Assembly (NCBI GenBank): GCA_947460345.1
Contig: CANHGM010000005.1
Span: 1-64,000 of the forward strand
Length of the DNA: 64,000 bases
Direction: 5' to 3'
DNA from: Bacteroidota bacterium
GTDB taxonomy: Bacteria; Bacteroidota; Bacteroidia; UKL13-3
Shown: in pieces, positions 1 to 64,000 of the stretch
Position numbering within the stretch: the stretch's first letter is position 1
Layout of the letters: every line of letters starts with the position of its first letter
Translations under genes and position numbers: made by a program
The notes under the pieces: model-generated
What the model saw: only the letters and a program-made list of their open reading frames with translations
Told to the model about the DNA's origin: nothing
Databases searched by the model: none

Positions 1-813
1 ATATATATACCCATCAATAAATACCGTGAACTACCTGATTCTATTATATATGAAGAATATATGGAAGATGGAGTTAAAGGAAACGAAGTCAGCATTGAAA
101 AATCAAAGTTATATATCAGTAAAAACAATCAATATATATCGCACTTTACGTACCCTCTAGGGACCGACAGATATGGTAGAGACCTTCTCAGCAGATTGAT
201 GGTAGGCACTGGCGTTTCGTTAGCAGTTGGATTTATAGCCGTTATTATTTCATTAATTTTAGGGTTACTATTAGGTCTCATTGCTGGCTATTATAAAGGA
301 TGGGTTGATACGGTTGTATCATGGTTGATTAATGTCATTTGGTCGTTGCCCACGTTGCTTATAGTTATTGCCATTACCCTTGCTTTAGGAAAAGGTTTCT
401 GGCAAATTTTTATAGCAGTTGGTTTTACTATGTGGGTTGAAGTGGCTAGGCTGGTGAGGGGCCAAGTATTATCTATCAGAGAAAAAGAATATATAACCGC
501 TGCCCGAACCTTAGGGGCAAGTAATGCTAGAATCATATTTAAACATATACTCCCTAACCTCACAGGACCATTGATTGTGATGTGTTCTGCAAATTTTGCA
601 TCAGCTATTTTGCTTGAAGCAGGTTTAAGTTTTTTAGGAATTGGTATACAACCTCCACAACCCAGTTGGGGTCAAATACTCAGAGACCACAGTGGTTATA
701 TAGTGCTAGACAAAGCATGGTTAGCCATAGCCCCAGGGCTTTGTATTATGATGCTGGTGGTTGCTTTTAATATGTTAGGAAATGCTTTGAGAGATAAGTT
801 GGATATAAGATAG
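1..813 (+). CDS. ABC transporter permease, DppC/OppC type (5' truncated)
   Basis: Inner-membrane permease of a peptide/nickel-type ABC importer. The frame is open to the first base of the window, so the start and the first membrane segment lie outside; 270 residues are visible. After a periplasmic stretch comes the family signature GTDRYGRDLLSR, then about five hydrophobic segments and a C-terminal LRDKLDIR tail. The EAA loop that docks on the ATPase is clear at visible residues 163-182 (EYITAARTLGASNARIIFKH). The substrate cannot be told from this subunit; OppC or DppC type is the family call. Partner genes must lie upstream, because the next gene is convergent and unrelated. Confidence 0.9.
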   Translation: MYIPINKYRELPDSIIYEEYMEDGVKGNEVSIEKSKLYISKNNQYISHFTYPLGTDRYGRDLLSRLMVGTGVSLAVGFIAVIISLILGLLLGLIAGYYKGWVDTVVSWLINVIWSLPTLLIVIAITLALGKGFWQIFIAVGFTMWVEVARLVRGQVLSIREKEYITAARTLGASNARIIFKHILPNLTGPLIVMCSANFASAILLEAGLSFLGIGIQPPQPSWGQILRDHSGYIVLDKAWLAIAPGLCIMMLVVAFNMLGNALRDKLDIR

Positions 814-886
814 TTATATATAAACAACAGAATATACTTATACATAATTCACCGCATTGAAAGAATGCATTCACAAAAATTAGCAG

Positions 887-1228
887 TTAATTAGAAATTA
901 CATCTTGTCCCCGTTCCACTTTGTCTTGCTTAGAGAGGGTCAAACGAATGACTGCGTTTTCATTGGCATATAAATCATGTGCAACACCTCCTTCTATTGA
1001 GACCATATCACCTGCACTCAATTGGTGATGGACTCCTTCTATGCCGAGCATTATACTTCCTTGCAGTAAATGTATGATAATAGGATATGGTGCTTTATGT
1101 TCTTTCATTGATAGCTCTTTGCTGTGTAATATGCGAATTTCCTTAGAGAACATAGTCTCTAAAAGCACTTTAGTTTTAACTTGTGCTGCATCAAATTCAA
1201 GGTCATGATTAAAAGATATGTTTTCCAT
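887..1228 (-). CDS. small cupin-domain protein
   Basis: A single-domain cupin of about 113 residues. I chose the ATG at 1228 (MENISFNHDLEF); a longer frame to 1276 adds a non-conserved basic stretch. Cupin motif 2 is recognisable as GDMVSIEGGVAHDLYAN, that is G-x5-x-x-G-x2-H-x3-N with the usual proline replaced by glutamate. Motif 1 is degenerate, with EHKAPYPIIIHLLQG lacking the HxH pair, so metal binding is doubtful. Such proteins are often sensors or small-molecule-binding proteins in Bacteroidota; the ligand is unknown. It is convergent with the permease and has no obvious partner gene. Confidence 0.7.
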   Translation of the reverse strand: MENISFNHDLEFDAAQVKTKVLLETMFSKEIRILHSKELSMKEHKAPYPIIIHLLQGSIMLGIEGVHHQLSAGDMVSIEGGVAHDLYANENAVIRLTLSKQDKVERGQDVISN

Positions 1229-1334
1229 TGTGTATTTTTTTTTACTTTTTAAACCTAAGTTAGTTTGAAAGTACATTTATTAATATATTTTTTGACCCAT
1301 CTAATGTATGGTAAATAATCAATTATTCATTCTA

Positions 1335-1438
1335 CTGTCTTAACTATGATTTATTGATTTATGTGATTTTCTGACTCGTTTGTCATTTATTTATTTTCAC
1401 CATAATCAAACGAATCACAAATATCATAGCTCAGACTT
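1335..1438. repeat. 104-bp direct repeat, copy A (downstream of the GxxExxY gene)
   Basis: Matches 1857-1960 at all but about eight of 104 positions, in the same orientation. It ends 3 bases before the stop codon of the GxxExxY gene. Its ends are themselves imperfectly inverted: TGTCTTAACTATGATTT on the left against ATATCATAGCTCAGAC on the right. Confidence 0.9.
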
Positions 1439-1441
1439 TTT

Positions 1442-1843
1442 TTATGATAAGGATGGTTGATATTTTTTATTTGTTAATCTCTTAAAATTTAGACTCGTTT
1501 CTCCAAAATTAATGAGCAAACCAATTTCCAAATTATAAGCTTCCAAATAATTAATGGCTTGTGCTAAATGAACATCTTCTAGCTTCGTGACAGCTTTCAA
1601 CTCTAGAGAAATAATACCCTCGATTAAAAAATCTACTCTCCTTGTTCCTATATGTTCTTCTCTGTAAAAAATAGGCATTTCAAACTCTCTGCTAAACTCA
1701 ATACCAGCCAAAACCATTTCTATAGCTAATGCTCTTTGATATATGACTTCCTGAAATCCATTCCCCAGTGTCTTATGAACTGCCATAGCACACCCAATAA
1801 TTTTTGAGGTAAGTTCTGAATATTTGTATTGTTCGTTTATCAT
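1442..1843 (-). CDS. GxxExxY family protein (PD-(D/E)XK nuclease-like)
   Basis: A full-length 133-residue member of the GxxExxY family. The name-giving motif is present as G29-F-Q-E32-V-I-Y35. A PD-(D/E)XK-type core follows: D71 in RRVDFLIEG, then E81 and K83 in SLELKAV. These are the acidic and lysine positions expected of that nuclease fold, but nuclease activity of this family is not established, so the biochemical role is open. The ATG at 1843 lies 14 bases from repeat copy B, so the leader and any promoter must lie largely inside the repeat. The gene has no functional link to the cupin or lpx genes around it and looks inserted. Confidence 0.85.
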   Translation of the reverse strand: MINEQYKYSELTSKIIGCAMAVHKTLGNGFQEVIYQRALAIEMVLAGIEFSREFEMPIFYREEHIGTRRVDFLIEGIISLELKAVTKLEDVHLAQAINYLEAYNLEIGLLINFGETSLNFKRLTNKKYQPSLS

Positions 1844-1856
1844 ATTAGCTATTCAA

Positions 1857-1960
1857 TTGTCTGAACTATGATTTATTGATTTATGTGATTTTCTGACTGG
1901 TCTGTCATTTATTTATTTTCACCATAATCAAACGAATCACAAATATCATAATTCAGACAA
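1857..1960. repeat. 104-bp direct repeat, copy B (upstream of the GxxExxY gene)
   Basis: Second copy of the repeat. Here the terminal inverted arms are clearest: TTGTCTGAACTATGAT at the left end and ATCATAATTCAGACAA at the right end are reverse complements with one mismatch. An inner GTGATT/AATCAC pair extends the symmetry. The copy ends at 1960, one base before the stop codon (1962-1964) of the coiled-coil gene. Confidence 0.9.
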
Positions 1961-1961
1961 C

Positions 1962-2576
1962 TTATATATATCTTCTTTTCACAAAACTTAAAAATTCTTC
2001 AAGCACTTCCGGTTGGTGGTCAGCAGACATTTTATTAGTAATCAAAAGATGAGCAGAATCAAAATCAGACAAACCGTTTAATTCATCTATTGTTGCATTA
2101 TATATATCTGCATCGTTGTTAAATATCTTTTTTATATATGCTAATTTTTGATTGATAGAAAATGCTTTTTTAAGGTCTGCAATTGGGCTATCAGCAAAAT
2201 GTTCCACAGGTGTTTTTTCTTTTTTCTCAGCTAACACTTCATTCAAATTGGCCTTGGCTTCTTTAGGTTTTACGGGTGAAGGCACCGGTATATTCACCTC
2301 CGGTTTTTCTTCTATATTAGCTGTTTTAGGTTGGTGATGCTCGGGTTGAATTGTAGCTTTTTCTTCTTCAATAACTTTAACTTCTATAACAGCTTCAGTG
2401 GCTTTTGGTTGATGATCAATTTCAATTATTTCTTCTATAACTTCATTATTTTTTGCACCTGCTAACTCTAGAGATATATACTCTATTTGTTTCAAACATA
2501 TATGTAACTCATTAGAGATGCTTAGCATTTTTGCTTTTAACAATTCAAGTTCTGAGGTCATTTTTTGTATATCCAT
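1962..2576 (-). CDS. hypothetical protein, N-terminal coiled coil and conserved C-terminal domain
   Basis: A 204-residue protein without signal peptide. Residues 1-40 are a predicted coiled coil (MTSELELLKAKMLSISNEL). Residues 45-125 are a low-complexity linker rich in E, K and P with repeated HQPK units. Residues 128-204 form a compact helical domain containing ADLKKAFSINQKLAYIKKIF and an FDSAHLL segment, a pattern I associate with unnamed Bacteroidota proteins. It starts 9 bases after lpxA ends and is probably the last gene of the lipid A operon. Its role is unknown. The stop codon lies immediately beside repeat copy B, so the last residues could have been changed by the insertion. Confidence 0.75.
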   Translation of the reverse strand: MDIQKMTSELELLKAKMLSISNELHICLKQIEYISLELAGAKNNEVIEEIIEIDHQPKATEAVIEVKVIEEEKATIQPEHHQPKTANIEEKPEVNIPVPSPVKPKEAKANLNEVLAEKKEKTPVEHFADSPIADLKKAFSINQKLAYIKKIFNNDADIYNATIDELNGLSDFDSAHLLITNKMSADHQPEVLEEFLSFVKRRYI

Positions 2577-2584
2577 TGATGCAA

Positions 2585-3367
2585 TTATTTTGACATATAA
2601 CCTTTCATGATGCCTCTATCTGATTCACCTATAAACGCTAAAATTTCATCACGTTCTTTGGTAGCAGACATTTCAGTTTCTATTTTCTTAATGGCTTGAG
2701 CGTTATTATATCCCCTTAAAAATAAAATTCTATATATTTCTTGAATCTCAGCAATTTTTTCTGGTGTAAATCCTCGGCGTCTAAGCCCTACTGAATTCAC
2801 TCCTTCATAACTCAATGGCTCACGTGCAGCTTTGGTATATGGAGGAACATCTTTTCTTACCAATGAGCCTCCAGAAATCATCACATGTGCTCCGATATTG
2901 ACAAACTGATGAACAGCACTAATACCGCCAATAATAGCAGATTCACCAATGGTTACATGCCCTGCCAATTGAACTGAATTAGCCAATATACTGTTATCTC
3001 CTATAATGCAATCATGAGCCACATGCACATATGCCATAAGCAAACACCCGCTACCCACAACAGTTTGCCACTTATCTTTGGTTCCCCTGTTTACAGTAAC
3101 ACATTCTCTAATGGTGGTATTGTCACCAATAACGGTAAGGGTATCTTCTCCTTCAAATTTTAAGTCTTGAGGAATAGCTGCTATCACAGCACCCGGAAAA
3201 ATTCTGCAATTTTTTCCTATTCTGGCTCCTTCCATAATGGTTACATTGGGGCCTATCCATGTGCCTTCACCTATTTCTACATTTTTATGAATCACTACAA
3301 AAGGGTCTATAACTACATTTTCAGCAATTTTAGCTCCCGGGTGAACGTATGATAATGGTTGAATCAT
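2585..3367 (-). CDS. lpxA: acyl-ACP--UDP-N-acetylglucosamine O-acyltransferase LpxA
   Basis: First enzyme of lipid A synthesis: moves a 3-hydroxyacyl chain from ACP to the 3-OH of UDP-GlcNAc in the cytoplasm. It has 260 residues, a normal length. A left-handed beta-helix of hexapeptide repeats (V-I-G-x-x-x type) spans about residues 5-185. The catalytic histidine is H118 in YVHVAHDC, equivalent to E. coli H125. The helical C-terminal domain follows. The ATG at 3367 gives the canonical MIQPLSYVHPGA start. It lies 23 bases downstream of lpxC-fabZ and after lpxD, so the three lipid A acylation/deacetylation steps are co-directional and probably co-transcribed. Confidence 0.97.
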   Translation of the reverse strand: MIQPLSYVHPGAKIAENVVIDPFVVIHKNVEIGEGTWIGPNVTIMEGARIGKNCRIFPGAVIAAIPQDLKFEGEDTLTVIGDNTTIRECVTVNRGTKDKWQTVVGSGCLLMAYVHVAHDCIIGDNSILANSVQLAGHVTIGESAIIGGISAVHQFVNIGAHVMISGGSLVRKDVPPYTKAAREPLSYEGVNSVGLRRRGFTPEKIAEIQEIYRILFLRGYNNAQAIKKIETEMSATKERDEILAFIGESDRGIMKGYMSK

Positions 3368-3390
3368 GATTTATATATATTGAAATAAGT

Positions 3391-4791
3391 TTATATATTT
3401 TTAGTTTTAGCTACTTGTGCCATCATCTCTGCTTCTGACACTATTTTATCGCCAACATATGCTGTTCCCTTCATCAAGCATATACCTCTTCTTACTGGTT
3501 GCGTCAATTCTAATTTCAATATCAACGTATCGCCCGGCACTACTTTGTCTTTAAACCTTGCTCCATCTATTTTTAAGAAATAAGTAGTATAATTTTCTGG
3601 GTCGGGCACTTGACTTAGCACCAATACACCACCTACTTGAGCCATAGCTTCTAGTTGTAGCACCCCAGGAAAAATAGGTTCGGTAGGAAAATGTCCTGCA
3701 AAGAAATACTCATCGTGTGTGATATTTTTGATACCTACCACATGGTTTGGTCCTATATCTATAATTTTATCAACCATTAAAAATGGATGTTTGTGAGGCA
3801 GCATTTTCATTACAGCTACCGTATCATATATAGGTTTTACATTAGGATCGTAAACCGGCACACCATTGTTCTTTTTAGATTTCTTAATCAGTGCTTTTAT
3901 TTTTTTAGCAAAAGCAACATTGGCTGCATGACCCGGTCTGGCTGCCATAACTTGTGCTTTGATAGGCATACCAATCAGGGCTAAATCACCTACCAAATCT
4001 AATAATTTATGTCTGGCTGGTTCGTTTTGAAAACGGAGTTCTACATTATTTAAAATCCCTTCTTGTCTTACTTCTACTTTGGGTTTGTTAAACAATTTGG
4101 CCAATTTCTCCAGTTCACTTTCTTCTACCACTCTGTCTACAATCACTATAGCATTGTTTAAATCACCGCCTTTGATTAAGTCGTTTTGCAAAAGCATTTC
4201 AAGCTCGTGCAAGAAACAAAAAGTACGGCAAGGAGCAATCTCTTTTTTAAAGTCTTTAAGTCTGGTAAGTGTAGCGTGCTGACTTCCCAATACCGGTGAA
4301 TTATAATCGACCATCACGGTCATTCTATAATCGTCAAGAGGCATAGCAATCATTTCAACACCTCTTTCCACATCGGCATACATAATATTTTGAGTAATGG
4401 TAAAATACTCTCTATCGGCTTGTTGTTCTTCAATACCTGCGGCTATCAATGCTTCTACAAAAGGCAATGCACTTCCATCCATGATAGGAGTTTCAGCGGC
4501 ATCCATTTGTATCAATACGTTGTCTATTTCTAATCCAACCAATGCTGACAATACATGCTCCACAGTGTGAACTTTTGCACCGTTTTTTTCTAAGGTTGTA
4601 CCTCTGCTCAAATCAGTCACATTGTCTACATCTGCCTCTATAATAGGCTGCCCCGGCAAATCAACTCTTTGAAATTTATACCAATGTCCTTCGGCAGCAG
4701 GCAATATAGTCATGTTTACTTGCACACCAGTGTGTAACCCCACACCACTTATGGTGATAGGTTTTTTAATCGTAGTTTGTTTTAAGTTCAT
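3391..4791 (-). CDS. lpxC-fabZ: bifunctional UDP-3-O-acyl-N-acetylglucosamine deacetylase / 3-hydroxyacyl-ACP dehydratase
   Basis: A 466-residue fusion typical of Bacteroidota. Residues 1-305 are LpxC, the zinc deacetylase that commits to lipid A synthesis: H79 (HTVEHVLSAL), H261 and D265 (HKLLDLVGD) are the expected zinc ligands and H288 (RPGHAAN) the general acid. Residues 320-466 are FabZ, the hot-dog dehydratase of fatty acid elongation: LPHKHPFLMVD, active-site H367 in AGHFPTEPIFPGV, and E381. Fusing the two couples competing uses of 3-hydroxyacyl-ACP, which is an inference from the architecture. The gene sits between lpxD (21 bases upstream) and lpxA. A TA-rich leader (CTATATATAA) lies just upstream of the ATG. 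Confidence 0.97.
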   Translation of the reverse strand: MNLKQTTIKKPITISGVGLHTGVQVNMTILPAAEGHWYKFQRVDLPGQPIIEADVDNVTDLSRGTTLEKNGAKVHTVEHVLSALVGLEIDNVLIQMDAAETPIMDGSALPFVEALIAAGIEEQQADREYFTITQNIMYADVERGVEMIAMPLDDYRMTVMVDYNSPVLGSQHATLTRLKDFKKEIAPCRTFCFLHELEMLLQNDLIKGGDLNNAIVIVDRVVEESELEKLAKLFNKPKVEVRQEGILNNVELRFQNEPARHKLLDLVGDLALIGMPIKAQVMAARPGHAANVAFAKKIKALIKKSKKNNGVPVYDPNVKPIYDTVAVMKMLPHKHPFLMVDKIIDIGPNHVVGIKNITHDEYFFAGHFPTEPIFPGVLQLEAMAQVGGVLVLSQVPDPENYTTYFLKIDGARFKDKVVPGDTLILKLELTQPVRRGICLMKGTAYVGDKIVSEAEMMAQVAKTKNI

Positions 4792-4812
4792 TCTATATAT
4801 AATCGAATAAGT

Positions 4813-5850
4813 TTATTTATTAATTAATTCTTTTACTAGTCGCTCTAGTTCATTCACTCTGCTTTGCAAATCGGGCAAGTTTCTATATACTGCTTGCATT
4901 TTAAAACTTTGCTTTATCTCGTATATAGGGCTGCCAATCCAAGCTCTGTTGCTTTCTTTTATTTCGTTCATGATACCGCTTTGTGCTCCAATTTTTGAGC
5001 CTTCAGCCACTTTTATATGACCCACAAAACCTACTTGTCCGCCAATCATACAATTGCTACCAATAGTGGTGCTTCCTGAAACTCCCGTTTGTGCTGCTAT
5101 AACCGTATTTTCTCCTATCTCAGCATTATGGGCTACTTGTATTAAGTTGTCTAGTTTTACCCCTTTTCTGATGATGGTGCTACCTATGGTGGCTCTGTCT
5201 ATAGTGGTGTTAGCTCCTATCTCTACATGGCTCTCAATGACTACATTTCCGGTTTGAGGAATTTTTTTATACGTGCCATCAGCTTGAGGTGCGTGCCCAA
5301 AGCCATCTGCTCCTACGACAGTACCGGCATGAACAATACAGTTATCGCCAATTTTACATCCATAATATATATTTACACCAGGGTATATAATGCAATTCTC
5401 ACCAATCACTACGCCTTCTCCAATATATACATTGGGGAATATTTTGGAATTATTTCCTATTTCAACTCCAGCTGATATATAGGCAAATGCTCCAATATAT
5501 ATATCAGTACCTAACACAGCAGAATCAGCTATATATGAAGGCTGTTCTATGCCTTTTTTATTGGTGCTTTGCTCGGCATATTTTTCTAATAAAAAAGTAA
5601 ATGCAGCATAAGGGTCAGCCACTTTGATAAGGGTTGCTGTAACTTCTTGTTTAGGTGCAAAATCTTTGCTCACAAGCACAATTGCTGACAAACATGTATA
5701 TATATATTCTTCGTACTTAGGATTGGCTAAAAAACTTAATGTATTGGGTTGACTTTGGTCTATTTTACTGATACTGTCAATACTTACTTCTTCGTTACCT
5801 ACTATATCTCCTTGTAGTAAATATGCCAATTCTTTTGCTGTAACTTTCAT
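4813..5850 (-). CDS. lpxD: UDP-3-O-acylglucosamine N-acyltransferase LpxD
   Basis: Third step of lipid A synthesis: N-acylates UDP-3-O-acyl-glucosamine from 3-hydroxyacyl-ACP. It has 345 residues. An N-terminal uridine-binding domain (1-100) is followed by a long left-handed beta-helix of hexapeptide repeats (about 105-310) and a C-terminal helix ([15 protein letters not shown]). The catalytic histidine is H241 in [11 protein letters not shown], matching E. coli H239. The ATG at 5850 is preceded on its own strand by a run of alternating TA. It starts 9 bases after the Fe-S protein gene ends, so it may be transcribed from the same promoter. Confidence 0.96.
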
Positions 5851-5859
5851 ATATATATA

Positions 5860-7161
5860 TTATTCTTGTGACCAGTCAAATCTAGCACTTTGAGCCATTT
5901 GCCATGGTGCACCATTGTTTTCAATATTAGTAAACATACTATTTAACTCTTGCGGTGCCGATGATTGTTCCATCACTTTAAACCTTCTCATTTCCACTAT
6001 AATCTCCATAGGGTTTATATTCACTGGGCATATTTGCACACAAGCCTGACAAGTAGTACAAGCCCAAAGTTCTTGTTCAGATATATAGTCGTGTAAATTT
6101 TTATTGTCGTCTACAAAAGTTTTATTTTTATCTATATTGGCACCCACTTCTTCTAATCGGTCTCTGGTGTCCATCATTATTTTACGCGGGCTTAACAGTT
6201 TGCCTGTGGTATTGGCTGGACACACTGAGGTACAACGACCACACTCTGTACAAGTATATGCATCCATCAAGTTTTTCCAAGTAAGGTCTGTCACATCTTT
6301 AACACCAAAACTGGTAGGAGCTTGATAACCCTCAGGAGGTTGTGCTGAAGGGTCCATCATCAGTTTAACTTCAGTTGTTACGCTCTCCATATTGTTAAGT
6401 TTACCTTTAGCATTTAAGTTGCTGTAGTAGGTATTAGGAAAAGCCATGATAATATGAAAATGTTTGCTATAAGGCAAATAGTTCATGAATAACAAAATGC
6501 CAATGATATGGCCCCACCAAGCTATGCGTTCTATCATCTCTAAACTATCAACAGACATATGCGAAAACATAGGCACTATAAATGACGAAATAGGAAATGT
6601 TCCGGCTTGTATATAATGCTCGGCTTGCAAGTTTTGAAGGTTTTTATCTACTGCATTCAACAACAGCAAACAGCTCATCAATACAATCTCTACAAACAAT
6701 ATGGTAGTGGCGTCTTTAACAGGGAAAGCTCTCATCTCAAAACCGCTAAATCTTTTTACTTTAACTATATATCTTCTAAATAAAAACACCACACAAGCCA
6801 CTATCACTAAAAAGGCCAATATTTCGAAAAAAGCCATAGCCCCATCGTATATAATACCTAATGGCGAAGCAAATATTCTATGGGTACCAAAAACACCATC
6901 TATCAGTATCTCTAGCACTTCCATGTTGATTAAAATAAAACCTACATATACAAAAATATGCATCACGGCAGCTAAAGGTCTGGTAAACATTTTACCTTGC
7001 CCTATGGCTACCATGGCCATGGTTTTCCAACGTTCAGAGGAGTTATCGCTTAGGTCTATATCTCGACCAAGCAATATATTGCGACGAATGCTTACCATTT
7101 TCTTATAAAATATATAAGAGGCAGCAGTTAGTATAATGATGAATGCTATTTGTGAAATCAT
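5860..7161 (-). CDS. membrane (Fe-S)-binding oxidoreductase, NarI/HdrC-like
   Basis: A 433-residue integral membrane electron-transfer protein. The N-terminal half (about 1-240) has five or so hydrophobic segments resembling the haem b-binding NarI/HdrE-type domain. The C-terminal half carries two [4Fe-4S] motifs, CTECGRCTSVCPA and CTTCQACVQICPV, in the GlpC/HdrC arrangement. It probably passes electrons between the quinone pool and a soluble partner such as an HdrB-type CCG protein, but no partner is adjacent. The ATG at 7161 is preferred to the TTG at 7179, because a TATCTTTG -7 box overlaps 7177-7184. It is probably the first gene of the lpx operon. Confidence 0.85.
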   Translation of the reverse strand: MISQIAFIIILTAASYIFYKKMVSIRRNILLGRDIDLSDNSSERWKTMAMVAIGQGKMFTRPLAAVMHIFVYVGFILINMEVLEILIDGVFGTHRIFASPLGIIYDGAMAFFEILAFLVIVACVVFLFRRYIVKVKRFSGFEMRAFPVKDATTILFVEIVLMSCLLLLNAVDKNLQNLQAEHYIQAGTFPISSFIVPMFSHMSVDSLEMIERIAWWGHIIGILLFMNYLPYSKHFHIIMAFPNTYYSNLNAKGKLNNMESVTTEVKLMMDPSAQPPEGYQAPTSFGVKDVTDLTWKNLMDAYTCTECGRCTSVCPANTTGKLLSPRKIMMDTRDRLEEVGANIDKNKTFVDDNKNLHDYISEQELWACTTCQACVQICPVNINPMEIIVEMRRFKVMEQSSAPQELNSMFTNIENNGAPWQMAQSARFDWSQE

Positions 7162-7176
7162 GTGGCTAAAATCGGT

Positions 7177-7184
7177 CAAAGATA
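7177..7184 (-). promoter_or_regulatory. possible -7 box (TATCTTTG) for the Fe-S/lpx operon
   Basis: An exact Bacteroidota-type -7 element TATCTTTG lies on the minus strand 15 bases before the ATG at 7161. No convincing -33 TTTG lies 19-21 bases further upstream, so this is only a partial match. Confidence 0.35.
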
Positions 7185-7328
7185 CATACGAAACCTGTAA
7201 TGTAAAAAATTGTAAGGTATAGTGTACCTATAACCAATCTGACTCATGTTTTAATTGCTCAGAAGCTGTGGACAAAGCTTGTGATAAATTAGGAGTGAAC
7301 TTGGTGTCTTGTTATTCACTCAAATTTA

Positions 7329-8288
7329 CTACCTTCTCACCACAAACTTTTGGGTATAAAGTTCTGTTGAAGTTTTGATACTGATGTAGTAAATACCATT
7401 GGCAAATGTAGAAGTATTTAGTTTTAAGTTTTCGGCATTAGTTACAGCTTGGGTATATATACTTTTTCCTTCGGCATTGGTTATAATGAGTTGTTTCTTT
7501 TCATCTGCTAAAAATTCTGATTTAAAGTGTATATACAATAATTGGTCTGTGGGGTTGGGGTATACCTCAAACATAGCTTGCTGATTTGGTTTAACTGTAC
7601 CAATGCCTATATGGGTAGTGTCTTTTTTAACAGGGTCATTCCCAAAAGTATCTGGTAAGGTATGGCTATACGCTATGGTATCTAAAAACTTAAGTGCATC
7701 AATGGCCACAGAATTACCTGGATAATATTTAGAATCTGGTATGGCTGTCCATATTCTGATGGTGCAATTTTCAGGTGTATCAGCACTGTTATATACCAAT
7801 GGAAATGCAAAGTAATAAGGTTTTGAACTAGATGAAGTATCGCGATGGAATTGATAGTCACCATTTTTTCGGGTAAAGCATATGGTATCTTGGCCACTGT
7901 TGCGTGTAAGTATAATGTCTATACAAAAATTATTGGTGGCTACTTCTCCTCGTTTAAATATATAAGAAGCCATGCAAGCAAATGACACAGGTCTTTTGGT
8001 ATATGGGAAAGTTTGGTATAAATAATTGCCATAACCAGAATCAGTAAAGCTTTGAACTTTGGCTGTGTATAAACCTTGATAAGGTTTTTGGTTAAAGAAC
8101 GACTTCTCAATCACTCGAAAAAAATTCATTTGTGGTCCTAATTGCCATATATAGTTTCGCACTGTGTAGGTTCTTTTTACAGTGTCACATGTAAATTCAG
8201 TTTGTTCAAAATCAGCATCAGGTATACTGTCTTGTGCTTGCAGGCTGTTATAGGTAAGCAATACTAATATATATATAAGTTTTTTCAT
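7329..8288 (-). CDS. secreted protein with T9SS type A sorting domain
   Basis: A 319-residue exported protein. The ATG at 8288 opens a normal signal peptide (MKKLIYILVLLTYNSLQAQ); an upstream extension to 8363 is not protein-like. The mature part is beta-rich with no catalytic motif I recognise and may be a carbohydrate-binding-like jelly roll. The last 80 residues are a type A C-terminal domain: VYPNPTDQLLYIHF, TNAEGKSIYTQ, FANGIYYISI and a terminal KFVVRR. This marks it for export by the type IX system and attachment at the cell surface. It has its own promoter-like element at 8315-8346 and no operon partner. Confidence 0.85.
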   Translation of the reverse strand: MKKLIYILVLLTYNSLQAQDSIPDADFEQTEFTCDTVKRTYTVRNYIWQLGPQMNFFRVIEKSFFNQKPYQGLYTAKVQSFTDSGYGNYLYQTFPYTKRPVSFACMASYIFKRGEVATNNFCIDIILTRNSGQDTICFTRKNGDYQFHRDTSSSSKPYYFAFPLVYNSADTPENCTIRIWTAIPDSKYYPGNSVAIDALKFLDTIAYSHTLPDTFGNDPVKKDTTHIGIGTVKPNQQAMFEVYPNPTDQLLYIHFKSEFLADEKKQLIITNAEGKSIYTQAVTNAENLKLNTSTFANGIYYISIKTSTELYTQKFVVRR

Positions 8289-8314
8289 GGAATGGGGCTC
8301 AATTAAAATAATTC

Positions 8315-8346
8315 CAAATATAAACCATAACCTTCTATATATCAAA
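8315..8346 (-). promoter_or_regulatory. promoter-like element, TTTG-N20-TATATTTG
   Basis: On the minus strand TTTG (8346-8343) is separated by 20 bases from TATATTTG (8322-8315). This fits the Bacteroidota primary-sigma consensus TTTG-N19-21-TAnnTTTG. The element lies 26 bases upstream of the ATG at 8288 of the T9SS cargo gene. Confidence 0.55.
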
Positions 8347-8422
8347 GAAAAATAAAAAAACATATGTGGTTTATTTACCCACTAAGTATATATACGTAAC
8401 TATAAAAATATACAATTTCCTA

Positions 8423-9445
8423 TCAAAACAAACTATCTTTTTTATGCGATATACGACCTATATGTTTATACGCTTTTTCTGTGGCTTCTCTGCCTCTGGC
8501 TGTTCGCATCAAGTATCCTTCTTGTATCAAAAACGGTTCGTACACTTCTTCTATGGTACCTGAGTCTTCGCTTACCGCAGTGGCTATGGTATTGAGCCCC
8601 ACAGGTCCGCCTTTAAATTTATCTATTATAGTCACCAAAATTTTATTATCCATTTCGTCTAGTCCGTTGGCATCTACATTCAAGGCATTGAGGGCTATTT
8701 TGGCAATCTCTAAATCTATGGTTCCGTTGCCTTTTATCTGTGCAAAATCGCGTGTACGTCTTAGTAACGCATTGGCTATACGCGGGGTGCCTCTGCTCCT
8801 TCTGGCAATTTCAAAAGCAGCATCAGCAGCTATACTTGTTTTGAGTATATAGGCTGAACGTTTAACGATATCTGTTAAGAGCTCAACATCATAATATTCA
8901 AGTCGGCAGTTGATACCAAACCGAGCTCTCAGTGGGGATGTGAGTAAACCCGAGCGAGTAGTAGCTCCTATAAGGGTAAAGGGATTGATGGTGATTTGTA
9001 TAGACCTAGCATTGGGGCCAGTTTCGAGCATGATGTCTATTTTATAATCTTCCATAGCTGAGTATAAATACTCTTCAACCACCGGACTCAACCTATGTAT
9101 TTCATCAATAAAAAGCACATCACCATGTTCTAAGTTGGTAAGCAACCCTGCTAAGTCACCGGGTTTTTCTAGTACGGGTCCTGAAGTGGTTTTAATTTGT
9201 GTGGCCAGTTCTACAGAAATGATATTGGCCAACGTAGTTTTACCCAACCCCGGAGGGCCATGTAACAACACATGGTCTAATGCTTCACCACGCTGTTTGG
9301 CTGCTTTTACAAAAATTTCTAGGTTCTCAATTATTTTATCTTGACCGGTGAAATCATTGAATTGCTGAGGCCTGAGTACTTTCTCTATTTCTTTATCAGT
9401 GCCCGAAAAGTGATCACCTTCAGGGTCTATGTTTTCATTTCTCAT
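8423..9445 (-). CDS. ruvB: Holliday junction branch migration ATPase RuvB
   Basis: AAA+ motor that drives branch migration with RuvA in recombination repair. It has 340 residues, the usual length. Walker A is GPPGLGKTT at 63-71 and Walker B is DEIHRL around D114/E115. The sensor and arginine-finger regions ([15 protein letters not shown]) and the C-terminal winged helix ([30 protein letters not shown]) are all present. The ATG at 9445 is used. ruvA and ruvC are not in the window. Confidence 0.98.
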
Positions 9446-9508
9446 GAGTATGGCAAAGGTCAGTAATATTTATGAAAGGTAAGAAAAAAAATCTATTAGA
9501 AACAAACA

Positions 9509-9931
9509 TCACACATTAAAATGCTGCAATGCCATTTTATAGCCATTAATTCCAAACCCTAAAATGAGCCCAACACATTGGCTAGCTGTGAGTGATGTGT
9601 GTCTGAAAACTTCTCGTTTATATATATTGGATATATGCACCTCAACCACTGGTGAATCTATGGCTGCCAAAGCATCGGCAATAGCAACGGATGTATGACT
9701 ATACCCACCTGGATTGATGATAATGCCATGTGCTGAAAACCCAACTTCATGAAGTTTATTAATCAATTCCCCTTCTACATTCGATTGAAAATATTGAATA
9801 TCTAAAAGTGGAAAAGCTATTCTCCATTGATTCAAAATCTCTTCAAAAGTTTCACTCCCATATATATCAGGTTCTCTTATACCTTGTAAGTTCAAATTAG
9901 GTCCGTTGATGATATATACTTTGGGTCTCAT
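9509..9931 (-). CDS. aroQ: type II 3-dehydroquinate dehydratase
   Basis: Third step of the shikimate pathway (3-dehydroquinate to 3-dehydroshikimate). About 140 residues, normal for the small dodecameric type II enzyme. Signature segments are INGPNLNLQGIREPDIYG near the N-terminus (catalytic Tyr at the end) and NPGGYSHTSVAIADAL with the catalytic histidine. SPVVEVHISNIYKREVFR follows. I chose the ATG at 9931; the frame runs back to 9964 but would then overlap the upstream gene, and the conserved protein begins at MRPKVYIINGP. It lies 6 bases downstream of the outer-membrane protein gene, probably in the same transcript. Confidence 0.95.
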   Translation of the reverse strand: MRPKVYIINGPNLNLQGIREPDIYGSETFEEILNQWRIAFPLLDIQYFQSNVEGELINKLHEVGFSAHGIIINPGGYSHTSVAIADALAAIDSPVVEVHISNIYKREVFRHTSLTASQCVGLILGFGINGYKMALQHFNV

Positions 9932-9936
9932 CAGTA

Positions 9937-11280
9937 TTAATAAACTTTTCTTACTATAAACCATTGGTCGTTAAAGGTAACGCCAATCATCATACGCATA
10001 TAGTTTTCTTGCACCAAACCACTTTCTATAGTACCTCTTCTGATAAATTCAGCAGAGAAATTGATGCGAGCCACTTCGGTTCTTGATGTTTTTTTGATTG
10101 GAAAACCAGCACCAAAACTGGCAGCCATTTCGTTTATTTGAATATTATTGATATTCAAATTGGTTTTGCTATATCTAGCTCCAATTCTATATTCCACCAC
10201 ACTCATATAGTTTTTAAAGGTTCTGCCTTCTTTTTTATTAAATTTACTAGAGGCAGTGATATCAGGAGTAAAAGAAAATCCAAATCCATATTTTACATCA
10301 TTTACAAGTTTATCGTTGTTGTTAAAAGAGGTGTATTTACTCCATTGACGGGTGCTATAATCTAACGCTATCATCCAATGGTCATATTCTTGAAACATAA
10401 TACCTGCTTGCCATCCTGAAGGGATATATATATTTCCTGATTTGTTGTTTACGTTGGCAATGGTATCAATATAACTACCATTTGCTCTATATGCCGTATA
10501 GTGTTCGTTGCCTTTTAAATTATTGCCCATATTGGCTGAGCCACCTGCCACAAGATTATAATATTTTATATGATATTTTCTGTTTGTAGTGCCTTTTGGT
10601 TCGTCCCATGTAGTATCGTTAAAATTGAAATGCAATTGAGCAGAAGCGTCAACTAACAAGCCATTTATTTGTGTATTACGGTTGGTTTTAACCCCTAAAA
10701 AATTAGAATCAAATGGCATGATATAATTGATATCACTAGTGGTTTGACCAAATATATAATTACCTTGAACGCCTATGCTTATATGTTTAAAAAGCTCTTT
10801 CCCTATTCCAAAAAACAATTTAGACAAACCGCCACTACCCACATTATATATACGATATGGAGCTGATGAAGTTAAATTAGAATCTTTAAAACTATATTCG
10901 CTAGAACTAAAAGGGGCTAATCCAATGGCACTTCCTACTTTTCTTTTGGTAGAGATAGGAAATCCTAAACTTAAATAACCAAGCGAACCCGTATTAAATG
11001 TTTGGCTTGTGATGTTATTTTTATAGGCACCTGTGTTATATATCAAACCTGACTCAAAAGCAGTCATATTTAAATTGCTATAAGATGCAGCATTGGTTGG
11101 ATTTATATACTGTCTGCTTCTTAAAGCTTGACCCACCTGACCTAAGCCAGAGTTACGAATAAAGCCTGCATATTGCAAATCGCCGATGGCATATCTCGAA
11201 TACGGACTTGAGGTAATGTTTTGAGCTTGGGTACTCACACACATCAACAGTAGCGTTATGAATAGAATGATATTTTTCAA
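9937..11280 (-). CDS. outer-membrane beta-barrel protein
   Basis: A 447-residue exported protein with a signal peptide (MKNIILFITLLLMCVSTQAQ) that requires the TTG at 11280 as start. The mature N-terminus SSPYSRYAIGDLQ is a motif I associate with a widespread Bacteroidota outer-membrane family. The rest is alternating beta strands rich in G, Y, N and S, as in FadL-like barrels, and ends in a strand (MMIGVTFNDQWFIVRKVY). It probably folds as a pore or transport barrel; the substrate is unknown. It begins immediately after coaX and precedes aroQ. Confidence 0.75.
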   Translation of the reverse strand: MKNIILFITLLLMCVSTQAQNITSSPYSRYAIGDLQYAGFIRNSGLGQVGQALRSRQYINPTNAASYSNLNMTAFESGLIYNTGAYKNNITSQTFNTGSLGYLSLGFPISTKRKVGSAIGLAPFSSSEYSFKDSNLTSSAPYRIYNVGSGGLSKLFFGIGKELFKHISIGVQGNYIFGQTTSDINYIMPFDSNFLGVKTNRNTQINGLLVDASAQLHFNFNDTTWDEPKGTTNRKYHIKYYNLVAGGSANMGNNLKGNEHYTAYRANGSYIDTIANVNNKSGNIYIPSGWQAGIMFQEYDHWMIALDYSTRQWSKYTSFNNNDKLVNDVKYGFGFSFTPDITASSKFNKKEGRTFKNYMSVVEYRIGARYSKTNLNINNIQINEMAASFGAGFPIKKTSRTEVARINFSAEFIRRGTIESGLVQENYMRMMIGVTFNDQWFIVRKVY

Positions 11281-11281
11281 A

Positions 11282-12028
11282 TTATATATGTGTTGTCTGA
11301 TATTGTAAAATGTTATTTAGTCCTTTTAAAACCAAGTTTGGTTCTAAAATAATTTGGTTTGCAAAATTGCTGCTTTTTAATTGATCTACCAAAAACGTTG
11401 CATCACCCCCTGTTATATAGACTTGCAGGTTCGAAAGAGTCATTTTGTTAAAGTAAGAGATATACCCTTCAAGCTCATTTTTAATACCTTGTAAGCTCCC
11501 TGACGACATTGATTCAATAGTATTTTTTCCTATCACATCGGTATATTCTATAAATTGAATAGACGGTAGTTTTTGGGTAAATTCATGCATAGCTTTTAAC
11601 CTCAAATATAAGCCCGGAGATATTGCACCACCTATATATTCTCTTGATTCATTTACAAAATCATAGGTAATGCATGTGCCTGTATCTATAGTTAATACTG
11701 AAGCATTATTATTCAAACACCAACCTCCTATAGCTGCTGCAAGCCTATCCATTCCTAAGGTTTCGGGTGTTTTATAGACATTAATTATTGGAATATTGCT
11801 AGTGAAAGTAAAGTTATATATATGCCCAAGTTTATGGGTATTAATTTTTAACTCATCTATATTTTCAGCCACACTACAAATCATGGTATTTACTATTGTA
11901 AACTTTTCTATAAATGTATTTATTTTCGAAACATCACTTTTTAAACTTATTTCAAAGTCAACTAGTGTGTTTTGCTCAAATACTCCCACTTTTATAAATG
12001 TATTTCCTATATCTATGGCTGCATTCAT
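11282..12028 (-). CDS. coaX: type III pantothenate kinase
   Basis: Phosphorylates pantothenate in the first step of coenzyme A synthesis. 248 residues, with the ASKHA-fold motifs of the type III class: AIDIGNTFIKVGVF (phosphate 1) at the N-terminus, ETLGMDRLAAAIG, TIDTGTCITYDFV with the catalytic aspartate region, and GGAISPGLYLRLKA. The ATG at 12028 is used. It lies 3 bases downstream of the TPR gene and abuts the outer-membrane protein gene, so the TPR-coaX-OMP-aroQ set is probably one transcript. Confidence 0.95.
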   Translation of the reverse strand: MNAAIDIGNTFIKVGVFEQNTLVDFEISLKSDVSKINTFIEKFTIVNTMICSVAENIDELKINTHKLGHIYNFTFTSNIPIINVYKTPETLGMDRLAAAIGGWCLNNNASVLTIDTGTCITYDFVNESREYIGGAISPGLYLRLKAMHEFTQKLPSIQFIEYTDVIGKNTIESMSSGSLQGIKNELEGYISYFNKMTLSNLQVYITGGDATFLVDQLKSSNFANQIILEPNLVLKGLNNILQYQTTHI

Positions 12029-12031
12029 ATA

Positions 12032-13180
12032 TCAATACTTTTTTAAATATTGTTGAGCTTCTTTTTTAGTAGTTGGGTATTCAGCTTTGTTGGCTGCTAT
12101 CTTAAAATGGTTGGCTGCTTCTTTTTTCAAGTTCTTTTTCTCATATATTTTACCCAATAACAAATGTATATATGCAGGTAAATTGTCTTTAAGATTGACT
12201 AATTTTTCGCTCATTTTAAATGCTTTATAATCTAAAGCAAACGCTTCCTCTACTTTGCCTTCAGTATATAGTTTTTGAGCTTTAAAAAAATAGCCACACA
12301 TTTGATAATAGAGCACATTTGAATTGATGAGCTGGGTACACAACCTAAGTGCTTCATTCTTATTTTTGCCTGTATACATAATGCCTTCTACATGCTTTAC
12401 TACAAAAAATAAATTATCAGGATATTTCCTATTCACCTCCTCTGCAATACCAAAAGCCTCAGCAGGATTGCTTTCGTATTTATAAAATATATTGATTAAA
12501 TAATTGGCACTTTCTATTTTCGAAAACATAGAATGAGCATAGGCAAATCTCAACTGCTTTATTCCCAATTCAGGGTCACCATCAGACAACATAGCAGCAA
12601 AAGGTTTTATGATGGGATGGAGCTCTGGATACTTTTCTCTGTAATAGTTATACATACCCGTTGAAAAATAGAAATCATAAAACTTTTCTTTTAAAGCAAA
12701 ACCTTTTTTCACAGAGTTATATGCTGACATTGAATGATCAACCGCATCCATATAATTGCCCAAGATTGAATTTACGCGAGCCAAAAACCCGTGGGCGGTA
12801 AAATTTATAAACATTACCTCTAAATCGTTCTTCTTTTTTTTATTTAAAATGCTATCACAACCAGCAAGTGTTTTATTCAGATAGGCAATAATTTGCTTTT
12901 GCTTCAATTTGTCATCAACCATTGGTTCCCATTGCCAATCAAGATTCATGGCTTTCATCATATAATAAATTGGATGGCCTGGAAGTTTATGTTTTATCTT
13001 TTCTATTTGAATATCAGCCTCAGCAAAATGAAAATTATATATATCATCCAAGGTTTCTAATACTAGCTTTTTATGCTCAGGATTAGATGACAAGGGCGTT
13101 TCAGGCAATACGACTTTGGGTTGCGTATAACTGCTTAACACCATAGGCAACAAAAGCAATATATATATAATTCTTTTCAA
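12032..13180 (-). CDS. secreted TPR-like protein of unknown function
   Basis: A 382-residue protein with a signal peptide (MKRIIYILLLLPMVLSSYTQ). It requires the TTG at 13180, since the next ATG falls inside the signal. The mature part is helical and ends in TPR-like repeats (AYIHLLLGKIYEKKNLKKEAANHF). Segments such as YDFYFSTGMYNYYREKYPELHP recall a family of periplasmic Bacteroidota proteins without assigned function. It lies just upstream of coaX. Confidence 0.7.
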   Translation of the reverse strand: MKRIIYILLLLPMVLSSYTQPKVVLPETPLSSNPEHKKLVLETLDDIYNFHFAEADIQIEKIKHKLPGHPIYYMMKAMNLDWQWEPMVDDKLKQKQIIAYLNKTLAGCDSILNKKKKNDLEVMFINFTAHGFLARVNSILGNYMDAVDHSMSAYNSVKKGFALKEKFYDFYFSTGMYNYYREKYPELHPIIKPFAAMLSDGDPELGIKQLRFAYAHSMFSKIESANYLINIFYKYESNPAEAFGIAEEVNRKYPDNLFFVVKHVEGIMYTGKNKNEALRLCTQLINSNVLYYQMCGYFFKAQKLYTEGKVEEAFALDYKAFKMSEKLVNLKDNLPAYIHLLLGKIYEKKNLKKEAANHFKIAANKAEYPTTKKEAQQYLKKY

Positions 13181-13222
13181 TATAGTTTAAACAGATTTTT
13201 CAGCTAAAAGTTACAAAGTAAA

Positions 13223-14533
13223 TTATTCTGCTTCACCATATAAATCAAACTCTTCTGATTTATTAATTTTTACTTGAGCAAAATCACCAATTCGTAAATA
13301 TTTTTTTTCTTTTGAGATCAACACTTCATTATCAACCTCTGGGCTATCAAACTCTGTCCTACCAATATAATATGGCCCTTCTGCTCTATCAATTAAAACC
13401 TTATATGTATTTCCTATTTTCTTTTCATTAATCTCTGTTGAGATAGATTGTTGCACCTCCATCACTCTATCTGCTCTTTCTTGTTTTTCTTCAGCACTTA
13501 TATCATCAGCTAGTGTGTGGGCAAAAGTGTTTTCTTCATGTGAATAAGTAAACACACCCAACCTGTCAAATTTAACTTGTTTTACAAAATCTATCAACCC
13601 ATTTATATCTTCTTCCGTTTCACCCGGATGACCTACAAGCATTGTGGTGCGAATAGCAATATTGGGCACTTTTTGTCTAATGGTATCTATCAGTTCCTCA
13701 GTACGTTTGCGGGTAATACCTCTTCTCATGGTTTTGAGCATATGGTCAGTGGCGTGTTGTACAGGCATGTCTATATATTTGCATATATTGCTGCGTGAAG
13801 CCATTACATCTAACACATCTAATGGAAACTGACTAGGATAAGCATAATGCAACCTGATCCATTCTAACCCTTCTACATCGCTTACTCTTTTTAAAAGTTC
13901 GCCTAGTTTTCTATCACCATAGTTGTCAATTCCATAATAAGTGCTGTCTTGAGCAATAAGCATAATTTCTTTCACGCCATTTTTTACTAGGTGCTTAGCT
14001 TCTTTTTCTATTTGCTCATAGCTTTTAGAAACATGTTGCCCTCTCATCAATGGAATTGCACAAAAAGAACATGGCCTGTTACACCCTTCTGAAATTTTTA
14101 AATAGGCATAATGTGCAGGTGTTGTAATGCTTCTTTCTCCAATTAAATCATGTTTATAGTCGGCACCTAGTGTATGCAGCAACGATGGCAATTCCATGGT
14201 ACCAAACCACGCATCAACTTCAGGTATTTCTTTAGTTAAGTCGTCTCTATACCTTTGACTTAAACATCCTGTTACAAATAATTTGTCTATATTCCCATCT
14301 GCTTTTTCTTCAGCATATCTTAAAATTGTATCTATACTTTCTTGTTTGGCATTATCTATAAAGCCACAAGTATTTATCACTACTACATTTGCCTCATCAT
14401 TAGCTGCTTCATGAGTAGCTTCTAATTTATTGGCAGATAATTGCCCTAGTAACTCTTCACTGTCAACCACATTTTTTGAGCAACCTAAAGTGATGATATT
14501 AATTTTATTCTGTTTATGTTTCTTGGTTTTCAA
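13223..14533 (-). CDS. rimO: ribosomal protein S12 methylthiotransferase RimO
   Basis: Radical-SAM methylthiotransferase that modifies the conserved aspartate of ribosomal protein S12. 436 residues, full length. The N-terminal MTTase domain holds the first cluster cysteines in ITLGCSKN, INTCGFIDNA and VTGCLSQRY. The radical SAM motif is CNRPCSFCAIP. A C-terminal TRAM domain follows (VLIDRAEGPYYIGRTEFDSPEVDNEV begins it, shown here only as VLIDRAEGPYYIGR). The start is the TTG at 14533, which gives the normal N-terminus; no ATG lies near it. Confidence 0.95.
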   Translation of the reverse strand: MKTKKHKQNKINIITLGCSKNVVDSEELLGQLSANKLEATHEAANDEANVVVINTCGFIDNAKQESIDTILRYAEEKADGNIDKLFVTGCLSQRYRDDLTKEIPEVDAWFGTMELPSLLHTLGADYKHDLIGERSITTPAHYAYLKISEGCNRPCSFCAIPLMRGQHVSKSYEQIEKEAKHLVKNGVKEIMLIAQDSTYYGIDNYGDRKLGELLKRVSDVEGLEWIRLHYAYPSQFPLDVLDVMASRSNICKYIDMPVQHATDHMLKTMRRGITRKRTEELIDTIRQKVPNIAIRTTMLVGHPGETEEDINGLIDFVKQVKFDRLGVFTYSHEENTFAHTLADDISAEEKQERADRVMEVQQSISTEINEKKIGNTYKVLIDRAEGPYYIGRTEFDSPEVDNEVLISKEKKYLRIGDFAQVKINKSEEFDLYGEAE

Positions 14534-14596
14534 GTATCTTAATTTTTAGGCAAAAATAAAGCATAAGTATAATCTAAATTTTTAAAAAAGCATAAT

Positions 14597-14627
14597 AAAA
14601 AAAGCCGCCCTTAAAAGAGCGACTTTT
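14597..14627 (-). terminator. rho-independent terminator
   Basis: Read on the minus strand: GTCGCTC, a short TTTTAA loop, GGGCGGC, then seven T. The 7-bp stem includes G-T wobbles. It lies just beyond the stop of the gene at 14648. Confidence 0.7.
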
Positions 14628-14647
14628 CAATATATTGATAAGTATAG

Positions 14648-14995
14648 TTATTTTGCTGATGCCATATCAGTATATACGTTCTCGTTAAACACAGCTGAAA
14701 TTTCATTTGATGTTTTTTCATCAAACACATTTTTCACTACAGTTCCAACTGCTTTAAATATTTTAACACCTGTATACTTCACTTGTATAGCAACCATTTC
14801 AGCCACTATTGAGATTTTATTATCAACTGAAGCAGTACATTGTTTGTTGCTATTGTTAAATGATATAGAAGCCAGTTTCCGAGCATTTTCACCGTCTAAT
14901 TGTTTTATTTCAAACCTGTTTCTTGAAGCCGTAATTTGGTATTTGTTACCATCTTTACCTGTTACTACTTGAATTTCAAATTCACCTTCAGCCAT
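14648..14995 (-). CDS. hypothetical protein
   Basis: A 115-residue protein from the ATG at 14995 (MAEGEFEIQVV). The frame also offers a GTG at 15031 that would add 12 residues. It has no signal peptide or membrane segment. The first two thirds look like beta strands (KYQITASRNRFEIKQLDG), followed by a helical tail. I recognise no family. It is a monocistronic unit with its own terminator (14597-14627). The roughly 300 bases upstream to the Ppx/GppA gene hold nothing I can identify. Confidence 0.6.
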   Translation of the reverse strand: MAEGEFEIQVVTGKDGNKYQITASRNRFEIKQLDGENARKLASISFNNSNKQCTASVDNKISIVAEMVAIQVKYTGVKIFKAVGTVVKNVFDEKTSNEISAVFNENVYTDMASAK

Positions 14996-15298
14996 AGCTG
15001 ATGGGTTTTTCACTGTCCAAAATTCTAACACGTTAAAAAAGAATATATCTACAGCTCCTGCAATAGACTAAATTTGTGCTATTCCCAAAATCCAAAACAC
15101 GACATTCTTCCAAACTTTAGAACTCACAATAGAGTTATTCCACTTATATAATTTGAGTAAGTGTAAACGAACCAAAGTAGCCTGATTGAGTAAAACTCAC
15201 AACTAACAATGATAATGACAAAGCAAATGAAGTATTTTTTTTTCGTGATATATATTGTTCATTAGAAATACAATAGCACAAAAAAAAGTTATTATAAA

Positions 15299-16195
15299 TT
15301 AAAAATATGTTAGCAATAAACCTTCTTTTAAAGAAAATGTAGATATATATAATTGTTGGGTATTTTGTATATCTAATACTACTTTCATCAACACCATGGC
15401 TGCTACCATCATTTCTACCCTAAATCCATCCAATCCTTTCATTTGCTCTCTTTCTTGTTTAGAACTGTTAATCATTTGATGATACAGTTGATAAAACTTT
15501 TCTAAATCAAAAACGGCAGCATTTTGAGAGTCTAATTTTATCTCAGCTATCTCTAAAATTGATTGAAAAGCCCCCGCAGCTCCTACTAAAATTTGCGGCT
15601 TATATATACTCAATTGTGGCTCAAGAGGCTCTAGTTGATGATGTATATATGCTATTAATTTACACAAATCATCAGCGTCTATGGGGTCTTGTTGGTGATA
15701 TGGGCCAATGAGTCTGGCTGCACCTATAGCAAAACTTTGTTTCCAGTATATATTGTTTTTATTGCCTATAATTAATTCCACACTACCACCTCCTATATCC
15801 ATCACTAAAATATTTGAATCAATATATGGTACTGTACTAACTACTGCTTTGTATATATATTCTGCTTCGGTTTCTCCATCTATTGTTTCTATGATAAAAC
15901 CATATAATTTTCTGGCTGCTGATATAAAATCTTTTCCATTATCTGCATCTCTAATAGCTGAAGTCGCTATAGCTTTAATATCTTCAACTTGATAGTAATC
16001 AATAGCTTGTTTAAATACTTTTAGAGCATCTAATCCTCTAGTATATGCACTATCTGAAATGTATTGTTGATTAATGCTTCCTTCGCCTAGCTTTACTGCA
16101 ATTTCTTTTTTACATATAATCTCAAAAGAATCATTTGCTTTTTTTGCAATGACTAAATGAAAAGTATTGGTGCCTAAGTCTAAAACTGCAAACAA
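15299..16195 (-). CDS. exopolyphosphatase / guanosine pentaphosphatase family protein
   Basis: ASKHA-superfamily phosphatase of the Ppx/GppA type, 298 residues, the short single-module form lacking the C-terminal HD extension. DLGTNTFHLVIAK is the first phosphate-binding motif and VMDIGGGSVELIIG the second; ATSAIRDADNG is also conserved. It likely hydrolyses polyphosphate or pppGpp; the sequence does not decide which. The TTG at 16195 is the only start keeping the first motif. It lies 3 bases after the enoyl-CoA hydratase gene ends, suggesting co-transcription. Confidence 0.9.
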   Translation of the reverse strand: MFAVLDLGTNTFHLVIAKKANDSFEIICKKEIAVKLGEGSINQQYISDSAYTRGLDALKVFKQAIDYYQVEDIKAIATSAIRDADNGKDFISAARKLYGFIIETIDGETEAEYIYKAVVSTVPYIDSNILVMDIGGGSVELIIGNKNNIYWKQSFAIGAARLIGPYHQQDPIDADDLCKLIAYIHHQLEPLEPQLSIYKPQILVGAAGAFQSILEIAEIKLDSQNAAVFDLEKFYQLYHQMINSSKQEREQMKGLDGFRVEMMVAAMVLMKVVLDIQNTQQLYISTFSLKEGLLLTYF

Positions 16196-16198
16196 AAA

Positions 16199-16978
16199 CT
16201 AATTCCCTTTAAAATCAGGTTTACGCTTTTCTATAAATGCATTCATGCCTTCTTTTTGGTCTTGCCCAGCAAACAATAAATAATAGTTTTTGCGTTCGAA
16301 CAGTACCCCTTCACTTATACCCAAGTCAAAAGATTTAACAATGGCTTCTTTAGCCATTTGTGTAGCAAGCGGACTTTGCAAAGCAATCTCTGTAGCAAGT
16401 TTTATGGCTTCGTCTAAGTATAATTCTACAGGGGCAATTCTGTTGATGAGTCCATGTTGCAAAGCTTTTTCTGCATCTATAAAATTACCAGTTAAAATCA
16501 TTTCCATTGCCAAGGCTTTTCCCATGGCTTTAGTCAAACGTTGTGTACCTCCGGCTCCGGGCATTACCCCTATTTTTATCTCTGGTTGTCCAAATTTGGC
16601 TGACTCTGAAGCTACAATCATATCACAAGTCATGGCCAGTTCACACCCACCCCCCAAAGCAAAACCTGAAACAGCTGCTATCAAAGGCTTTTTAGTCTTT
16701 TTGATTTGATCCCAAGTTGTAAATTGATCAATTTTTAACATATCAATGGCATTTTTATCTGCCATTTGTTTAATATCTGCACCAGCTGCAAATGCCTTTT
16801 CATTGCCTGTGAGTACTATTACTCTTACTTCATCATTGTCATCCAATTCTTTAAGAGCATCTCTAAGCTCACCCATCAATTGCAGGTTAAGTGCATTTAA
16901 TGCATCTGGTCTATTTAACCTGATAAGTGCTATATGTTTTTTATATTCGGGTTCAACAATAATGAATTCAAATGTCAT
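16199..16978 (-). CDS. enoyl-CoA hydratase/isomerase family protein
   Basis: Crotonase-fold enzyme of 259 residues, probably the hydration step of fatty-acid beta-oxidation. The oxyanion-hole motifs are FAAGADIKQMADK and SGFALGGGCELAMTCD. The second catalytic region is GQPEIKIGVMPGAGGTQRL, with glutamates at both usual positions, so a true hydratase is likely. The C-terminal helices ([12 protein letters not shown]) are intact. The ATG at 16978 is used. Its neighbours are a small membrane protein upstream and Ppx/GppA downstream, not other beta-oxidation genes. Confidence 0.92.
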   Translation of the reverse strand: MTFEFIIVEPEYKKHIALIRLNRPDALNALNLQLMGELRDALKELDDNDEVRVIVLTGNEKAFAAGADIKQMADKNAIDMLKIDQFTTWDQIKKTKKPLIAAVSGFALGGGCELAMTCDMIVASESAKFGQPEIKIGVMPGAGGTQRLTKAMGKALAMEMILTGNFIDAEKALQHGLINRIAPVELYLDEAIKLATEIALQSPLATQMAKEAIVKSFDLGISEGVLFERKNYYLLFAGQDQKEGMNAFIEKRKPDFKGN

Positions 16979-16998
16979 AGTTATATAAATTTAATTTT

Positions 16999-17172
16999 TT
17001 ATTCGAAAAGTTGTGTTAGCCAAGTCCAAAATCCTTTTCCAGTATAATAAATAAGGATAGTGGAAATTGTTCCTTTTATAGTAAAAAAAACGATGGTTCC
17101 AATTCCAAATTTTTTAAAAAACTTCCATTTAGACTCAGAATTTAGTTGATTATCTTGCTCAGAAATATTCAT
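16999..17172 (-). CDS. small single-span membrane protein
   Basis: A 57-residue protein starting at the ATG at 17172 (MNISEQDNQLNSESK). A hydrophilic N-terminus is followed by KWKFFKKFGIG and one hydrophobic segment (TIVFFTIKGTISTILIYYTG), ending in WTWLTQLFE. No family is recognised. It starts 4 bases past the stop of the epimerase-type dehydrogenase gene and ends 20 bases before the enoyl-CoA hydratase gene, which supports it being real and translated. Confidence 0.6.
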   Translation of the reverse strand: MNISEQDNQLNSESKWKFFKKFGIGTIVFFTIKGTISTILIYYTGKGFWTWLTQLFE

Positions 17173-17176
17173 GCAT

Positions 17177-18136
17177 TTAAACAACAATCACTGACTTAGA
17201 TATGTTTTCGAGCATATCTTTTGTCATCGCATCCAAATCGTATTCATGTTTCCATCCCCAATGTTCGCGAGCATAAGTATCATCAATACTAGCAGGCCAA
17301 GAATCAGCAATGGCTTGTCTTGGGTCATTTTCTTTATAAGAGATAGTAAAACCATCAATATATTTTGAAATACTTTGAGCAATATCAACAGGAGTAAAAG
17401 AAATACCTGATAAATTATAACTACTTCTAATCTTAACTTTACTAGCCTCTGTTTCCATTAACTGCAAAGTACCACGAAGTGCATCAGGCATATATAGCAT
17501 AGGCAATGCTGTATTTGCACTGAGGAAACACTCGTATTTTTTATTTTTTAAAGCTTCGTGATATATATGAACGGCATAGTCTGTTGTTCCTCCACCTGGG
17601 GCTGCTTTCCAACCTATCAAACCAGGATATCTAATACTTCTAACGTCAACACCAAATTTATTGAAATAATATTCGCACAATCTTTCTCCGGCTTGTTTGG
17701 TAATACCATATATAGTGTTAGGTTCCATAACTGTATATTGTGGTGTATTAACTCTAGGTGTGGTAGGACCAAAAACGGCAATACTACTTGGCCAATATAC
17801 TTTTGAAAATTTATATGTCACAGCAGCATCTAATACTGTTAACAAACCTTCCATGTTTAGTTTCCATGCAAAATGATGGTTTTTCTCTGCCGTAGCTGAG
17901 AGCAATGCCGCAAGAAGATATACCTGAGTTATCTGGTATTTTTTAACTATTTCTTCAAATTTAACTTTATCTAAAATATCTAAAATTTCAAATGGCCCTC
18001 TTTCATCAGCACCAATTGGTTTTTGCAAATCACTTGCTATCACATGACTTTCGCCATATATTTTTCTGAGTTCTTCAACTAATTCAGTTCCAATTTGGCC
18101 ATTAGAGCCAACAACTAATATATTTTCTTTAGACAT
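17177..18136 (-). CDS. NAD-dependent epimerase-family protein, probable L-threonine 3-dehydrogenase
   Basis: Extended short-chain dehydrogenase of 319 residues from the ATG at 18136 (MSKENILVVGSNGQIGTELV). The NAD-binding motif is GSNGQIG, the catalytic pair is Y-x3-K in IYGITKQAGERL, and PSSIAVFGPTTPR precedes it. The overall pattern (SIRYPGLIGWKAAPGGGTTDYA) matches the epimerase-type L-threonine 3-dehydrogenases known from Bacteroidota, which oxidise threonine to 2-amino-3-ketobutyrate. A 2-amino-3-ketobutyrate CoA ligase is not adjacent. A sugar-nucleotide epimerase is a less likely alternative. Confidence 0.8.
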   Translation of the reverse strand: MSKENILVVGSNGQIGTELVEELRKIYGESHVIASDLQKPIGADERGPFEILDILDKVKFEEIVKKYQITQVYLLAALLSATAEKNHHFAWKLNMEGLLTVLDAAVTYKFSKVYWPSSIAVFGPTTPRVNTPQYTVMEPNTIYGITKQAGERLCEYYFNKFGVDVRSIRYPGLIGWKAAPGGGTTDYAVHIYHEALKNKKYECFLSANTALPMLYMPDALRGTLQLMETEASKVKIRSSYNLSGISFTPVDIAQSISKYIDGFTISYKENDPRQAIADSWPASIDDTYAREHWGWKHEYDLDAMTKDMLENISKSVIVV

Positions 18137-18278
18137 GGTTTGGTAAATAAACTGCAATTCTAAGCCAAATTTAGGTAATTACCAACGGTATTTATTATAT
18201 AAATAGATAGACTTCATAACTGCTCTTACTTTATTTGTATTTACCTTTGTGCTTCTTTTTTAGTAAATAAACAGATTC

Positions 18279-19475
18279 ATGAAAATTGGAATTATAAAAG
18301 AAGGTAAAATACCAGCAGATAAAAGAGTAGCTTTTTCACCAGAACAATGTAAAAAAATCATCCAAAGTTTTCCTAGCACTGAAATATATATCCAATCATC
18401 CAAAGACAGATGTATCAGTGACGAAGAATATGCAAAAGCTGAACTACCTGTTGTAGATTCTTTAGAACATTGTGATATTTTAATGGGAATAAAGGAAGTA
18501 CCTATTGCCCATCTTATACCGGAAAAAACATATATTTTCTTTTCTCATACTATCAAAAAACAGCCACATAACAGAGGGTTATTAAGAGCTATTTTAGAAA
18601 AGAAAATCACGCTAGTTGATTATGAAACACTCACATGGGACAATGGCAGTAGAATATTAGGTTTTGGAAGATTTGCTGGCATTGTAGGTGCACATAATGG
18701 ATTGCTAACTTGGGGAAGAAAATTTGATATATATCATTTAAAACCTGCCCATCTTTGCAAAAACTATAAAGAGTTAGTAGACCAATATAAATCTATCCAA
18801 CTTCCTCCCATCAAAATTTGTTTAACTGGCGATGGCAGAGTTTCTCACGGGGTGCTTGAATTACTAGAAAAATTAAATATTAGAGAAGTTACACCCAGAG
18901 CATTTTTAAGCGAGACCTTTGATGAAGCAGTTTTTGTTCACCTTAGATCAGAACATTATTACGAACATAAAAACCATAGACCTTGGGATAAAAGTGATTT
19001 TTACCACAACCCAGAAGACTATAACTCAGTGTTTGAACCCTATGCAAAAACAACTGACTTACTTATCAACGGAATATTTTGGCATGCGGGAGTACCCATG
19101 TTTTTTACTAGAGAAGAAATGAAAGCTGATGATTTTAAAATTAGAGTGATTGCAGATATCAGTTGCGATATTCCTGGATCCATTCCATCTACACTTAAAT
19201 CAACCACCATCGAAGACCCTGTATTTGGATATCATCCGTTATCTGAAACTGAAACCACTCCCTATCAATCTCACACAATTGATGTGATGTCTGTTGGAAA
19301 TCTGCCTTGCGAAATGCCTTTTGATGCCAGTATTGGTTTTGGTGACGATTTAATTAGGTCGGTAATGCCGCATCTTTTATTGTCTACACCAAATGATATA
19401 ATTACTAGAGCAACCATTGCAAAAAATGGAACACTTACAAGTAAATTTGAATACTTGAAAGATTATATAGAATAA
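18279..19475 (+). CDS. saccharopine dehydrogenase-like / alanine dehydrogenase-N superfamily oxidoreductase
   Basis: A 398-residue NAD(P)-dependent oxidoreductase. The N-terminus MKIGIIKEGKIPADKRVAFSP is the substrate domain shared by alanine dehydrogenase, transhydrogenase alpha and lysine-forming saccharopine dehydrogenase. Conserved-looking segments include RILGFGRFAGIVGAHNGL and ADISCDIPGSIPSTLKSTT, which resemble the saccharopine dehydrogenase (LYS1) group. The actual substrate is not certain. It is transcribed divergently from the threonine dehydrogenase gene. A TACCTTTG box (18242-18249) lies 29 bases before the ATG. Confidence 0.75.
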   Translation: MKIGIIKEGKIPADKRVAFSPEQCKKIIQSFPSTEIYIQSSKDRCISDEEYAKAELPVVDSLEHCDILMGIKEVPIAHLIPEKTYIFFSHTIKKQPHNRGLLRAILEKKITLVDYETLTWDNGSRILGFGRFAGIVGAHNGLLTWGRKFDIYHLKPAHLCKNYKELVDQYKSIQLPPIKICLTGDGRVSHGVLELLEKLNIREVTPRAFLSETFDEAVFVHLRSEHYYEHKNHRPWDKSDFYHNPEDYNSVFEPYAKTTDLLINGIFWHAGVPMFFTREEMKADDFKIRVIADISCDIPGSIPSTLKSTTIEDPVFGYHPLSETETTPYQSHTIDVMSVGNLPCEMPFDASIGFGDDLIRSVMPHLLLSTPNDIITRATIAKNGTLTSKFEYLKDYIE

Positions 19476-19525
19476 CACCTTTTTAATTTTTAAAAACAAA
19501 CCATAATCTGTAAAGGTATAAATTA

Positions 19526-19555
19526 TTTGTAATCACACTTCAAGATATACCTTTG
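19526..19555 (+). promoter_or_regulatory. promoter-like element, TTTG-N18-TACCTTTG
   Basis: TTTG at 19526-19529 and TACCTTTG at 19548-19555 are 18 bases apart, close to the Bacteroidota consensus spacing. The element lies 26 bases upstream of the mutase ATG at 19582, with an alternating TA run directly before the start codon. Confidence 0.5.
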
Positions 19556-19581
19556 CAGCGTTACAATAAATATATATATAT

Positions 19582-21120
19582 ATGAAAACAACTTCAGGAA
19601 TTGATATAAACGAACTTTATCAAACACCTTCATCTATGAATGAAATACCAGGTGAATTTCCATTTACTAGAGGTATTCAAAAAGATATGTACCGCGGGAA
19701 GTTATGGACCATGAGACAATATGCAGGGTTTAGTACAGCTGAGGAAAGTAATAAAAGATATCATTACCTGCTTAACAATGGAACCATGGGACTGAGTGTT
19801 GCTTTTGATTTACCTACTCAAATTGGGTATGATAGCGACCACGCCATGAGTGAAGGTGAAGTTGGCAAGGTTGGTGTAGCTATCGATTCTATCAGAGATA
19901 TGGAGATTTTATTTGATGGAATTTCATTAGAGAAAATCTCTACTTCAATGACCATAAATGCTACCGCTTCAACACTTCTAGCATTTTATATTGCCTTAGC
20001 TAAAAAACAAGGAGCTGATATAAGAAAAATCTCAGGAACCATTCAAAATGATATATTAAAAGAATACGCTGCTAGAGGAACATATATATATCCTCCTAAG
20101 CCTTCGATGCGAATCATCACAGACATTTTTGAATATTGCTCAAAAGAGGTTCCTAAGTGGAATACCATTTCTATATCAGGGTACCATATAAGAGAAGCTG
20201 GTTCTACTGCTGCTCAAGAGTTGGCCTTTACTTTGGCCAACGGGAAGTCTTATTTAAAAGCGGCTATCGACAAAGGATTAGATATAAATGTGTTTGCACC
20301 AAGACTTTCATTTTTCTTTAATGCACACAACGATTTTTTTGAAGAAATTGCAAAATTTAGAGCTGCTCGTAGAATGTGGTCTCTAATAACTAAAGACCTA
20401 GGAGCTACTGAACCAAAAGCTCAAATGCTTAGATTTCATACCCAAACAGGAGGCTCAACTTTAGCTGCACAACAACCGATGAACAATGTTTCGAGAGTTA
20501 CTTTACAAGCACTGGCGGCAGTTTTAGGTGGTACACAAAGTTTACACACCAATGGGTATGATGAAGCACTTTCTTTACCTACTGAAGAAGCAGCTAAACT
20601 TGCTTTAAGAACCCAACAAGTTATTGCATATGAAAGTGGCGTTACTCATACTGTAGACCCTTTAGGCGGAAGTTATTTTATAGAAAGTTTGACTGATGAA
20701 ATAGAGAAAACTGCCATGGAATATATATCAAAAATTGATGCTATGGGTGGTTCTGTTGCTGCTATTGAAGAAGGATATATTCAACAAGAAATAGCCGCTT
20801 CGGCATATAAGTATCAAATAGCTATTGAAAAGCAAGAACAGATTGTGGTGGGAGTCAACAAATTTACTGAAACAGAAAAACCTCATCCGGCATTGTTTAA
20901 AATTGATGACAGTATAAGAATTCAACAAACTGCAAAATTAAATCAGTTAAAAGCTGACAGAAACAACGAAGATGTTAAAGAGATTTTAACTAAAATAAGA
21001 AATGTAGCTACTGACGGAAGTAACCTGATGCCACATATAATTGAAGGTGTAGAAAAATATTGCACACTAGGCGAAATATCTGACACGCTTAGAAGTGTAT
21101 TTGGTGAATATCAAGGTTAA
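19582..21120 (+). CDS. methylmalonyl-CoA mutase family protein, catalytic (large) subunit without B12 domain
   Basis: A 512-residue TIM-barrel acyl-CoA mutase. It contains [24 protein letters not shown], shortened here to [13 protein letters not shown] and [13 protein letters not shown], which holds the active-site tyrosine; also [17 protein letters not shown] and [18 protein letters not shown]. It ends soon after the barrel ([13 protein letters not shown]), so the cobalamin-binding domain must be supplied by another protein, as in split mutases. The reaction is probably succinyl-CoA/methylmalonyl-CoA or a related branched acyl-CoA. No B12-binding small subunit, MeaB or epimerase gene is adjacent. 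Confidence 0.88.
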
Positions 21121-21210
21121 AAAAACACTCGTTTTGTAAAAAATTATAGCTTCATTTTTGTTTGCCTATAAACATTTTCATACCTACTTTAGCCCAAAAA
21201 TTACATCATC

Positions 21211-22311
21211 GTGAAAATAGGAATATTAAAAGAGACAAAAGCAAATGAAAACCGTGTAGCTATTACACCTCAAGTAGCTTCTCAACTTATCAAATCTGGG
21301 TTTGAAGTTCAAATTGAAACGGGTGCTGGCTTGGCTTCAGCTTTTGAAGATAAAGTATATGAAGCAGCAGGTATCAAAACAGCTGACAAAGCTACTATAA
21401 TGAGTTGGGCCCAAGTAGTTGCTAAAGTTAACCCTTTTACGTTGGATGAAGTAGGAATGATGAAGCAAGGTCAGATTTGTTTTAGCTTGATGTTTCATTT
21501 GGTTAATACAGAATTGGTTAATGCACTTGCAGCTAAAGGAGTTTCAGCATTTTCCATGGATGCCATTCCTCGAATTTCAAGAGCCCAAAGTATGGATGTG
21601 TTGAGTAGTCAAAGCAATTTAGCTGGTTATAAAGCAGTACTTTTAGGGGCTATGCATTTAACAAAAATTTTCCCTTTGATGATGACCGCTGCTGGAACTA
21701 TTACTCCATCTAAAGTTGTTATATTTGGAGTGGGTGTAGCTGGTTTGCAAGCCATTGCCACAGCAAAAAGGCTTGGTGCAGTAGTAGAAGCTACCGATGT
21801 TAGAACTGAAACTAAAGAGCAAGCTATGTCATTGGGGGCTAAATTTATTGAAGTAAAAGACGATGGCGTAAAAGCTGAAGGTGGTTATGCAAAAGATGTA
21901 AGTGAAGAATATCAACGTAAACAAAAAGAAGCTGTTGAAGCTTCATTAAAACAAGCTGATTTAGTAATTACAACAGCACTTATACCTGGTAAAAAAGCAC
22001 CATTATTGATAAGTGAAGACCAAGTAAAAATGATGAAGTATGGTTCGGTGATTGTTGATATGGCAGCTGAACAAGGCGGTAATTGTGCTCTAACTCAAGC
22101 AGACCAAGTAATAGAAAAATACGGTGTTAAAATAGTGGGTGTTACTAACCTTCCTTCAACTATGGCTACAAATGCAAGTGAATTATATGCTAAAAATCTT
22201 TCAACTTTCTTGCAACATTTAGCTACAAAAGATGGTTTTAAATGGGAGTTAGAAGAAGAAATTACTAAAGGTACACTCATCACTCATGATGGCAAAGTAC
22301 TTAGAAGCTAA
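21211..22311 (+). CDS. NAD(P) transhydrogenase alpha subunit, soluble part (PntAA type)
   Basis: Domain I of proton-translocating transhydrogenase, 366 residues, which binds NAD(H). The start is GTG at 21211 (KIGILKETKANENRVAITPQ). Key segments are YKAVLLGAMHLTKIFPLMM, the Rossmann motif VIFGVGVAGLQAIATAKRLG, VEATDVRTETKEQ, and ITTALIPGKKAPLLI. It stops before any membrane segment, so PntAB and PntB are needed to make a proton pump. They do not follow: the next gene is purE, 94 bases on. An alanine-dehydrogenase-like stand-alone role is possible but the RTETKEQ loop favours PntAA. Confidence 0.88.
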   Translation: MKIGILKETKANENRVAITPQVASQLIKSGFEVQIETGAGLASAFEDKVYEAAGIKTADKATIMSWAQVVAKVNPFTLDEVGMMKQGQICFSLMFHLVNTELVNALAAKGVSAFSMDAIPRISRAQSMDVLSSQSNLAGYKAVLLGAMHLTKIFPLMMTAAGTITPSKVVIFGVGVAGLQAIATAKRLGAVVEATDVRTETKEQAMSLGAKFIEVKDDGVKAEGGYAKDVSEEYQRKQKEAVEASLKQADLVITTALIPGKKAPLLISEDQVKMMKYGSVIVDMAAEQGGNCALTQADQVIEKYGVKIVGVTNLPSTMATNASELYAKNLSTFLQHLATKDGFKWELEEEITKGTLITHDGKVLRS

Positions 22312-22405
22312 AACTATTTTACAGTTTATTCACAGTTAAATAAAAGTTTTCAAGTATCTTATTATATGAGATATTTAAAGTTTTTATCGCATATTTTTGC
22401 GGTAT

Positions 22406-22930
22406 ATGACTACAGATAAAACTATTGCCATTGTTATGGGCAGTGATAGCGACCTTACAGTAATGAAGGATGCTGCCGAATTTTTAGAAGATATTGGGAT
22501 TGGTTTCCATTTGACCATCTTGTCAGCTCATCGCACACCTAAACGTATGCTTGATTTTGCTGAACATGCATCAGGTAGCGGTTATAAAGTAATTATAGCT
22601 GGAGCAGGCGGAGCAGCTCATCTTCCCGGAATGATAGCATCTATAACTACTCTTCCTGTGATTGGGGTTCCTATCCAATTAAAAACACTTTCAGGATTAG
22701 ATTCATTGCTTTCTATTGTGCAAATGCCTAATGGAGTTCCAGTGGCTACTGTCGCTATTAATGCTGCTAAAAATGCTGCAATACTTGCAGCTCAAATATT
22801 AGCTATATCTGACCCTATTCTCCAAAAAAGAATTGCTGACCATAAAGCATCAATGCTTAATGAAGTTGAAGATAAAGCCATGAGAATTGAAAAACTGGGT
22901 TATGAAAAATATATGAACTCTGAAAGATAA
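22406..22930 (+). CDS. purE: 5-(carboxyamino)imidazole ribonucleotide mutase PurE
   Basis: De novo purine synthesis: converts N5-CAIR to CAIR. 174 residues from the ATG at 22406; a TTG three codons upstream is less likely. The class I motif MGSDSDLTVMKDAAEFL is followed by LSAHRTPKRMLDFA with the catalytic histidine, then AGAGGAAHLPGMIAS and GVPIQ. purK is not next to it. recN follows after 23 bases. Confidence 0.96.
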   Translation: MTTDKTIAIVMGSDSDLTVMKDAAEFLEDIGIGFHLTILSAHRTPKRMLDFAEHASGSGYKVIIAGAGGAAHLPGMIASITTLPVIGVPIQLKTLSGLDSLLSIVQMPNGVPVATVAINAAKNAAILAAQILAISDPILQKRIADHKASMLNEVEDKAMRIEKLGYEKYMNSER

Positions 22931-22953
22931 ACTGCTTATTTATATATAGACAC

Positions 22954-24606
22954 TTGCTTCAAAACTTATACATACAAAACTATGCTTTAATTGATGAATT
23001 AAAAGTCAATTGGGGTGAACATTTAAACATCATTACTGGTGAAACAGGATCTGGCAAAAGTATACTTTTAGGTGCATTAGGGCTTATTTTAGGCGATAGA
23101 GCCGATATAAATATATTATTTGATAAAACAAAAAAATGTATAGTTGAAGCGTGCTTTGTGATTGATAAAACTAAATATATATCTTTTTTTGAAGAACATG
23201 AATTAGATATTGATCAACTGGTATATATAAGAAGAGAAATCACTCCACAAGGAAAATCAAGAGCTTTTATAAATGATACACCAGTTAATCTTAACACGCT
23301 CAGAGCCTTAACTTCTCAATTGGTAGACTTGCATTTACAAAACGAAACCCAAGAACTAAATGGACCCAATTTTCATTTAAATATTGTTGATACCATTGCA
23401 AATAACAATGAACTAAAGTCAGTATATAAAAAAATATATACTAACATAAAATCAGTTGAAAAAAATTTAATTGATTTAAAAGAACTTCAAAAAAAGGCAG
23501 AATTGGAAAAAGATTATAAAACTTTTTTACTAAACGAACTTTTAGATGCCAAGCTTATACCAAATGAAGTTGAACAACTTGAAAGTGAACTTGAAGTTTT
23601 AGAACACGCTGAAAAAATTACTGAACTAACAGCACAAGCATATACCATACTTAATGAAACCGAAGAAAATATATTAGATAAACTATCAACCGTTAAAAAT
23701 CTTTATACTCAAGCCGGAAAACATTATCCATTTTTTAGTACTTTAGCCGATAGAGTAGCTTCTTCTATCATTGAATTAAAAGATATTTCACAAGAAACCG
23801 AATCGGAACAAGATAAAATTACACAAAATCCTGAACGTCTTTCTCAATTAAATGAAAGACTTAAGCAGCTATATAACTTGTTTCAAAAACACAAAGTAAC
23901 TTCGCTTGACGAGATTCTATCTATTCAACAAAATCTTGAGTTTGAAGTTTCTCAAATATTATCACTTGATCAAGAAATTGAAACTTTAGAAACAAGCTTT
24001 TCAAAACTTTCTAAAGAAATTGATAAAGTTGCATCAGACCTTAGTCAATCTAGAAAGAATGTTTTTAAAACTGTAGAAAAAGGTATAAACTTATTGCTAC
24101 CAGAAGCAGGATTAGAAAAAGCACAAATAAAAATAGAACATCAAATAAAAAGTATAAGTAATGATGGAATTGACCAAATACAATTCTTGTTCAGTGCCAA
24201 CACAGGTAGTAGCTTTGTTCCTCTTCACAAAACAGCCTCAGGTGGAGAGCTTTCAAGGTTTATGCTTTGTATTAAAACATATATAGCTGGCAAAACATAT
24301 CTACCTACACTTATATTTGATGAAATTGATACTGGAGTTTCAGGACAAGTTGCTATAAAAATGGGCAATTTAATGCAAACTTTATCTAATAAACATCAAC
24401 TTATCTCAGTTACCCATTTACCCCAAATTGCAGGAAAAGCTAACACTCACTTCAAATTATATAAAGAAGAAATTAAAGGAAAAACTTTTTCTAGAATTAA
24501 AGAATTAAATGAGAAAGAAAAAATAAATGAACTAGCCGAAATGCTTGGTGGTTCAGCATATACCGAAACAACTTTACAGGCCGCTGCCGAACTTCTAAAC
24601 AAATAG
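22954..24606 (+). CDS. recN: DNA repair protein RecN
   Basis: SMC-like ATPase of double-strand break repair, 550 residues. Walker A is GETGSGKS at 29-36 right after the N-terminal NYALIDELKV. The centre (about 150-390) is a long coiled coil. The C-terminal half has the ABC signature TASGGELSRFMLC, Walker B TLIFDEIDTGVSG and SVTHLPQIAGKAN. The start is a TTG (22954); no ATG allows the conserved N-terminal strand. It probably shares a transcript with the barrel and membrane glycosyltransferase genes downstream, which follow with gaps of about 6 bases. Confidence 0.95.
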   Translation: MLQNLYIQNYALIDELKVNWGEHLNIITGETGSGKSILLGALGLILGDRADINILFDKTKKCIVEACFVIDKTKYISFFEEHELDIDQLVYIRREITPQGKSRAFINDTPVNLNTLRALTSQLVDLHLQNETQELNGPNFHLNIVDTIANNNELKSVYKKIYTNIKSVEKNLIDLKELQKKAELEKDYKTFLLNELLDAKLIPNEVEQLESELEVLEHAEKITELTAQAYTILNETEENILDKLSTVKNLYTQAGKHYPFFSTLADRVASSIIELKDISQETESEQDKITQNPERLSQLNERLKQLYNLFQKHKVTSLDEILSIQQNLEFEVSQILSLDQEIETLETSFSKLSKEIDKVASDLSQSRKNVFKTVEKGINLLLPEAGLEKAQIKIEHQIKSISNDGIDQIQFLFSANTGSSFVPLHKTASGGELSRFMLCIKTYIAGKTYLPTLIFDEIDTGVSGQVAIKMGNLMQTLSNKHQLISVTHLPQIAGKANTHFKLYKEEIKGKTFSRIKELNEKEKINELAEMLGGSAYTETTLQAAAELLNK

Positions 24607-24611
24607 TATTG

Positions 24612-25115
24612 ATGGCACATTCAAAAAAAACAGTTGTGTTCTTCTTGTGCTTATTGTTATTTTCATCTACTGAAGGTCAAATCTGGAAACGAGTAAAAGA
24701 TTCTGTTAAACACAAAAAACAATTTGGCATTTATGCTGGTGTGGGGGGTTTTACAAACTTAAATTTTGATGCTGGTTTATATTACAATCATTATAAATTT
24801 TTATATACCAGAAGAAAAGCAATTGGGCTTGAAGTGATGACATGGCCATATAAAGCTTTTGCTCCTAAATTTTCATTTCATGCACAGGTTTTTTCATATA
24901 TACATGTTGGAGGTCAAGCAGGTGTATTTACTGATTTTATAAGTTTATGTCCCTTTTTAAGACCTGAAATTGGTTATAGCTATCGTAAGTTCTTAGACAT
25001 AAGATTTGGGAAAAACATTCAACTACCCTTCATCTCCAGCGAGCTTTCAAAGAATATGAATACCTGGCAACTATCGGCTGTTTTTTATCTTAGAGTTTTT
25101 AACAAAAGAAAATAA
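24612..25115 (+). CDS. exported hypothetical protein, probable small beta-barrel
   Basis: 167 residues from the ATG at 24612 (MAHSKKTVVFFLCLLLFSSTEGQ), which forms a signal peptide. The mature part has alternating strands with many aromatic residues (GIYAGVGGFTNLNFDAGLYY) and ends in a strand (WQLSAVFYLRVFNKRK), consistent with an eight-stranded outer-membrane barrel. Family unknown. It sits between recN and a membrane glycosyltransferase-like gene, both a few bases away. Confidence 0.6.
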   Translation: MAHSKKTVVFFLCLLLFSSTEGQIWKRVKDSVKHKKQFGIYAGVGGFTNLNFDAGLYYNHYKFLYTRRKAIGLEVMTWPYKAFAPKFSFHAQVFSYIHVGGQAGVFTDFISLCPFLRPEIGYSYRKFLDIRFGKNIQLPFISSELSKNMNTWQLSAVFYLRVFNKRK

Positions 25116-25121
25116 ATATTT

Positions 25122-26465
25122 TTGAAAAATATTATTCTTCATAATGATTTTAAATTTTATTCAAAAGCATTTTGGAGAATTTTAATGTTTATTGGAATAT
25201 CTTTTTTGTGGAATGCTCTTTACAATATATATATACAACATCATTCTTATAGAGGTGACATATTTAGAACAGCAATTAAAGAAGCTATTTTGCCTTTTTA
25301 TATGTGGAGCAACCCTTTTAGTTTTACAATCCCTAACCTGATTTTTGTAGTGACATCTATAATATATATATCTATTGTACTCAGACTTTATTCCAATTTC
25401 GTCAACCAAAAACATTACACATTGCTGCTTTCTTGTTCTTGGCTTTTATGGGTGTTAACAGCTGGGTATACGTCTGGTTTTGATAGGTTAACAGGGTCGT
25501 ATGCTCATATACAAACATTTGCAAACGACATGGTTAAATTTAACTCCATTACCGATTTATTATTAAATTACGTTAACCTACAACCCTCATTAGATATACA
25601 TGGACAGCATTACCCTCCGGGTTTTTTAATCTTATTGAAAAGCATGGGCATTACCTTTTCTAGATGTTTAATATACTTATGCGGAATGGGTTCAATTTTA
25701 ATGACCTACACACTTGCAATTAAATTAGAATTAAGTTCGAAAGCAGCTTTTCTTTCCGCTACTTTATTAGCTTCAGCTCCAGGTTTACTTATATTTAGTT
25801 CGATAGATATAGCTCCTATCATTATCATGTTAAGCTTAATGGTTGTATACTTTTTTTTACATATGATAAACCATAAATCTACTATTGCTATTATAGGATT
25901 TGTTTTATGTGTCAGTTTATTAGTTCTGTTTAGTTTTATTATATCAGTTTTATTTTTATTTATAGCTATTTACTTATTCTATGAAAAGAAAGTTCAAACA
26001 AATAAGGTTCAAATAATTAATCTTTCTTTATGTGCCGTTCTTATTGTCTCCTCTTTTTACTTGCTATATATAACCACTAAGTTTAATATTTATTCTTGTT
26101 TCATATCTTCTATTTCAGAAAACATGAAATTAAATAAAAGCAATGGATTTGATGACCTTAGCAGGTATTTATTTAGATCAAGTTGTAATATCCTTCAATT
26201 TATTATCACTTGTGGATTTATGTTTTTCTTTATAAGGTTTAAAAGCACTGTTGTTTTTTTTAAAAGCATCATCCCAACATTATTTATTGCTGCATTTTCT
26301 GGATTGTTTTTTTGTGAAACAGAAAGAAGTTGGCTTTTGTTGTTGCCATTTATAGCAATTATTTTGGCCCAGTATATTCAAACTATACAAAGCAAAAAAA
26401 CGATTATAGCATTATCTATTCTTATTTCTTCAGTCATAGAATTATGTTTTGATCATTTTCATTAA
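25122..26465 (+). CDS. polytopic membrane protein, glycosyltransferase 39-like
   Basis: 447 residues with about ten hydrophobic segments. The first loop contains HSYRGDIFR and a later loop DIHGQHYPPGF; an acidic first loop and the H-x-P-P-G motif are typical of membrane GT-C enzymes (ArnT/PMT family) that transfer sugars from polyprenyl carriers on the outer face. This is a family-level inference with no substrate. The frame starts with TTG at 25122; an ATG at 25188 would cut into the first segment. A strong hairpin terminator (26466-26505) ends the transcript. Confidence 0.65.
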   Translation: MKNIILHNDFKFYSKAFWRILMFIGISFLWNALYNIYIQHHSYRGDIFRTAIKEAILPFYMWSNPFSFTIPNLIFVVTSIIYISIVLRLYSNFVNQKHYTLLLSCSWLLWVLTAGYTSGFDRLTGSYAHIQTFANDMVKFNSITDLLLNYVNLQPSLDIHGQHYPPGFLILLKSMGITFSRCLIYLCGMGSILMTYTLAIKLELSSKAAFLSATLLASAPGLLIFSSIDIAPIIIMLSLMVVYFFLHMINHKSTIAIIGFVLCVSLLVLFSFIISVLFLFIAIYLFYEKKVQTNKVQIINLSLCAVLIVSSFYLLYITTKFNIYSCFISSISENMKLNKSNGFDDLSRYLFRSSCNILQFIITCGFMFFFIRFKSTVVFFKSIIPTLFIAAFSGLFFCETERSWLLLLPFIAIILAQYIQTIQSKKTIIALSILISSVIELCFDHFH

Positions 26466-26505
26466 AAAAAAGTCCCGACTTTTTACAGTCGGGACTTTAC
26501 ATATT
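26466..26505. terminator. bidirectional rho-independent terminator
   Basis: A perfect 12-bp inverted repeat, AAAGTCCCGACT (26469-26480) and AGTCGGGACTTT (26487-26498), with a 6-base loop. A tracts on the left and T runs on the right allow it to serve the plus-strand gene ending at 26465 and the minus-strand secG ending at 26520. Confidence 0.9.
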
Positions 26506-26519
26506 TTTTTACTATTTTA

Positions 26520-26864
26520 TTAGTTAGCTGAATCAGGCTTTGCTGTTTGAGCAGGAGCTTGTTGTTGAGCTGGCATTTTAGGTGCAGGCAAATTGTCTAT
26601 TTGTTCTTTTAAACGGGTATCTTTTCCAGCTTCTGCCTTATCGGGCTTGGTAAAGCCAATACTTAAAGTTAAAACTAAAATAGCTAAAGCACAACCCCAA
26701 GTAGCTTTCTCTATAAAGTCAGTTGATTTTTTTACACCCATTAATTGGGTTGGGATATTGCTAAAATTTGCTGCTATTCCTCCACCTTTTGGGTTTTGAA
26801 TTAATACAATAAGTATAGTTAAAACACTTACAATGATAAGAACAATGGCTATAAATGAATACAT
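26520..26864 (-). CDS. secG: preprotein translocase subunit SecG
   Basis: Small accessory subunit of the SecYEG channel, 114 residues. Two membrane segments (IAIVLIIVSVLTILIVLI and ALAILVLTLSIGF) flank the cytoplasmic motif QNPKGGGIAANFSN. The C-terminal tail is rich in P, A and Q (MPAQQQAPAQTAKPDS), which is longer than in proteobacteria. The ATG at 26864 is used. It lies 6 bases after the TPR gene ends, probably in the same transcript. Confidence 0.93.
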   Translation of the reverse strand: MYSFIAIVLIIVSVLTILIVLIQNPKGGGIAANFSNIPTQLMGVKKSTDFIEKATWGCALAILVLTLSIGFTKPDKAEAGKDTRLKEQIDNLPAPKMPAQQQAPAQTAKPDSAN

Positions 26865-26870
26865 GTTGGT

Positions 26871-28211
26871 CTAGTTTATTTTATTTTTTATTTCTTGGAT
26901 ACGGGCGGCAAATATGAGACTTTTTTCTGGATATTTCAAACTTAATTTTTCATACATAGAAATTGCCTTGTTAAAATTGCCTTGTTTCTCATACATACCA
27001 GCCAAAGTTTCAGTTATTAAATCATTATTATCTTCTAAACTTTTTTGAGCTGCTTTCACCGGATTAAAGAATTCAGCTTTGGGTCTACTGATGGTCGGAT
27101 TTGAATTTATAAACCTGTCCAAAATATTGTCTACATCAATGGTATCAGGCTTTGATGGCATTTCATTATCTTCTATAATTTGATTTGAGATAGTCTGCTC
27201 TGGTAAATCAACTTGTTTTACTGAAAGATTAAACTGATTCAGCTTTAACCATTCTGAGAACGAATGCTCTGTGCTCTGTGGTTGAGGTAAATGGTCTACA
27301 ACTTTCTCTGGTTGAGGCAACGCTATTTCTGGTTCAATATGCGAAGGTGAAACAATTAACTCTATAGGTTCTATTTTATTTTCTACTTTAGGTTTTTCTG
27401 TTTCAACAATTTTCTCAACTTCTATTTCTTTTTTATTTTGAACTATAGGTGCATTCAAAGACAATTCTTTCTTTCTCAAAAACTCCCGATATTGATTGGC
27501 AATTTCTTCTCTTCTATTCAACAAATGATCTTCTTCAGCTTTTGATTGAATTGGTTGATTGGCTTGTTGTTCAATCTTTGGTTGCTCTAATGCTTCTTGA
27601 TTTATTGAAACTTGAGTATCTGGTTCCTCTATGTTTGTTTCAATTAATTTTTCTTCTATAATAATTGGTGAAACCATTTGAGAATTCTCAATACTTAATA
27701 CTTCTTCTACTTGCATTATTTTAGGCAACAACACAGGTTCTTCAATTGATATACTGTGAGCTTGCTCATTAGTTTCATTTTCTAAATCATCAATCTTTTG
27801 TTCAACAACAACCGATTCTATTGGGGTTACCAAACCTTTTGACTCTTTTTGTGTTATAATTACAGGCTCTTCAATAGTCGTATAGTGAGCTTGCTCTATT
27901 GCCTCAAAATTTTGTTCTTCTGTTTTTTGCTCAACTTTTAATTCTTGTATTTTAACAGGAGTTGATTTAGAGCTAACCTTCTTAGATTTTAACAATTGAT
28001 ACAATACTGCTCTATTTGATGCAAAAATAGATGCCGTTCTTAGTTGCTTTTCAAATGTATAATTATCCATATTCTTCAAACACTTGGCTAATAATATATG
28101 TGCACTTTGAAAATATGGATATTCTTTTAATACCCCTCTAATTTGAACTTCTTCATGTATTCCTAATTTCTCAGGATTTTCAATATATAAATAAAATTGT
28201 TGTGCGTTCAT
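26871..28211 (-). CDS. TPR-containing protein with long low-complexity linker
   Basis: 446 residues, no signal peptide. The N-terminal 80 residues form a helical domain (FYLYIENPEKLG, PYFQSAHILLAKCL) common to a Bacteroidota family with a C-terminal TPR. Residues 85-350 are a linker rich in E, Q, I and P that contains internal repeats of about 43 residues (EQAHxxxIEEPV). The C-terminus has a TPR pair (LAGMYEKQGNFNKAISMYEKL). Role unknown. It is followed by secG after 6 bases and preceded by the pseudo-gingipain gene with no gap. Confidence 0.75.
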   Translation of the reverse strand: MNAQQFYLYIENPEKLGIHEEVQIRGVLKEYPYFQSAHILLAKCLKNMDNYTFEKQLRTASIFASNRAVLYQLLKSKKVSSKSTPVKIQELKVEQKTEEQNFEAIEQAHYTTIEEPVIITQKESKGLVTPIESVVVEQKIDDLENETNEQAHSISIEEPVLLPKIMQVEEVLSIENSQMVSPIIIEEKLIETNIEEPDTQVSINQEALEQPKIEQQANQPIQSKAEEDHLLNRREEIANQYREFLRKKELSLNAPIVQNKKEIEVEKIVETEKPKVENKIEPIELIVSPSHIEPEIALPQPEKVVDHLPQPQSTEHSFSEWLKLNQFNLSVKQVDLPEQTISNQIIEDNEMPSKPDTIDVDNILDRFINSNPTISRPKAEFFNPVKAAQKSLEDNNDLITETLAGMYEKQGNFNKAISMYEKLSLKYPEKSLIFAARIQEIKNKIN

Positions 28212-30194
28212 CTACCTATTGATTAAAAATTTCATGGTTCCTTGTTTGTTTGCTGAAGACAAATTTAATATATACATTCCGTCAGGCAAATGGGTTAAGT
28301 TTATCTCTTTAAATGTAAGATGTGCTGCAATATTATCAGTATATACTGTTTTGCCTAATATGTCAGTTATATTTATAATTGAATTTGCAGACTGTGGTTG
28401 AATGACTATTCTCAATTGTCCATTTGATGGATTGGGATAACAAGACATGGTTAAACCACTAATATTAGCTATACCCTGATAGTCAATAGAATCTATATTA
28501 ACTTTAGAACTAGCACAACCTAAACTTTGATTAAAATAAGTACCAGATGGTGTCAACTCTAATCTTGCTGCTTTTACCATATAATAATTTTCTCCTTTGA
28601 AAGGCCTTGCATCTATATATATCGAATCTGTAATCATTTGTTTATTTATCTTCTTATATATACCATCTATTTTATCTGATCTATAGATATTATATCCTTC
28701 TATTAAATCTTCAGAGCGATCCCAGTTGAGATTGACAAAAGCACCACCATGAGAAAGTGAAGTATAAACTGAATCAACAGGGTCTATTATATGCATTCTT
28801 AAAGTTGGATCACCCATCAAAGCTATATGCACCATACCAGCTGCAAAATTATATGCATTGGTATATAAATTTTGATTGTTTTGGCTAAGCATTGCAGCAT
28901 AACCTATATGCTCACCTAAACCCATGTGATGGAATTGCCACCATGGCCTTCCTACCCATGCATTGGTAAGAATAGTAGATTGAGGTGAAGCTAGCGGTGC
29001 TCTTAAAAAGCTGTTGGTCACATCCCAATCTCCAAAATAACTTCCAAACAACATTGTAAAAATTCCTTTGGTTTTTTTTAAATTAAAATCTGAGGTTGTT
29101 CCAACACCTCCTGCACCTTGGTACCATCCACCACCACAACCATAACTCCATATATAAGGCATACTATCTAGGGTAGTAAAATAATCTTCTTCAGTATAAT
29201 TATTTGTATCTAATAAGACACTAAAATTTCTCCAGGCATTGGCTGAAAATGCTTCAGGCATGCCTTTAAAATTATCATCTATTAAACCCTTCATGATAGG
29301 TTTTATTTTTTTGATTTTAAAATCATGGTCTTTTTTAAAATACGCTTCAAGTAATTCTAATTCAGTTTTTCCAAATTCTGGCATATCATATAAGTCTATT
29401 CTACCTATTTGTAACTCTATATCTGAAGGTAGGTAGGTATTGTCAAATTTACCGTCATTACTCCAATTTTTATTAGCTGCTCTAATGGCTGATGTAGTAT
29501 CTTTTACTACTATATCTGTCCAATTATCTATATCATCTTCAACATCACCATAGAAGGCATCTGCTGGCCAAGCACCTTTATGATCGGGGTGACCATCGGG
29601 ATTCATTAAACCTGAGTAAGGAACAGGAACATGCCCAATAAGACAGATAGTTTTTAAATCATTTTTATATAAAGCATATATATCTTTAATTTTTTGTTTT
29701 ACAGTATCTACATCATCTAATTTATCTACCACAACTCTTGAAACTTGCCAACCATCAGCTCTCAAATCTATCTCATATTGGTTGATTGACAAAGGTATTC
29801 CAACATTAACTGTGTTTTCTATAACCAATAATACCCTCCCTCTATTTTCTACAATCGGCAGTTCAATTCCACTGTATACATACCCTCCACCTGTAAAAGA
29901 ACCAATTGTCTTTTTAAGATAATATTCGTAGCCTTCTCCAATGTTTACAGTATCTGTAAAGTCATATTTTCCTACAACAATTTTCTTATATACACTCCCC
30001 CATGACTTATCATCTTTTTTCTTCCTGTATATATTCACAGAACCATTATTCATTGAATCTTTTAACCAACTTAATTTTATAGTTTTGTTGGTTTTGTTTA
30101 CAAATGCCGATACTTCAAGAGCAAACTCTCTTGGTTGTTGAGCTTTAGCAAGCATATGAACCAAAATAAATAAAATGATGCTTATTTTTTTCAT
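28212..30194 (-). CDS. T9SS-exported gingipain-fold (C25-like) protein, catalytic residues apparently replaced
   Basis: 660 residues from the ATG at 30194 with a signal peptide (MKKISIILFILVHMLAKAQQ). A FnIII-like domain (about 25-110) is followed by a C25-type region (about 120-470): PSDIELQIGRIDL, a central YGCGGGW, GSYFGDWD, and HIALMGDPTLRM all align in order with gingipain-family landmarks. Where gingipains have GHG (His) and CYTGDFD (Cys), this protein has GCG with C353 and SYFGDWD with S385, so peptidase activity is doubtful. A second FnIII-like domain (472-545) and a type A sorting domain (581-660, SCYPNPSNGQL) follow. It is likely a secreted structural or binding protein. Confidence 0.7.
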   Translation of the reverse strand: MKKISIILFILVHMLAKAQQPREFALEVSAFVNKTNKTIKLSWLKDSMNNGSVNIYRKKKDDKSWGSVYKKIVVGKYDFTDTVNIGEGYEYYLKKTIGSFTGGGYVYSGIELPIVENRGRVLLVIENTVNVGIPLSINQYEIDLRADGWQVSRVVVDKLDDVDTVKQKIKDIYALYKNDLKTICLIGHVPVPYSGLMNPDGHPDHKGAWPADAFYGDVEDDIDNWTDIVVKDTTSAIRAANKNWSNDGKFDNTYLPSDIELQIGRIDLYDMPEFGKTELELLEAYFKKDHDFKIKKIKPIMKGLIDDNFKGMPEAFSANAWRNFSVLLDTNNYTEEDYFTTLDSMPYIWSYGCGGGWYQGAGGVGTTSDFNLKKTKGIFTMLFGSYFGDWDVTNSFLRAPLASPQSTILTNAWVGRPWWQFHHMGLGEHIGYAAMLSQNNQNLYTNAYNFAAGMVHIALMGDPTLRMHIIDPVDSVYTSLSHGGAFVNLNWDRSEDLIEGYNIYRSDKIDGIYKKINKQMITDSIYIDARPFKGENYYMVKAARLELTPSGTYFNQSLGCASSKVNIDSIDYQGIANISGLTMSCYPNPSNGQLRIVIQPQSANSIINITDILGKTVYTDNIAAHLTFKEINLTHLPDGMYILNLSSANKQGTMKFLINR

Positions 30195-30251
30195 AGTACA
30201 AATGTAGGCAGCTTTTTGAATTATACCTTTGCTCCTTATTATTTTATGTAA

Positions 30252-30527
30252 ATGGAACATGAACTGTCTGATTTAGCCAATGATATTTTAAATGCCTTGT
30301 ATTTTGTTGAGCCATTTGAAAGAATTGTAGAAGAATGTAATGGTGTAAATAAAAACATAGTTGCAGATGAATTAAAACAACTCATTGCAAAAAAACTGGT
30401 TACACCTATGCGTTATGACGAAGTAGAGAAAGAATATGTGAGAAGTTTTATATATGACACAGACAATATGAATAGTTATCATTACTTAGCCACAAAAGAT
30501 GGATTATTGGCACATAATGGAAGATAA
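30252..30527 (+). CDS. conserved hypothetical protein
   Basis: 91 residues from an ATG at 30252, no signal peptide or membrane span. The sequence is helical at first (LANDILNALYFVEPFERIVEECN), then NIVADELKQLIAKKLVTPMR, suggestive of a small winged-helix-like fold, and ends with YHYLATKDGLLAHNGR. No function is recognised. It is divergent from the gingipain-fold gene. A TACCTTTG box at 30224-30231 lies 20 bases before the start. Confidence 0.6.
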   Translation: MEHELSDLANDILNALYFVEPFERIVEECNGVNKNIVADELKQLIAKKLVTPMRYDEVEKEYVRSFIYDTDNMNSYHYLATKDGLLAHNGR

Positions 30528-30533
30528 ACATAC

Positions 30534-30563
30534 TTGAGTTTTTGAAAAATATAACTACTTTTG
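30534..30563 (+). promoter_or_regulatory. promoter-like element, TTG-N19-TACTTTTG
   Basis: TTG at 30534-30536 and TACTTTTG at 30556-30563 have 19 bases between them, matching the Bacteroidota spacing. The element lies 16 bases upstream of the ATG at 30580 of an outer-membrane protein gene. Confidence 0.4.
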
Positions 30564-30579
30564 ATGAAAATATTTTGCG

Positions 30580-31287
30580 ATGAAAAAACTAAAATTTATT
30601 TGTTTCATTTTACCTTTAAGTGTTTTTGCTCAAACCAATCTACCTTCAAACTATATAGGGATAAACCATGGTTTTAGTCTGCCTATAGGTCAATATGCTT
30701 CTAAAAACATTAAAACAGGTACATATGCTACCATAGGTCAAGTTACATCTATAGATTTTGGTAGATATAATAACAATTGGGGTTTGGCAGGAACCATATC
30801 TATAGCTCAACACCCTGTTGATAAAAATACGTTTCAAAATCAGTTGAATAAAGATGGAGTTGCAGCTCATCCAAACGATTCTAGTAAATGGCTAGCTTCA
30901 ACTGTTATGGGTGGAGTTGCTTATGGCTCTGCTAAAGGTAAGTTTACATTTGAGGCTAATTTTCTTACCGGATTTTTCTTTGCCAAAACACCTAGCATGT
31001 CAGTTGAAAATACTAATACACTAACTGAAGATTATTGGAAATTTTACAATGTATTATGGGAATGCGTTGGCGGAATTGGTATTCAAACCAAAGCTCAAAT
31101 ACGATACAAGCTCTCAAAACATTGGCAACTAAAAGCAAATGCTGCTTTATATAATGCAAAAATAAAATATAAAACTACCCAAGAAGCAGTACCCGAATTT
31201 AATCAACCTAAAATTATTCATGAATATATAATGCCTGTTGCAGTGTTTGATTTTTCATTAGGTTTAGCATACAAATTTGCCCAATAA
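30580..31287 (+). CDS. outer-membrane beta-barrel protein
   Basis: 235 residues with a signal peptide (MKKLKFICFILPLSVFAQ). The mature protein is made of alternating strands with glycine turns (YIGINHGFSLPIGQYASKN, GLAGTISIAQHP) and ends in a terminal strand FDFSLGLAYKFAQ, the typical C-terminal barrel signature. It is probably a small OmpA/OmpW-like barrel; the ligand is unknown. The next exported protein begins 5 bases on, so the two are probably co-expressed. Confidence 0.7.
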   Translation: MKKLKFICFILPLSVFAQTNLPSNYIGINHGFSLPIGQYASKNIKTGTYATIGQVTSIDFGRYNNNWGLAGTISIAQHPVDKNTFQNQLNKDGVAAHPNDSSKWLASTVMGGVAYGSAKGKFTFEANFLTGFFFAKTPSMSVENTNTLTEDYWKFYNVLWECVGGIGIQTKAQIRYKLSKHWQLKANAALYNAKIKYKTTQEAVPEFNQPKIIHEYIMPVAVFDFSLGLAYKFAQ

Positions 31288-31292
31288 AGTCT

Positions 31293-32273
31293 ATGTCAAA
31301 CACATTCAATTTACTTATTGGATTATGTTTAAGTGTTTATTCAATGAACCTATTTGGTCAAAGCTATTCGAATCAAAACACTACCATTCAAATTTATGCT
31401 TTATCAAACCCTAACCGCAACTTATTAGACAATACATCTAAAGACAGTATTGGCAATTATGGATATACGCTCCTGAACTTTAATGCTTCTATACCCTTAT
31501 ATAAAAGCAAATTTAAAAAAGAGAACCCTAAATTTTTTTTAATTAAATTAACACCAACATTTAGCTATCAAAGTTTGGATTTGAGTTTTCTAAAAAACAA
31601 ACAAAATATTTTCAGAATTGGGACCAGCGTAAGCAGCATAACTTATAATGGTAAAAAAAGTATATATATTGCAAATATTAACGCATTTATAGCCAATGAT
31701 GACTATACTATATACCATCCACAAGTTAGATATTCAGGAGCATTTATGTATCAATATATCAAGAGCAAAAAAATATCATACAACCTTGGTTTAATATATA
31801 CCTATAATTTTGGAAGAGGAATTTTGTTGCCCATTTTAGGACTAAATATTAAGACAGATAAACACACTGGATTCAATATAAATCTTCCATTAGGTATTAC
31901 TTATTTCAATCGCAACAACAACAAATATTTTTATAAAATATCATTAAAACCAAGAGGCAATGTTGCTACCCTAACCAATCAGTTTGGTGAATTTAACACA
32001 CAAGCCAATACAGTGGTTTTGCGTCAAAGAGAAAGTACTTTAAACTATTTAGGAATATTTAAACCATCAGACAAATTTAATTTCACTTTTCAGGCTGGAT
32101 TAGCTCTTAATAGACATTTATACATGAGTGAAAACACTTCTGGAGTTCTCGTGAATATTATTCAATCTAAAGTAAACAATAATTTATATATACAGCTAGG
32201 TTTTATATATAGAATAATAAAAAACAATAAAGCTACTTTCACTGATGATGAATTAGATGAGCTTGTATATTAA
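31293..32273 (+). CDS. exported hypothetical protein, probable outer-membrane barrel
   Basis: 326 residues with a signal peptide (MSNTFNLLIGLCLSVYSMNLFGQ). Many short amphipathic strands (FRIGTSVSSITYNGKKSIYI, YNLGLIYTYNFGRGI, IQLGFIYRIIKN) suggest an outer-membrane barrel of about 12-14 strands. The C-terminus is an acidic tail (FTDDELDELVY), not the usual terminal aromatic strand. I recognise no family. It follows the preceding barrel gene by 5 bases. Confidence 0.55.
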   Translation: MSNTFNLLIGLCLSVYSMNLFGQSYSNQNTTIQIYALSNPNRNLLDNTSKDSIGNYGYTLLNFNASIPLYKSKFKKENPKFFLIKLTPTFSYQSLDLSFLKNKQNIFRIGTSVSSITYNGKKSIYIANINAFIANDDYTIYHPQVRYSGAFMYQYIKSKKISYNLGLIYTYNFGRGILLPILGLNIKTDKHTGFNINLPLGITYFNRNNNKYFYKISLKPRGNVATLTNQFGEFNTQANTVVLRQRESTLNYLGIFKPSDKFNFTFQAGLALNRHLYMSENTSGVLVNIIQSKVNNNLYIQLGFIYRIIKNNKATFTDDELDELVY

Positions 32274-32313
32274 ACTATTCATACAATAAATTTTTCCTTA
32301 GTTATCTATAGAT

Positions 32314-32321
32314 TATCTTTG
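32314..32321 (+). promoter_or_regulatory. -7 box TATCTTTG close to the start of the tandem-AAA+ gene
   Basis: An exact TATCTTTG ends 8 bases before the ATG at 32330. No good -33 TTTG is present at the right distance. If used, transcription would begin about at the start codon. Confidence 0.35.
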
Positions 32322-32329
32322 TATAGTCT

Positions 32330-34924
32330 ATGAGCTACCTTTACAAAGATATAAAAGTTTTTTCTTCAACAGAATGGTTGGCAAACAATGAAAAATTTTA
32401 TCGAAATGTATTCGATGAAACTGAGCTTTCATATATATACTGCGAGCTTTCTTTTTTTAATAAAAAATACCAACAAGAAGACTGGGATATTAAGATTAAA
32501 CTTCGCTGTTTTGACAATGAAGGCAAAGAGATTTGCAACCTTACTTGTGATAAAAAAATAAAAAAAGAAGATACTGTTTTTTATGTTAGAGAAGGTTGGG
32601 GAATGAAAACCGTTGGCAGTTATTGGAAAAAAGGAAGATATAGATGGGAAGCTACTATTATAGATACCAATGATGTTTTTGATAAGTACTTTTTTATAGA
32701 AAACAATGGGATTCCTACTTCTGACAAAAACAATTATTTATTAGTTGAAAATATCAGACTTTATGAAGGGCCAGAAGAAAATGAAATAGAGGAATTTAGA
32801 AATTATTTAAAAGTTTTTGATATAAATGAAACCAGGTACGTTTGGGTTGAATTCGATGCCATTAATTTACTTGCTGAAAATGATAGCTGGCATTGTGATT
32901 TGAAGTTCAATTTTAGAAGTCATAACCATTTATTAAAAGGATCAATAGATAAACTTCTTACCGTAAACAAAGGTGATGATAGAATTATATGTACTGTAGG
33001 TTGGGGAAGCGATGCTAGAGGTACATGGTTAGGAGAATATTATGAAGTTGAGATTTTATTTATGAACCAACTTTTAGCAACCATTCCATTAAAATTTGGA
33101 GAAGAAGAAGAATATGCTAATGATGACGAAAAACTATATATACTAGCTCAACACCATACTGCTAATCAAAACCCAAACATTTCACAAGTTGAAACAACTG
33201 AAAAATTTGATGTATTAATTGCTGAACTAGATCAAATGATAGGTTTAGAGCCAGTAAAAAAGAAAATTAGAGACTATACTGACTATTTAAACTTTTTAAA
33301 ACTTAGAAGGATTAAAGGTTTTGCTGAAGATGATAAAATAAACCTACATGCGGTGTTTACAGGCAACCCAGGTACAGGAAAAACTACAGTTGCAAAAATG
33401 CTTGGCAAACTCTACAAAAGTTTAGGACTACTTTCAAAAGGGCATGTGCATGAAGTTGACAGAAGTGAATTAGTGGCTGAATTTATAGGGCAAACTGCAC
33501 CCAAAACCAAAGAAGCCATAAAAAAAGCAATGGGAGGAGTTTTATTTATTGATGAAGCATATAGTTTAAGTAGAAAAGATGATGATGCTAAAGACTTTGG
33601 AAAAGAAGTTATAGAAGTATTGATTAAAGAAATGAGTGATGGCAATGGTGACTTAGCAATAGTTGTAGCAGGCTATCCAGAGCAAATGAACAATTTTCTT
33701 ACCTCAAATCCAGGCCTAAAATCTAGATTTAATTTGTATTTCGATTTCCCTGATTATCAACCAAAAGAACTAGAACAAATTGCTAAATATGCAGCCAAAA
33801 AACGTATGATTACTTTTAGCGAAGATGCTGATATATACTTATACAAAAAGTTGGTAGAACAATATAGAAAAAGAAATGAAAACTTCGGAAATGCTAGATA
33901 TGTTAATACTTTACTAGATGAAGCTAAAATGAATCTAGGCTTACGTTTAATGAAACTTCCGAACCCTGAAGAATTATCAGCTGATGAACTTTCAACGGTA
34001 AGTAAAACCGATTTAGTTAAAATATTTACTTCTAAACCAGCTACTCTTGCAGATATTCCAATTGATGATGAATTGTTACAAGATTCATTGAAAGAACTAA
34101 AGTCACTTATAGGACTTTCTGAAATAAAAAAAGAAATTGATGAACTTGTAAAACTGGTTAGATATTATCGCGAAACAGGTAGAGATATAAGAAATTCTTT
34201 TTCACTTCACACAGCATTTACAGGCAATCCTGGCACTGGTAAAACAACCGTTGCTAGAATATTAGCTAGTATATATAGAGCATTAGGAATTTTAGAAAGA
34301 GGACATTTAGTAGAATGTGATAGGCAAGCATTGGTTGGTTCTCATATTGGTGAAACCGCTCAAAAAACCAAAGCAATAATAGACAAAGCCATGGGCGGTG
34401 TGCTATTTATAGATGAAGCATATAGCCTTATGGGCAATGACAATGATTTTGGGAAAGAAGCTGTTGAAACACTTTTAAAAAGAATGGAAGATGACCGAAG
34501 TGATTTCATAGTTATTGTTGCTGGTTATACTGAACCTATGTCTCGATTCCTTGATTCAAATCCAGGCTTAAAATCTAGATTTGATAGATTATTAAAATTT
34601 GCAGACTATTCAGAAGAAGAATTATTAGAAATAGCAAACAAGCTCCTAACTGAAGCTCATATGCAACCCGACAAAGGATTTAAAGAAGCCTTACAAATAT
34701 ATATACACAATATTTCTAATAGTAGAGATAAATATTTTGGGAATGCTAGGTCTATTAGAAAAATGATTGAAGGGGCTATTAAACAGCAAAATTTAAGATT
34801 GGCAGAAATATCATCAGCAAAAAGAAATGATGTAAATAACTTAGCCATCACTGCCAACGATTTAAATAATGTTACACTTGATGATAATAATGCAAAAGGT
34901 ATTGGGTTTAAATTAGGAAGTTAA
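32330..34924 (+). CDS. tandem CbxX/CfqX-type AAA+ ATPase with duplicated N-terminal domain
   Basis: 864 residues, cytoplasmic. Residues 1-265 are two copies of an unassigned beta-rich domain; each has an acidic-aromatic strand (DWDIKIKLRCF; SWHCDLKFNFR) and then a GWG turn (REGWGMKTVGSYW; TVGWGSDARGTWL). Two AAA+ modules of the CbxX/CfqX (CbbX, SpoVK, EccA-like) group follow: Walker A GNPGTGKTT at about 344 and 632, Walker B GGVLFIDEAYSL, arginine-finger region SNPGLKSRF, and sensor-2 GNAR, all intact in both. Probably a remodelling ATPase; the client is unknown. It is not near RuBisCO or type VII secretion genes. Its stop is 9 bases from the convergent neighbour. Confidence 0.85.
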   Translation: MSYLYKDIKVFSSTEWLANNEKFYRNVFDETELSYIYCELSFFNKKYQQEDWDIKIKLRCFDNEGKEICNLTCDKKIKKEDTVFYVREGWGMKTVGSYWKKGRYRWEATIIDTNDVFDKYFFIENNGIPTSDKNNYLLVENIRLYEGPEENEIEEFRNYLKVFDINETRYVWVEFDAINLLAENDSWHCDLKFNFRSHNHLLKGSIDKLLTVNKGDDRIICTVGWGSDARGTWLGEYYEVEILFMNQLLATIPLKFGEEEEYANDDEKLYILAQHHTANQNPNISQVETTEKFDVLIAELDQMIGLEPVKKKIRDYTDYLNFLKLRRIKGFAEDDKINLHAVFTGNPGTGKTTVAKMLGKLYKSLGLLSKGHVHEVDRSELVAEFIGQTAPKTKEAIKKAMGGVLFIDEAYSLSRKDDDAKDFGKEVIEVLIKEMSDGNGDLAIVVAGYPEQMNNFLTSNPGLKSRFNLYFDFPDYQPKELEQIAKYAAKKRMITFSEDADIYLYKKLVEQYRKRNENFGNARYVNTLLDEAKMNLGLRLMKLPNPEELSADELSTVSKTDLVKIFTSKPATLADIPIDDELLQDSLKELKSLIGLSEIKKEIDELVKLVRYYRETGRDIRNSFSLHTAFTGNPGTGKTTVARILASIYRALGILERGHLVECDRQALVGSHIGETAQKTKAIIDKAMGGVLFIDEAYSLMGNDNDFGKEAVETLLKRMEDDRSDFIVIVAGYTEPMSRFLDSNPGLKSRFDRLLKFADYSEEELLEIANKLLTEAHMQPDKGFKEALQIYIHNISNSRDKYFGNARSIRKMIEGAIKQQNLRLAEISSAKRNDVNNLAITANDLNNVTLDDNNAKGIGFKLGS

Positions 34925-34933
34925 TTCATTCAT

Positions 34934-35851
34934 TTAGAAATTGGTACATGTTGAATAAGTGTTCAGCATTCTGTTGAAAGTAATCATAGTAAAAATATAT
35001 GCATCATTGTTGTTTGGATTTCCTCTTAAATAGTTGTTGGGATCCAAAGTTACTTTATCCCAGTTTTTTCCCCAGGATGGGTCTATCTCACCAGATCTAT
35101 CACTCAACTGTTGTAATGGAATATTCCCTGCTGCTTTAGGTCCAGCATAATTATGATGAACATCATCTAGCCAATCAGTAAAAGTTTTTCTATAAACTGC
35201 CTCAACTGTTATGTACCAATTTCTATTAGAATAGAATTTGACTCCTAAACCAAAAGGAATAGAGAATTGCCATAACTTATAACTTTTATAAAGTTCTGTT
35301 GGTATGCCTCTTAACTTAACTAAATTCCCATTTCTATCAATAGTTTTAGGATTAAAATGATAGTAAGCAACGCCAAGAACTGCATATGGCAGAGGTGAAC
35401 CTGAATTTCTTTTTAATCGTGGGTGATACAAATTCAATTCAGCCATACCGTTTATTTCAAATATATTAGAATAAAAACTGAGGTTCCTTTTATATCGATG
35501 ATAATATTGCTCTTGTCTTACACTTACAAAACCACCAATATTATCTGATTTACTATAATATTTCCCCCAAGCAGCATCACTTCCAGCTATTCTACCATAG
35601 TTTATGCCTGCCCTAAATGCTAGTCTTTCAAAAGGTTTTGTTCTTATAAAAGCTCCAATATTTAACTTTGTTTTTTCAATAGTGATAAGACCCATGCACA
35701 AATCACCTTGATACCATGTAGGACCTATGCCTAACCCAACTTCAATATTTGATTGACTACTAAAACCTCTATAGCCCCTTCGATATTGGGCTTGTGAATA
35801 ATCCGCTAAAGCAATTATCAACAAACATGATATAAATATATGTTTAATCAA
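34934..35851 (-). CDS. outer-membrane protein, DUF6089/PorG-like
   Basis: 305 residues, with a TTG start at 35851 opening a signal peptide (MIKHIFISCLLIIALADYSQAQ). After an RRGYRG linker comes NIEVGLGIGPTWYQGDL, the characteristic opening strand of DUF6089/PorG-type barrels, followed by repeated aromatic strands (LAFRAGINYGRIAG, PFGLGVKFYSNRNWYITVE) and late TMITFNRML. PorG-type proteins are outer-membrane parts of the type IX secretion system; whether this paralogue is one is not decidable here. It is monocistronic, convergent with the tandem-AAA+ gene. Confidence 0.7.
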   Translation of the reverse strand: MIKHIFISCLLIIALADYSQAQYRRGYRGFSSQSNIEVGLGIGPTWYQGDLCMGLITIEKTKLNIGAFIRTKPFERLAFRAGINYGRIAGSDAAWGKYYSKSDNIGGFVSVRQEQYYHRYKRNLSFYSNIFEINGMAELNLYHPRLKRNSGSPLPYAVLGVAYYHFNPKTIDRNGNLVKLRGIPTELYKSYKLWQFSIPFGLGVKFYSNRNWYITVEAVYRKTFTDWLDDVHHNYAGPKAAGNIPLQQLSDRSGEIDPSWGKNWDKVTLDPNNYLRGNPNNNDAYIFTMITFNRMLNTYSTCTNF

Positions 35852-35890
35852 AAATTATTTTATGTATTTAGACTATTACTATAAATATTT

Positions 35891-36307
35891 TTAATCAATA
35901 GATGCTATTACTTTCAATTCAATGGCAATAGGTGTGGGTAAGCAATTAATTTCTAAAGTAGTTCTACAAGGAGGGTTTGCTCCAAAATATTCAGCCCAAA
36001 GTTGGTTATATATTTTAAAATCATCTTTCATATTAGTGAGAAAAACTGTAACGTCAATAATTTTATCCCAACTAGTACCTGAGTCTTCTAATATATATTT
36101 CACATTTTGAAAAACTGACCGGCATTGAATTTCAATATCATAACTTTCTATCCTACCTTGATCATCTAATTCTACACCAGGAATTTTTTTGGTACCTTTT
36201 TCACGAGGCCCTACACCTGATAAAAACAACAAGTTGCCATGTCTTCTTGCATGTGGATATAAACCAACCGGTTCAGGTGCTTTATTTGAATGTATACTTT
36301 GCTCCAT
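35891..36307 (-). CDS. RidA family enamine/imine deaminase
   Basis: 138 residues, YjgF/YER057c/UK114 family. RidA-type proteins hydrolyse reactive 2-aminoacrylate-like enamines; this one may act in a specific catabolic route. The family core is present: NLLFLSGVGPREKGTKK, QNVKYILEDSGTSWDKIIDV, VFLTNMKDDF, and the active-site arginine in PPCRTTLEI followed by IAIELKVIA with the glutamate. The ATG at 36307 is used. A terminator for the upstream operon (36325-36357) lies directly before it, so it needs its own promoter, which I did not find. Confidence 0.88.
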   Translation of the reverse strand: MEQSIHSNKAPEPVGLYPHARRHGNLLFLSGVGPREKGTKKIPGVELDDQGRIESYDIEIQCRSVFQNVKYILEDSGTSWDKIIDVTVFLTNMKDDFKIYNQLWAEYFGANPPCRTTLEINCLPTPIAIELKVIASID

Positions 36308-36324
36308 TTTAATGTTTATAAAAA

Positions 36325-36357
36325 ATAAAACCGCTCCAAATATACTTTAGAGCGGTT
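36325..36357 (-). terminator. rho-independent terminator
   Basis: Inverted repeat AACCGCTC (36329-36336) and GAGCGGTT (36350-36357) followed on the minus strand by a T-rich tail. It lies 23 bases past the stop of the TPR membrane-protein gene and ends the pdhA-TPR unit. Confidence 0.75.
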
Positions 36358-36379
36358 AAACTATTTTTTTAATTATAGA

Positions 36380-37090
36380 TTACTTTTCGTTTTCCATCAT
36401 TGCTTCTGCACGAGCAATTAATTGTTCTATATCTTGTTTAGCAGCTTCACTCTCAGGAAACTCTTTTTGTACTTTCTCGTAGTAACCTTTCGCTTTTTCA
36501 TACTCTTTTAAGCTTTCATATACTAATCCAGCTTTTTTGTAAAATCTTGGACTAGTAAAATTATTTTTGCTTACTTCAGCTGCTTTTACAAAATAAGAAA
36601 CTGCTTTTTCATTTTCACCTTTCTCAATATAGCAATCACCTATCATACCTAAAGCTTCAGGTTGCAAAATCAAATCATTCAAATCATAGTTTTCTAAATG
36701 ATCAATTGCTTCATCATATTTGGCTTGACGATATAAAGCAATTCCTAATAAATATGACGCCCTTTTACCTGCAGTAGTAGAACCATAATTATCTACAAGT
36801 TCTTGCAAACCCATATGTTGACCATCACCTTTTATAGCTAAATTCAAAGAATCAGCATTGAAGTATTGTTCTGCATAAAATATTTTTGTTTCTGCTTCAA
36901 TTTCATCAGGTTCACTGATAAATTTTTTATATCCAAAAAACAGGATAATAAGAGCTACTAACCCTCCTCCTACATACATAATCATTTTGCGATTATCAGC
37001 AAAAAAGTGATTGATGTCGAAATTACTCACTGGTTTATGTGGTGATGTAGTTTCGTTATTTTGGTTTTCTAATGAATCGTTTTGTGCCAT
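36380..37090 (-). CDS. membrane-anchored TPR protein, YfgM-like
   Basis: 236 residues. A polar N-terminus (1-34) is followed by one membrane segment (MIMYVGGGLVALIILFFGY, about 37-55) and a C-terminal domain of TPR repeats (LLGIALYRQAKYDEAIDHLENY, shown in part; MIGDCYIEKGENEKAVSYF; AGLVYESLKEYEKAKGYYEKV). The architecture resembles YfgM, an ancillary SecYEG/chaperone adaptor, and similar Bacteroidota proteins. The TPR domain would face the periplasm. It is 37 bases downstream of pdhA and precedes a terminator. Confidence 0.8.
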   Translation of the reverse strand: MAQNDSLENQNNETTSPHKPVSNFDINHFFADNRKMIMYVGGGLVALIILFFGYKKFISEPDEIEAETKIFYAEQYFNADSLNLAIKGDGQHMGLQELVDNYGSTTAGKRASYLLGIALYRQAKYDEAIDHLENYDLNDLILQPEALGMIGDCYIEKGENEKAVSYFVKAAEVSKNNFTSPRFYKKAGLVYESLKEYEKAKGYYEKVQKEFPESEAAKQDIEQLIARAEAMMENEK

Positions 37091-37127
37091 TTTATAAAAT
37101 TAGTTGACTAGTTTTTTTGATAAATTT

Positions 37128-38129
37128 TTATTCTGTTATATATGGATAATCATTTTCAACATATACATCTGCATATATGTCTGAAGCTTCAGGCCAAGGA
37201 GAATTTTCTGCAAATTCAACTGATTTATTTACAGTTGACTCTATGTTAGCTTCTATTGCATCTAACTCTGCTTCTGTTGAGTATCTTTCTTTTAAAATAA
37301 TAGCCTTTATTATTTCAATTGGATCTTTTGATTTATATTCTTCTACTTCTTCTTTAGTTCTGTATTTAGCAGGATCACTCATACTATGTCCTCTGTATCT
37401 ATAAGTACGAATTTCTAGAAAAGTAGGACCTTCATTGTTCCTAGCTCTATCAGCAGCCTCAGCAATGGATTCGTGAACCGTTTGCGGCTGCATTCCATCT
37501 ACTGCTTTAGAAGGCATATCGTAAGCCAAGCCAAGTTTATATATATCTAAAACATTGGTGGTGCGTTCTACTGATGTTCCCATAGCATAACCATTATTTT
37601 CACAAACAAAAATAACAGGTAGTTTCCAAAGCATAGCCATGTTAAAAGTTTCATGCAATGCTCCTTGTCTCACAGCACCATCACCCATATAACAAACAGT
37701 AACTTGTTTATCTCCACGATATTTATCAGCAAATGCAATACCTGCTCCTAATGGAATCTGACCTCCAACAATACCATGTCCTCCAAAAAAATGATGCTCT
37801 TTACTAAACATGTGCATCGAACCTCCTTTTCCTTTAGAACAACCTGTTGCTTTACCATACAATTCTGCCATAACTGCATCTGCAGATATACCACAAGCCA
37901 AAGCATGGGCATGATCACGATAAGCAGTAATTATTCTATCTTCTTTTTTCAAAGCACTCATAGTTCCTGCCACAACTGCCTCTTGACCAATATATAAATG
38001 ACAAAAGCCACGAATCTTTTGTTGGCCATAAAGCTGTGCAGCTTTCTCTTCAAAACGCCTCATCAATAGCATTTCTTCATACCATTTTATATAAGTCTCT
38101 TTTGAATATGTGTTTTTTTTGGCTGCCAT
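37128..38129 (-). CDS. pdhA: pyruvate dehydrogenase E1 component, alpha subunit
   Basis: 333 residues, thiamine-diphosphate-dependent alpha subunit of the E1 heterotetramer that feeds acetyl-CoA into the TCA cycle. Key regions are RRFEEKAAQLYGQQKIRGF, LYIGQEAVVAG, the ThDP/Mg motif GDGAVRQGALHETFNMA ending in CENN, and the phosphorylation-loop-like RYRGHSMSDPAKYR. The ATG at 38129 is used. pdhB and the E2 gene are not adjacent in this window; the downstream neighbour is a TPR membrane protein. Confidence 0.95.
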   Translation of the reverse strand: MAAKKNTYSKETYIKWYEEMLLMRRFEEKAAQLYGQQKIRGFCHLYIGQEAVVAGTMSALKKEDRIITAYRDHAHALACGISADAVMAELYGKATGCSKGKGGSMHMFSKEHHFFGGHGIVGGQIPLGAGIAFADKYRGDKQVTVCYMGDGAVRQGALHETFNMAMLWKLPVIFVCENNGYAMGTSVERTTNVLDIYKLGLAYDMPSKAVDGMQPQTVHESIAEAADRARNNEGPTFLEIRTYRYRGHSMSDPAKYRTKEEVEEYKSKDPIEIIKAIILKERYSTEAELDAIEANIESTVNKSVEFAENSPWPEASDIYADVYVENDYPYITE

Positions 38130-38264
38130 ATTTTTTTATTAATGGGGTGCAAAAATAAGTAAAATGTTCCTAATTTGTGTATAGCTATTTTAAATCTATT
38201 CAATAGTTAGATTATAAGTTACTTACACATTACAACTCACTTATTTTTAGTTTTTTTAATTTAT

Positions 38265-39824
38265 TTACTTAGCAAATGCAACTGACCTGCGTTCTCTGAT
38301 AACTGTTACTTTAATCTGACCTGGATATGTCATATCTGTCATTATTTTTTGGCTAATATCAAATGAAAGTAAATCTGCTTGTTGGTCTGTTATTTTTTCA
38401 GACTCAACTACAACACGTAATTCTCTTCCAGCCTGAATAGCAAAAGCTTTTTCGACACCAGGATAAGAAATAGCTAAATTTTCTAAGTCTTTTAAACGTT
38501 TAATATATGACTCTGTATCTTCTCTTCTTGCTCCAGGTCTTGAACCACTTATAGCATCACATGCTTGGATAATAGGCGACAACATACTTGTCATTTCAAT
38601 TTCATCATGATGGGCACCAATAGCATTGATTACTTCTGGATGTTCCTTATATTTTTCTGCTAATTGCATACCTAAGATAGCATGTGGTATTTCTGGATTA
38701 TCATCAGGTACTTTACCTATATCATGAAGTAATCCTGCTCTCTTAGCTAATTTAGTATTTAAACCTAATTCTCCTGCCATGGTAGCACATAGATTAGCTA
38801 CCTCTCTACTGTGTTGTAACAAATTTTGACCATAACTTGAACGGTAACGCATACGTCCTATCATTCTAATCAATTCAGGATGCAAACCATGAACTCCTAG
38901 TTCAATAGTTGTTCTTTCACCTATTTCAATAATTTCTTGCTCTATTTGTTTTCTTGTTTTCTCTACTACTTCTTCAATACGTGCAGGGTGAATTCTACCA
39001 TCTGTTACTAAACGATGTAAAGCCAAACGTGCAATCTCTCTTCTCACTGGGTCAAATGCAGATAATATAACGGCTTCTGGAGTATCATCAACTATAAATT
39101 CAACTCCTGTTGCTGCTTCTAATGCCCTAATATTTCTTCCCTCTCTTCCAATAATTCTTCCTTTTACTTCGTCACTTTCAATATTAAAAACCGAAACAGA
39201 GTTTTCTACAGCTTGTTCTGCTGCTGTTCGTTGTATGGTTTGTAAAATTATTCTTTTTGATTCTTTAACAGCTTGCAGCTTGGCCTCATCTACCATCTCT
39301 TTCATTTGAGCCAAAGCTTTAGTTCTAGCTTCATTTTTCAAACTTTCAACCAATTGATTTTTAGCATCTTCAGCTGATAATCCAGCAATTTTTTCTAACT
39401 GTTTTACATGCGATTGAAGCATTTTTTCTGCTTCTTCTTTTTTTGCAGCAGCAACTTCTAATTGTTGGGTTAGCTTCTCTTTGATAGGTTCTAATTCTTT
39501 TTCTTTTCTATTTAAATTCTCAATTTTAGAATTAATGCTTTGTTCTTTGCTTACTGCTTGTTGTTCTCTTTGCTTAGCTTTTTGCTCTAATTGTGCTATC
39601 GCATTGTTCTTTGCTTGAACATCTTTCTCATGTTCAGATTTTAATTGAATAAATTTTTCTTTAGCCTCAATTTCTTTGTTTTTTCTAACAATTTCTGCTT
39701 TTAATTCTGCGTCTTTTAATAGTTGTTCGGCTTTCTTTTTGGTAGCATTTTGTAATAGAAAATATCCTATCCCTGCTCCAGCCGCTACTCCTACTATCAA
39801 CATTAATAATGATGTGGTATCCAT
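38265..39824 (-). CDS. rny: ribonuclease Y
   Basis: Membrane-anchored endoribonuclease that initiates mRNA decay; 519 residues. An N-terminal membrane segment ([19 protein letters not shown], 4-22) is followed by a long coiled coil (30-200), a KH domain with [10 protein letters not shown] at 222-231, and an HD domain with the metal-binding HD pair at 367-368 ([13 protein letters not shown]) and GAHHDEIEM. The C-terminal segment [19 protein letters not shown] is intact. The ATG at 39824 is used. It is 77 bases downstream of zapA. Confidence 0.96.
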
Positions 39825-39901
39825 TTCTTTTTTTGTTTAATAATTTAGGTATTGGGTTATTAACCAATTCATAAAATATAGAAATATGCAACAATTGAAA
39901 C

Positions 39902-40183
39902 TTATTTCGTACTTAATAACCCATCAATTTCTGTAACCAAACTTTGAGTTTGATTTTGTGAAATGCTCCATTCGTCTTCTTGCTGTATCTGACGACTTAA
40001 GTTGTCTAACGCTGATAATGCTAATTGATCTTGCACGTCAGTAGACGGAAACTGAGCAGCATATTTTTTTATTTGCTCGTTTATTTGCTTGGAAGCTTTT
40101 CTAACATATTGTTCTTGCACAACATTCACAGTCGCAGGGTAGCTGCGACCAGCAAGGTTTATATGTATAGTAATGGTGGTCAT
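39902..40183 (-). CDS. zapA: cell division protein ZapA
   Basis: 93 residues. ZapA binds and bundles FtsZ at the division ring. N-terminal beta strands (ITIHINLAGRSYPATVN) are followed by an amphipathic helix and a coiled coil (LALSALDNLSRQIQQED). The start ATG (40181-40183) overlaps the stop region of the upstream coiled-coil gene by four bases, implying coupled translation. rny follows downstream. Confidence 0.9.
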   Translation of the reverse strand: MTTITIHINLAGRSYPATVNVVQEQYVRKASKQINEQIKKYAAQFPSTDVQDQLALSALDNLSRQIQQEDEWSISQNQTQSLVTEIDGLLSTK

Positions 40184-40488
40184 TTATTTTTAGTTTCAAC
40201 GGTTTGCATTTCTAGTATAGATATGCATTGGTCAATATTCTTAATCATATTGCCGAGTTGTTTGACTAAGTCTTTTTTCTCAGCTCCTTGAAAAAGTTCT
40301 GCAATTTTAACGATTTTTTCGGGGTTTTGTACACTTTTTTGAAATAGAATTTCAGATTGAAGTTGATGAACTTGATTTTTTAACAACCAATTCTCTTCAC
40401 CAACACTTTTATTTTCAAGCTTTAAAGCCTCTACTTTGTCTTTTATTTGATTGAGTTTTTGAATCGTTTCTTTCAAATTTTTACTCAT
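40180..40488 (-). CDS. small coiled-coil protein, ZapB-like
   Basis: 102 residues, mostly one coiled coil: TIQKLNQIKDKVEALKLENK and later LLKNQVHQLQSEILF, ending in LGNMIKNIDQCISILEMQ. Similar small coiled-coil proteins precede zapA in many Bacteroidota and resemble ZapB, which partners ZapA at the division ring; the function is inferred from position and shape only. It overlaps zapA by four bases. Confidence 0.7.
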   Translation of the reverse strand: MSKNLKETIQKLNQIKDKVEALKLENKSVGEENWLLKNQVHQLQSEILFQKSVQNPEKIVKIAELFQGAEKKDLVKQLGNMIKNIDQCISILEMQTVETKNK

Positions 40489-40523
40489 GACCCATCAAAT
40501 TTATTTATTATAAATCTTATAAA

Positions 40524-43205
40524 TTACTCAAAAAGCGATTTTTGTTCTCCCTCTTTTGGTTTGGGTTTCTCATCCACACCAGATGGTTTAAACTCTTTAA
40601 AATCTTTCAACTTCGGCACATCAGGATAAATCATGTCAGGATTTTCAATTTCAAATACTACATCATTTTGGGTACTGCTACTTTCTGCATCTTTTTCTAA
40701 TTCAGGTAGCGGTGCCAACAATTCTGTATGAACATAATCTGTACCTTGGGCTAATCTGTTGCCTTGGGCTTTCCATCCTTTTACATCTATAAAATCATGT
40801 AGGTCTATCGTTTCATGTATCGACTCCGATTTTTTTCTACCTTTGGTTAATTTTACTTGAGGATGCTTATGGGTTGATGCTAAAAGAAGTTTGCTACCGG
40901 CTTTCTCTGATATGAACAAGAATTTCTTGTTTTGAGTTTGTGTCTCAACCATAAATCTTTTTACATAATAATGGTTGTTTTCTGCATCAAAATAAATAGC
41001 AGATATTGGTCTATTGGTGTTATGTTTCTCTAAAATAAGTATGTCGTTAGGTTCATATCTATTGGTTATGTCAAAACTGGTTAATTCATAACTTCCGTCT
41101 TTGTATACAACCAAAATAGAATCGTTGCCTTCAAATGTTCCAAGTGATATACCATGACCATCTTTATTTATTCTGCCTATGGTGGCATCATACCAAATCT
41201 CAACACCGCTTAACGTAGTGGTACCTTTTTGTTTAAACTTTACAGCTTTAACTAAGTGTTTACTCAAAATGTTGCCTTGTGCACTTCTTCCTTTGATTCC
41301 AATCAAACTAAAATCATAATCAAATATTTTTTGTTTTGCTTTGCTATGCGGACTTAAATATATAGTCACCAATTCTGCTTCACCATTTGGATTGGCACTA
41401 AAATATAGCACTTTGCTATTGGCGTTTCCTTTTGTTAGGTCATATTCCTTGTCGCGGGTTATACCCGATATATTGAAACGTTTCACCATGGTTATATGAT
41501 CTTTACCATCTTGATAAATCATGTTGTAAACCATTCTTTCATCGTTTTTACGGAAAATATCTATGTGAATTATATCTTTCCCAACAAAGGTCTTATCAGC
41601 TATTTTACATACTACAAATGAACCATTTTTGCGAAAGGCTATGATGTCATCATATTCACTACAATCACATATATATTCATCTTTTTTCAAACCTGTCCCA
41701 ACAAATCCATCAACTCTGTTTACATATAGTTTTTGATTAGCAATTGCTACTACTTGTGCTTTTATATTGTCAAAAGTTCTGATTTCTGTTCGGCGTTCTT
41801 TGTTCTTACTGTATTTCTTCAATAAATTTTCGTAGTACTTAATAGCGTATTCAGTAATGTATTCTAAGTCGTGCTTCACCAACTCCATTTCCCAAGCAAC
41901 ACTTTTTATATACTCATCTGCTTTAAAAGAATCGAATTTAGAGATACGTTTTATTTTTATTTCTGTAAGCCTGATGATATCCTCTGGAACTATTTCTCTA
42001 TTGAGTATTTTTTTGAATGGTTTTAACCCTTTATCAATAGCTTCTAAAACCTCATCCCACGTTTCACAATCTTCAATCTTTCTGTATATTTTATTTTCTA
42101 TAAATATCTTTTCTAATGATGAAACATGCCACTGGTTTTCTAATTCACCTAGTTTTATTTCTAACTCTTTCAGCAACAAATTGATGGTATGTTGCACTGA
42201 AAATTTAATTAAATCTGTAACAGTAAGAAAATGCGGTTTGTCATCTAAAATAACACAACAGTTAGGCGAAATGCTTACTTCACATTCTGTAAATGCATAC
42301 AATGCATCAACTGTTATATCAGGGCTCACACCAGGTGCTAAATGAATTACAATCTCAACATTACTAGCCGTGTTATCAGTTATTTTCTTTATTTTTATTT
42401 TACCACTATCATTGGCTTTTATAATGCTATCAATAATACTTGTAGTTGTGCACCCGTATGGAATTTCTCTGATTACAAGTGTTTTCTTGTCTAACTCTTC
42501 TAGCTTTGCTCTAACCCTTACTTTGCCACCACGTTTTCCATCATTATAGTTGGTGATGTCAACCAAACCACCCATCGGAAAATCAGGATATAAGTGAACC
42601 GATTTACCTTTGAGTATATCTATACTGGCTTTAATTAATTCAATAAAATTGTGAGGTAAAACCTTTGTAGATAAACCTACTGCAATACCTTCAACACCTT
42701 GAGCCAAAAGCAAAGGAAATTTCATAGGCAATGCTATGGGTTCCTTTTTCCTACCATCGTAACTTGGTTGCCAATTGGTGGTCTGCGGATTAAAAGCCAC
42801 TTCTAAAGCAAACTTGCTCAGACGTGCTTCTATATAACGTGCTGCTGCTGCTGTATCTCCTGTGTTAATATCTCCCCAGTTTCCTTGTGTTTCAATCATC
42901 AACTCTTTCTGGCCCATATTCACGATGGCTTCACCTATAGATGCATCTCCGTGAGGGTGGTATTGCATACTCTGGCCAATGATATTTGCTACTTTATTAA
43001 AACGTCCATCGTCCATTTCTTTCATGGCGTGAAATATGCGTCTTTGCACTGGTTTCAAACCATCTTCAATGGCTGGTACGGCTCTTTCAAGTATTACATA
43101 ACTGGCATAATCTAAAAACCAATTCTCATACAAACCCGTGATAGGTATAATGTGAGACTGGTTATCGTCAGCTGGGGTAGGGATATTAGTTGTTTCTTCG
43201 CTCAT
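40524..43205 (-). CDS. DNA gyrase/topoisomerase IV subunit A
   Basis: 893 residues, type IIA topoisomerase cleavage subunit. The winged-helix region reads LERAVPAIEDGLKPVQRRIF and MQYHPHGDASIGEAIVNMGQ; the catalytic tyrosine is Y124 in AAARYIEARLSKFA, a segment closer to ParC than GyrA. The tower and coiled-coil gate are present, and the C-terminal part (about 500-893) is a beta-pinwheel-like region with a lysine-rich, acidic tail. A ParC identity is likely, but the B subunit is not adjacent, so I leave the symbol blank. Confidence 0.93.
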   Translation of the reverse strand: MSEETTNIPTPADDNQSHIIPITGLYENWFLDYASYVILERAVPAIEDGLKPVQRRIFHAMKEMDDGRFNKVANIIGQSMQYHPHGDASIGEAIVNMGQKELMIETQGNWGDINTGDTAAAARYIEARLSKFALEVAFNPQTTNWQPSYDGRKKEPIALPMKFPLLLAQGVEGIAVGLSTKVLPHNFIELIKASIDILKGKSVHLYPDFPMGGLVDITNYNDGKRGGKVRVRAKLEELDKKTLVIREIPYGCTTTSIIDSIIKANDSGKIKIKKITDNTASNVEIVIHLAPGVSPDITVDALYAFTECEVSISPNCCVILDDKPHFLTVTDLIKFSVQHTINLLLKELEIKLGELENQWHVSSLEKIFIENKIYRKIEDCETWDEVLEAIDKGLKPFKKILNREIVPEDIIRLTEIKIKRISKFDSFKADEYIKSVAWEMELVKHDLEYITEYAIKYYENLLKKYSKNKERRTEIRTFDNIKAQVVAIANQKLYVNRVDGFVGTGLKKDEYICDCSEYDDIIAFRKNGSFVVCKIADKTFVGKDIIHIDIFRKNDERMVYNMIYQDGKDHITMVKRFNISGITRDKEYDLTKGNANSKVLYFSANPNGEAELVTIYLSPHSKAKQKIFDYDFSLIGIKGRSAQGNILSKHLVKAVKFKQKGTTTLSGVEIWYDATIGRINKDGHGISLGTFEGNDSILVVYKDGSYELTSFDITNRYEPNDILILEKHNTNRPISAIYFDAENNHYYVKRFMVETQTQNKKFLFISEKAGSKLLLASTHKHPQVKLTKGRKKSESIHETIDLHDFIDVKGWKAQGNRLAQGTDYVHTELLAPLPELEKDAESSSTQNDVVFEIENPDMIYPDVPKLKDFKEFKPSGVDEKPKPKEGEQKSLFE

Positions 43206-43321
43206 CTATAAAATCAAATGCAAATGTAGTGAAAGTAAAGTAACACTTAAGAGCGGTTCATCAACAAAAATGTGTGGAAAAAGTGGGAAGTGTTTAATGG
43301 TTTTTCACACATAGACAAAAC

Positions 43322-43966
43322 CTATTTCCATTTCTTGATAGAAATAAAAATATATGGAACACCTATGAGCGTGGGCAACAACCAAAGTATCCAACTGGGT
43401 TCTATATGCACTGTGTTTACTAAAAAAGCAGTTATGGACGCAATATATGCACCTGTCATCATACCTATATGTTTTGAAATCCAAAGTTTATTATTGGGTT
43501 CGAAAGTTTTATTTGCTTTTAATATTTTCAAATCTGTTCTGACATTTAACAACAATATCAATCCAAATACAGCTAAAACAAAGATATTTGAATCTCCATA
43601 TAAAAATCTGTAGTATAGAGGAAATAATAACATAAAAATAGAAGTGACTAACCCAATATATACAGGCCATGTATCCATTGCCTTTGGAGTATATGAGTTT
43701 ATCAAACGGTTATAAAATATATACCTTCTGCCTCTTACATTCATATATAAAGTGAATATACCTATAGCCAATAAAAACGGATTGAATTTGATAATAGCCA
43801 AAACAAAAGAAGTTATAGCCACAAGCACCATAGACCAATAAAAGATTTTACCAGATTATATATGCAAGCGATGACCTTTTCTTACTATTAAAGCAATGAG
43901 TCCGCATAAGAGAGTAATGCTTCCAAATAAGATATGTGTATATAAGAATGATTGGTGCATTGACAT
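43322..43966 (-). pseudogene. DUF2306-like membrane protein gene interrupted by one in-frame stop
   Basis: Reading the minus strand from the ATG at 43966 gives MSMHQSFLYTHILFGSIT, LLCGLIALIVRKGHRLHI, then TAA at 43858-43856, and in the same frame SGKIFYWSMVLVAITSFVLA through to the stop at 43322. The joined product of about 214 residues reads as one membrane protein with a first segment, an H-x-G/HR-x-x-G-K junction and four to five later segments, as in DUF2306 proteins. The 169-residue piece from the ATG at 43831 would lack the first segment. A single A/T change (TAA for AAA, lysine) would restore it. Either a recent nonsense mutation or a base error. Confidence 0.6.
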
Positions 43967-43968
43967 AT

Positions 43969-44481
43969 CTAATCAATTATAACCTTTATCAATTTCCATT
44001 TTTTTTTATCTTCAAGTTTGAATAGAAACATATATGGTTGACTTGGTCCAACTCGAGTGAACATAGCCAATATTAAAGCAAATTGTCTATTCAATGAGAA
44101 AACAGGAATACTAAGATCCCAAACGCTTGGATTCCATTCTTCTGTCTCAAGCTTTCTTTGTTTAACTAAGGTGCCCCAATCTTTGATTACAATTGAATCT
44201 ACTTGCTCTCCAAAGTCTTTTTTACTGAATAGATTTTGAAACGAATCAATCTTAAAGTAAGGGAACTCATAGACAGAAGTATCATTATAGCTTTCTAAAT
44301 ACCAATCTTTGGGTTTATGCCAAAGTCTACTATATTTGTTTTTAAATATATGTTTTTGAGCTGCCTTTAATAATGGCTTGTAAACACTATCAGAAAACAT
44401 ACTGCTGATGGTTTGGCCATTTAAAAAATGAATTGAACCTAAGAACAAAATCATAACAGTATATAATCTATAGGTCTTCAT
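43969..44481 (-). CDS. exported hypothetical protein
   Basis: 170 residues from the ATG at 44481 (MKTYRLYTVMILFLGSIHFLNGQ), a signal peptide; a GTG three codons upstream is also in frame. The mature part is mixed alpha/beta with no motif I know (KHIFKNKYSRLWHKPKDWYL, SVWDLSIPVFSLNRQFALIL). Its pattern of a final two-stranded WKLIKVIID resembles small periplasmic NTF2-like or lipocalin-like proteins, but this is weak. It follows the carboxylase gene by 17 bases and abuts the interrupted DUF2306-like gene. Confidence 0.6.
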   Translation of the reverse strand: MKTYRLYTVMILFLGSIHFLNGQTISSMFSDSVYKPLLKAAQKHIFKNKYSRLWHKPKDWYLESYNDTSVYEFPYFKIDSFQNLFSKKDFGEQVDSIVIKDWGTLVKQRKLETEEWNPSVWDLSIPVFSLNRQFALILAMFTRVGPSQPYMFLFKLEDKKKWKLIKVIID

Positions 44482-44498
44482 TTTATTCACATTGTTTT

Positions 44499-46133
44499 TC
44501 AGACCTGCAATACGCCTAAGTTAAATTTCTTAGTGATAGGTGATTGGTTGGCTGCTTGTATGCCCATGCTTATCCATTCGCGTGTTTTGGCAGGGTCTAT
44601 GATGGCATCTGTCCATAAGCGTGATGCAGCATAGTATGCTGAAAGTTGACTTTGGTAACTGTTTTTAATTCTGTCAAGTAGTTCGGTTTCAGCTTCAGGT
44701 GTAATCACTTCTCCTTTGCTTTTCAAAGACGCGGTTTGTATTTGCAACAGTACTTTGGCTGCTTGCTCACCACCCATAACTGCCAGTTGTGAACCTGGCC
44801 ATGCCACTATAAAACGTGGGTCATAAGCTTTACCACACATAGCATAATTACCTGCTCCATAACTATTACCGGTAATTACTGTAAACTTTGGAACTACTGA
44901 GTTTGAAACCGCATTCACCATTTTAGCTCCGTCTTTGATGATACCTCCATGCTCGCTGCGGCTACCCACCATAAAGCCTGTTACGTCTTGTAAAAACAAC
45001 AAAGGAATTTTCTTTTGATTGCAGTTGGCTATAAATCGGGTGGCTTTATCTGCACTGTCGTTATATATCACACCACCTAGCTGCATTTCGCCTTTTTTGC
45101 TTTTTACCACTTTTCTATTGTTAGCAACAATTCCCACAGCCCATCCATCTATGCGTGCATATCCAGTGATTATGGTTTTGCCATATTCTTCTTTGTATTG
45201 TTCTATTTCACTGTTATCAACCAATCGTTTTATAATCTCTATTACATCATACGGTTTAGACCTATCCATAGGCATCACACCATATAATTCTTTAGGGTCT
45301 AATTGTGGGGGAGCAGACGTTATTCTATCAAAACCCGCATCTTCAGGTTTACCCATTTTATCAACGATATTTCTGATGCGTTTCAAGCAATCTCTATCGT
45401 CTAAACATTTATAATCTGTAACGCCGCTAATCTCGCAATGGGTAGTTGCTCCGCCTAAAGTTTCGTTGTCAATGTCTTCGCCAATCGCTGCTTTTACTAG
45501 ATAACTTCCAGCTAAAAATATACTTCCCGTTTTATCTACAATCATGGCTTCGTCACTCATAATAGGCAAATATGCTCCACCAGCAACACAACTACCCATG
45601 ATGGCTGCTATTTGCGTAATACCCATGCTGCTCATGATGGCGTTGTTTCTGAATATTCTACCAAAATGTTCTTTGTCAGGAAAAATTTCATCTTGAAGTG
45701 GCAAGAAAACTCCAGCAGAATCTACTAAATATATAATAGGCAGTTTGTTTTCCATGGCTATTTCTTGGGCACGCAAATTCTTTTTACCACTCATAGGGAA
45801 CCATGCTCCAGCTTTTACTGTAGCATCATTAGCCACTATCATACACTGCCTGCCTTTGATGGTACCAATACCAGCAACTACGCCTGCACTTGGGCAACCA
45901 CCATATTCTTTATACATATCGTATGCTGTGAAAGCACCAATCTCAAAAAACTCAGTATCTTTATCACAAAGGAACTCGATACGCTCTCTAGCCAATAACT
46001 TTCCTTGCTCTCGCTGTCTGGCTATAGCCTTATCTCCACCACCTTTTTTTATTTTTGAATGTTCGTGTTCTAATTGCTGTAATAGCAATCTCATATTGTC
46101 TTCGTTGCGGTTAAACTCTAAATCTTGTGACAT
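44499..46133 (-). CDS. acyl-CoA carboxylase carboxyltransferase (beta) subunit, methylcrotonyl-CoA carboxylase type
   Basis: 544 residues, crotonase-fold carboxyltransferase that moves CO2 from carboxybiotin to an acyl-CoA. Signature regions are LLARERIEFLCD, MIVANDATVKAGAWFP, IYLVDSAGVFLPLQDEIFPD, IAAIMGSCVAGGAYLPIMSD, LFLQDVTGFMVGSRSEHGGI and VITGNSYGAGNYAMCGKAYD. The last two, with the GGI and AMCGKAYDPRF segments, favour methylcrotonyl-CoA carboxylase (leucine degradation) over propionyl-CoA carboxylase. The biotin carboxylase subunit is not adjacent. It heads a probable operon with the exported hypothetical and the interrupted DUF2306-like gene. Confidence 0.9.
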   Translation of the reverse strand: MSQDLEFNRNEDNMRLLLQQLEHEHSKIKKGGGDKAIARQREQGKLLARERIEFLCDKDTEFFEIGAFTAYDMYKEYGGCPSAGVVAGIGTIKGRQCMIVANDATVKAGAWFPMSGKKNLRAQEIAMENKLPIIYLVDSAGVFLPLQDEIFPDKEHFGRIFRNNAIMSSMGITQIAAIMGSCVAGGAYLPIMSDEAMIVDKTGSIFLAGSYLVKAAIGEDIDNETLGGATTHCEISGVTDYKCLDDRDCLKRIRNIVDKMGKPEDAGFDRITSAPPQLDPKELYGVMPMDRSKPYDVIEIIKRLVDNSEIEQYKEEYGKTIITGYARIDGWAVGIVANNRKVVKSKKGEMQLGGVIYNDSADKATRFIANCNQKKIPLLFLQDVTGFMVGSRSEHGGIIKDGAKMVNAVSNSVVPKFTVITGNSYGAGNYAMCGKAYDPRFIVAWPGSQLAVMGGEQAAKVLLQIQTASLKSKGEVITPEAETELLDRIKNSYQSQLSAYYAASRLWTDAIIDPAKTREWISMGIQAANQSPITKKFNLGVLQV

Positions 46134-46378
46134 TTTATATTTTGTATTTTATAAAAACTTGCAAATAATTATACAAGCAATTTGAGGCAAAAATCGGTGT
46201 GGGAAGGTGTATTTAAAAATAATATCTTTAAGAATAATTCAGAGGAATGTAGTAAACAAAAATTTTTATATACTTAAAATACAGATACATAAATAATAAA
46301 ATGCAACTTTAATGTAAAAATTGAGTTATAAGTTCGAAATTATAATCATATTTGTATATCGTTAAAAATCATAGAATC

Positions 46379-47488
46379 ATGAAAAAACACCTTATCTCAA
46401 GTTTTGTTCTATTATGTGCTGTTATATTTATTTACAGTTGTCAAAAAGAAACTAATAAGCCAACTGAAAAATTGCCTTTATTACCAGAACAAACCTATGA
46501 TTATAATCCATCTGATATACCCGATCACTTAAGAACTTTTAATTTTACCAATAATGAAGATGCTACTTTAGGAAGGGTTCTTTTTTATGACAAACAATTA
46601 TCGTATAACAACCAAGTAGCTTGTGCAAGCTGCCATTCTCAACAAAAAGCATTTGCTGATGATGTTGCTTTTAGCAAAGGTTTTTCTGGAGAATTAACCA
46701 CTAGAAATGCTATGACTATTGCTAACATGGGGCTAACAAATACTTTCTTATGGGATTGTAGAAGCAACAGACTTGAAGACATGGTTTTGTTACCTATTCA
46801 AAATCATATAGAAATGGGTTTTGAAAACTTAACATTATTAGAAGCTAAATTGAATAATATTTCATACTACAAAAGATTATTTACTAAAATATATAACAAA
46901 AACAGAGTGGAGAGATCAGACATCGCTCAAGCTTTAGCAAGTTTTGTTAGATCAATTAACACAAAAAACTCAAAGTTTGATCAAGGTTTTCAAACTAATT
47001 TTTCTAATTTTAATGCGGATGAAATGGCTGGGTTTAATTTATTTCATAGCGAAAGATTAGCATGTGGCAATTGTCATGTTGAAAGTAAAGGTGGGCAAGG
47101 CGATGGTTATAATGGCCCTGCAGGAAATGGCTTTGCAAACAATGGTTTAGAAACTGTATATAAAGATAAAGGTGTGGAGCAAGCAAGAATGACTATTTCT
47201 AATGGTGAAGGCTTTTTTAAAGTACCCAATTTAAGAAATACAGAACTAACTGCCCCTTATATGCACGATGGAAGATTTAAAACAATGGAAGAAGTTGTAG
47301 AACATTATAACAAGGGCATACAATCTAATAAAGATTTAGACCACAATTTAATTGATAAAATGACTGGTAAACCTAAAAAAATGAACTTGACTGATACTGA
47401 AAAAAGACAATTAATAGCTTTCTTAAAAACGTTTACAGATAAGACATTAACTTCAGATGTAAAATTTAGTGACCCTTTTAACTATTAA
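46379..47488 (+). CDS. di-haem cytochrome c peroxidase family lipoprotein
   Basis: 369 residues from the ATG at 46379 ([21 protein letters not shown]). The lipobox FIYSC makes it a lipoprotein anchored on the periplasmic side. Two haem c motifs are visible, CASCHSQ and CGNCHVE, with the MauG/CcpA family landmarks [19 protein letters not shown], shown in part, and [21 protein letters not shown]. It probably reduces hydrogen peroxide or oxidises a protein substrate. The region 46134-46378 upstream is AT-rich and holds the divergent promoters, with no clear element. The stop codon overlaps that of menB. Confidence 0.92.
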
Positions 47489-48309
47489 GGGAATTTTGGA
47501 TACTTACTGAAATCTGGTTTACGTTTTTCGATAAAAGAGTTTTTACCTTCTTTAGCTTCGTCACTCATATAATATAATAAGGTAGCATTTCCTGCAAGTT
47601 CTTGTATTCCGGCTTGTCCGTCAAGTTCAGCATTAAATGAACTCTTAAGCATTCTTAATGCTATCGGACTTTTTTCCATTATTTTCTCACACCATTTTAT
47701 AGTTTCTGTCTCAAGCATTTCTAATGGAACTACTTTATTTACTAGACCCATATTTAAAGCTTCTTCAGCATCATATTGATCGCACAAATACCAAATCTCT
47801 CTAGCCTTTTTTTGACCAACAATTCTGGCCAAATATGAAGCACCAAAACCACCATCAAAACTTCCTACCATAGGTCCAGTTTGGCCAAACTTTGCATTGT
47901 CAGCAGCTATAGTTAAATCGCAAAGTACATGCAGAACATGGCCACCACCTATGGCCCAACCAGCAACCATGGCTATCACTGGCTTAGGTATTCTTCTTAT
48001 TTGCATTTGAAGGTCTAAAACATTTAACCTTGGTACACCATCATCACCCACATAACCACCATTTCCCCTTACTTTTTGATCTCCGCCACTACAAAATGCC
48101 TTTCCTCCTTCACCAGTAAGCACTACTACTCTTACTAATTCATTTTGTCTAGCAAGTTCCATGGCTTCAATCATTTCAGAAACTGTAAGCGGTGTAAAAG
48201 CATTATGAACCTGTGGTCTGTTAATACTAATTTTAGCTATACCATTATAGAATTGAAACAAAATTTCTTTATACTCTTTTAGAGTTTCCCAATTGATTTG
48301 TTGATTCAT
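47485..48309 (-). CDS. menB: 1,4-dihydroxy-2-naphthoyl-CoA synthase MenB
   Basis: Menaquinone biosynthesis ring-closure step from o-succinylbenzoyl-CoA. 274 residues, crotonase fold. [20 protein letters not shown], shown to its 20-residue limit, and [20 protein letters not shown] form the active site; [20 protein letters not shown] is the MenB-specific region with the catalytic aspartate. The tail [16 protein letters not shown] is characteristic. The ATG at 48309 is used. No other men gene is adjacent. Convergent with the peroxidase gene, sharing TTAA for both stops. Confidence 0.97.
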
Positions 48310-48376
48310 TGTATAATTATTTTTAGGGCAAAATTAGTTTTGTATTATCTTGCATGCCTTATAAATTTATAAAGAA

Positions 48377-50131
48377 ATGAAAAAAATATACTTTTTGTTG
48401 GTAGCAATTGCGTTAACCGCTTCATTATCAGCAAATGCTCAGAAAAAAAAGAAAGCAAAGAATGATGTTCCCAAAGATAGAATAGAATATAATCTAGAAG
48501 AGCAAGGATATTCAGGCACAAAAAAACATTTGTTTCCGATGGATAGCTCTGGGTTTGTAATGATGTTATATGATATGAAAGAATCAGGATATATTTTCAA
48601 AAAATTCAATAGTAATTTAACAGAAAAATACGAACTAAATGTAAACTGTGAAAAAGGTTCAGTATTACTTGATAAATTAGTTGCCAATGGTAAAATATAT
48701 TTATTGTTTTCATATAAATTAGGGAGTTATCAAGTAGTTGAATTTGACCCAGAAACTAAGAAGATGATTAATATTGACTGTGCTTATGACAAGCCGAATT
48801 TTGACCCTAAAATGATTTATAAAGATGGCAATATCATGATCACTTCATTTTATACTATTTCAGCAGGTAAACAATTAGGAAGGGCCTGTTATTCAGTAAT
48901 TCTATTAGGTGTACCTATTTTCTTCAATTCATTAAACTTTCCAACTTGGGTTAACGTAAGCAAATTAAACTTGAAAAAGAAAAAGTTTGAGACAGAGCTA
49001 ATAGATGATTTTGGAAAACACCCAAGAACAAGTTACTTAGGTGGGAATGCAGGATTTGAAGGCAAAACCGGAAACATCATTATAAAAAATGCAACAAAAA
49101 ACAGAAAAGCACAAGTGTATGCTAAGTCATTTAAGATTGATAACGGAGAGATTAAATTAGGTGAAAGCGTTGAAATTTCAATCGAAGATAAGAAAAAAGA
49201 AATATATACTGCTGTAGTAAATAATTATAACGAAACAGATAAACTAATACTTGGCAATTATGGAAACAAAGGCCATAACCACTATGGAACTCAACTATCT
49301 GACTTAAGACTTAAAGGTGTTTATTATTCTAAAATGGAAGGTAAACGATTGAAATGGATTAATACCTATTCATTTAAAGAAATAATACCTAAAGACCAAT
49401 ATGTTAAATTTAAACGAGCCCATAGAAATGGGATAGTAATAAACGTTGGACCATTTCCATTTTATGTAACTTTTTATAATAAACCTGGATACAGTGGAAC
49501 CCAAGTTCTCATGCATGATGTAATAGAAACTGATAATGAATTTATAAGTGTTGGAGAAACAAGAACCGCAAAATTCCATTATGAAATAGAAAAAGAAATG
49601 GGTACAGTTAGTGTTAGTTCTAGAGGTGGCGGTGGTTCTACACAAGGTAAAGTCAAAAAAGTATTAGTATTTGATGGTTATGAATACAATGGGTTTTTAA
49701 TAAATTGTTTTAGCAAAGAAGGAAAATTACTTTGGACAAAAACTATAAAATATGCAAATAAAATGCTTTCTTTTAATGAAGACAGAAGATTCTTAGATGT
49801 TGCTCCAGAAGGTGATAAATTAGGTTTTAGTTATTTTAATGGGACTGCCATTGTAAAATATTATTTGAATGAAGACATGAAATTTGAAGACAAACCTGTG
49901 ATAAGTAGAGGTGCAAAAATCACAAACAAAAATGATGAAACTAAAGGTTTGAAATATGATTACGATTATGCAAAATGGACAGATGATACTTATTTGATTT
50001 TTGGAACTGCTACTATTAAAACAAGCAAAGCAGAACTTAAAAAGAAGAGAGATGCAAACGGAAACAAAATTAAGAAAAAAAGAACTGTTTTATATATTTC
50101 AAAAGTGGTAGTTGAAACAGAAGACAAGTAA
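48377..50131 (+). CDS. secreted protein, tandem paralogue 1 of 3
   Basis: 584 residues with a signal peptide (MKKIYFLLVAIALTASLSANAQ) and a lysine-rich mature N-terminus (KKKKAKND). The body consists of repeated four-stranded-like segments (KIYLLFSYKLGSYQVVEFDP; EFISVGETRTAKFHYE; GYEYNGFLINCFSKEGKLLW), suggestive of a beta-propeller. It keeps the cysteine-containing hydrophobic insert GRACYSVILLGVPIFFNSLN. No sorting domain, lipobox or enzyme motif. It is the most diverged of the three; homology shows in QVLMHDVIETDNEF against QVLFHDVIETDEQY downstream. Function unknown; probably surface or periplasmic. Confidence 0.7.
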   Translation: MKKIYFLLVAIALTASLSANAQKKKKAKNDVPKDRIEYNLEEQGYSGTKKHLFPMDSSGFVMMLYDMKESGYIFKKFNSNLTEKYELNVNCEKGSVLLDKLVANGKIYLLFSYKLGSYQVVEFDPETKKMINIDCAYDKPNFDPKMIYKDGNIMITSFYTISAGKQLGRACYSVILLGVPIFFNSLNFPTWVNVSKLNLKKKKFETELIDDFGKHPRTSYLGGNAGFEGKTGNIIIKNATKNRKAQVYAKSFKIDNGEIKLGESVEISIEDKKKEIYTAVVNNYNETDKLILGNYGNKGHNHYGTQLSDLRLKGVYYSKMEGKRLKWINTYSFKEIIPKDQYVKFKRAHRNGIVINVGPFPFYVTFYNKPGYSGTQVLMHDVIETDNEFISVGETRTAKFHYEIEKEMGTVSVSSRGGGGSTQGKVKKVLVFDGYEYNGFLINCFSKEGKLLWTKTIKYANKMLSFNEDRRFLDVAPEGDKLGFSYFNGTAIVKYYLNEDMKFEDKPVISRGAKITNKNDETKGLKYDYDYAKWTDDTYLIFGTATIKTSKAELKKKRDANGNKIKKKRTVLYISKVVVETEDK

Positions 50132-50155
50132 CACTATAAAAAATTAATTATATAT

Positions 50156-51784
50156 ATGAAAGTTTTAATTAAATCAACAATTTTAATTTGTTCATTTTTA
50201 TTTATTTTAAACTTTAAAGCTCAAGCCCAAAAAAAACCTAAAAAAGAAATCAAAGAAGAAACTGAAGAAATAGAAGCTAAAGAAAAAAAACCTATTCAGA
50301 AACTAGAAATAGATTTTGAAAAAAATATACCTGCATATGAAGTAGCCATGCTTGGAAATAAAGGTATTGTAATGATGACCTCTGAAAAACAAATTCTAAA
50401 TTTAACCAAGTACAACTCTGATTTAAAAAAATCATATAGTGTTGATTTAAACATTGAAAAAGGACACAGCTATATAGCATATTTACATAAAAAGAATAAA
50501 ATATATTTACTTTTTGCTGACTCTTATAACGCTGCAGAATATTATATATATACTGAAGTTTTTAAAAAATTTATAGTTATAGAATTTGATTTAGAAACAA
50601 AAAAACAAAAAACTGTTGCTGGTAAATTTGAAAAATCATTCTTGCTAAATAAAATGGAAGAATTAAATGGCAAGGTGTATCTTATGGGCACAACAAACTA
50701 TCCTGGATGGGCTAATATAGCCACAGTTGATTTTTCTAAACAAGAAGCTATATGTGAGGTTATAGACAATTACGGAAAAAAGCCTCATATTAAAATGCTT
50801 GGTGCAAATATTAATTCTGAAAAAAATGTAGCAAATGTTTTAGTTAAAGACAGTAAAAGTAAAAAAGAAACTCATTACTATATACAAAGCATATCTCTAG
50901 GAAATCAAAACAAGCCATCTGACCCAGTTGAGATGAATATTGGTGACAATTATGAAGTATTTACTTCAAAAGTGAATTATACTGGAGAAAGTGATAGACT
51001 AGTAGTGGGATGTTTTGGTGACAAGGTAAAAAAAACAGTTAGAGGCGGCGATAAGTTTGCTTTAACCAAAGGTATATATATATCAAAATTAGATAAAAGT
51101 AAAGTACTTTGGAATAAAAATATTTTATATACCCAAATATTTAACTCAGAGAATAGTAAATCAAAGGATATTTCTATAAATGAAATAAATTCTAAAACTC
51201 AAATTCAAGTACTATTTCATGATGTAATTGAGACAGATGAACAATATATTTTTATTGGAGAAACATATTATCCAACTTTCCATACAGAGATTAGAACTTC
51301 TGAATCAAATGGAAGATATATTACATATACCGCAAATATATTTGATGGTTTTTTATATGACAAATGTATTGCGTTTGCAACTGATAAAAAAGGAACCTTT
51401 CAATGGTCCTCAGTTTTCTTAATGCCATCCTATATAACTCATTATCCAACAACTGAAAGAGTCAAAGTAAACACTTTGAGTGACAAAATAGCTGTTTCTA
51501 CATTTAATAACTTAAATTTAATTACTTATCATTTGGATAAAGAAGGTTTTACTGAAGTTCAAGACCTCAATCATATTACAGCTAATAAAATAGATGTAAA
51601 TGTTAGAAACTTAAATACCAATATTGAATATTGGTATGATAATTACTATTTGGTTTATGGTGATATGGAGTATAAAGCTAGTAAAAAAGATGAAAATAGC
51701 AAGAAAAAAAGACAATATATATTCTTTTATAAAATGCAATTAGGAGATGAATATAAAGAAGAAAACGACGAAGACGAAGAATAA
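50156..51784 (+). CDS. secreted protein, tandem paralogue 2 of 3 (internal 27-residue deletion)
   Basis: 542 residues with a signal peptide (MKVLIKSTILICSFLFILNF...QAQ) and a charged K/E-rich segment (KKPKKEIKEETEE). Strand-rich body with the family landmarks KIYLLFADSYN, VLWNKNILYTQIFN, QVLFHDVIETDEQYIFIGET and FDGFLYDKCIAFATDKKGTF. Relative to paralogue 3 it lacks about 27 residues between MGTT and NYPGW, the cysteine-containing hydrophobic insert. A 61-base stretch (50816-50876) is identical to 52526-52586 in paralogue 3. The gene lies 24 bases after paralogue 1. Confidence 0.7.
   Translation: MKVLIKSTILICSFLFILNFKAQAQKKPKKEIKEETEEIEAKEKKPIQKLEIDFEKNIPAYEVAMLGNKGIVMMTSEKQILNLTKYNSDLKKSYSVDLNIEKGHSYIAYLHKKNKIYLLFADSYNAAEYYIYTEVFKKFIVIEFDLETKKQKTVAGKFEKSFLLNKMEELNGKVYLMGTTNYPGWANIATVDFSKQEAICEVIDNYGKKPHIKMLGANINSEKNVANVLVKDSKSKKETHYYIQSISLGNQNKPSDPVEMNIGDNYEVFTSKVNYTGESDRLVVGCFGDKVKKTVRGGDKFALTKGIYISKLDKSKVLWNKNILYTQIFNSENSKSKDISINEINSKTQIQVLFHDVIETDEQYIFIGETYYPTFHTEIRTSESNGRYITYTANIFDGFLYDKCIAFATDKKGTFQWSSVFLMPSYITHYPTTERVKVNTLSDKIAVSTFNNLNLITYHLDKEGFTEVQDLNHITANKIDVNVRNLNTNIEYWYDNYYLVYGDMEYKASKKDENSKKKRQYIFFYKMQLGDEYKEENDEDEE
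50816..50876 (+). repeat. 61-bp tract identical to 52526-52586
   Basis: Identical base for base to the matching tract in the next paralogue, including third codon positions, while flanking regions differ. It encodes SEKNVANVLVKDSKSKKET. Confidence 0.85.
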
Positions 51785-51793
51785 TTAAAAAAT

Positions 51794-53491
51794 ATGAATC
51801 ATACAATCAAATCAATTCTATTAGTTAGCTTATTTTTATTTGCTACAAACATTACTGTACAAGCTCAAAAAAAACCTAAAAAAGAAATCAAAGAAGAAAC
51901 AGAGGTTAATGAAAACAAACCTATCCAAAAATTAGAAATTGACTTTGAAAACGCTATTCCTTCATACGAGGTGGCTATGCTTGGTAGCAAAGGAGTTATT
52001 CTAATGACGCATGAAAAGCGTGTGTTTAACCTTACGCGTTACAACTCAGATTTGAAAAAAACATATAGTGTAGATTTAGATATTGAAAAAGGTCAAAATT
52101 ATCTTACCTATATACACAGAGACAAAAAAATATATTTACTTTTTGCTGATGCTTTTGGAACTTCAGAGTCATATGTTACTTCACAAGTATTTAAAAAATT
52201 TAGTGTAGTAGAATTTGATTTAGAAAGCAAAAAACAAAAAGCTGTATCAGGTAAATTTGAAAAACCATTTTCATTAACACAAATGGAAGAAGTTAATGGC
52301 AAAGTTTATTTGATGGGCTCTACTACTATATCTTCTGGTAGCAAATTTGGACGTAGTTGTTATTCTATAGCATTATGTTATATTCCTACATTATTTGGTT
52401 CTTTAAACTACCCAGGATGGGCTAACATGGCTAGTATTGATTTTTCAAAACAAGAAGCTATATGTGAATTGATAGATAGTTATGGTAAAAAGCCACATAT
52501 TAAAATGCTTGCTGCCAATATTAACTCTGAAAAAAATGTAGCAAATGTTTTAGTTAAAGACAGTAAAAGTAAAAAAGAAACTCATTTGTATTTACAAAGC
52601 ATCATATTAGGAAACCAAAACAAACCATCTGACCCTATTGAGATGTCTGTTGGTGATAATTTTGAAGCATTTACTGCTAAAGTAAATTATACTGGCGAAA
52701 ATGATAGATTGGTTGTTGGTTGCTTTGGAGACAAAGTGAGAAAAACAATTACCGGTGGTGATAGGTTTGCTTACACCAAAGGTATATATATTTCTAAATT
52801 AGATAAGAATAAAGTGCTTTGGAATAAAAATATTTTATATACCCAAATATTCAATTCAGAGAATAGTAAATCAAAAGACATTTCAAAGAATGAAAAAAAT
52901 TCTAGATCTCAAATACAAGTATTATTTCACAATGTGATAGAATCAGAAGAACAATATATTTTTATTGGAGAAACGTATTACCCTACTTTCCATACCGAGA
53001 CTAGGACTTCTTATTCAAATGGCAAATGGACAACCTATACAGTTACTATTTTTGATGGATTTGTATATGACAAGTGTATTGCATTTGCTACTGATAAAAA
53101 AGGCACATTTCAATGGTCTTCTATTTTCTACTTACCATATTACAGAACTTACAACCCAAATAAAGAAAGAGTTAACGTAAATACTTTAGGAGATAAAATT
53201 GCCGTTTCAACCTTTAGTGGCTCTAATTTAGTTACTTACTTTTTAGATGAAGAAGGATTTACTGAAGAATCTACTAATACTCAAATTAAAACATCTAAAG
53301 CTGACGATAAAATCAGAAGTTCACATACCAATGTAGACATCTGGTACGACAATTATTATATTGCCTTTGGTGATATGACTATTAAAGCAAAAAAGAAAGA
53401 TGAAAATGGCAAGAAAAAACGCCAGTATATATATTTCTATAAAATGCAAGTTGGTGAGGAGTTCAAAGAAGAAAGTGACGACGAAGAATAA
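51794..53491 (+). CDS. secreted protein, tandem paralogue 3 of 3
   Basis: 565 residues with a signal peptide (ending TVQAQ) and the KKPKKEIKEETEV segment. It is closely related to paralogue 2 over its whole length and keeps the insert TISSGSKFGRSCYSIALCY then IPTLFGSLNYPGW. The C-terminus is DENGKKKRQYIYFYKMQVGEEF with an acidic tail. No lipobox or T9SS domain. It follows paralogue 2 by 9 bases; the three are probably one transcript ended by the hairpin at 53508-53540. Function unknown. Confidence 0.7.
   Translation: MNHTIKSILLVSLFLFATNITVQAQKKPKKEIKEETEVNENKPIQKLEIDFENAIPSYEVAMLGSKGVILMTHEKRVFNLTRYNSDLKKTYSVDLDIEKGQNYLTYIHRDKKIYLLFADAFGTSESYVTSQVFKKFSVVEFDLESKKQKAVSGKFEKPFSLTQMEEVNGKVYLMGSTTISSGSKFGRSCYSIALCYIPTLFGSLNYPGWANMASIDFSKQEAICELIDSYGKKPHIKMLAANINSEKNVANVLVKDSKSKKETHLYLQSIILGNQNKPSDPIEMSVGDNFEAFTAKVNYTGENDRLVVGCFGDKVRKTITGGDRFAYTKGIYISKLDKNKVLWNKNILYTQIFNSENSKSKDISKNEKNSRSQIQVLFHNVIESEEQYIFIGETYYPTFHTETRTSYSNGKWTTYTVTIFDGFVYDKCIAFATDKKGTFQWSSIFYLPYYRTYNPNKERVNVNTLGDKIAVSTFSGSNLVTYFLDEEGFTEESTNTQIKTSKADDKIRSSHTNVDIWYDNYYIAFGDMTIKAKKKDENGKKKRQYIYFYKMQVGEEFKEESDDEE
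52526..52586 (+). repeat. 61-bp tract identical to 50816-50876
   Basis: Second copy of the identical tract in paralogue 3. The 61 bases match exactly, with mismatches starting at both ends. Confidence 0.85.
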
Positions 53492-53507
53492 AAAAACTAT
53501 ATAACAT

Positions 53508-53540
53508 AAAAAAGCCTCAAAATATTTTGAGGCTTTTTTT
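53508..53540. terminator. bidirectional rho-independent terminator
   Basis: The palindrome GCCTCAAAATATTTTGAGGC (53514-53533) is flanked by six A on the left and seven T on the right. It serves the three-paralogue unit on the plus strand and ahcY on the minus strand. Confidence 0.92.
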
Positions 53541-53559
53541 TATATGTTTTGTTTAGATA

Positions 53560-54870
53560 TTAGTATCTATACATGTCATTTTTGAATGGACCAGAAGTTT
53601 TAACACCTATATAACTTGCTTGTTCTTCATCCATTTTTTCTAATTTAGCACCTACGTGAGCTAAGTGTAATGCAGCAACTTTTTCATCTAAAATTTTAGG
53701 TAACACATATACTTTATTTTCGTAAGCACTTGTGTTAGTCCAAAGTTCTAGTTGGGCTAATGTTTGATTTGAGAATGAGTTACTCATCACAAATGATGGA
53801 TGACCCATAGCACAACCTAAGTTCACCAAACGACCTTCAGCTAAAAGGATGATATCTTTACCGTCTACGTTGTAAATATCTACTTGAGGTTTAACTGTAT
53901 ATTTGGTACTACCATAGTTATTGTTTAACCAAGCCACATCTATTTCATTGTCAAAGTGACCAATATTACAAACGATAGATTTATCGCACATTGCTTTAAA
54001 ATGACGGTCACGAATGATATTTATATTACCAGTAGCAGTAACAAAGATATTAGCATGTTTCACAGCTTCATCCATTGGCATTACTTGGAAACCATCCATA
54101 GCCGCTTGTAAAGCACATATTGGATCAATCTCTGTTACAATAACTCTACATCCAGAACCTCTTAACGATTCAGCAGAACCTTTTCCTACATCACCATAAC
54201 CAGCAACAACAGCTACTTTACCAGCCATCATGATATCAGTAGCTCTACGAATAGCATCTACTAAAGATTCTTTACAACCGTATTTGTTGTCAAATTTAGA
54301 TTTAGTAACTGAATCATTTACATTTATTGCAGGCAATGGTAAAGTTCCATTTTTCATACGCTCATATAAACGATGAACACCTGTTGTAGTTTCTTCAGAT
54401 AAACCTTTAATATCAGTAACTAATTCAGGGTATTTGTCTAACACTAAATTGGTTAAATCTCCTCCATCGTCAAGAATCATATTTAAGTTCTGACCACCTG
54501 AAAAGGCATTTAACGTTTGCTCTATGCACCAATCAAACTCTTCAGCATTTTGACCTTTCCATGCAAAAACTGGAATACCAGCAGCAGCAATAGCAGCAGC
54601 AGCATGATCTTGAGTAGAGAAAATGTTACAAGATGACCATGTAACTTCAGCTCCTAATTCTTTTAAAGTTTCAATAAGAACAGCAGTTTGTATTGTCATG
54701 TGAAGACAACCAGCAATTCTAGCACCTTTTAAAGGTTGAGAAGGACCATATTCTTTACGAATAGACATTAAGCCTGGCATTTCTGCTTCAGCTAATTTAA
54801 TTTCCATACGACCCCATTCGGCCAATGTAATATCCTTAACTTTGTAAGGAATTGTTTGAGTTTCGCTCAT
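53560..54870 (-). CDS. ahcY: adenosylhomocysteinase
   Basis: 436 residues; hydrolyses S-adenosylhomocysteine to adenosine and homocysteine, clearing the product inhibitor of methyltransferases. Typical regions are [48 protein letters not shown], the NAD-binding motif [31 protein letters not shown] and the C-terminal [18 protein letters not shown] with the NAD-contacting lysine and tyrosine. The ATG at 54870 is used. A promoter-like element lies at 54917-54947. Confidence 0.98.
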
Positions 54871-54916
54871 ATTATTAATATATAAAAATTTGTTTTTTAT
54901 TTTAAAAAAAAGTAGG

Positions 54917-54947
54917 CAAAGGTAATTAAAATTGAATTAATTAACAA
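54917..54947 (-). promoter_or_regulatory. promoter-like element, TTG-N20-TACCTTTG
   Basis: On the minus strand TTG (54947-54945) and TACCTTTG (54924-54917) are 20 bases apart, fitting the Bacteroidota consensus. It lies 46 bases upstream of the ahcY start. Confidence 0.5.
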
Positions 54948-55044
54948 GGTATTAACAAATTCAGAAAGATATTGTTTTAAATATTGAAACAAGTCTATTT
55001 CGGTGTCTACAAAACATATATTATATTCGCTGTTAAATTAACTT

Positions 55045-57069
55045 ATGATAAATTTCGTATTTCCTCAGTTTTTATGGGCACTTTTGGCATTATCTATTCC
55101 GATAGTGATTCATTTATTTCACTTTAAGAGATTTAAAAAAGTGTTATTTTCTAATGTGTCATTTTTGAAAGATATTCAAATTACCACACAAAACAAAAGA
55201 GAAATTAAACGATGGCTTGTTTTAGCTGCAAGGTGTTTGGCTTTAATATTTCTTGTTTTAGCCTTTACCCAACCATTTATTCCAAAAAACAACAATACTT
55301 CAACCGGAAAATACAGAGCTATTTCTATTTATATTGACAATAGTTTCTCTATGAATGCTGATAGCAAAGACGGGAATTTATTATTAATAGCTAGACAAAA
55401 AGCAAAAGAAATAGTCAAAGGATTTAAAGAGTCAGACAAGTTTCAGATTTTAACTAATAATTTCGAAGGGAGGCATCAACATCTTATAAGTAAAGAAGAG
55501 TGTTTGCTATGGATTGACGAAATAAAACCTACATCTGTAACTAGATCAATTACTGATGTTCAAAACAGACAAGCTCAAGCGTTAAACCAATCAAATGACC
55601 CAAATAAACTTGCTTTTATTTTAAGCGATTTTCAGACATCCATTTTAAAAAATTATCAAAATCTGGCTGATACAACTATTCAAACTACATGGGTACCTCT
55701 AAATTCTTCTAATAAAAAAAATATAGCTATAGATAGTTGTTATTTTGAAACTCCTTATATAAAACTTAATGCTGCGAATAAACTTATAGTTAAAATAAAA
55801 AACTATGGAGAAGAGGCTATTGAAAATGGCTCTATTAGTTTATATATAAATGGTCAACAAAAAACTGTTGGTGGATTTACAGTAAATGCCAACAGTAGTA
55901 TAGAAACAATTCTATCTTTTACAATAAATCAATCAGGCTGGCAAAAATGTGAACTTTCAATAGTTGACAACCCAATAACATTTGATGATAAACTGTATTT
56001 TTCATTTCAAGCCAATGCAGAAGCGAAAGTTTATGTGATTAATGGTATTTCAAACAATAGTTTTATTAACAATGTATATGCCACAGATCCGTATTTTAAT
56101 GTATCGAATACCTCTATAAATCAAATAGATTATTCCCAACTAAAAAAATCAGGATTAATAATACTAAATGAAATAGAGACTTATCAAACTGGGCTTAGTA
56201 ATGAACTCAAAGAATATATAACAAACGGAGGTGATGCAATATTTTTCCCTTCTTCTAAAGTTGAAAACTTAGATAACCTAAACCAATTTCTAAACATTTT
56301 TGATATAACTGCAACAGAAGTATATAACCAAAAAGAAACAGTGTGTGACAAGTTAAACCTTCAATCTCTCATATATAAAGATGCATTTGAAAACACAAAA
56401 ACTAGTTTAGATTTACCCAAAGTTTATAAATATGTTTCATATTCTTTTTCAAAAAAATATATCACTGAACCCTTATTAACATTAAAAAACAACAAGCTAT
56501 TGATAAGCATGATAAAGTTTGGAAAAGGTAAACTATATATAAGTGCTGTTCCTTTACAACCTGATTTTAGTAACTTTCAAAACCATGCAACTTTTGTCCC
56601 ATTTATGCTTAAATCTGCAATGGCATCGTCTGAAATGCAGCCATTGTTTTACAGAATTAATACAGATAAATATATATATTTATACAAAGAAATAAATAAA
56701 ACAGAGCAAGGAATAAAGTTAGTTAAGACAAATTTCGAAATGATTCCGGAAATAAATGTTGCAAACGGCAACAGTAGGTTGTTTTTATCAGATGCAATTA
56801 AAGAGTCAGGTAATTATGAACTATTAACAAAAGACAACAACCATCCTATTATTTCTTTTAACTACGATTCTGATGAAAGCAATACAACATATATAAGCGA
56901 AAACGAATTGAGTAAAATGGCGGGTTCAAATATACAAGTAAGCAATATAGACAAGGTAGACAAAAGAATTTTAGCATTTGATGGGAATAAATACTTATGG
57001 CGGTATTGTATATTACTTGCTATATTTTTTGTGTTTCTTGAAATACTTTTAATCAAGCTTTTAAAATAA
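55045..57069 (+). CDS. BatA-type membrane protein with VWA-like domain
   Basis: 674 residues. The N-terminus is the BatA/aerotolerance-regulator module: FLWALLALSIPIVIHLFHF (9-27), KKVLFSNVSFLKDIQ, and a second span (WLVLAARCLALIFLVLAF, 57-74). A von Willebrand A-like domain follows with the MIDAS start D98-N-S100-F-S102. After a long beta-rich periplasmic region a third span (WRYCILLAIFFVFLEILLIK) ends the protein. Such proteins occur in Bacteroidota, often alone or near Bat genes; their exact role in envelope or stress physiology is not known. No bat or moxR gene is adjacent. Confidence 0.85.
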   Translation: MINFVFPQFLWALLALSIPIVIHLFHFKRFKKVLFSNVSFLKDIQITTQNKREIKRWLVLAARCLALIFLVLAFTQPFIPKNNNTSTGKYRAISIYIDNSFSMNADSKDGNLLLIARQKAKEIVKGFKESDKFQILTNNFEGRHQHLISKEECLLWIDEIKPTSVTRSITDVQNRQAQALNQSNDPNKLAFILSDFQTSILKNYQNLADTTIQTTWVPLNSSNKKNIAIDSCYFETPYIKLNAANKLIVKIKNYGEEAIENGSISLYINGQQKTVGGFTVNANSSIETILSFTINQSGWQKCELSIVDNPITFDDKLYFSFQANAEAKVYVINGISNNSFINNVYATDPYFNVSNTSINQIDYSQLKKSGLIILNEIETYQTGLSNELKEYITNGGDAIFFPSSKVENLDNLNQFLNIFDITATEVYNQKETVCDKLNLQSLIYKDAFENTKTSLDLPKVYKYVSYSFSKKYITEPLLTLKNNKLLISMIKFGKGKLYISAVPLQPDFSNFQNHATFVPFMLKSAMASSEMQPLFYRINTDKYIYLYKEINKTEQGIKLVKTNFEMIPEINVANGNSRLFLSDAIKESGNYELLTKDNNHPIISFNYDSDESNTTYISENELSKMAGSNIQVSNIDKVDKRILAFDGNKYLWRYCILLAIFFVFLEILLIKLLK

Positions 57070-57090
57070 ACAAACATTATATGTTGAGCC

Positions 57091-57098
57091 TATCTTTG
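57091..57098 (+). promoter_or_regulatory. -7 box TATCTTTG directly upstream of rlmN
   Basis: An exact TATCTTTG ends 9 bases before the TTG at 57107 and overlaps the alternative GTG at 57098. No clear -33 element. It favours the TTG start and a nearly leaderless mRNA. Confidence 0.35.
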
Positions 57099-57106
57099 TG
57101 CATTCA

Positions 57107-58135
57107 TTGAACAATATAAGAAGTATACAAAAAAAAGAGCTAGAAGACTTAGCTGTTTCTAAAGGACATTCATCTTTTAGAGGTAGACAAGTATATGAAT
57201 GGCTTTGGAAAAAATCAGTACCTGGTTTTGACCACATGACTAATATTCCTAAAGAATTTAGGGACTTTTTAAAAGAAAATTATTTTATAGGAAAAGTAAT
57301 AGTAGACCATTTTCAAAAAAGTAGAGATAGAACTATTAAAAATGCATTTAAATTGCATGATGGTGCATTAATAGAAGGTGTTTTAATTCCAACCGAAACC
57401 AGAATGACAGCATGTGTTTCAAGTCAGGTTGGGTGTAGTCTTTCTTGCAAATTCTGTGCAACTGGCAAATTAGAGCGTATCAGAAATCTTGACTTTTTTG
57501 AAATTTATGACCAAGTAAACATCATAAACCAACAAGCAATAGAAAATTATAAAATTCCACTATCAAATATTGTATATATGGGAATGGGAGAACCTTTGTT
57601 AAATTACAGCAATGTATGGAAAAGTATTGAGATGGTTACTTCACCTGAGGGAATGGGTATGTCACCTCAGCGTATAACTGTATCTACTGCTGGTATAGCA
57701 AAGATGATACATAAACTTGCTGATGATGGAGCAAAATTTAACCTTGCACTCTCACTGCATGCTGCAAATGATGATAAGAGAGATCAGATAATGCCCATAA
57801 ATGAAAGCAACAAACTAGAGTCACTTCATGAAGCTTTGTTATATTTTTATAAAAAAACCGGTAATAGGCCAACATTAGAATATATTGTTTTCGATAATTT
57901 TAACGATAGTGAACAGGATGCAAAAGAGCTTGTAACATTTGCAAGAAAACTTCCGACTAAAATAAACTTAATTGAATATAACCCAATAGATGGTGGTGAA
58001 TTTCAAAATGTAAAAGACAACAATTTAAAAAAGTTTATTCAGATTTTAGAGTATAATAAACTTATAGTTAACGTAAGAAGAAGTAGAGGTAAAGACATTG
58101 ACGCTGCTTGCGGTCAACTTGCAAACAAAGGTTAA
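57107..58135 (+). CDS. rlmN: dual-specificity RNA methyltransferase RlmN
   Basis: Radical-SAM enzyme that methylates C2 of A2503 in 23S rRNA and A37 of some tRNAs. About 342 residues. The N-terminal domain RGRQVYEWLWKKSVPGFDHM is followed by ETRMTACVSSQVGCSLSCKF and the cluster motif CKFCATG; later landmarks are YMGMGEPLLNY, QRITVSTAGI, LALSLHAANDDKRD and the methyl-carrying cysteine in GKDIDAACGQL. Start uncertain: GTG at 57098 or TTG at 57107. I chose TTG because a TATCTTTG box ends at 57098. Confidence 0.95.
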   Translation: MNNIRSIQKKELEDLAVSKGHSSFRGRQVYEWLWKKSVPGFDHMTNIPKEFRDFLKENYFIGKVIVDHFQKSRDRTIKNAFKLHDGALIEGVLIPTETRMTACVSSQVGCSLSCKFCATGKLERIRNLDFFEIYDQVNIINQQAIENYKIPLSNIVYMGMGEPLLNYSNVWKSIEMVTSPEGMGMSPQRITVSTAGIAKMIHKLADDGAKFNLALSLHAANDDKRDQIMPINESNKLESLHEALLYFYKKTGNRPTLEYIVFDNFNDSEQDAKELVTFARKLPTKINLIEYNPIDGGEFQNVKDNNLKKFIQILEYNKLIVNVRRSRGKDIDAACGQLANKG

Positions 58136-58147
58136 TATATATTAAAT

Positions 58148-58167
58148 AGATGGCCAATTGACCATCT
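58148..58167. terminator. inverted repeat between convergent genes, weak terminator
   Basis: AGATGGCCAATTGACCATCT is a palindrome with one mismatched pair near the centre. It lies between convergent rlmN and the outer-membrane protein gene at 58215. The T-run after it is poor, so its terminator role is uncertain. Confidence 0.4.
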
Positions 58168-58214
58168 CTTTAAGTTAACCAAAACACTTTTAAGAAAGAT
58201 TCTCTATTTAAATT

Positions 58215-59048
58215 CTATAAACTTATTCCAATTTCGAATGGTCTAATATCAGGGCCTTGTCCATCTTTAAATAATGAGAACAATGAATAATTTGCAAAAA
58301 GCATGAAATTTTTATACCCTACTCTTGCAGTTGCTTTTAAATTAAATGGACGTAAATGATAATTATCTTTAGCTACTAGTTCTATTGATTCTTTATTTTG
58401 TAAAAAGCTAAGTTTATACTTGCTATTATATATATAACTGCCAACAACGCCAATTGCTACTTTAACTCCTTTATCTGGGTTCTTTTTATTTCCACTAAAA
58501 CCTATCAATAATGGAACTTCTATAGATGAGACCCTAAGTTTATTTTTAGTGTATTCTTTAACTGTAGAAGTATCAAAACTTATTTTATTATTTACTATAT
58601 CATTATATAATTTAACATTTTTTGAAGAAAATTTATATCCATTATAATCTAAACCAAAGCCTGTAACCAAACTGAGTTTTTTCTTATATAAATTTAATTG
58701 TTTTTCGACTAGATTTAAATGAAGATTCCATGAACCACCGAAGTCTAAATCTAAATTATTACTAGAGCCATTTAAATTTGTAGAAAAATTACCTTGTTCC
58801 ATTAAACCATTCACCCCTATATCAATACCTTCATAAAAGGTAGCTAAAGGTTTTTTTATAGGTACTGGTTTGTATATAGTATCTTGTTTTTTATCAGTAT
58901 CAGGATCATTAAAAACCAATATTTTTAACCCACTCCAAAGAAAAACAGTTGTATCATTTTTCTCTTTTTTAATTCTAGGATTTTGTGCAAAAAGAACATG
59001 AGAAATAAAAACAGATAATGCTATAGTAAGTGTGATTCTAATTTTCAT
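58215..59048 (-). CDS. outer-membrane beta-barrel protein of the sigma-factor operon
   Basis: 277 residues with a signal peptide (MKIRITLTIALSVFISHVLFAQ). A short linker (residues 20-65) leads to strands with glycine turns (GIDVGVNGLMEQ begins it in the form EGIDIGVNGLMEQ; LSLVTGFGLDYNGYKFS; VKVAIGVVGSYIYNSK; MLFANYSLFSLF) ending FEIGISL. It resembles PorT-like or outer-membrane barrels in Bacteroidota. It is 36 bases downstream of the anti-sigma-like gene and probably its regulatory target or signal sensor. Confidence 0.7.
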   Translation of the reverse strand: MKIRITLTIALSVFISHVLFAQNPRIKKEKNDTTVFLWSGLKILVFNDPDTDKKQDTIYKPVPIKKPLATFYEGIDIGVNGLMEQGNFSTNLNGSSNNLDLDFGGSWNLHLNLVEKQLNLYKKKLSLVTGFGLDYNGYKFSSKNVKLYNDIVNNKISFDTSTVKEYTKNKLRVSSIEVPLLIGFSGNKKNPDKGVKVAIGVVGSYIYNSKYKLSFLQNKESIELVAKDNYHLRPFNLKATARVGYKNFMLFANYSLFSLFKDGQGPDIRPFEIGISL

Positions 59049-59084
59049 GTATATATTACGATTGATAAAAAGTATATGTTACAA

Positions 59085-60509
59085 TTATTTCGAAAATGAT
59101 CTGCCAATTTCAATATCTCCAATTTTAATAGCAATAATTTCACTAGTTTCTTGATCTTTTCTTTTTATTATACTTGAGTTTTGAGTTTTCTCTTTTATAA
59201 GTTTTACTGTGGCATATAGTACATTTCTCCAATTCAAGGTATTCTTATTTCCTTCCGTTTTTTCAACTAAATCTGTTCCTGCTTTTTCATTGATTTTTTC
59301 AATTATAAAATTTGATAAATCTGGCAAATGTGTTGTAGCCTTTATAGATGATGTATAATAATTATTAATATAAATCTTTTCTTCAGGCTTTAAATTTGAA
59401 ATATCACTAATAGTGGTTTTTTCGAAATGATCATTGGTCTCTAAATTTGATATACTCTTATTTGATTCTTGAATGTTTTTATATATTTTTTTGTTAGAAA
59501 TGCCAGGCTTTTGTGTATAATAATAATCATTAATATTAGGCTCTGATGCATCTATACTTTTTTTATTATTCAATACAGCTTGGGTAACATTTTGTACTTG
59601 AATATACTCTTCAAAATCATTTTTATAATTATCCTCTTTCGAATTATATGGCGAATTTGACGCAAAACTCTTTAATGAATTTGTTTGACTAGGTTCTATA
59701 TATTCAGAGCGATTATCTAAATCAATCGATATATTTTTTATAATATCTTTAGTATCATTAATGGACATAAATTGGTTAAAATCTGAATTTACTATATTGT
59801 TAATATTAACATAAAAAGTAGCTAAAAGTATCACAGCAGCAACTGATGAGTACTTTACAAACAAAGTAAATATAGGTGTTTTTAACTCTTTCTTTATTCT
59901 GTTTTTAAATGGATAAAGTACTTGTTCTTCAATTAATAGTTTTGTATAAGAATATAATTTTTTATCTTTAAGATATTGAGGATATTGATATAAAAAAATA
60001 TTAACTGCTTTTTCTTCACTGGGTGTTAAATCATTTTCAAGTTGTTTTATTAAAAACAGATCTATATTTCCAATATTTACTTCTTGGTTTACATCAAATC
60101 TTAAAAAACTTTTATATTTAAAGTTAATACTTTTGTCGATGTCTAATTTTGTTAGCTTATATAATTTATAATCGGCTATATATTGAGGGTTCTTTTCTAA
60201 GAATTCATATAACGCATATTTTTCATTTTCATTTAAATCATCCTCTATAGACCTTGCAAAATAATCATCAATGTTTACTTCATTTATTAGATTAGAATCA
60301 AATTCAGATTTTTTAAGATTTAATTTAAAATCTTGTTTTAAAATTATAGCTTCTTCATCTAGTGTGATTAACACAAACTCATCAAAAACTTTCTTCCAAT
60401 TTAGGTTTAGGTTAAGAAATGCAAAAAGTTCATCTATTTGATTTGGTAATAGATTTCCTTCAAAATAATCAAGTATAATGATTTCTATATTTTCTTCGTT
60501 TATACTCAT
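59085..60509 (-). CDS. anti-sigma-like single-span membrane protein
   Basis: 474 residues. The cytoplasmic N-terminal part (1-220) contains three related helical modules; two are clear, ENEKYALYEFLEKNPQYIAD and SEEKAVNIFLYQYPQYLKDK, with spacing as in anti-sigma factors but without the zinc-binding H/C residues. One span follows (VAAVILLATFYVNI, about 235-248) and then a long polar region rich in S, N, I and K, probably periplasmic. It starts at the base where the sigma-factor gene ends (one-base overlap), a strong sign of a sigma/anti-sigma pair. Confidence 0.7.
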   Translation of the reverse strand: MSINEENIEIIILDYFEGNLLPNQIDELFAFLNLNLNWKKVFDEFVLITLDEEAIILKQDFKLNLKKSEFDSNLINEVNIDDYFARSIEDDLNENEKYALYEFLEKNPQYIADYKLYKLTKLDIDKSINFKYKSFLRFDVNQEVNIGNIDLFLIKQLENDLTPSEEKAVNIFLYQYPQYLKDKKLYSYTKLLIEEQVLYPFKNRIKKELKTPIFTLFVKYSSVAAVILLATFYVNINNIVNSDFNQFMSINDTKDIIKNISIDLDNRSEYIEPSQTNSLKSFASNSPYNSKEDNYKNDFEEYIQVQNVTQAVLNNKKSIDASEPNINDYYYTQKPGISNKKIYKNIQESNKSISNLETNDHFEKTTISDISNLKPEEKIYINNYYTSSIKATTHLPDLSNFIIEKINEKAGTDLVEKTEGNKNTLNWRNVLYATVKLIKEKTQNSSIIKRKDQETSEIIAIKIGDIEIGRSFSK

Positions 60510-60994
60510 TAAATTACATTTTCTAATTTGCCAATATATTCTTTTAAATTCTGTCTACCTCTAAATATATAGACCTTTACTTGAGAAGGAGACAATCCTG
60601 TTATTTGACTGATTTCTTCATAACTATAACCCTCATAGTCTCTTAACATAATGACTGATTTTTGAATCTCATTCAACGTATTTAAAGCTTTATTTACAAT
60701 AGATTTCAAATCAGTATAATGTCTTTGATGTATATGTTCATATTCATTAACCTCATCCCAATTGGCTTGTTTTTTATCTTTTCTTATCAAGTCAATCATT
60801 GTTCTGTACCCTGTCGTAAATATATAGCTCTTAGCTTTTTCAAAATCAACTTCTACCACTTTTAACCATACTTTTTCAAAAGTATCTTGTACAATATCTT
60901 GTGCCTTGTCTTCATCCTTTATATTTTTCAATATAAAACGATATAGTCCATCTGAAAAAAGGTCAACACATGTATTGTATTCGGCCGATGTCAT
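60509..60994 (-). CDS. ECF-type RNA polymerase sigma factor
   Basis: 161 residues. Region 2 (about 5-80) has DEDKAQDIVQDTFEKVWLKV and a -10-recognition stretch (TGYRTMIDLIRKDKK). Region 4 (about 105-155) is LNEIQKSVIMLRDYEGYSYE then EISQITGLSPSQVKVYIFRG RQNLKEYI, a helix-turn-helix (written in two blocks). It directs transcription of a stress or envelope regulon; the adjacent anti-sigma-like gene overlaps its stop by one base and the barrel gene follows. The stop and start overlap indicate coupled translation. Confidence 0.92.
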   Translation of the reverse strand: MTSAEYNTCVDLFSDGLYRFILKNIKDEDKAQDIVQDTFEKVWLKVVEVDFEKAKSYIFTTGYRTMIDLIRKDKKQANWDEVNEYEHIHQRHYTDLKSIVNKALNTLNEIQKSVIMLRDYEGYSYEEISQITGLSPSQVKVYIFRGRQNLKEYIGKLENVI

Positions 60995-61072
60995 TAATTA
61001 TTTTGGTAGCATACTTTTAACGCTTGTGATAAACACAATGTTACATTTTTTATTTTACTGAAACCCAAATTT

Positions 61073-61903
61073 TTACTTAAGATTTTCAGATACAATTTTC
61101 GAAGCCCTACTTGAAACTTCTGCTTTTAATTCTCTATTATACTTTTTAGCACTTTTATATGCTCCAAAAATATTACCAGAATAAAAAGCTAAAGTTAGAC
61201 CACCATATATATAACCATAAACGCTTTTTGTTCCTCTTTTTTCAAATCCTCTGTATGATTGCCAAGCTGATAGACTTACAAATACAAATGAAACAATTCC
61301 ATCTTTATAGTCTTTGGCATATATTTTCCCTAATCCTGGAACAATTGTAGAAAGCCCAGCTGCTAATCCTGGTCGTTTTAGCTTTTCATTCTCTACAATT
61401 TTTACTAAAGGGTCAAAACTTAGTATGGAAGGATATTTCAAAGTATCGTTTTTTAGGTATATATTTTCTATATATTTTACATCATATATGTGGAATGCTA
61501 AACTTATTTCATAGTTCTTTTTCATTTCATCACTTAAACTATTACAGCTAGCAATTAGGTATCTTGCTTCTTCCCATTTATTAAGTTTAATAAGCAAAGT
61601 CAAATAAGTATTTGAAATAGAATTAGGTAAATTACTAGTTTCTGGATAGAAAATTTTACATCTATTATACCCTTCACTATATTGTTCGTCTATTAAATAT
61701 GTTTTGATAAGTACCGACTTAATAGAATCGTTGTCAGGCGAAAGATATACTGCTCTTTCAAGTTCTTCAATTACTAATTTATATTGTTTGGTTTTGAATA
61801 GATATTGAGCATATTGAGTGGTTTTGTCAAAATCAAAAAGATTTTGTGAATAACTCATTTTTTGTAAAGTAAATAACACAAGAATTAACAGCCACTTCTG
61901 CAT
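61073..61903 (-). CDS. exported TPR protein with DUF5683-like C-terminal membrane domain
   Basis: 276 residues with a signal peptide (MQKWLLILVLFTLQKMSYSQ). Residues 25-160 are TPR-like helices (QYAQYLFKTKQYKLVIEELE). The C-terminus (175-276) begins GLAAGLSTIVPGLGKIYAKD, a P-G-L-G-x-I-Y hairpin as in DUF5683/TM2-type domains, then two or three short hydrophobic helices. It follows the small barrel gene by 6 bases and is the last gene of the export cluster. Function unknown; membrane location likely. Confidence 0.7.
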   Translation of the reverse strand: MQKWLLILVLFTLQKMSYSQNLFDFDKTTQYAQYLFKTKQYKLVIEELERAVYLSPDNDSIKSVLIKTYLIDEQYSEGYNRCKIFYPETSNLPNSISNTYLTLLIKLNKWEEARYLIASCNSLSDEMKKNYEISLAFHIYDVKYIENIYLKNDTLKYPSILSFDPLVKIVENEKLKRPGLAAGLSTIVPGLGKIYAKDYKDGIVSFVFVSLSAWQSYRGFEKRGTKSVYGYIYGGLTLAFYSGNIFGAYKSAKKYNRELKAEVSSRASKIVSENLK

Positions 61904-61909
61904 AAATTT

Positions 61910-62530
61910 CTAAAATTTATAAGTAGCTCCAAATTGCAATACTGATTTAGCAATACCAACTTCTGAATACAAACCAAAATTTTCTGTGATTAAATACCTT
62001 GCTCCAATTACTGCCTCAAATCCTAATGGTATATTAAACTCATTCTGTTTGGTTGTTTTACCTGTAAACCCATCTGTTACTTTATTATCAGCATATCTAT
62101 AACCAAATGCTAAACCTGTATAGAAATCAAAATTATCTTCTGGATTAAAATGATAGTTAATCCTTCCTAGTATACTATAAGATAAAAAACTATATTTATC
62201 AGTAACTGTTGTATCATTCCCATTTCTATTTGTTGAATAAGTACTATTTAAATTATATTTTACCAATGCAAAATTTCCACCAAATGAAACATCATCATTA
62301 ACCATGTATTCAATTCTTAAATATACTGGACCTAGCAGTGAGGAGCTAGTAGTTTCGTTTGAAAGCATAGATGAAGATGCAGAAGTATTAAATGCATCAA
62401 AAAACAATGCTCTATAGCTTCCTAATCCATAACCAACAGAAGCCATTGCTTGTCCTGCTTCTATAGATTGTGAAATAGCATTAAATCTGAACGCTATAAA
62501 AAAAATAACTATAAATATTTTAAATTTCAT
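61910..62530 (-). CDS. small outer-membrane beta-barrel protein
   Basis: 206 residues with a signal peptide (MKFKIFIVIFFIAFRFNAISQS). Strands alternate with turns throughout (GQAMASVGYGLGSYRALFF, VSFGGNFALVKYNLNST, FYTGLAFGYRYADN, FGLYSEVGIAKSVLQFGATY) and the protein ends in an aromatic terminal strand KF, the signature of an OmpA/OmpX-type barrel. It lies 3 bases after the YidD-like gene and 6 before the TPR gene, so the group is one transcript. Confidence 0.75.
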   Translation of the reverse strand: MKFKIFIVIFFIAFRFNAISQSIEAGQAMASVGYGLGSYRALFFDAFNTSASSSMLSNETTSSSLLGPVYLRIEYMVNDDVSFGGNFALVKYNLNSTYSTNRNGNDTTVTDKYSFLSYSILGRINYHFNPEDNFDFYTGLAFGYRYADNKVTDGFTGKTTKQNEFNIPLGFEAVIGARYLITENFGLYSEVGIAKSVLQFGATYKF

Positions 62531-62533
62531 ATA

Positions 62534-62917
62534 TTAAGGTTTGTCAATTAATTGCTCTGTTTCTTCGTTATACTCGTATTTTTCAGGACTTAACCCATTG
62601 CAACGCAACAGTCTGTCACAAGCATCTATAACTCCGATGATAAACCCATGTTTTTTTAATGATGTAATGGCATACTCACTACAACTTGGTTCAAACCCAC
62701 AATGGTTATTGTCTTGTGATGATATAAACGATTTATATCCAAGAAATAAAAATGAAAATACTGATTGAACTCCGTTTTTATTATTTTTTGCAACTAGCCA
62801 ATGTGTGTGATTCTCTGATGTTATACAAATATTTTCTACAAAAGCTATGTCTTTTTTTTGTTGTGAATATACATTTGAAGTTATAAGTAATAATAAAATC
62901 ATTAGATACTTATTCAT
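62534..62917 (-). CDS. YidD-family protein with an N-terminal signal sequence
   Basis: 127 residues. The C-terminal half is a YidD domain: CGFEPSCSEYAITSLKKHGF followed by IGVIDACDRLLRCNGLSPE. In most bacteria YidD (about 80 residues) lies in the rnpA-yidC region and aids inner-membrane protein insertion from the cytoplasmic side. Here the N-terminus is a hydrophobic signal-like stretch (MNKYLMILLLLITSNVYSQQ) with an AxA-free but SQ-type cleavage site, then about 45 extra residues, so the domain would face the periplasm. It sits among exported-protein genes, with 1- and 3-base gaps. Confidence 0.82.
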   Translation of the reverse strand: MNKYLMILLLLITSNVYSQQKKDIAFVENICITSENHTHWLVAKNNKNGVQSVFSFLFLGYKSFISSQDNNHCGFEPSCSEYAITSLKKHGFIIGVIDACDRLLRCNGLSPEKYEYNEETEQLIDKP

Positions 62918-62918
62918 A

Positions 62919-63332
62919 CTAAAATATACTAAGATTATTAAGATTGTCTAATAAACCACTATCAATAATAACACCTGCAATGAAAACAATAACATTGGTT
63001 GAAGCACCCATACAAAAAGATACTTTATCTTCTCTAGTTACATTCTTTTTAGCAATTAAATATATCGCTCCATATTGCCAACAACATGCACCTAAAACAA
63101 AGTATTTAAAATTTATATCATCAAAAGTAAATGATTTAATACTGTCATTTTGAATTTGATATTTTAGTAATTTATTAACTTCAATTGATGTTGGATCAAA
63201 TTGAATTATTTGTTCAGCTTTATTAATATTAGACAGTCTAGCTTCTACACTATTAATGTCTAAATCATAAACGCTCTGAGAATTCACAAATAGAGATTTA
63301 GAAAGAAAAAATAGAATAATTAAGTATTTCAT
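62919..63332 (-). CDS. exported hypothetical protein
   Basis: 137 residues with a signal peptide (MKYLIILFFLSKSLFVNSQ). After a polar helical part (VEARLSNINKAEQIIQFD) it has two hydrophobic segments (YFVLGACCWQYGAIYLIAKK and CMGASTNVIVFIAGVIIDSG), the first with a Cys-Cys pair. No family is recognised. It ends one base before the YidD-like gene begins and follows the LolA-like gene by 76 bases. Confidence 0.55.
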   Translation of the reverse strand: MKYLIILFFLSKSLFVNSQSVYDLDINSVEARLSNINKAEQIIQFDPTSIEVNKLLKYQIQNDSIKSFTFDDINFKYFVLGACCWQYGAIYLIAKKNVTREDKVSFCMGASTNVIVFIAGVIIDSGLLDNLNNLSIF

Positions 63333-63408
63333 TAAATTTATATTTTTTAAAGATTCAAATATGATACTTATTTTTTGAATTTCATAAAAAAAAACAACTT
63401 AAATTTAG

Positions 63409-64000
63409 TTACTTATTTAGTTTACTTAAATCTATAAAATAATCTTGTTCATGTGAATTATCATCTATTTTAATTTCTTTAAATTGATATTTTTTAATCA
63501 CTTCATTTTTATCAAAATATATAAATTGATAATAAATAGTAGGAACTTGTATGTTTTTAACAGTTATATAATCTTTAAAAAACAATTTCATATAAAATTG
63601 ATTACTTTTAGGTTTAAAGAAAATAACTGATGATAAAATTTTGTTTTCATAAGCTAGGTCAATCATACCCAAATCTTTTGTTTTAGGCTTAAAAGATTGA
63701 ATTGTTAAACCTGAAACTTTTTTTGTTTGATAAAGTATATATGGAGATTTGTTTAATCCGAAATTATTTAGCTGTTGTAAAAGAATTAATTTAAAAATGT
63801 TTGTTGATTCAATTTTATATGTATTATTTGTAAATACAATTTTATTATTTCTTACAATACTCATTGATGAGTCAGTAAAAACCCAATCCTCAATAACAGG
63901 AAATTTGATTTTATATATCAGTTGTTTATAATTAATATCATAGAAAACTTTTCCTTTATATAATGCATTTATGCTATCACTTTTTTCTTTAATAGTTAAA
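63409..64000 (-). CDS. LolA-like exported protein (5' truncated by the window end)
   Basis: The frame is open to the last base, so the start lies beyond 64000; the ATG at 63864 is internal. About 196 residues are visible. The order GKVFYDINYKQLIYKIKFP, EDWVFTDSSMSIVRNNKIV, and later FFKPKSNQFYMKLF then YQFKEIKIDD resembles the half-barrel of LolA-type lipoprotein chaperones, which use strand-helix elements of this kind. The match is weak and by eye. It is probably the first visible gene of the export cluster. Confidence 0.55.
   Translation of the reverse strand, partial: LTIKEKSDSINALYKGKVFYDINYKQLIYKIKFPVIEDWVFTDSSMSIVRNNKIVFTNNTYKIESTNIFKLILLQQLNNFGLNKSPYILYQTKKVSGLTIQSFKPKTKDLGMIDLAYENKILSSVIFFKPKSNQFYMKLFFKDYITVKNIQVPTIYYQFIYFDKNEVIKKYQFKEIKIDDNSHEQDYFIDLSKLNK

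Follow-up and report, generated by a model that had tools for sequence, protein, structure and literature searches.

What does a YidD protein do behind a signal peptide, in an operon of other exported proteins? The canonical form is found widely and is a small protein that assists membrane-protein insertion from the cytoplasmic side. The paralog considered here lies in the last 3 kb of the window, by which we mean the whole stretch of DNA analyzed (the first 64 kb of contig 5, itself 120 kb, in a 3.0-Mb genome of 76 contigs that belongs to Bacteroidota, judging from its relatives). There, the initial annotation had described five minus-strand genes spaced by 1 to 76 bases. All five are present, and the intergenic gaps are 76, 1, 3, and 6 nt in the order of transcription.

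An operon of predicted exported proteins and its YidD paralog

The first gene of the operon codes for a LolA-like periplasmic carrier (63409–64000 in the window, with an open reading frame that continues to 64113 in the DNA examined past 64000; minus strand, 234 aa). It is followed on the same strand by genes for an exported two-span hairpin protein (62919–63332, 137 aa), the YidD paralog (62534–62917, 127 aa), a small outer-membrane-barrel-like protein (61910–62530, 206 aa), and an exported tetratricopeptide repeat (TPR) protein with a C-terminal PGxG (DUF5683-like) helical hairpin (61073–61903, 276 aa), which we designated TPR_A. As read from the sequence, all five proteins have a signal-peptide-like N-terminus followed by a glutamine at the +1 position (predicted cleavage sites SYS↓QN, AIS↓QS, VYS↓QQ, VNS↓QS, and LNA↓QH). 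Glutamine at +1 is the rule for signal peptidase I substrates in Bacteroidota (PMC5837995). A promoter scan gave no excess over shuffled sequences, and the locus had no PADLOC match, so we rejected an anti-phage system.

The regions on either side of the operon have their own features. Just downstream (58215–60994, minus strand) are genes for an ECF sigma factor, an outer-membrane barrel, and a 474-aa protein with a central transmembrane segment and no family match, possibly an anti-sigma factor; this group looks like a separate regulated unit. Past the window end, upstream of the operon, a region (L004:8111–12978) codes for PorW/SprE of type IX secretion (NF052312, 524 bits) and a SurA/PpiC-type isomerase. 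An aminotransferase-like gene stands between this region and the operon.

The YidD paralog has a predicted signal peptide (amino acids 1–18) and a YidD domain (about amino acids 53–115) that matches PF01809 (65.6 bits, cut-off 27, E = 3.4e-18) and TIGR00278 (56.4 bits, cut-off 40, E = 2e-15). The source genome has one other YidD gene, a canonical copy of 77 aa that overlaps rnpA on contig 10. The C-x5-C-S core of the canonical proteins (PF01809, TIGR00278; rnpA-yidD-yidC locus) is conserved in the window copy, which keeps all three cysteines. Unlike canonical YidD, the window protein and its relatives (hereafter exported YidD, for their predicted export) have a signal peptide, form a separate clade, are nearly neutral in charge, and neighbor TPR and LolA-like genes instead of rnpA and yidC. 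The window copy is itself linked to such genes and not to rnpA or yidC.

A single branch (support 100/96, present in all bootstrap trees) separates the exported from the canonical proteins in a 161-row tree, with one label change, although the short domain (69 columns) leaves many inner forks open; the exported proteins also fall outside the clade of rnpA-linked YidDs. The net charge of the YidD core averages +6.25 (sd 1.05) in canonical versus +0.6 (sd 2.95) in exported copies. In the latter, the canonical SPLLP motif is replaced by S(S/D)xDG, the KR pair becomes DR (with aspartate in 97%), and the arginine after the first cysteine is lost. The first two cysteines are invariant in both groups; the third is an aspartate in about half of the exported proteins. 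The biochemistry of exported YidD may therefore differ, because the basic surface is lost and the third cysteine is often replaced. Searches by sequence found no relatives of YidD in the PDB. Together, the comparisons strongly support the assignment of exported YidD to a distinct and widespread subfamily paralogous to canonical YidD.

The window protein has a predicted Sec signal peptide with glutamine at +1, as do 29 of 29 exported copies from Bacteroidia when scored with a +1 caller that prefers glutamine. The glutamine after the predicted cleavage site is also invariant in 15 aligned exported YidDs, which is cleaner evidence than the caller. Furthermore, none of the 29 Bacteroidia copies examined has a second transmembrane segment before the YidD domain. 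The signal sequence that the initial annotation had read as placing the protein outside the cytoplasm is consistent with all of these features, and the predicted export is well supported. Cleavage of the signal peptide is a prediction only, so the N-terminal segment could instead be an uncleaved anchor that tethers YidD to the inner membrane. We consider this very unlikely, given that the glutamine conserved without exception in Bacteroidia at the predicted +1 position is as expected for signal peptidase I substrates (PMC5837995). The basic n-region argues for an N-in orientation and, therefore, even an anchored YidD domain would face the periplasm.

Distribution of exported YidD and its TPR partners

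All 53 genomes from the same order contain canonical YidD. In 15 of them there is at least one additional YidD of more divergent sequence, and 14 of these genomes have a true exported copy, always with a signal peptide. The extra YidD of the remaining genome (G033, L047:2497–2709) is a 70-aa protein without a signal peptide and unlinked to TPR genes, which represents a third YidD context and was not counted as the exported type. Two YidD matches were also found in many genomes of the phylum sample, including all 26 of one family (f18). In the GTDB genome collection, a DNA pattern identified at least 118 stretches of the exported type, 80 of which were made into loci. Among the matches listed are Chitinophagales, Cytophagales, Saprospiraceae, Ignavibacteria (including Melioribacter roseus), a Chlorobiaceae metagenome-assembled genome (MAG), Poribacteria, Spirochaetota (including Leptospiraceae), and a few proteobacterial MAGs, a lower bound since the pattern misses the SSQINA variant. 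At least two YidD genes, exported plus canonical or near-canonical, were present in 20 of 21 genomes from other lineages, the exception being a 2.0-Mb MAG; in the Leptospiraceae genome of this set, the other two YidD copies are atypical in length.

Some copies depart from the common type. In a Leptospiraceae MAG with three YidD matches, a 489-aa frame (L288:4455–5924) combines an outer-membrane-barrel-like part, a signal-peptide-like segment, and an exported YidD, as a natural fusion or a frameshift. Poribacteria (L201, L210, and L178) have a second, divergent type of exported YidD with a REVITHQDG-like motif, and TPR-type genes lie beside it where the contig reaches (L201 and L178).

The constant partners of exported YidD are two TPR/DUF5683-like proteins, TPR_A and TPR_B. 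We examined 105 unique long-YidD loci for which no less than 300 nt of downstream sequence was available (from Bacteroidota, Ignavibacteria, Poribacteria, Spirochaetota, and proteobacterial MAGs). In 100 of them, a gene for TPR_A or TPR_B lies downstream, in the same orientation and at most 1.5 kb away. For 95 of these 100 loci the distance is at most 120 nt, and the genes often overlap by 4 nt (ATGA). The five loci without a TPR gene comprise two canonical copies beside yidC (L124 and L127, where the identity of yidC was confirmed), two contig ends, and one unexplained case. The linkage is not circular because the search patterns used YidD only. By comparison, a set of 50 loci with canonical YidD, each of about 3.2 kb, contained one weak TPR_B match, at the edge of a locus. 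Furthermore, a search with TPR_A alone across the 53 order genomes gave matches below 1e-50 in exactly the 14 genomes with exported YidD and in one other (G014), where the contig starts with the TPR_A gene. Two TPR_A matches were found in the genome that has two exported YidDs. The co-occurrence has a Fisher p of 6e-12 (kinship ignored). Presence of the pair is patchy within genera and, therefore, the two genes were gained or lost together. The initial annotation had proposed such a survey, and its results rule out a chance neighborhood. The second partner can be separated from the module: TPR_B of the source genome is on contig 2 (L285:5194–6066), adjoining atpDC and radA-like genes. In Ignavibacteria-type loci, a gene for an ACT-domain protein of about 140 aa (PF13740, about 1e-9) follows TPR_B, often with an ATGA overlap (L128:3695–4120, L120:8075–8503, and L123:3735–4154); its position beside exported proteins is unexplained.

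TPR_A of the window has weak TPR matches and a DUF5683 match at E = 0.14. Matches to DUF5683 at or below 0.01 were found in 13 of 45 homologs (best 1.2e-4). The AlphaFold2 (AF2) model of TPR_A (pLDDT 94.7) has a helical-repeat domain followed, after the PGxG motif, by two long C-terminal helices. Structural relatives in the PDB were generic TPR proteins only (best E = 0.012). The C-terminal PGxG hairpin of TPR_A and TPR_B is also a feature of DUF5683/TM2-domain proteins, which, unlike the partners, lack a TPR domain ahead of it. Insertion of the TPR_A hairpin into a membrane is likely but not certain, since its helices in the window copy are only moderately hydrophobic.

The constancy of these partners also bears on a possible role outside the envelope. 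Certain relatives of YidD were formerly called hemolytic proteins, and exported YidD is small, exported, and cysteine-bearing, as a secreted, hemolysin-like effector would be. The fixed operon with membrane-scaffold proteins and the second YidD copy in every genome of family f18 make an effector highly improbable.

The LolA-like, hairpin, and barrel genes

The initial annotation had also suggested that a possible LolA-type carrier and a barrel could form, with YidD, a route for lipoproteins or outer-membrane proteins. The carrier was borne out by the predicted fold of a homolog. The window copy had no Pfam match, falling below the curated cut-off of the LolA profile, and members of its family gave weak profile matches, to LolA (0.0065 for the best member) and, for others, to DUF4292 or DUF2092. 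However, the AF2 model of a homolog (L180, pLDDT 91.8), which shares 29% identity with the window copy over its part, matched LolA-superfamily structures in Foldseek (3buu, 7.8e-11, and many LolA entries). The lolA-like gene was found in five of the 53 order genomes, each time directly upstream in the exported-YidD locus, and is thus an optional, module-specific part. It shares with LolA the fold and the signal peptide and is an extra copy, as the source genome has a separate bona fide LolA; it differs in scoring below LolA profile cut-offs and in its fixed place next to exported YidD. LolA3 of Porphyromonas gingivalis (PMC13103446, PDB 9tp6) is likewise an extra copy with a LolA fold and a signal peptide.

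The barrel did not hold up as a part of the route. It matched OMP_b-brl just under the cut-off of that family (E = 3.3e-6), and no homolog was found among the 3909 open reading frames of all loci. Hence, we rejected it as part of the module: although within the operon, it is confined to the copy of the locus in this genome, with no counterpart in related loci, and most probably represents an insertion. We found no specific indication of outer-membrane-protein or general lipoprotein traffic.

The protein encoded at 62919–63332 has two transmembrane-like segments besides its signal peptide. It belongs to a family of about 150 aa whose genes lie upstream of lolA-like in other Bacteroidia, being the best of 548 targets (E = 2.8e-5) for the profile of that family. 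It had no Pfam match, including to TM2 (PF05154). True signal-peptide TM2 proteins are encoded close to the module in relatives (L037 and L040) and a TM2 lipoprotein is near it in another (L036), whereas the window protein has no recognizable TM2 domain. TM2 genes are rare, with zero to two copies in each genome. Even so, of the eight module genomes that have TM2, five have a TM2 gene no farther than about 2.6 kb from exported YidD. We rejected a strict dependence of TM2 on the module, as TM2 also occurs in genomes without it. An exported two-span gene, counted by topology or profile, was present within 3.2 kb in 23 of 27 loci with a LolA-like gene versus 7 of 60 without, a contrast that kinship inflates and in which some of the seven look like antisense reading frames. 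The association of LolA-like and hairpin genes partly reflects shared ancestry. As candidate clients, we prefer the small exported two-span hairpin proteins to lipoproteins or barrels.

The optional genes can be interpreted in more than one way, and two alternatives to the mechanism favored below deserve serious consideration. The LolA-like protein could carry a specific lipid, pigment precursor, or lipoprotein, with exported YidD and the TPR proteins as a docking platform at the membrane and the hairpin protein as the inner-membrane donor. The LolA fold of the homolog model, the confinement of the gene to the module, and the TM2 lipoprotein in one relative are consistent with such dedicated transport. 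Furthermore, Bacteroidota have specialized LolA paralogs, the LolA2/LolB2 of flexirubin loci, which are also locus-specific extra copies and for which the same role was proposed (PMC11885536). Unlike in flexirubin loci, no LolB-like, pigment, or other biosynthetic genes were recognized at the module loci read, and a LolA-like gene is missing from most modules outside Bacteroidia and Poribacteria. Hence, we regard cargo transport as possible but doubtful. The constancy of TPR_A and TPR_B could alternatively mean that exported YidD only folds or inserts these two neighbors, via their C-terminal helical hairpins, that the real function resides in the TPR proteins, and that the optional LolA-like and two-span genes are add-ons. 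This would leave unexplained the restriction of LolA-like to the module and its association with hairpin genes, and we consider such a self-contained assembly unlikely.

A putative periplasmic-face pathway

The evidence strongly supports the locus as a conserved module of exported YidD and TPR partners and points to an undescribed pathway of the cell envelope; no description of an exported YidD module was found in the papers searched. The mechanism that we rate highest, though tentatively, is the handling or insertion of hydrophobic hairpin proteins by a module dedicated to this task at the periplasmic face. Exported YidD, once its signal peptide is cleaved, would work on the periplasmic side of a membrane and form an assembly there with TPR_A and TPR_B. 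The assembly may receive short hydrophobic proteins of the helical-hairpin type, or assist their insertion (the two-span protein of this operon and signal-peptide TM2 proteins in relatives), and the LolA-like protein may shield their hydrophobic segments in the periplasm. We favor hairpin handling because YidD is reported to act in membrane insertion, because its partners here are rich in hairpins, and because LolA-like genes are linked to two-span genes. The insertion role would extend to exported YidD by analogy with the canonical protein, for which PMC8082313 cites Yu et al. (2011) on membrane insertion. The physical complex, its clients, the direction of transport, and the target membrane are likewise parts that we infer. 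The LolA-like and hairpin genes are not obligatory, as many modules of Ignavibacteria and Spirochaetota have neither in recognizable form at the locus.

In its broadest form, the proposal is that bacteria of several phyla possess a pathway that derives from YidD and operates at the periplasmic face. It would insert exported helical-hairpin (TM2-like) proteins into a membrane from outside, or deliver them there, in some lineages with a LolA-like carrier of its own. We offer this generalization as a speculative one that is rather improbable as a whole. If true, the pathway would mirror the cytoplasmic insertion of membrane proteins by YidC and YidD. Because the sister family has fixed partners and is predicted to act in a different compartment, it offers a way to separate the role of the YidD domain from its cytoplasmic setting. 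The module is, furthermore, a ready-made gene set for finding how the periplasm handles exported hydrophobic-hairpin proteins.
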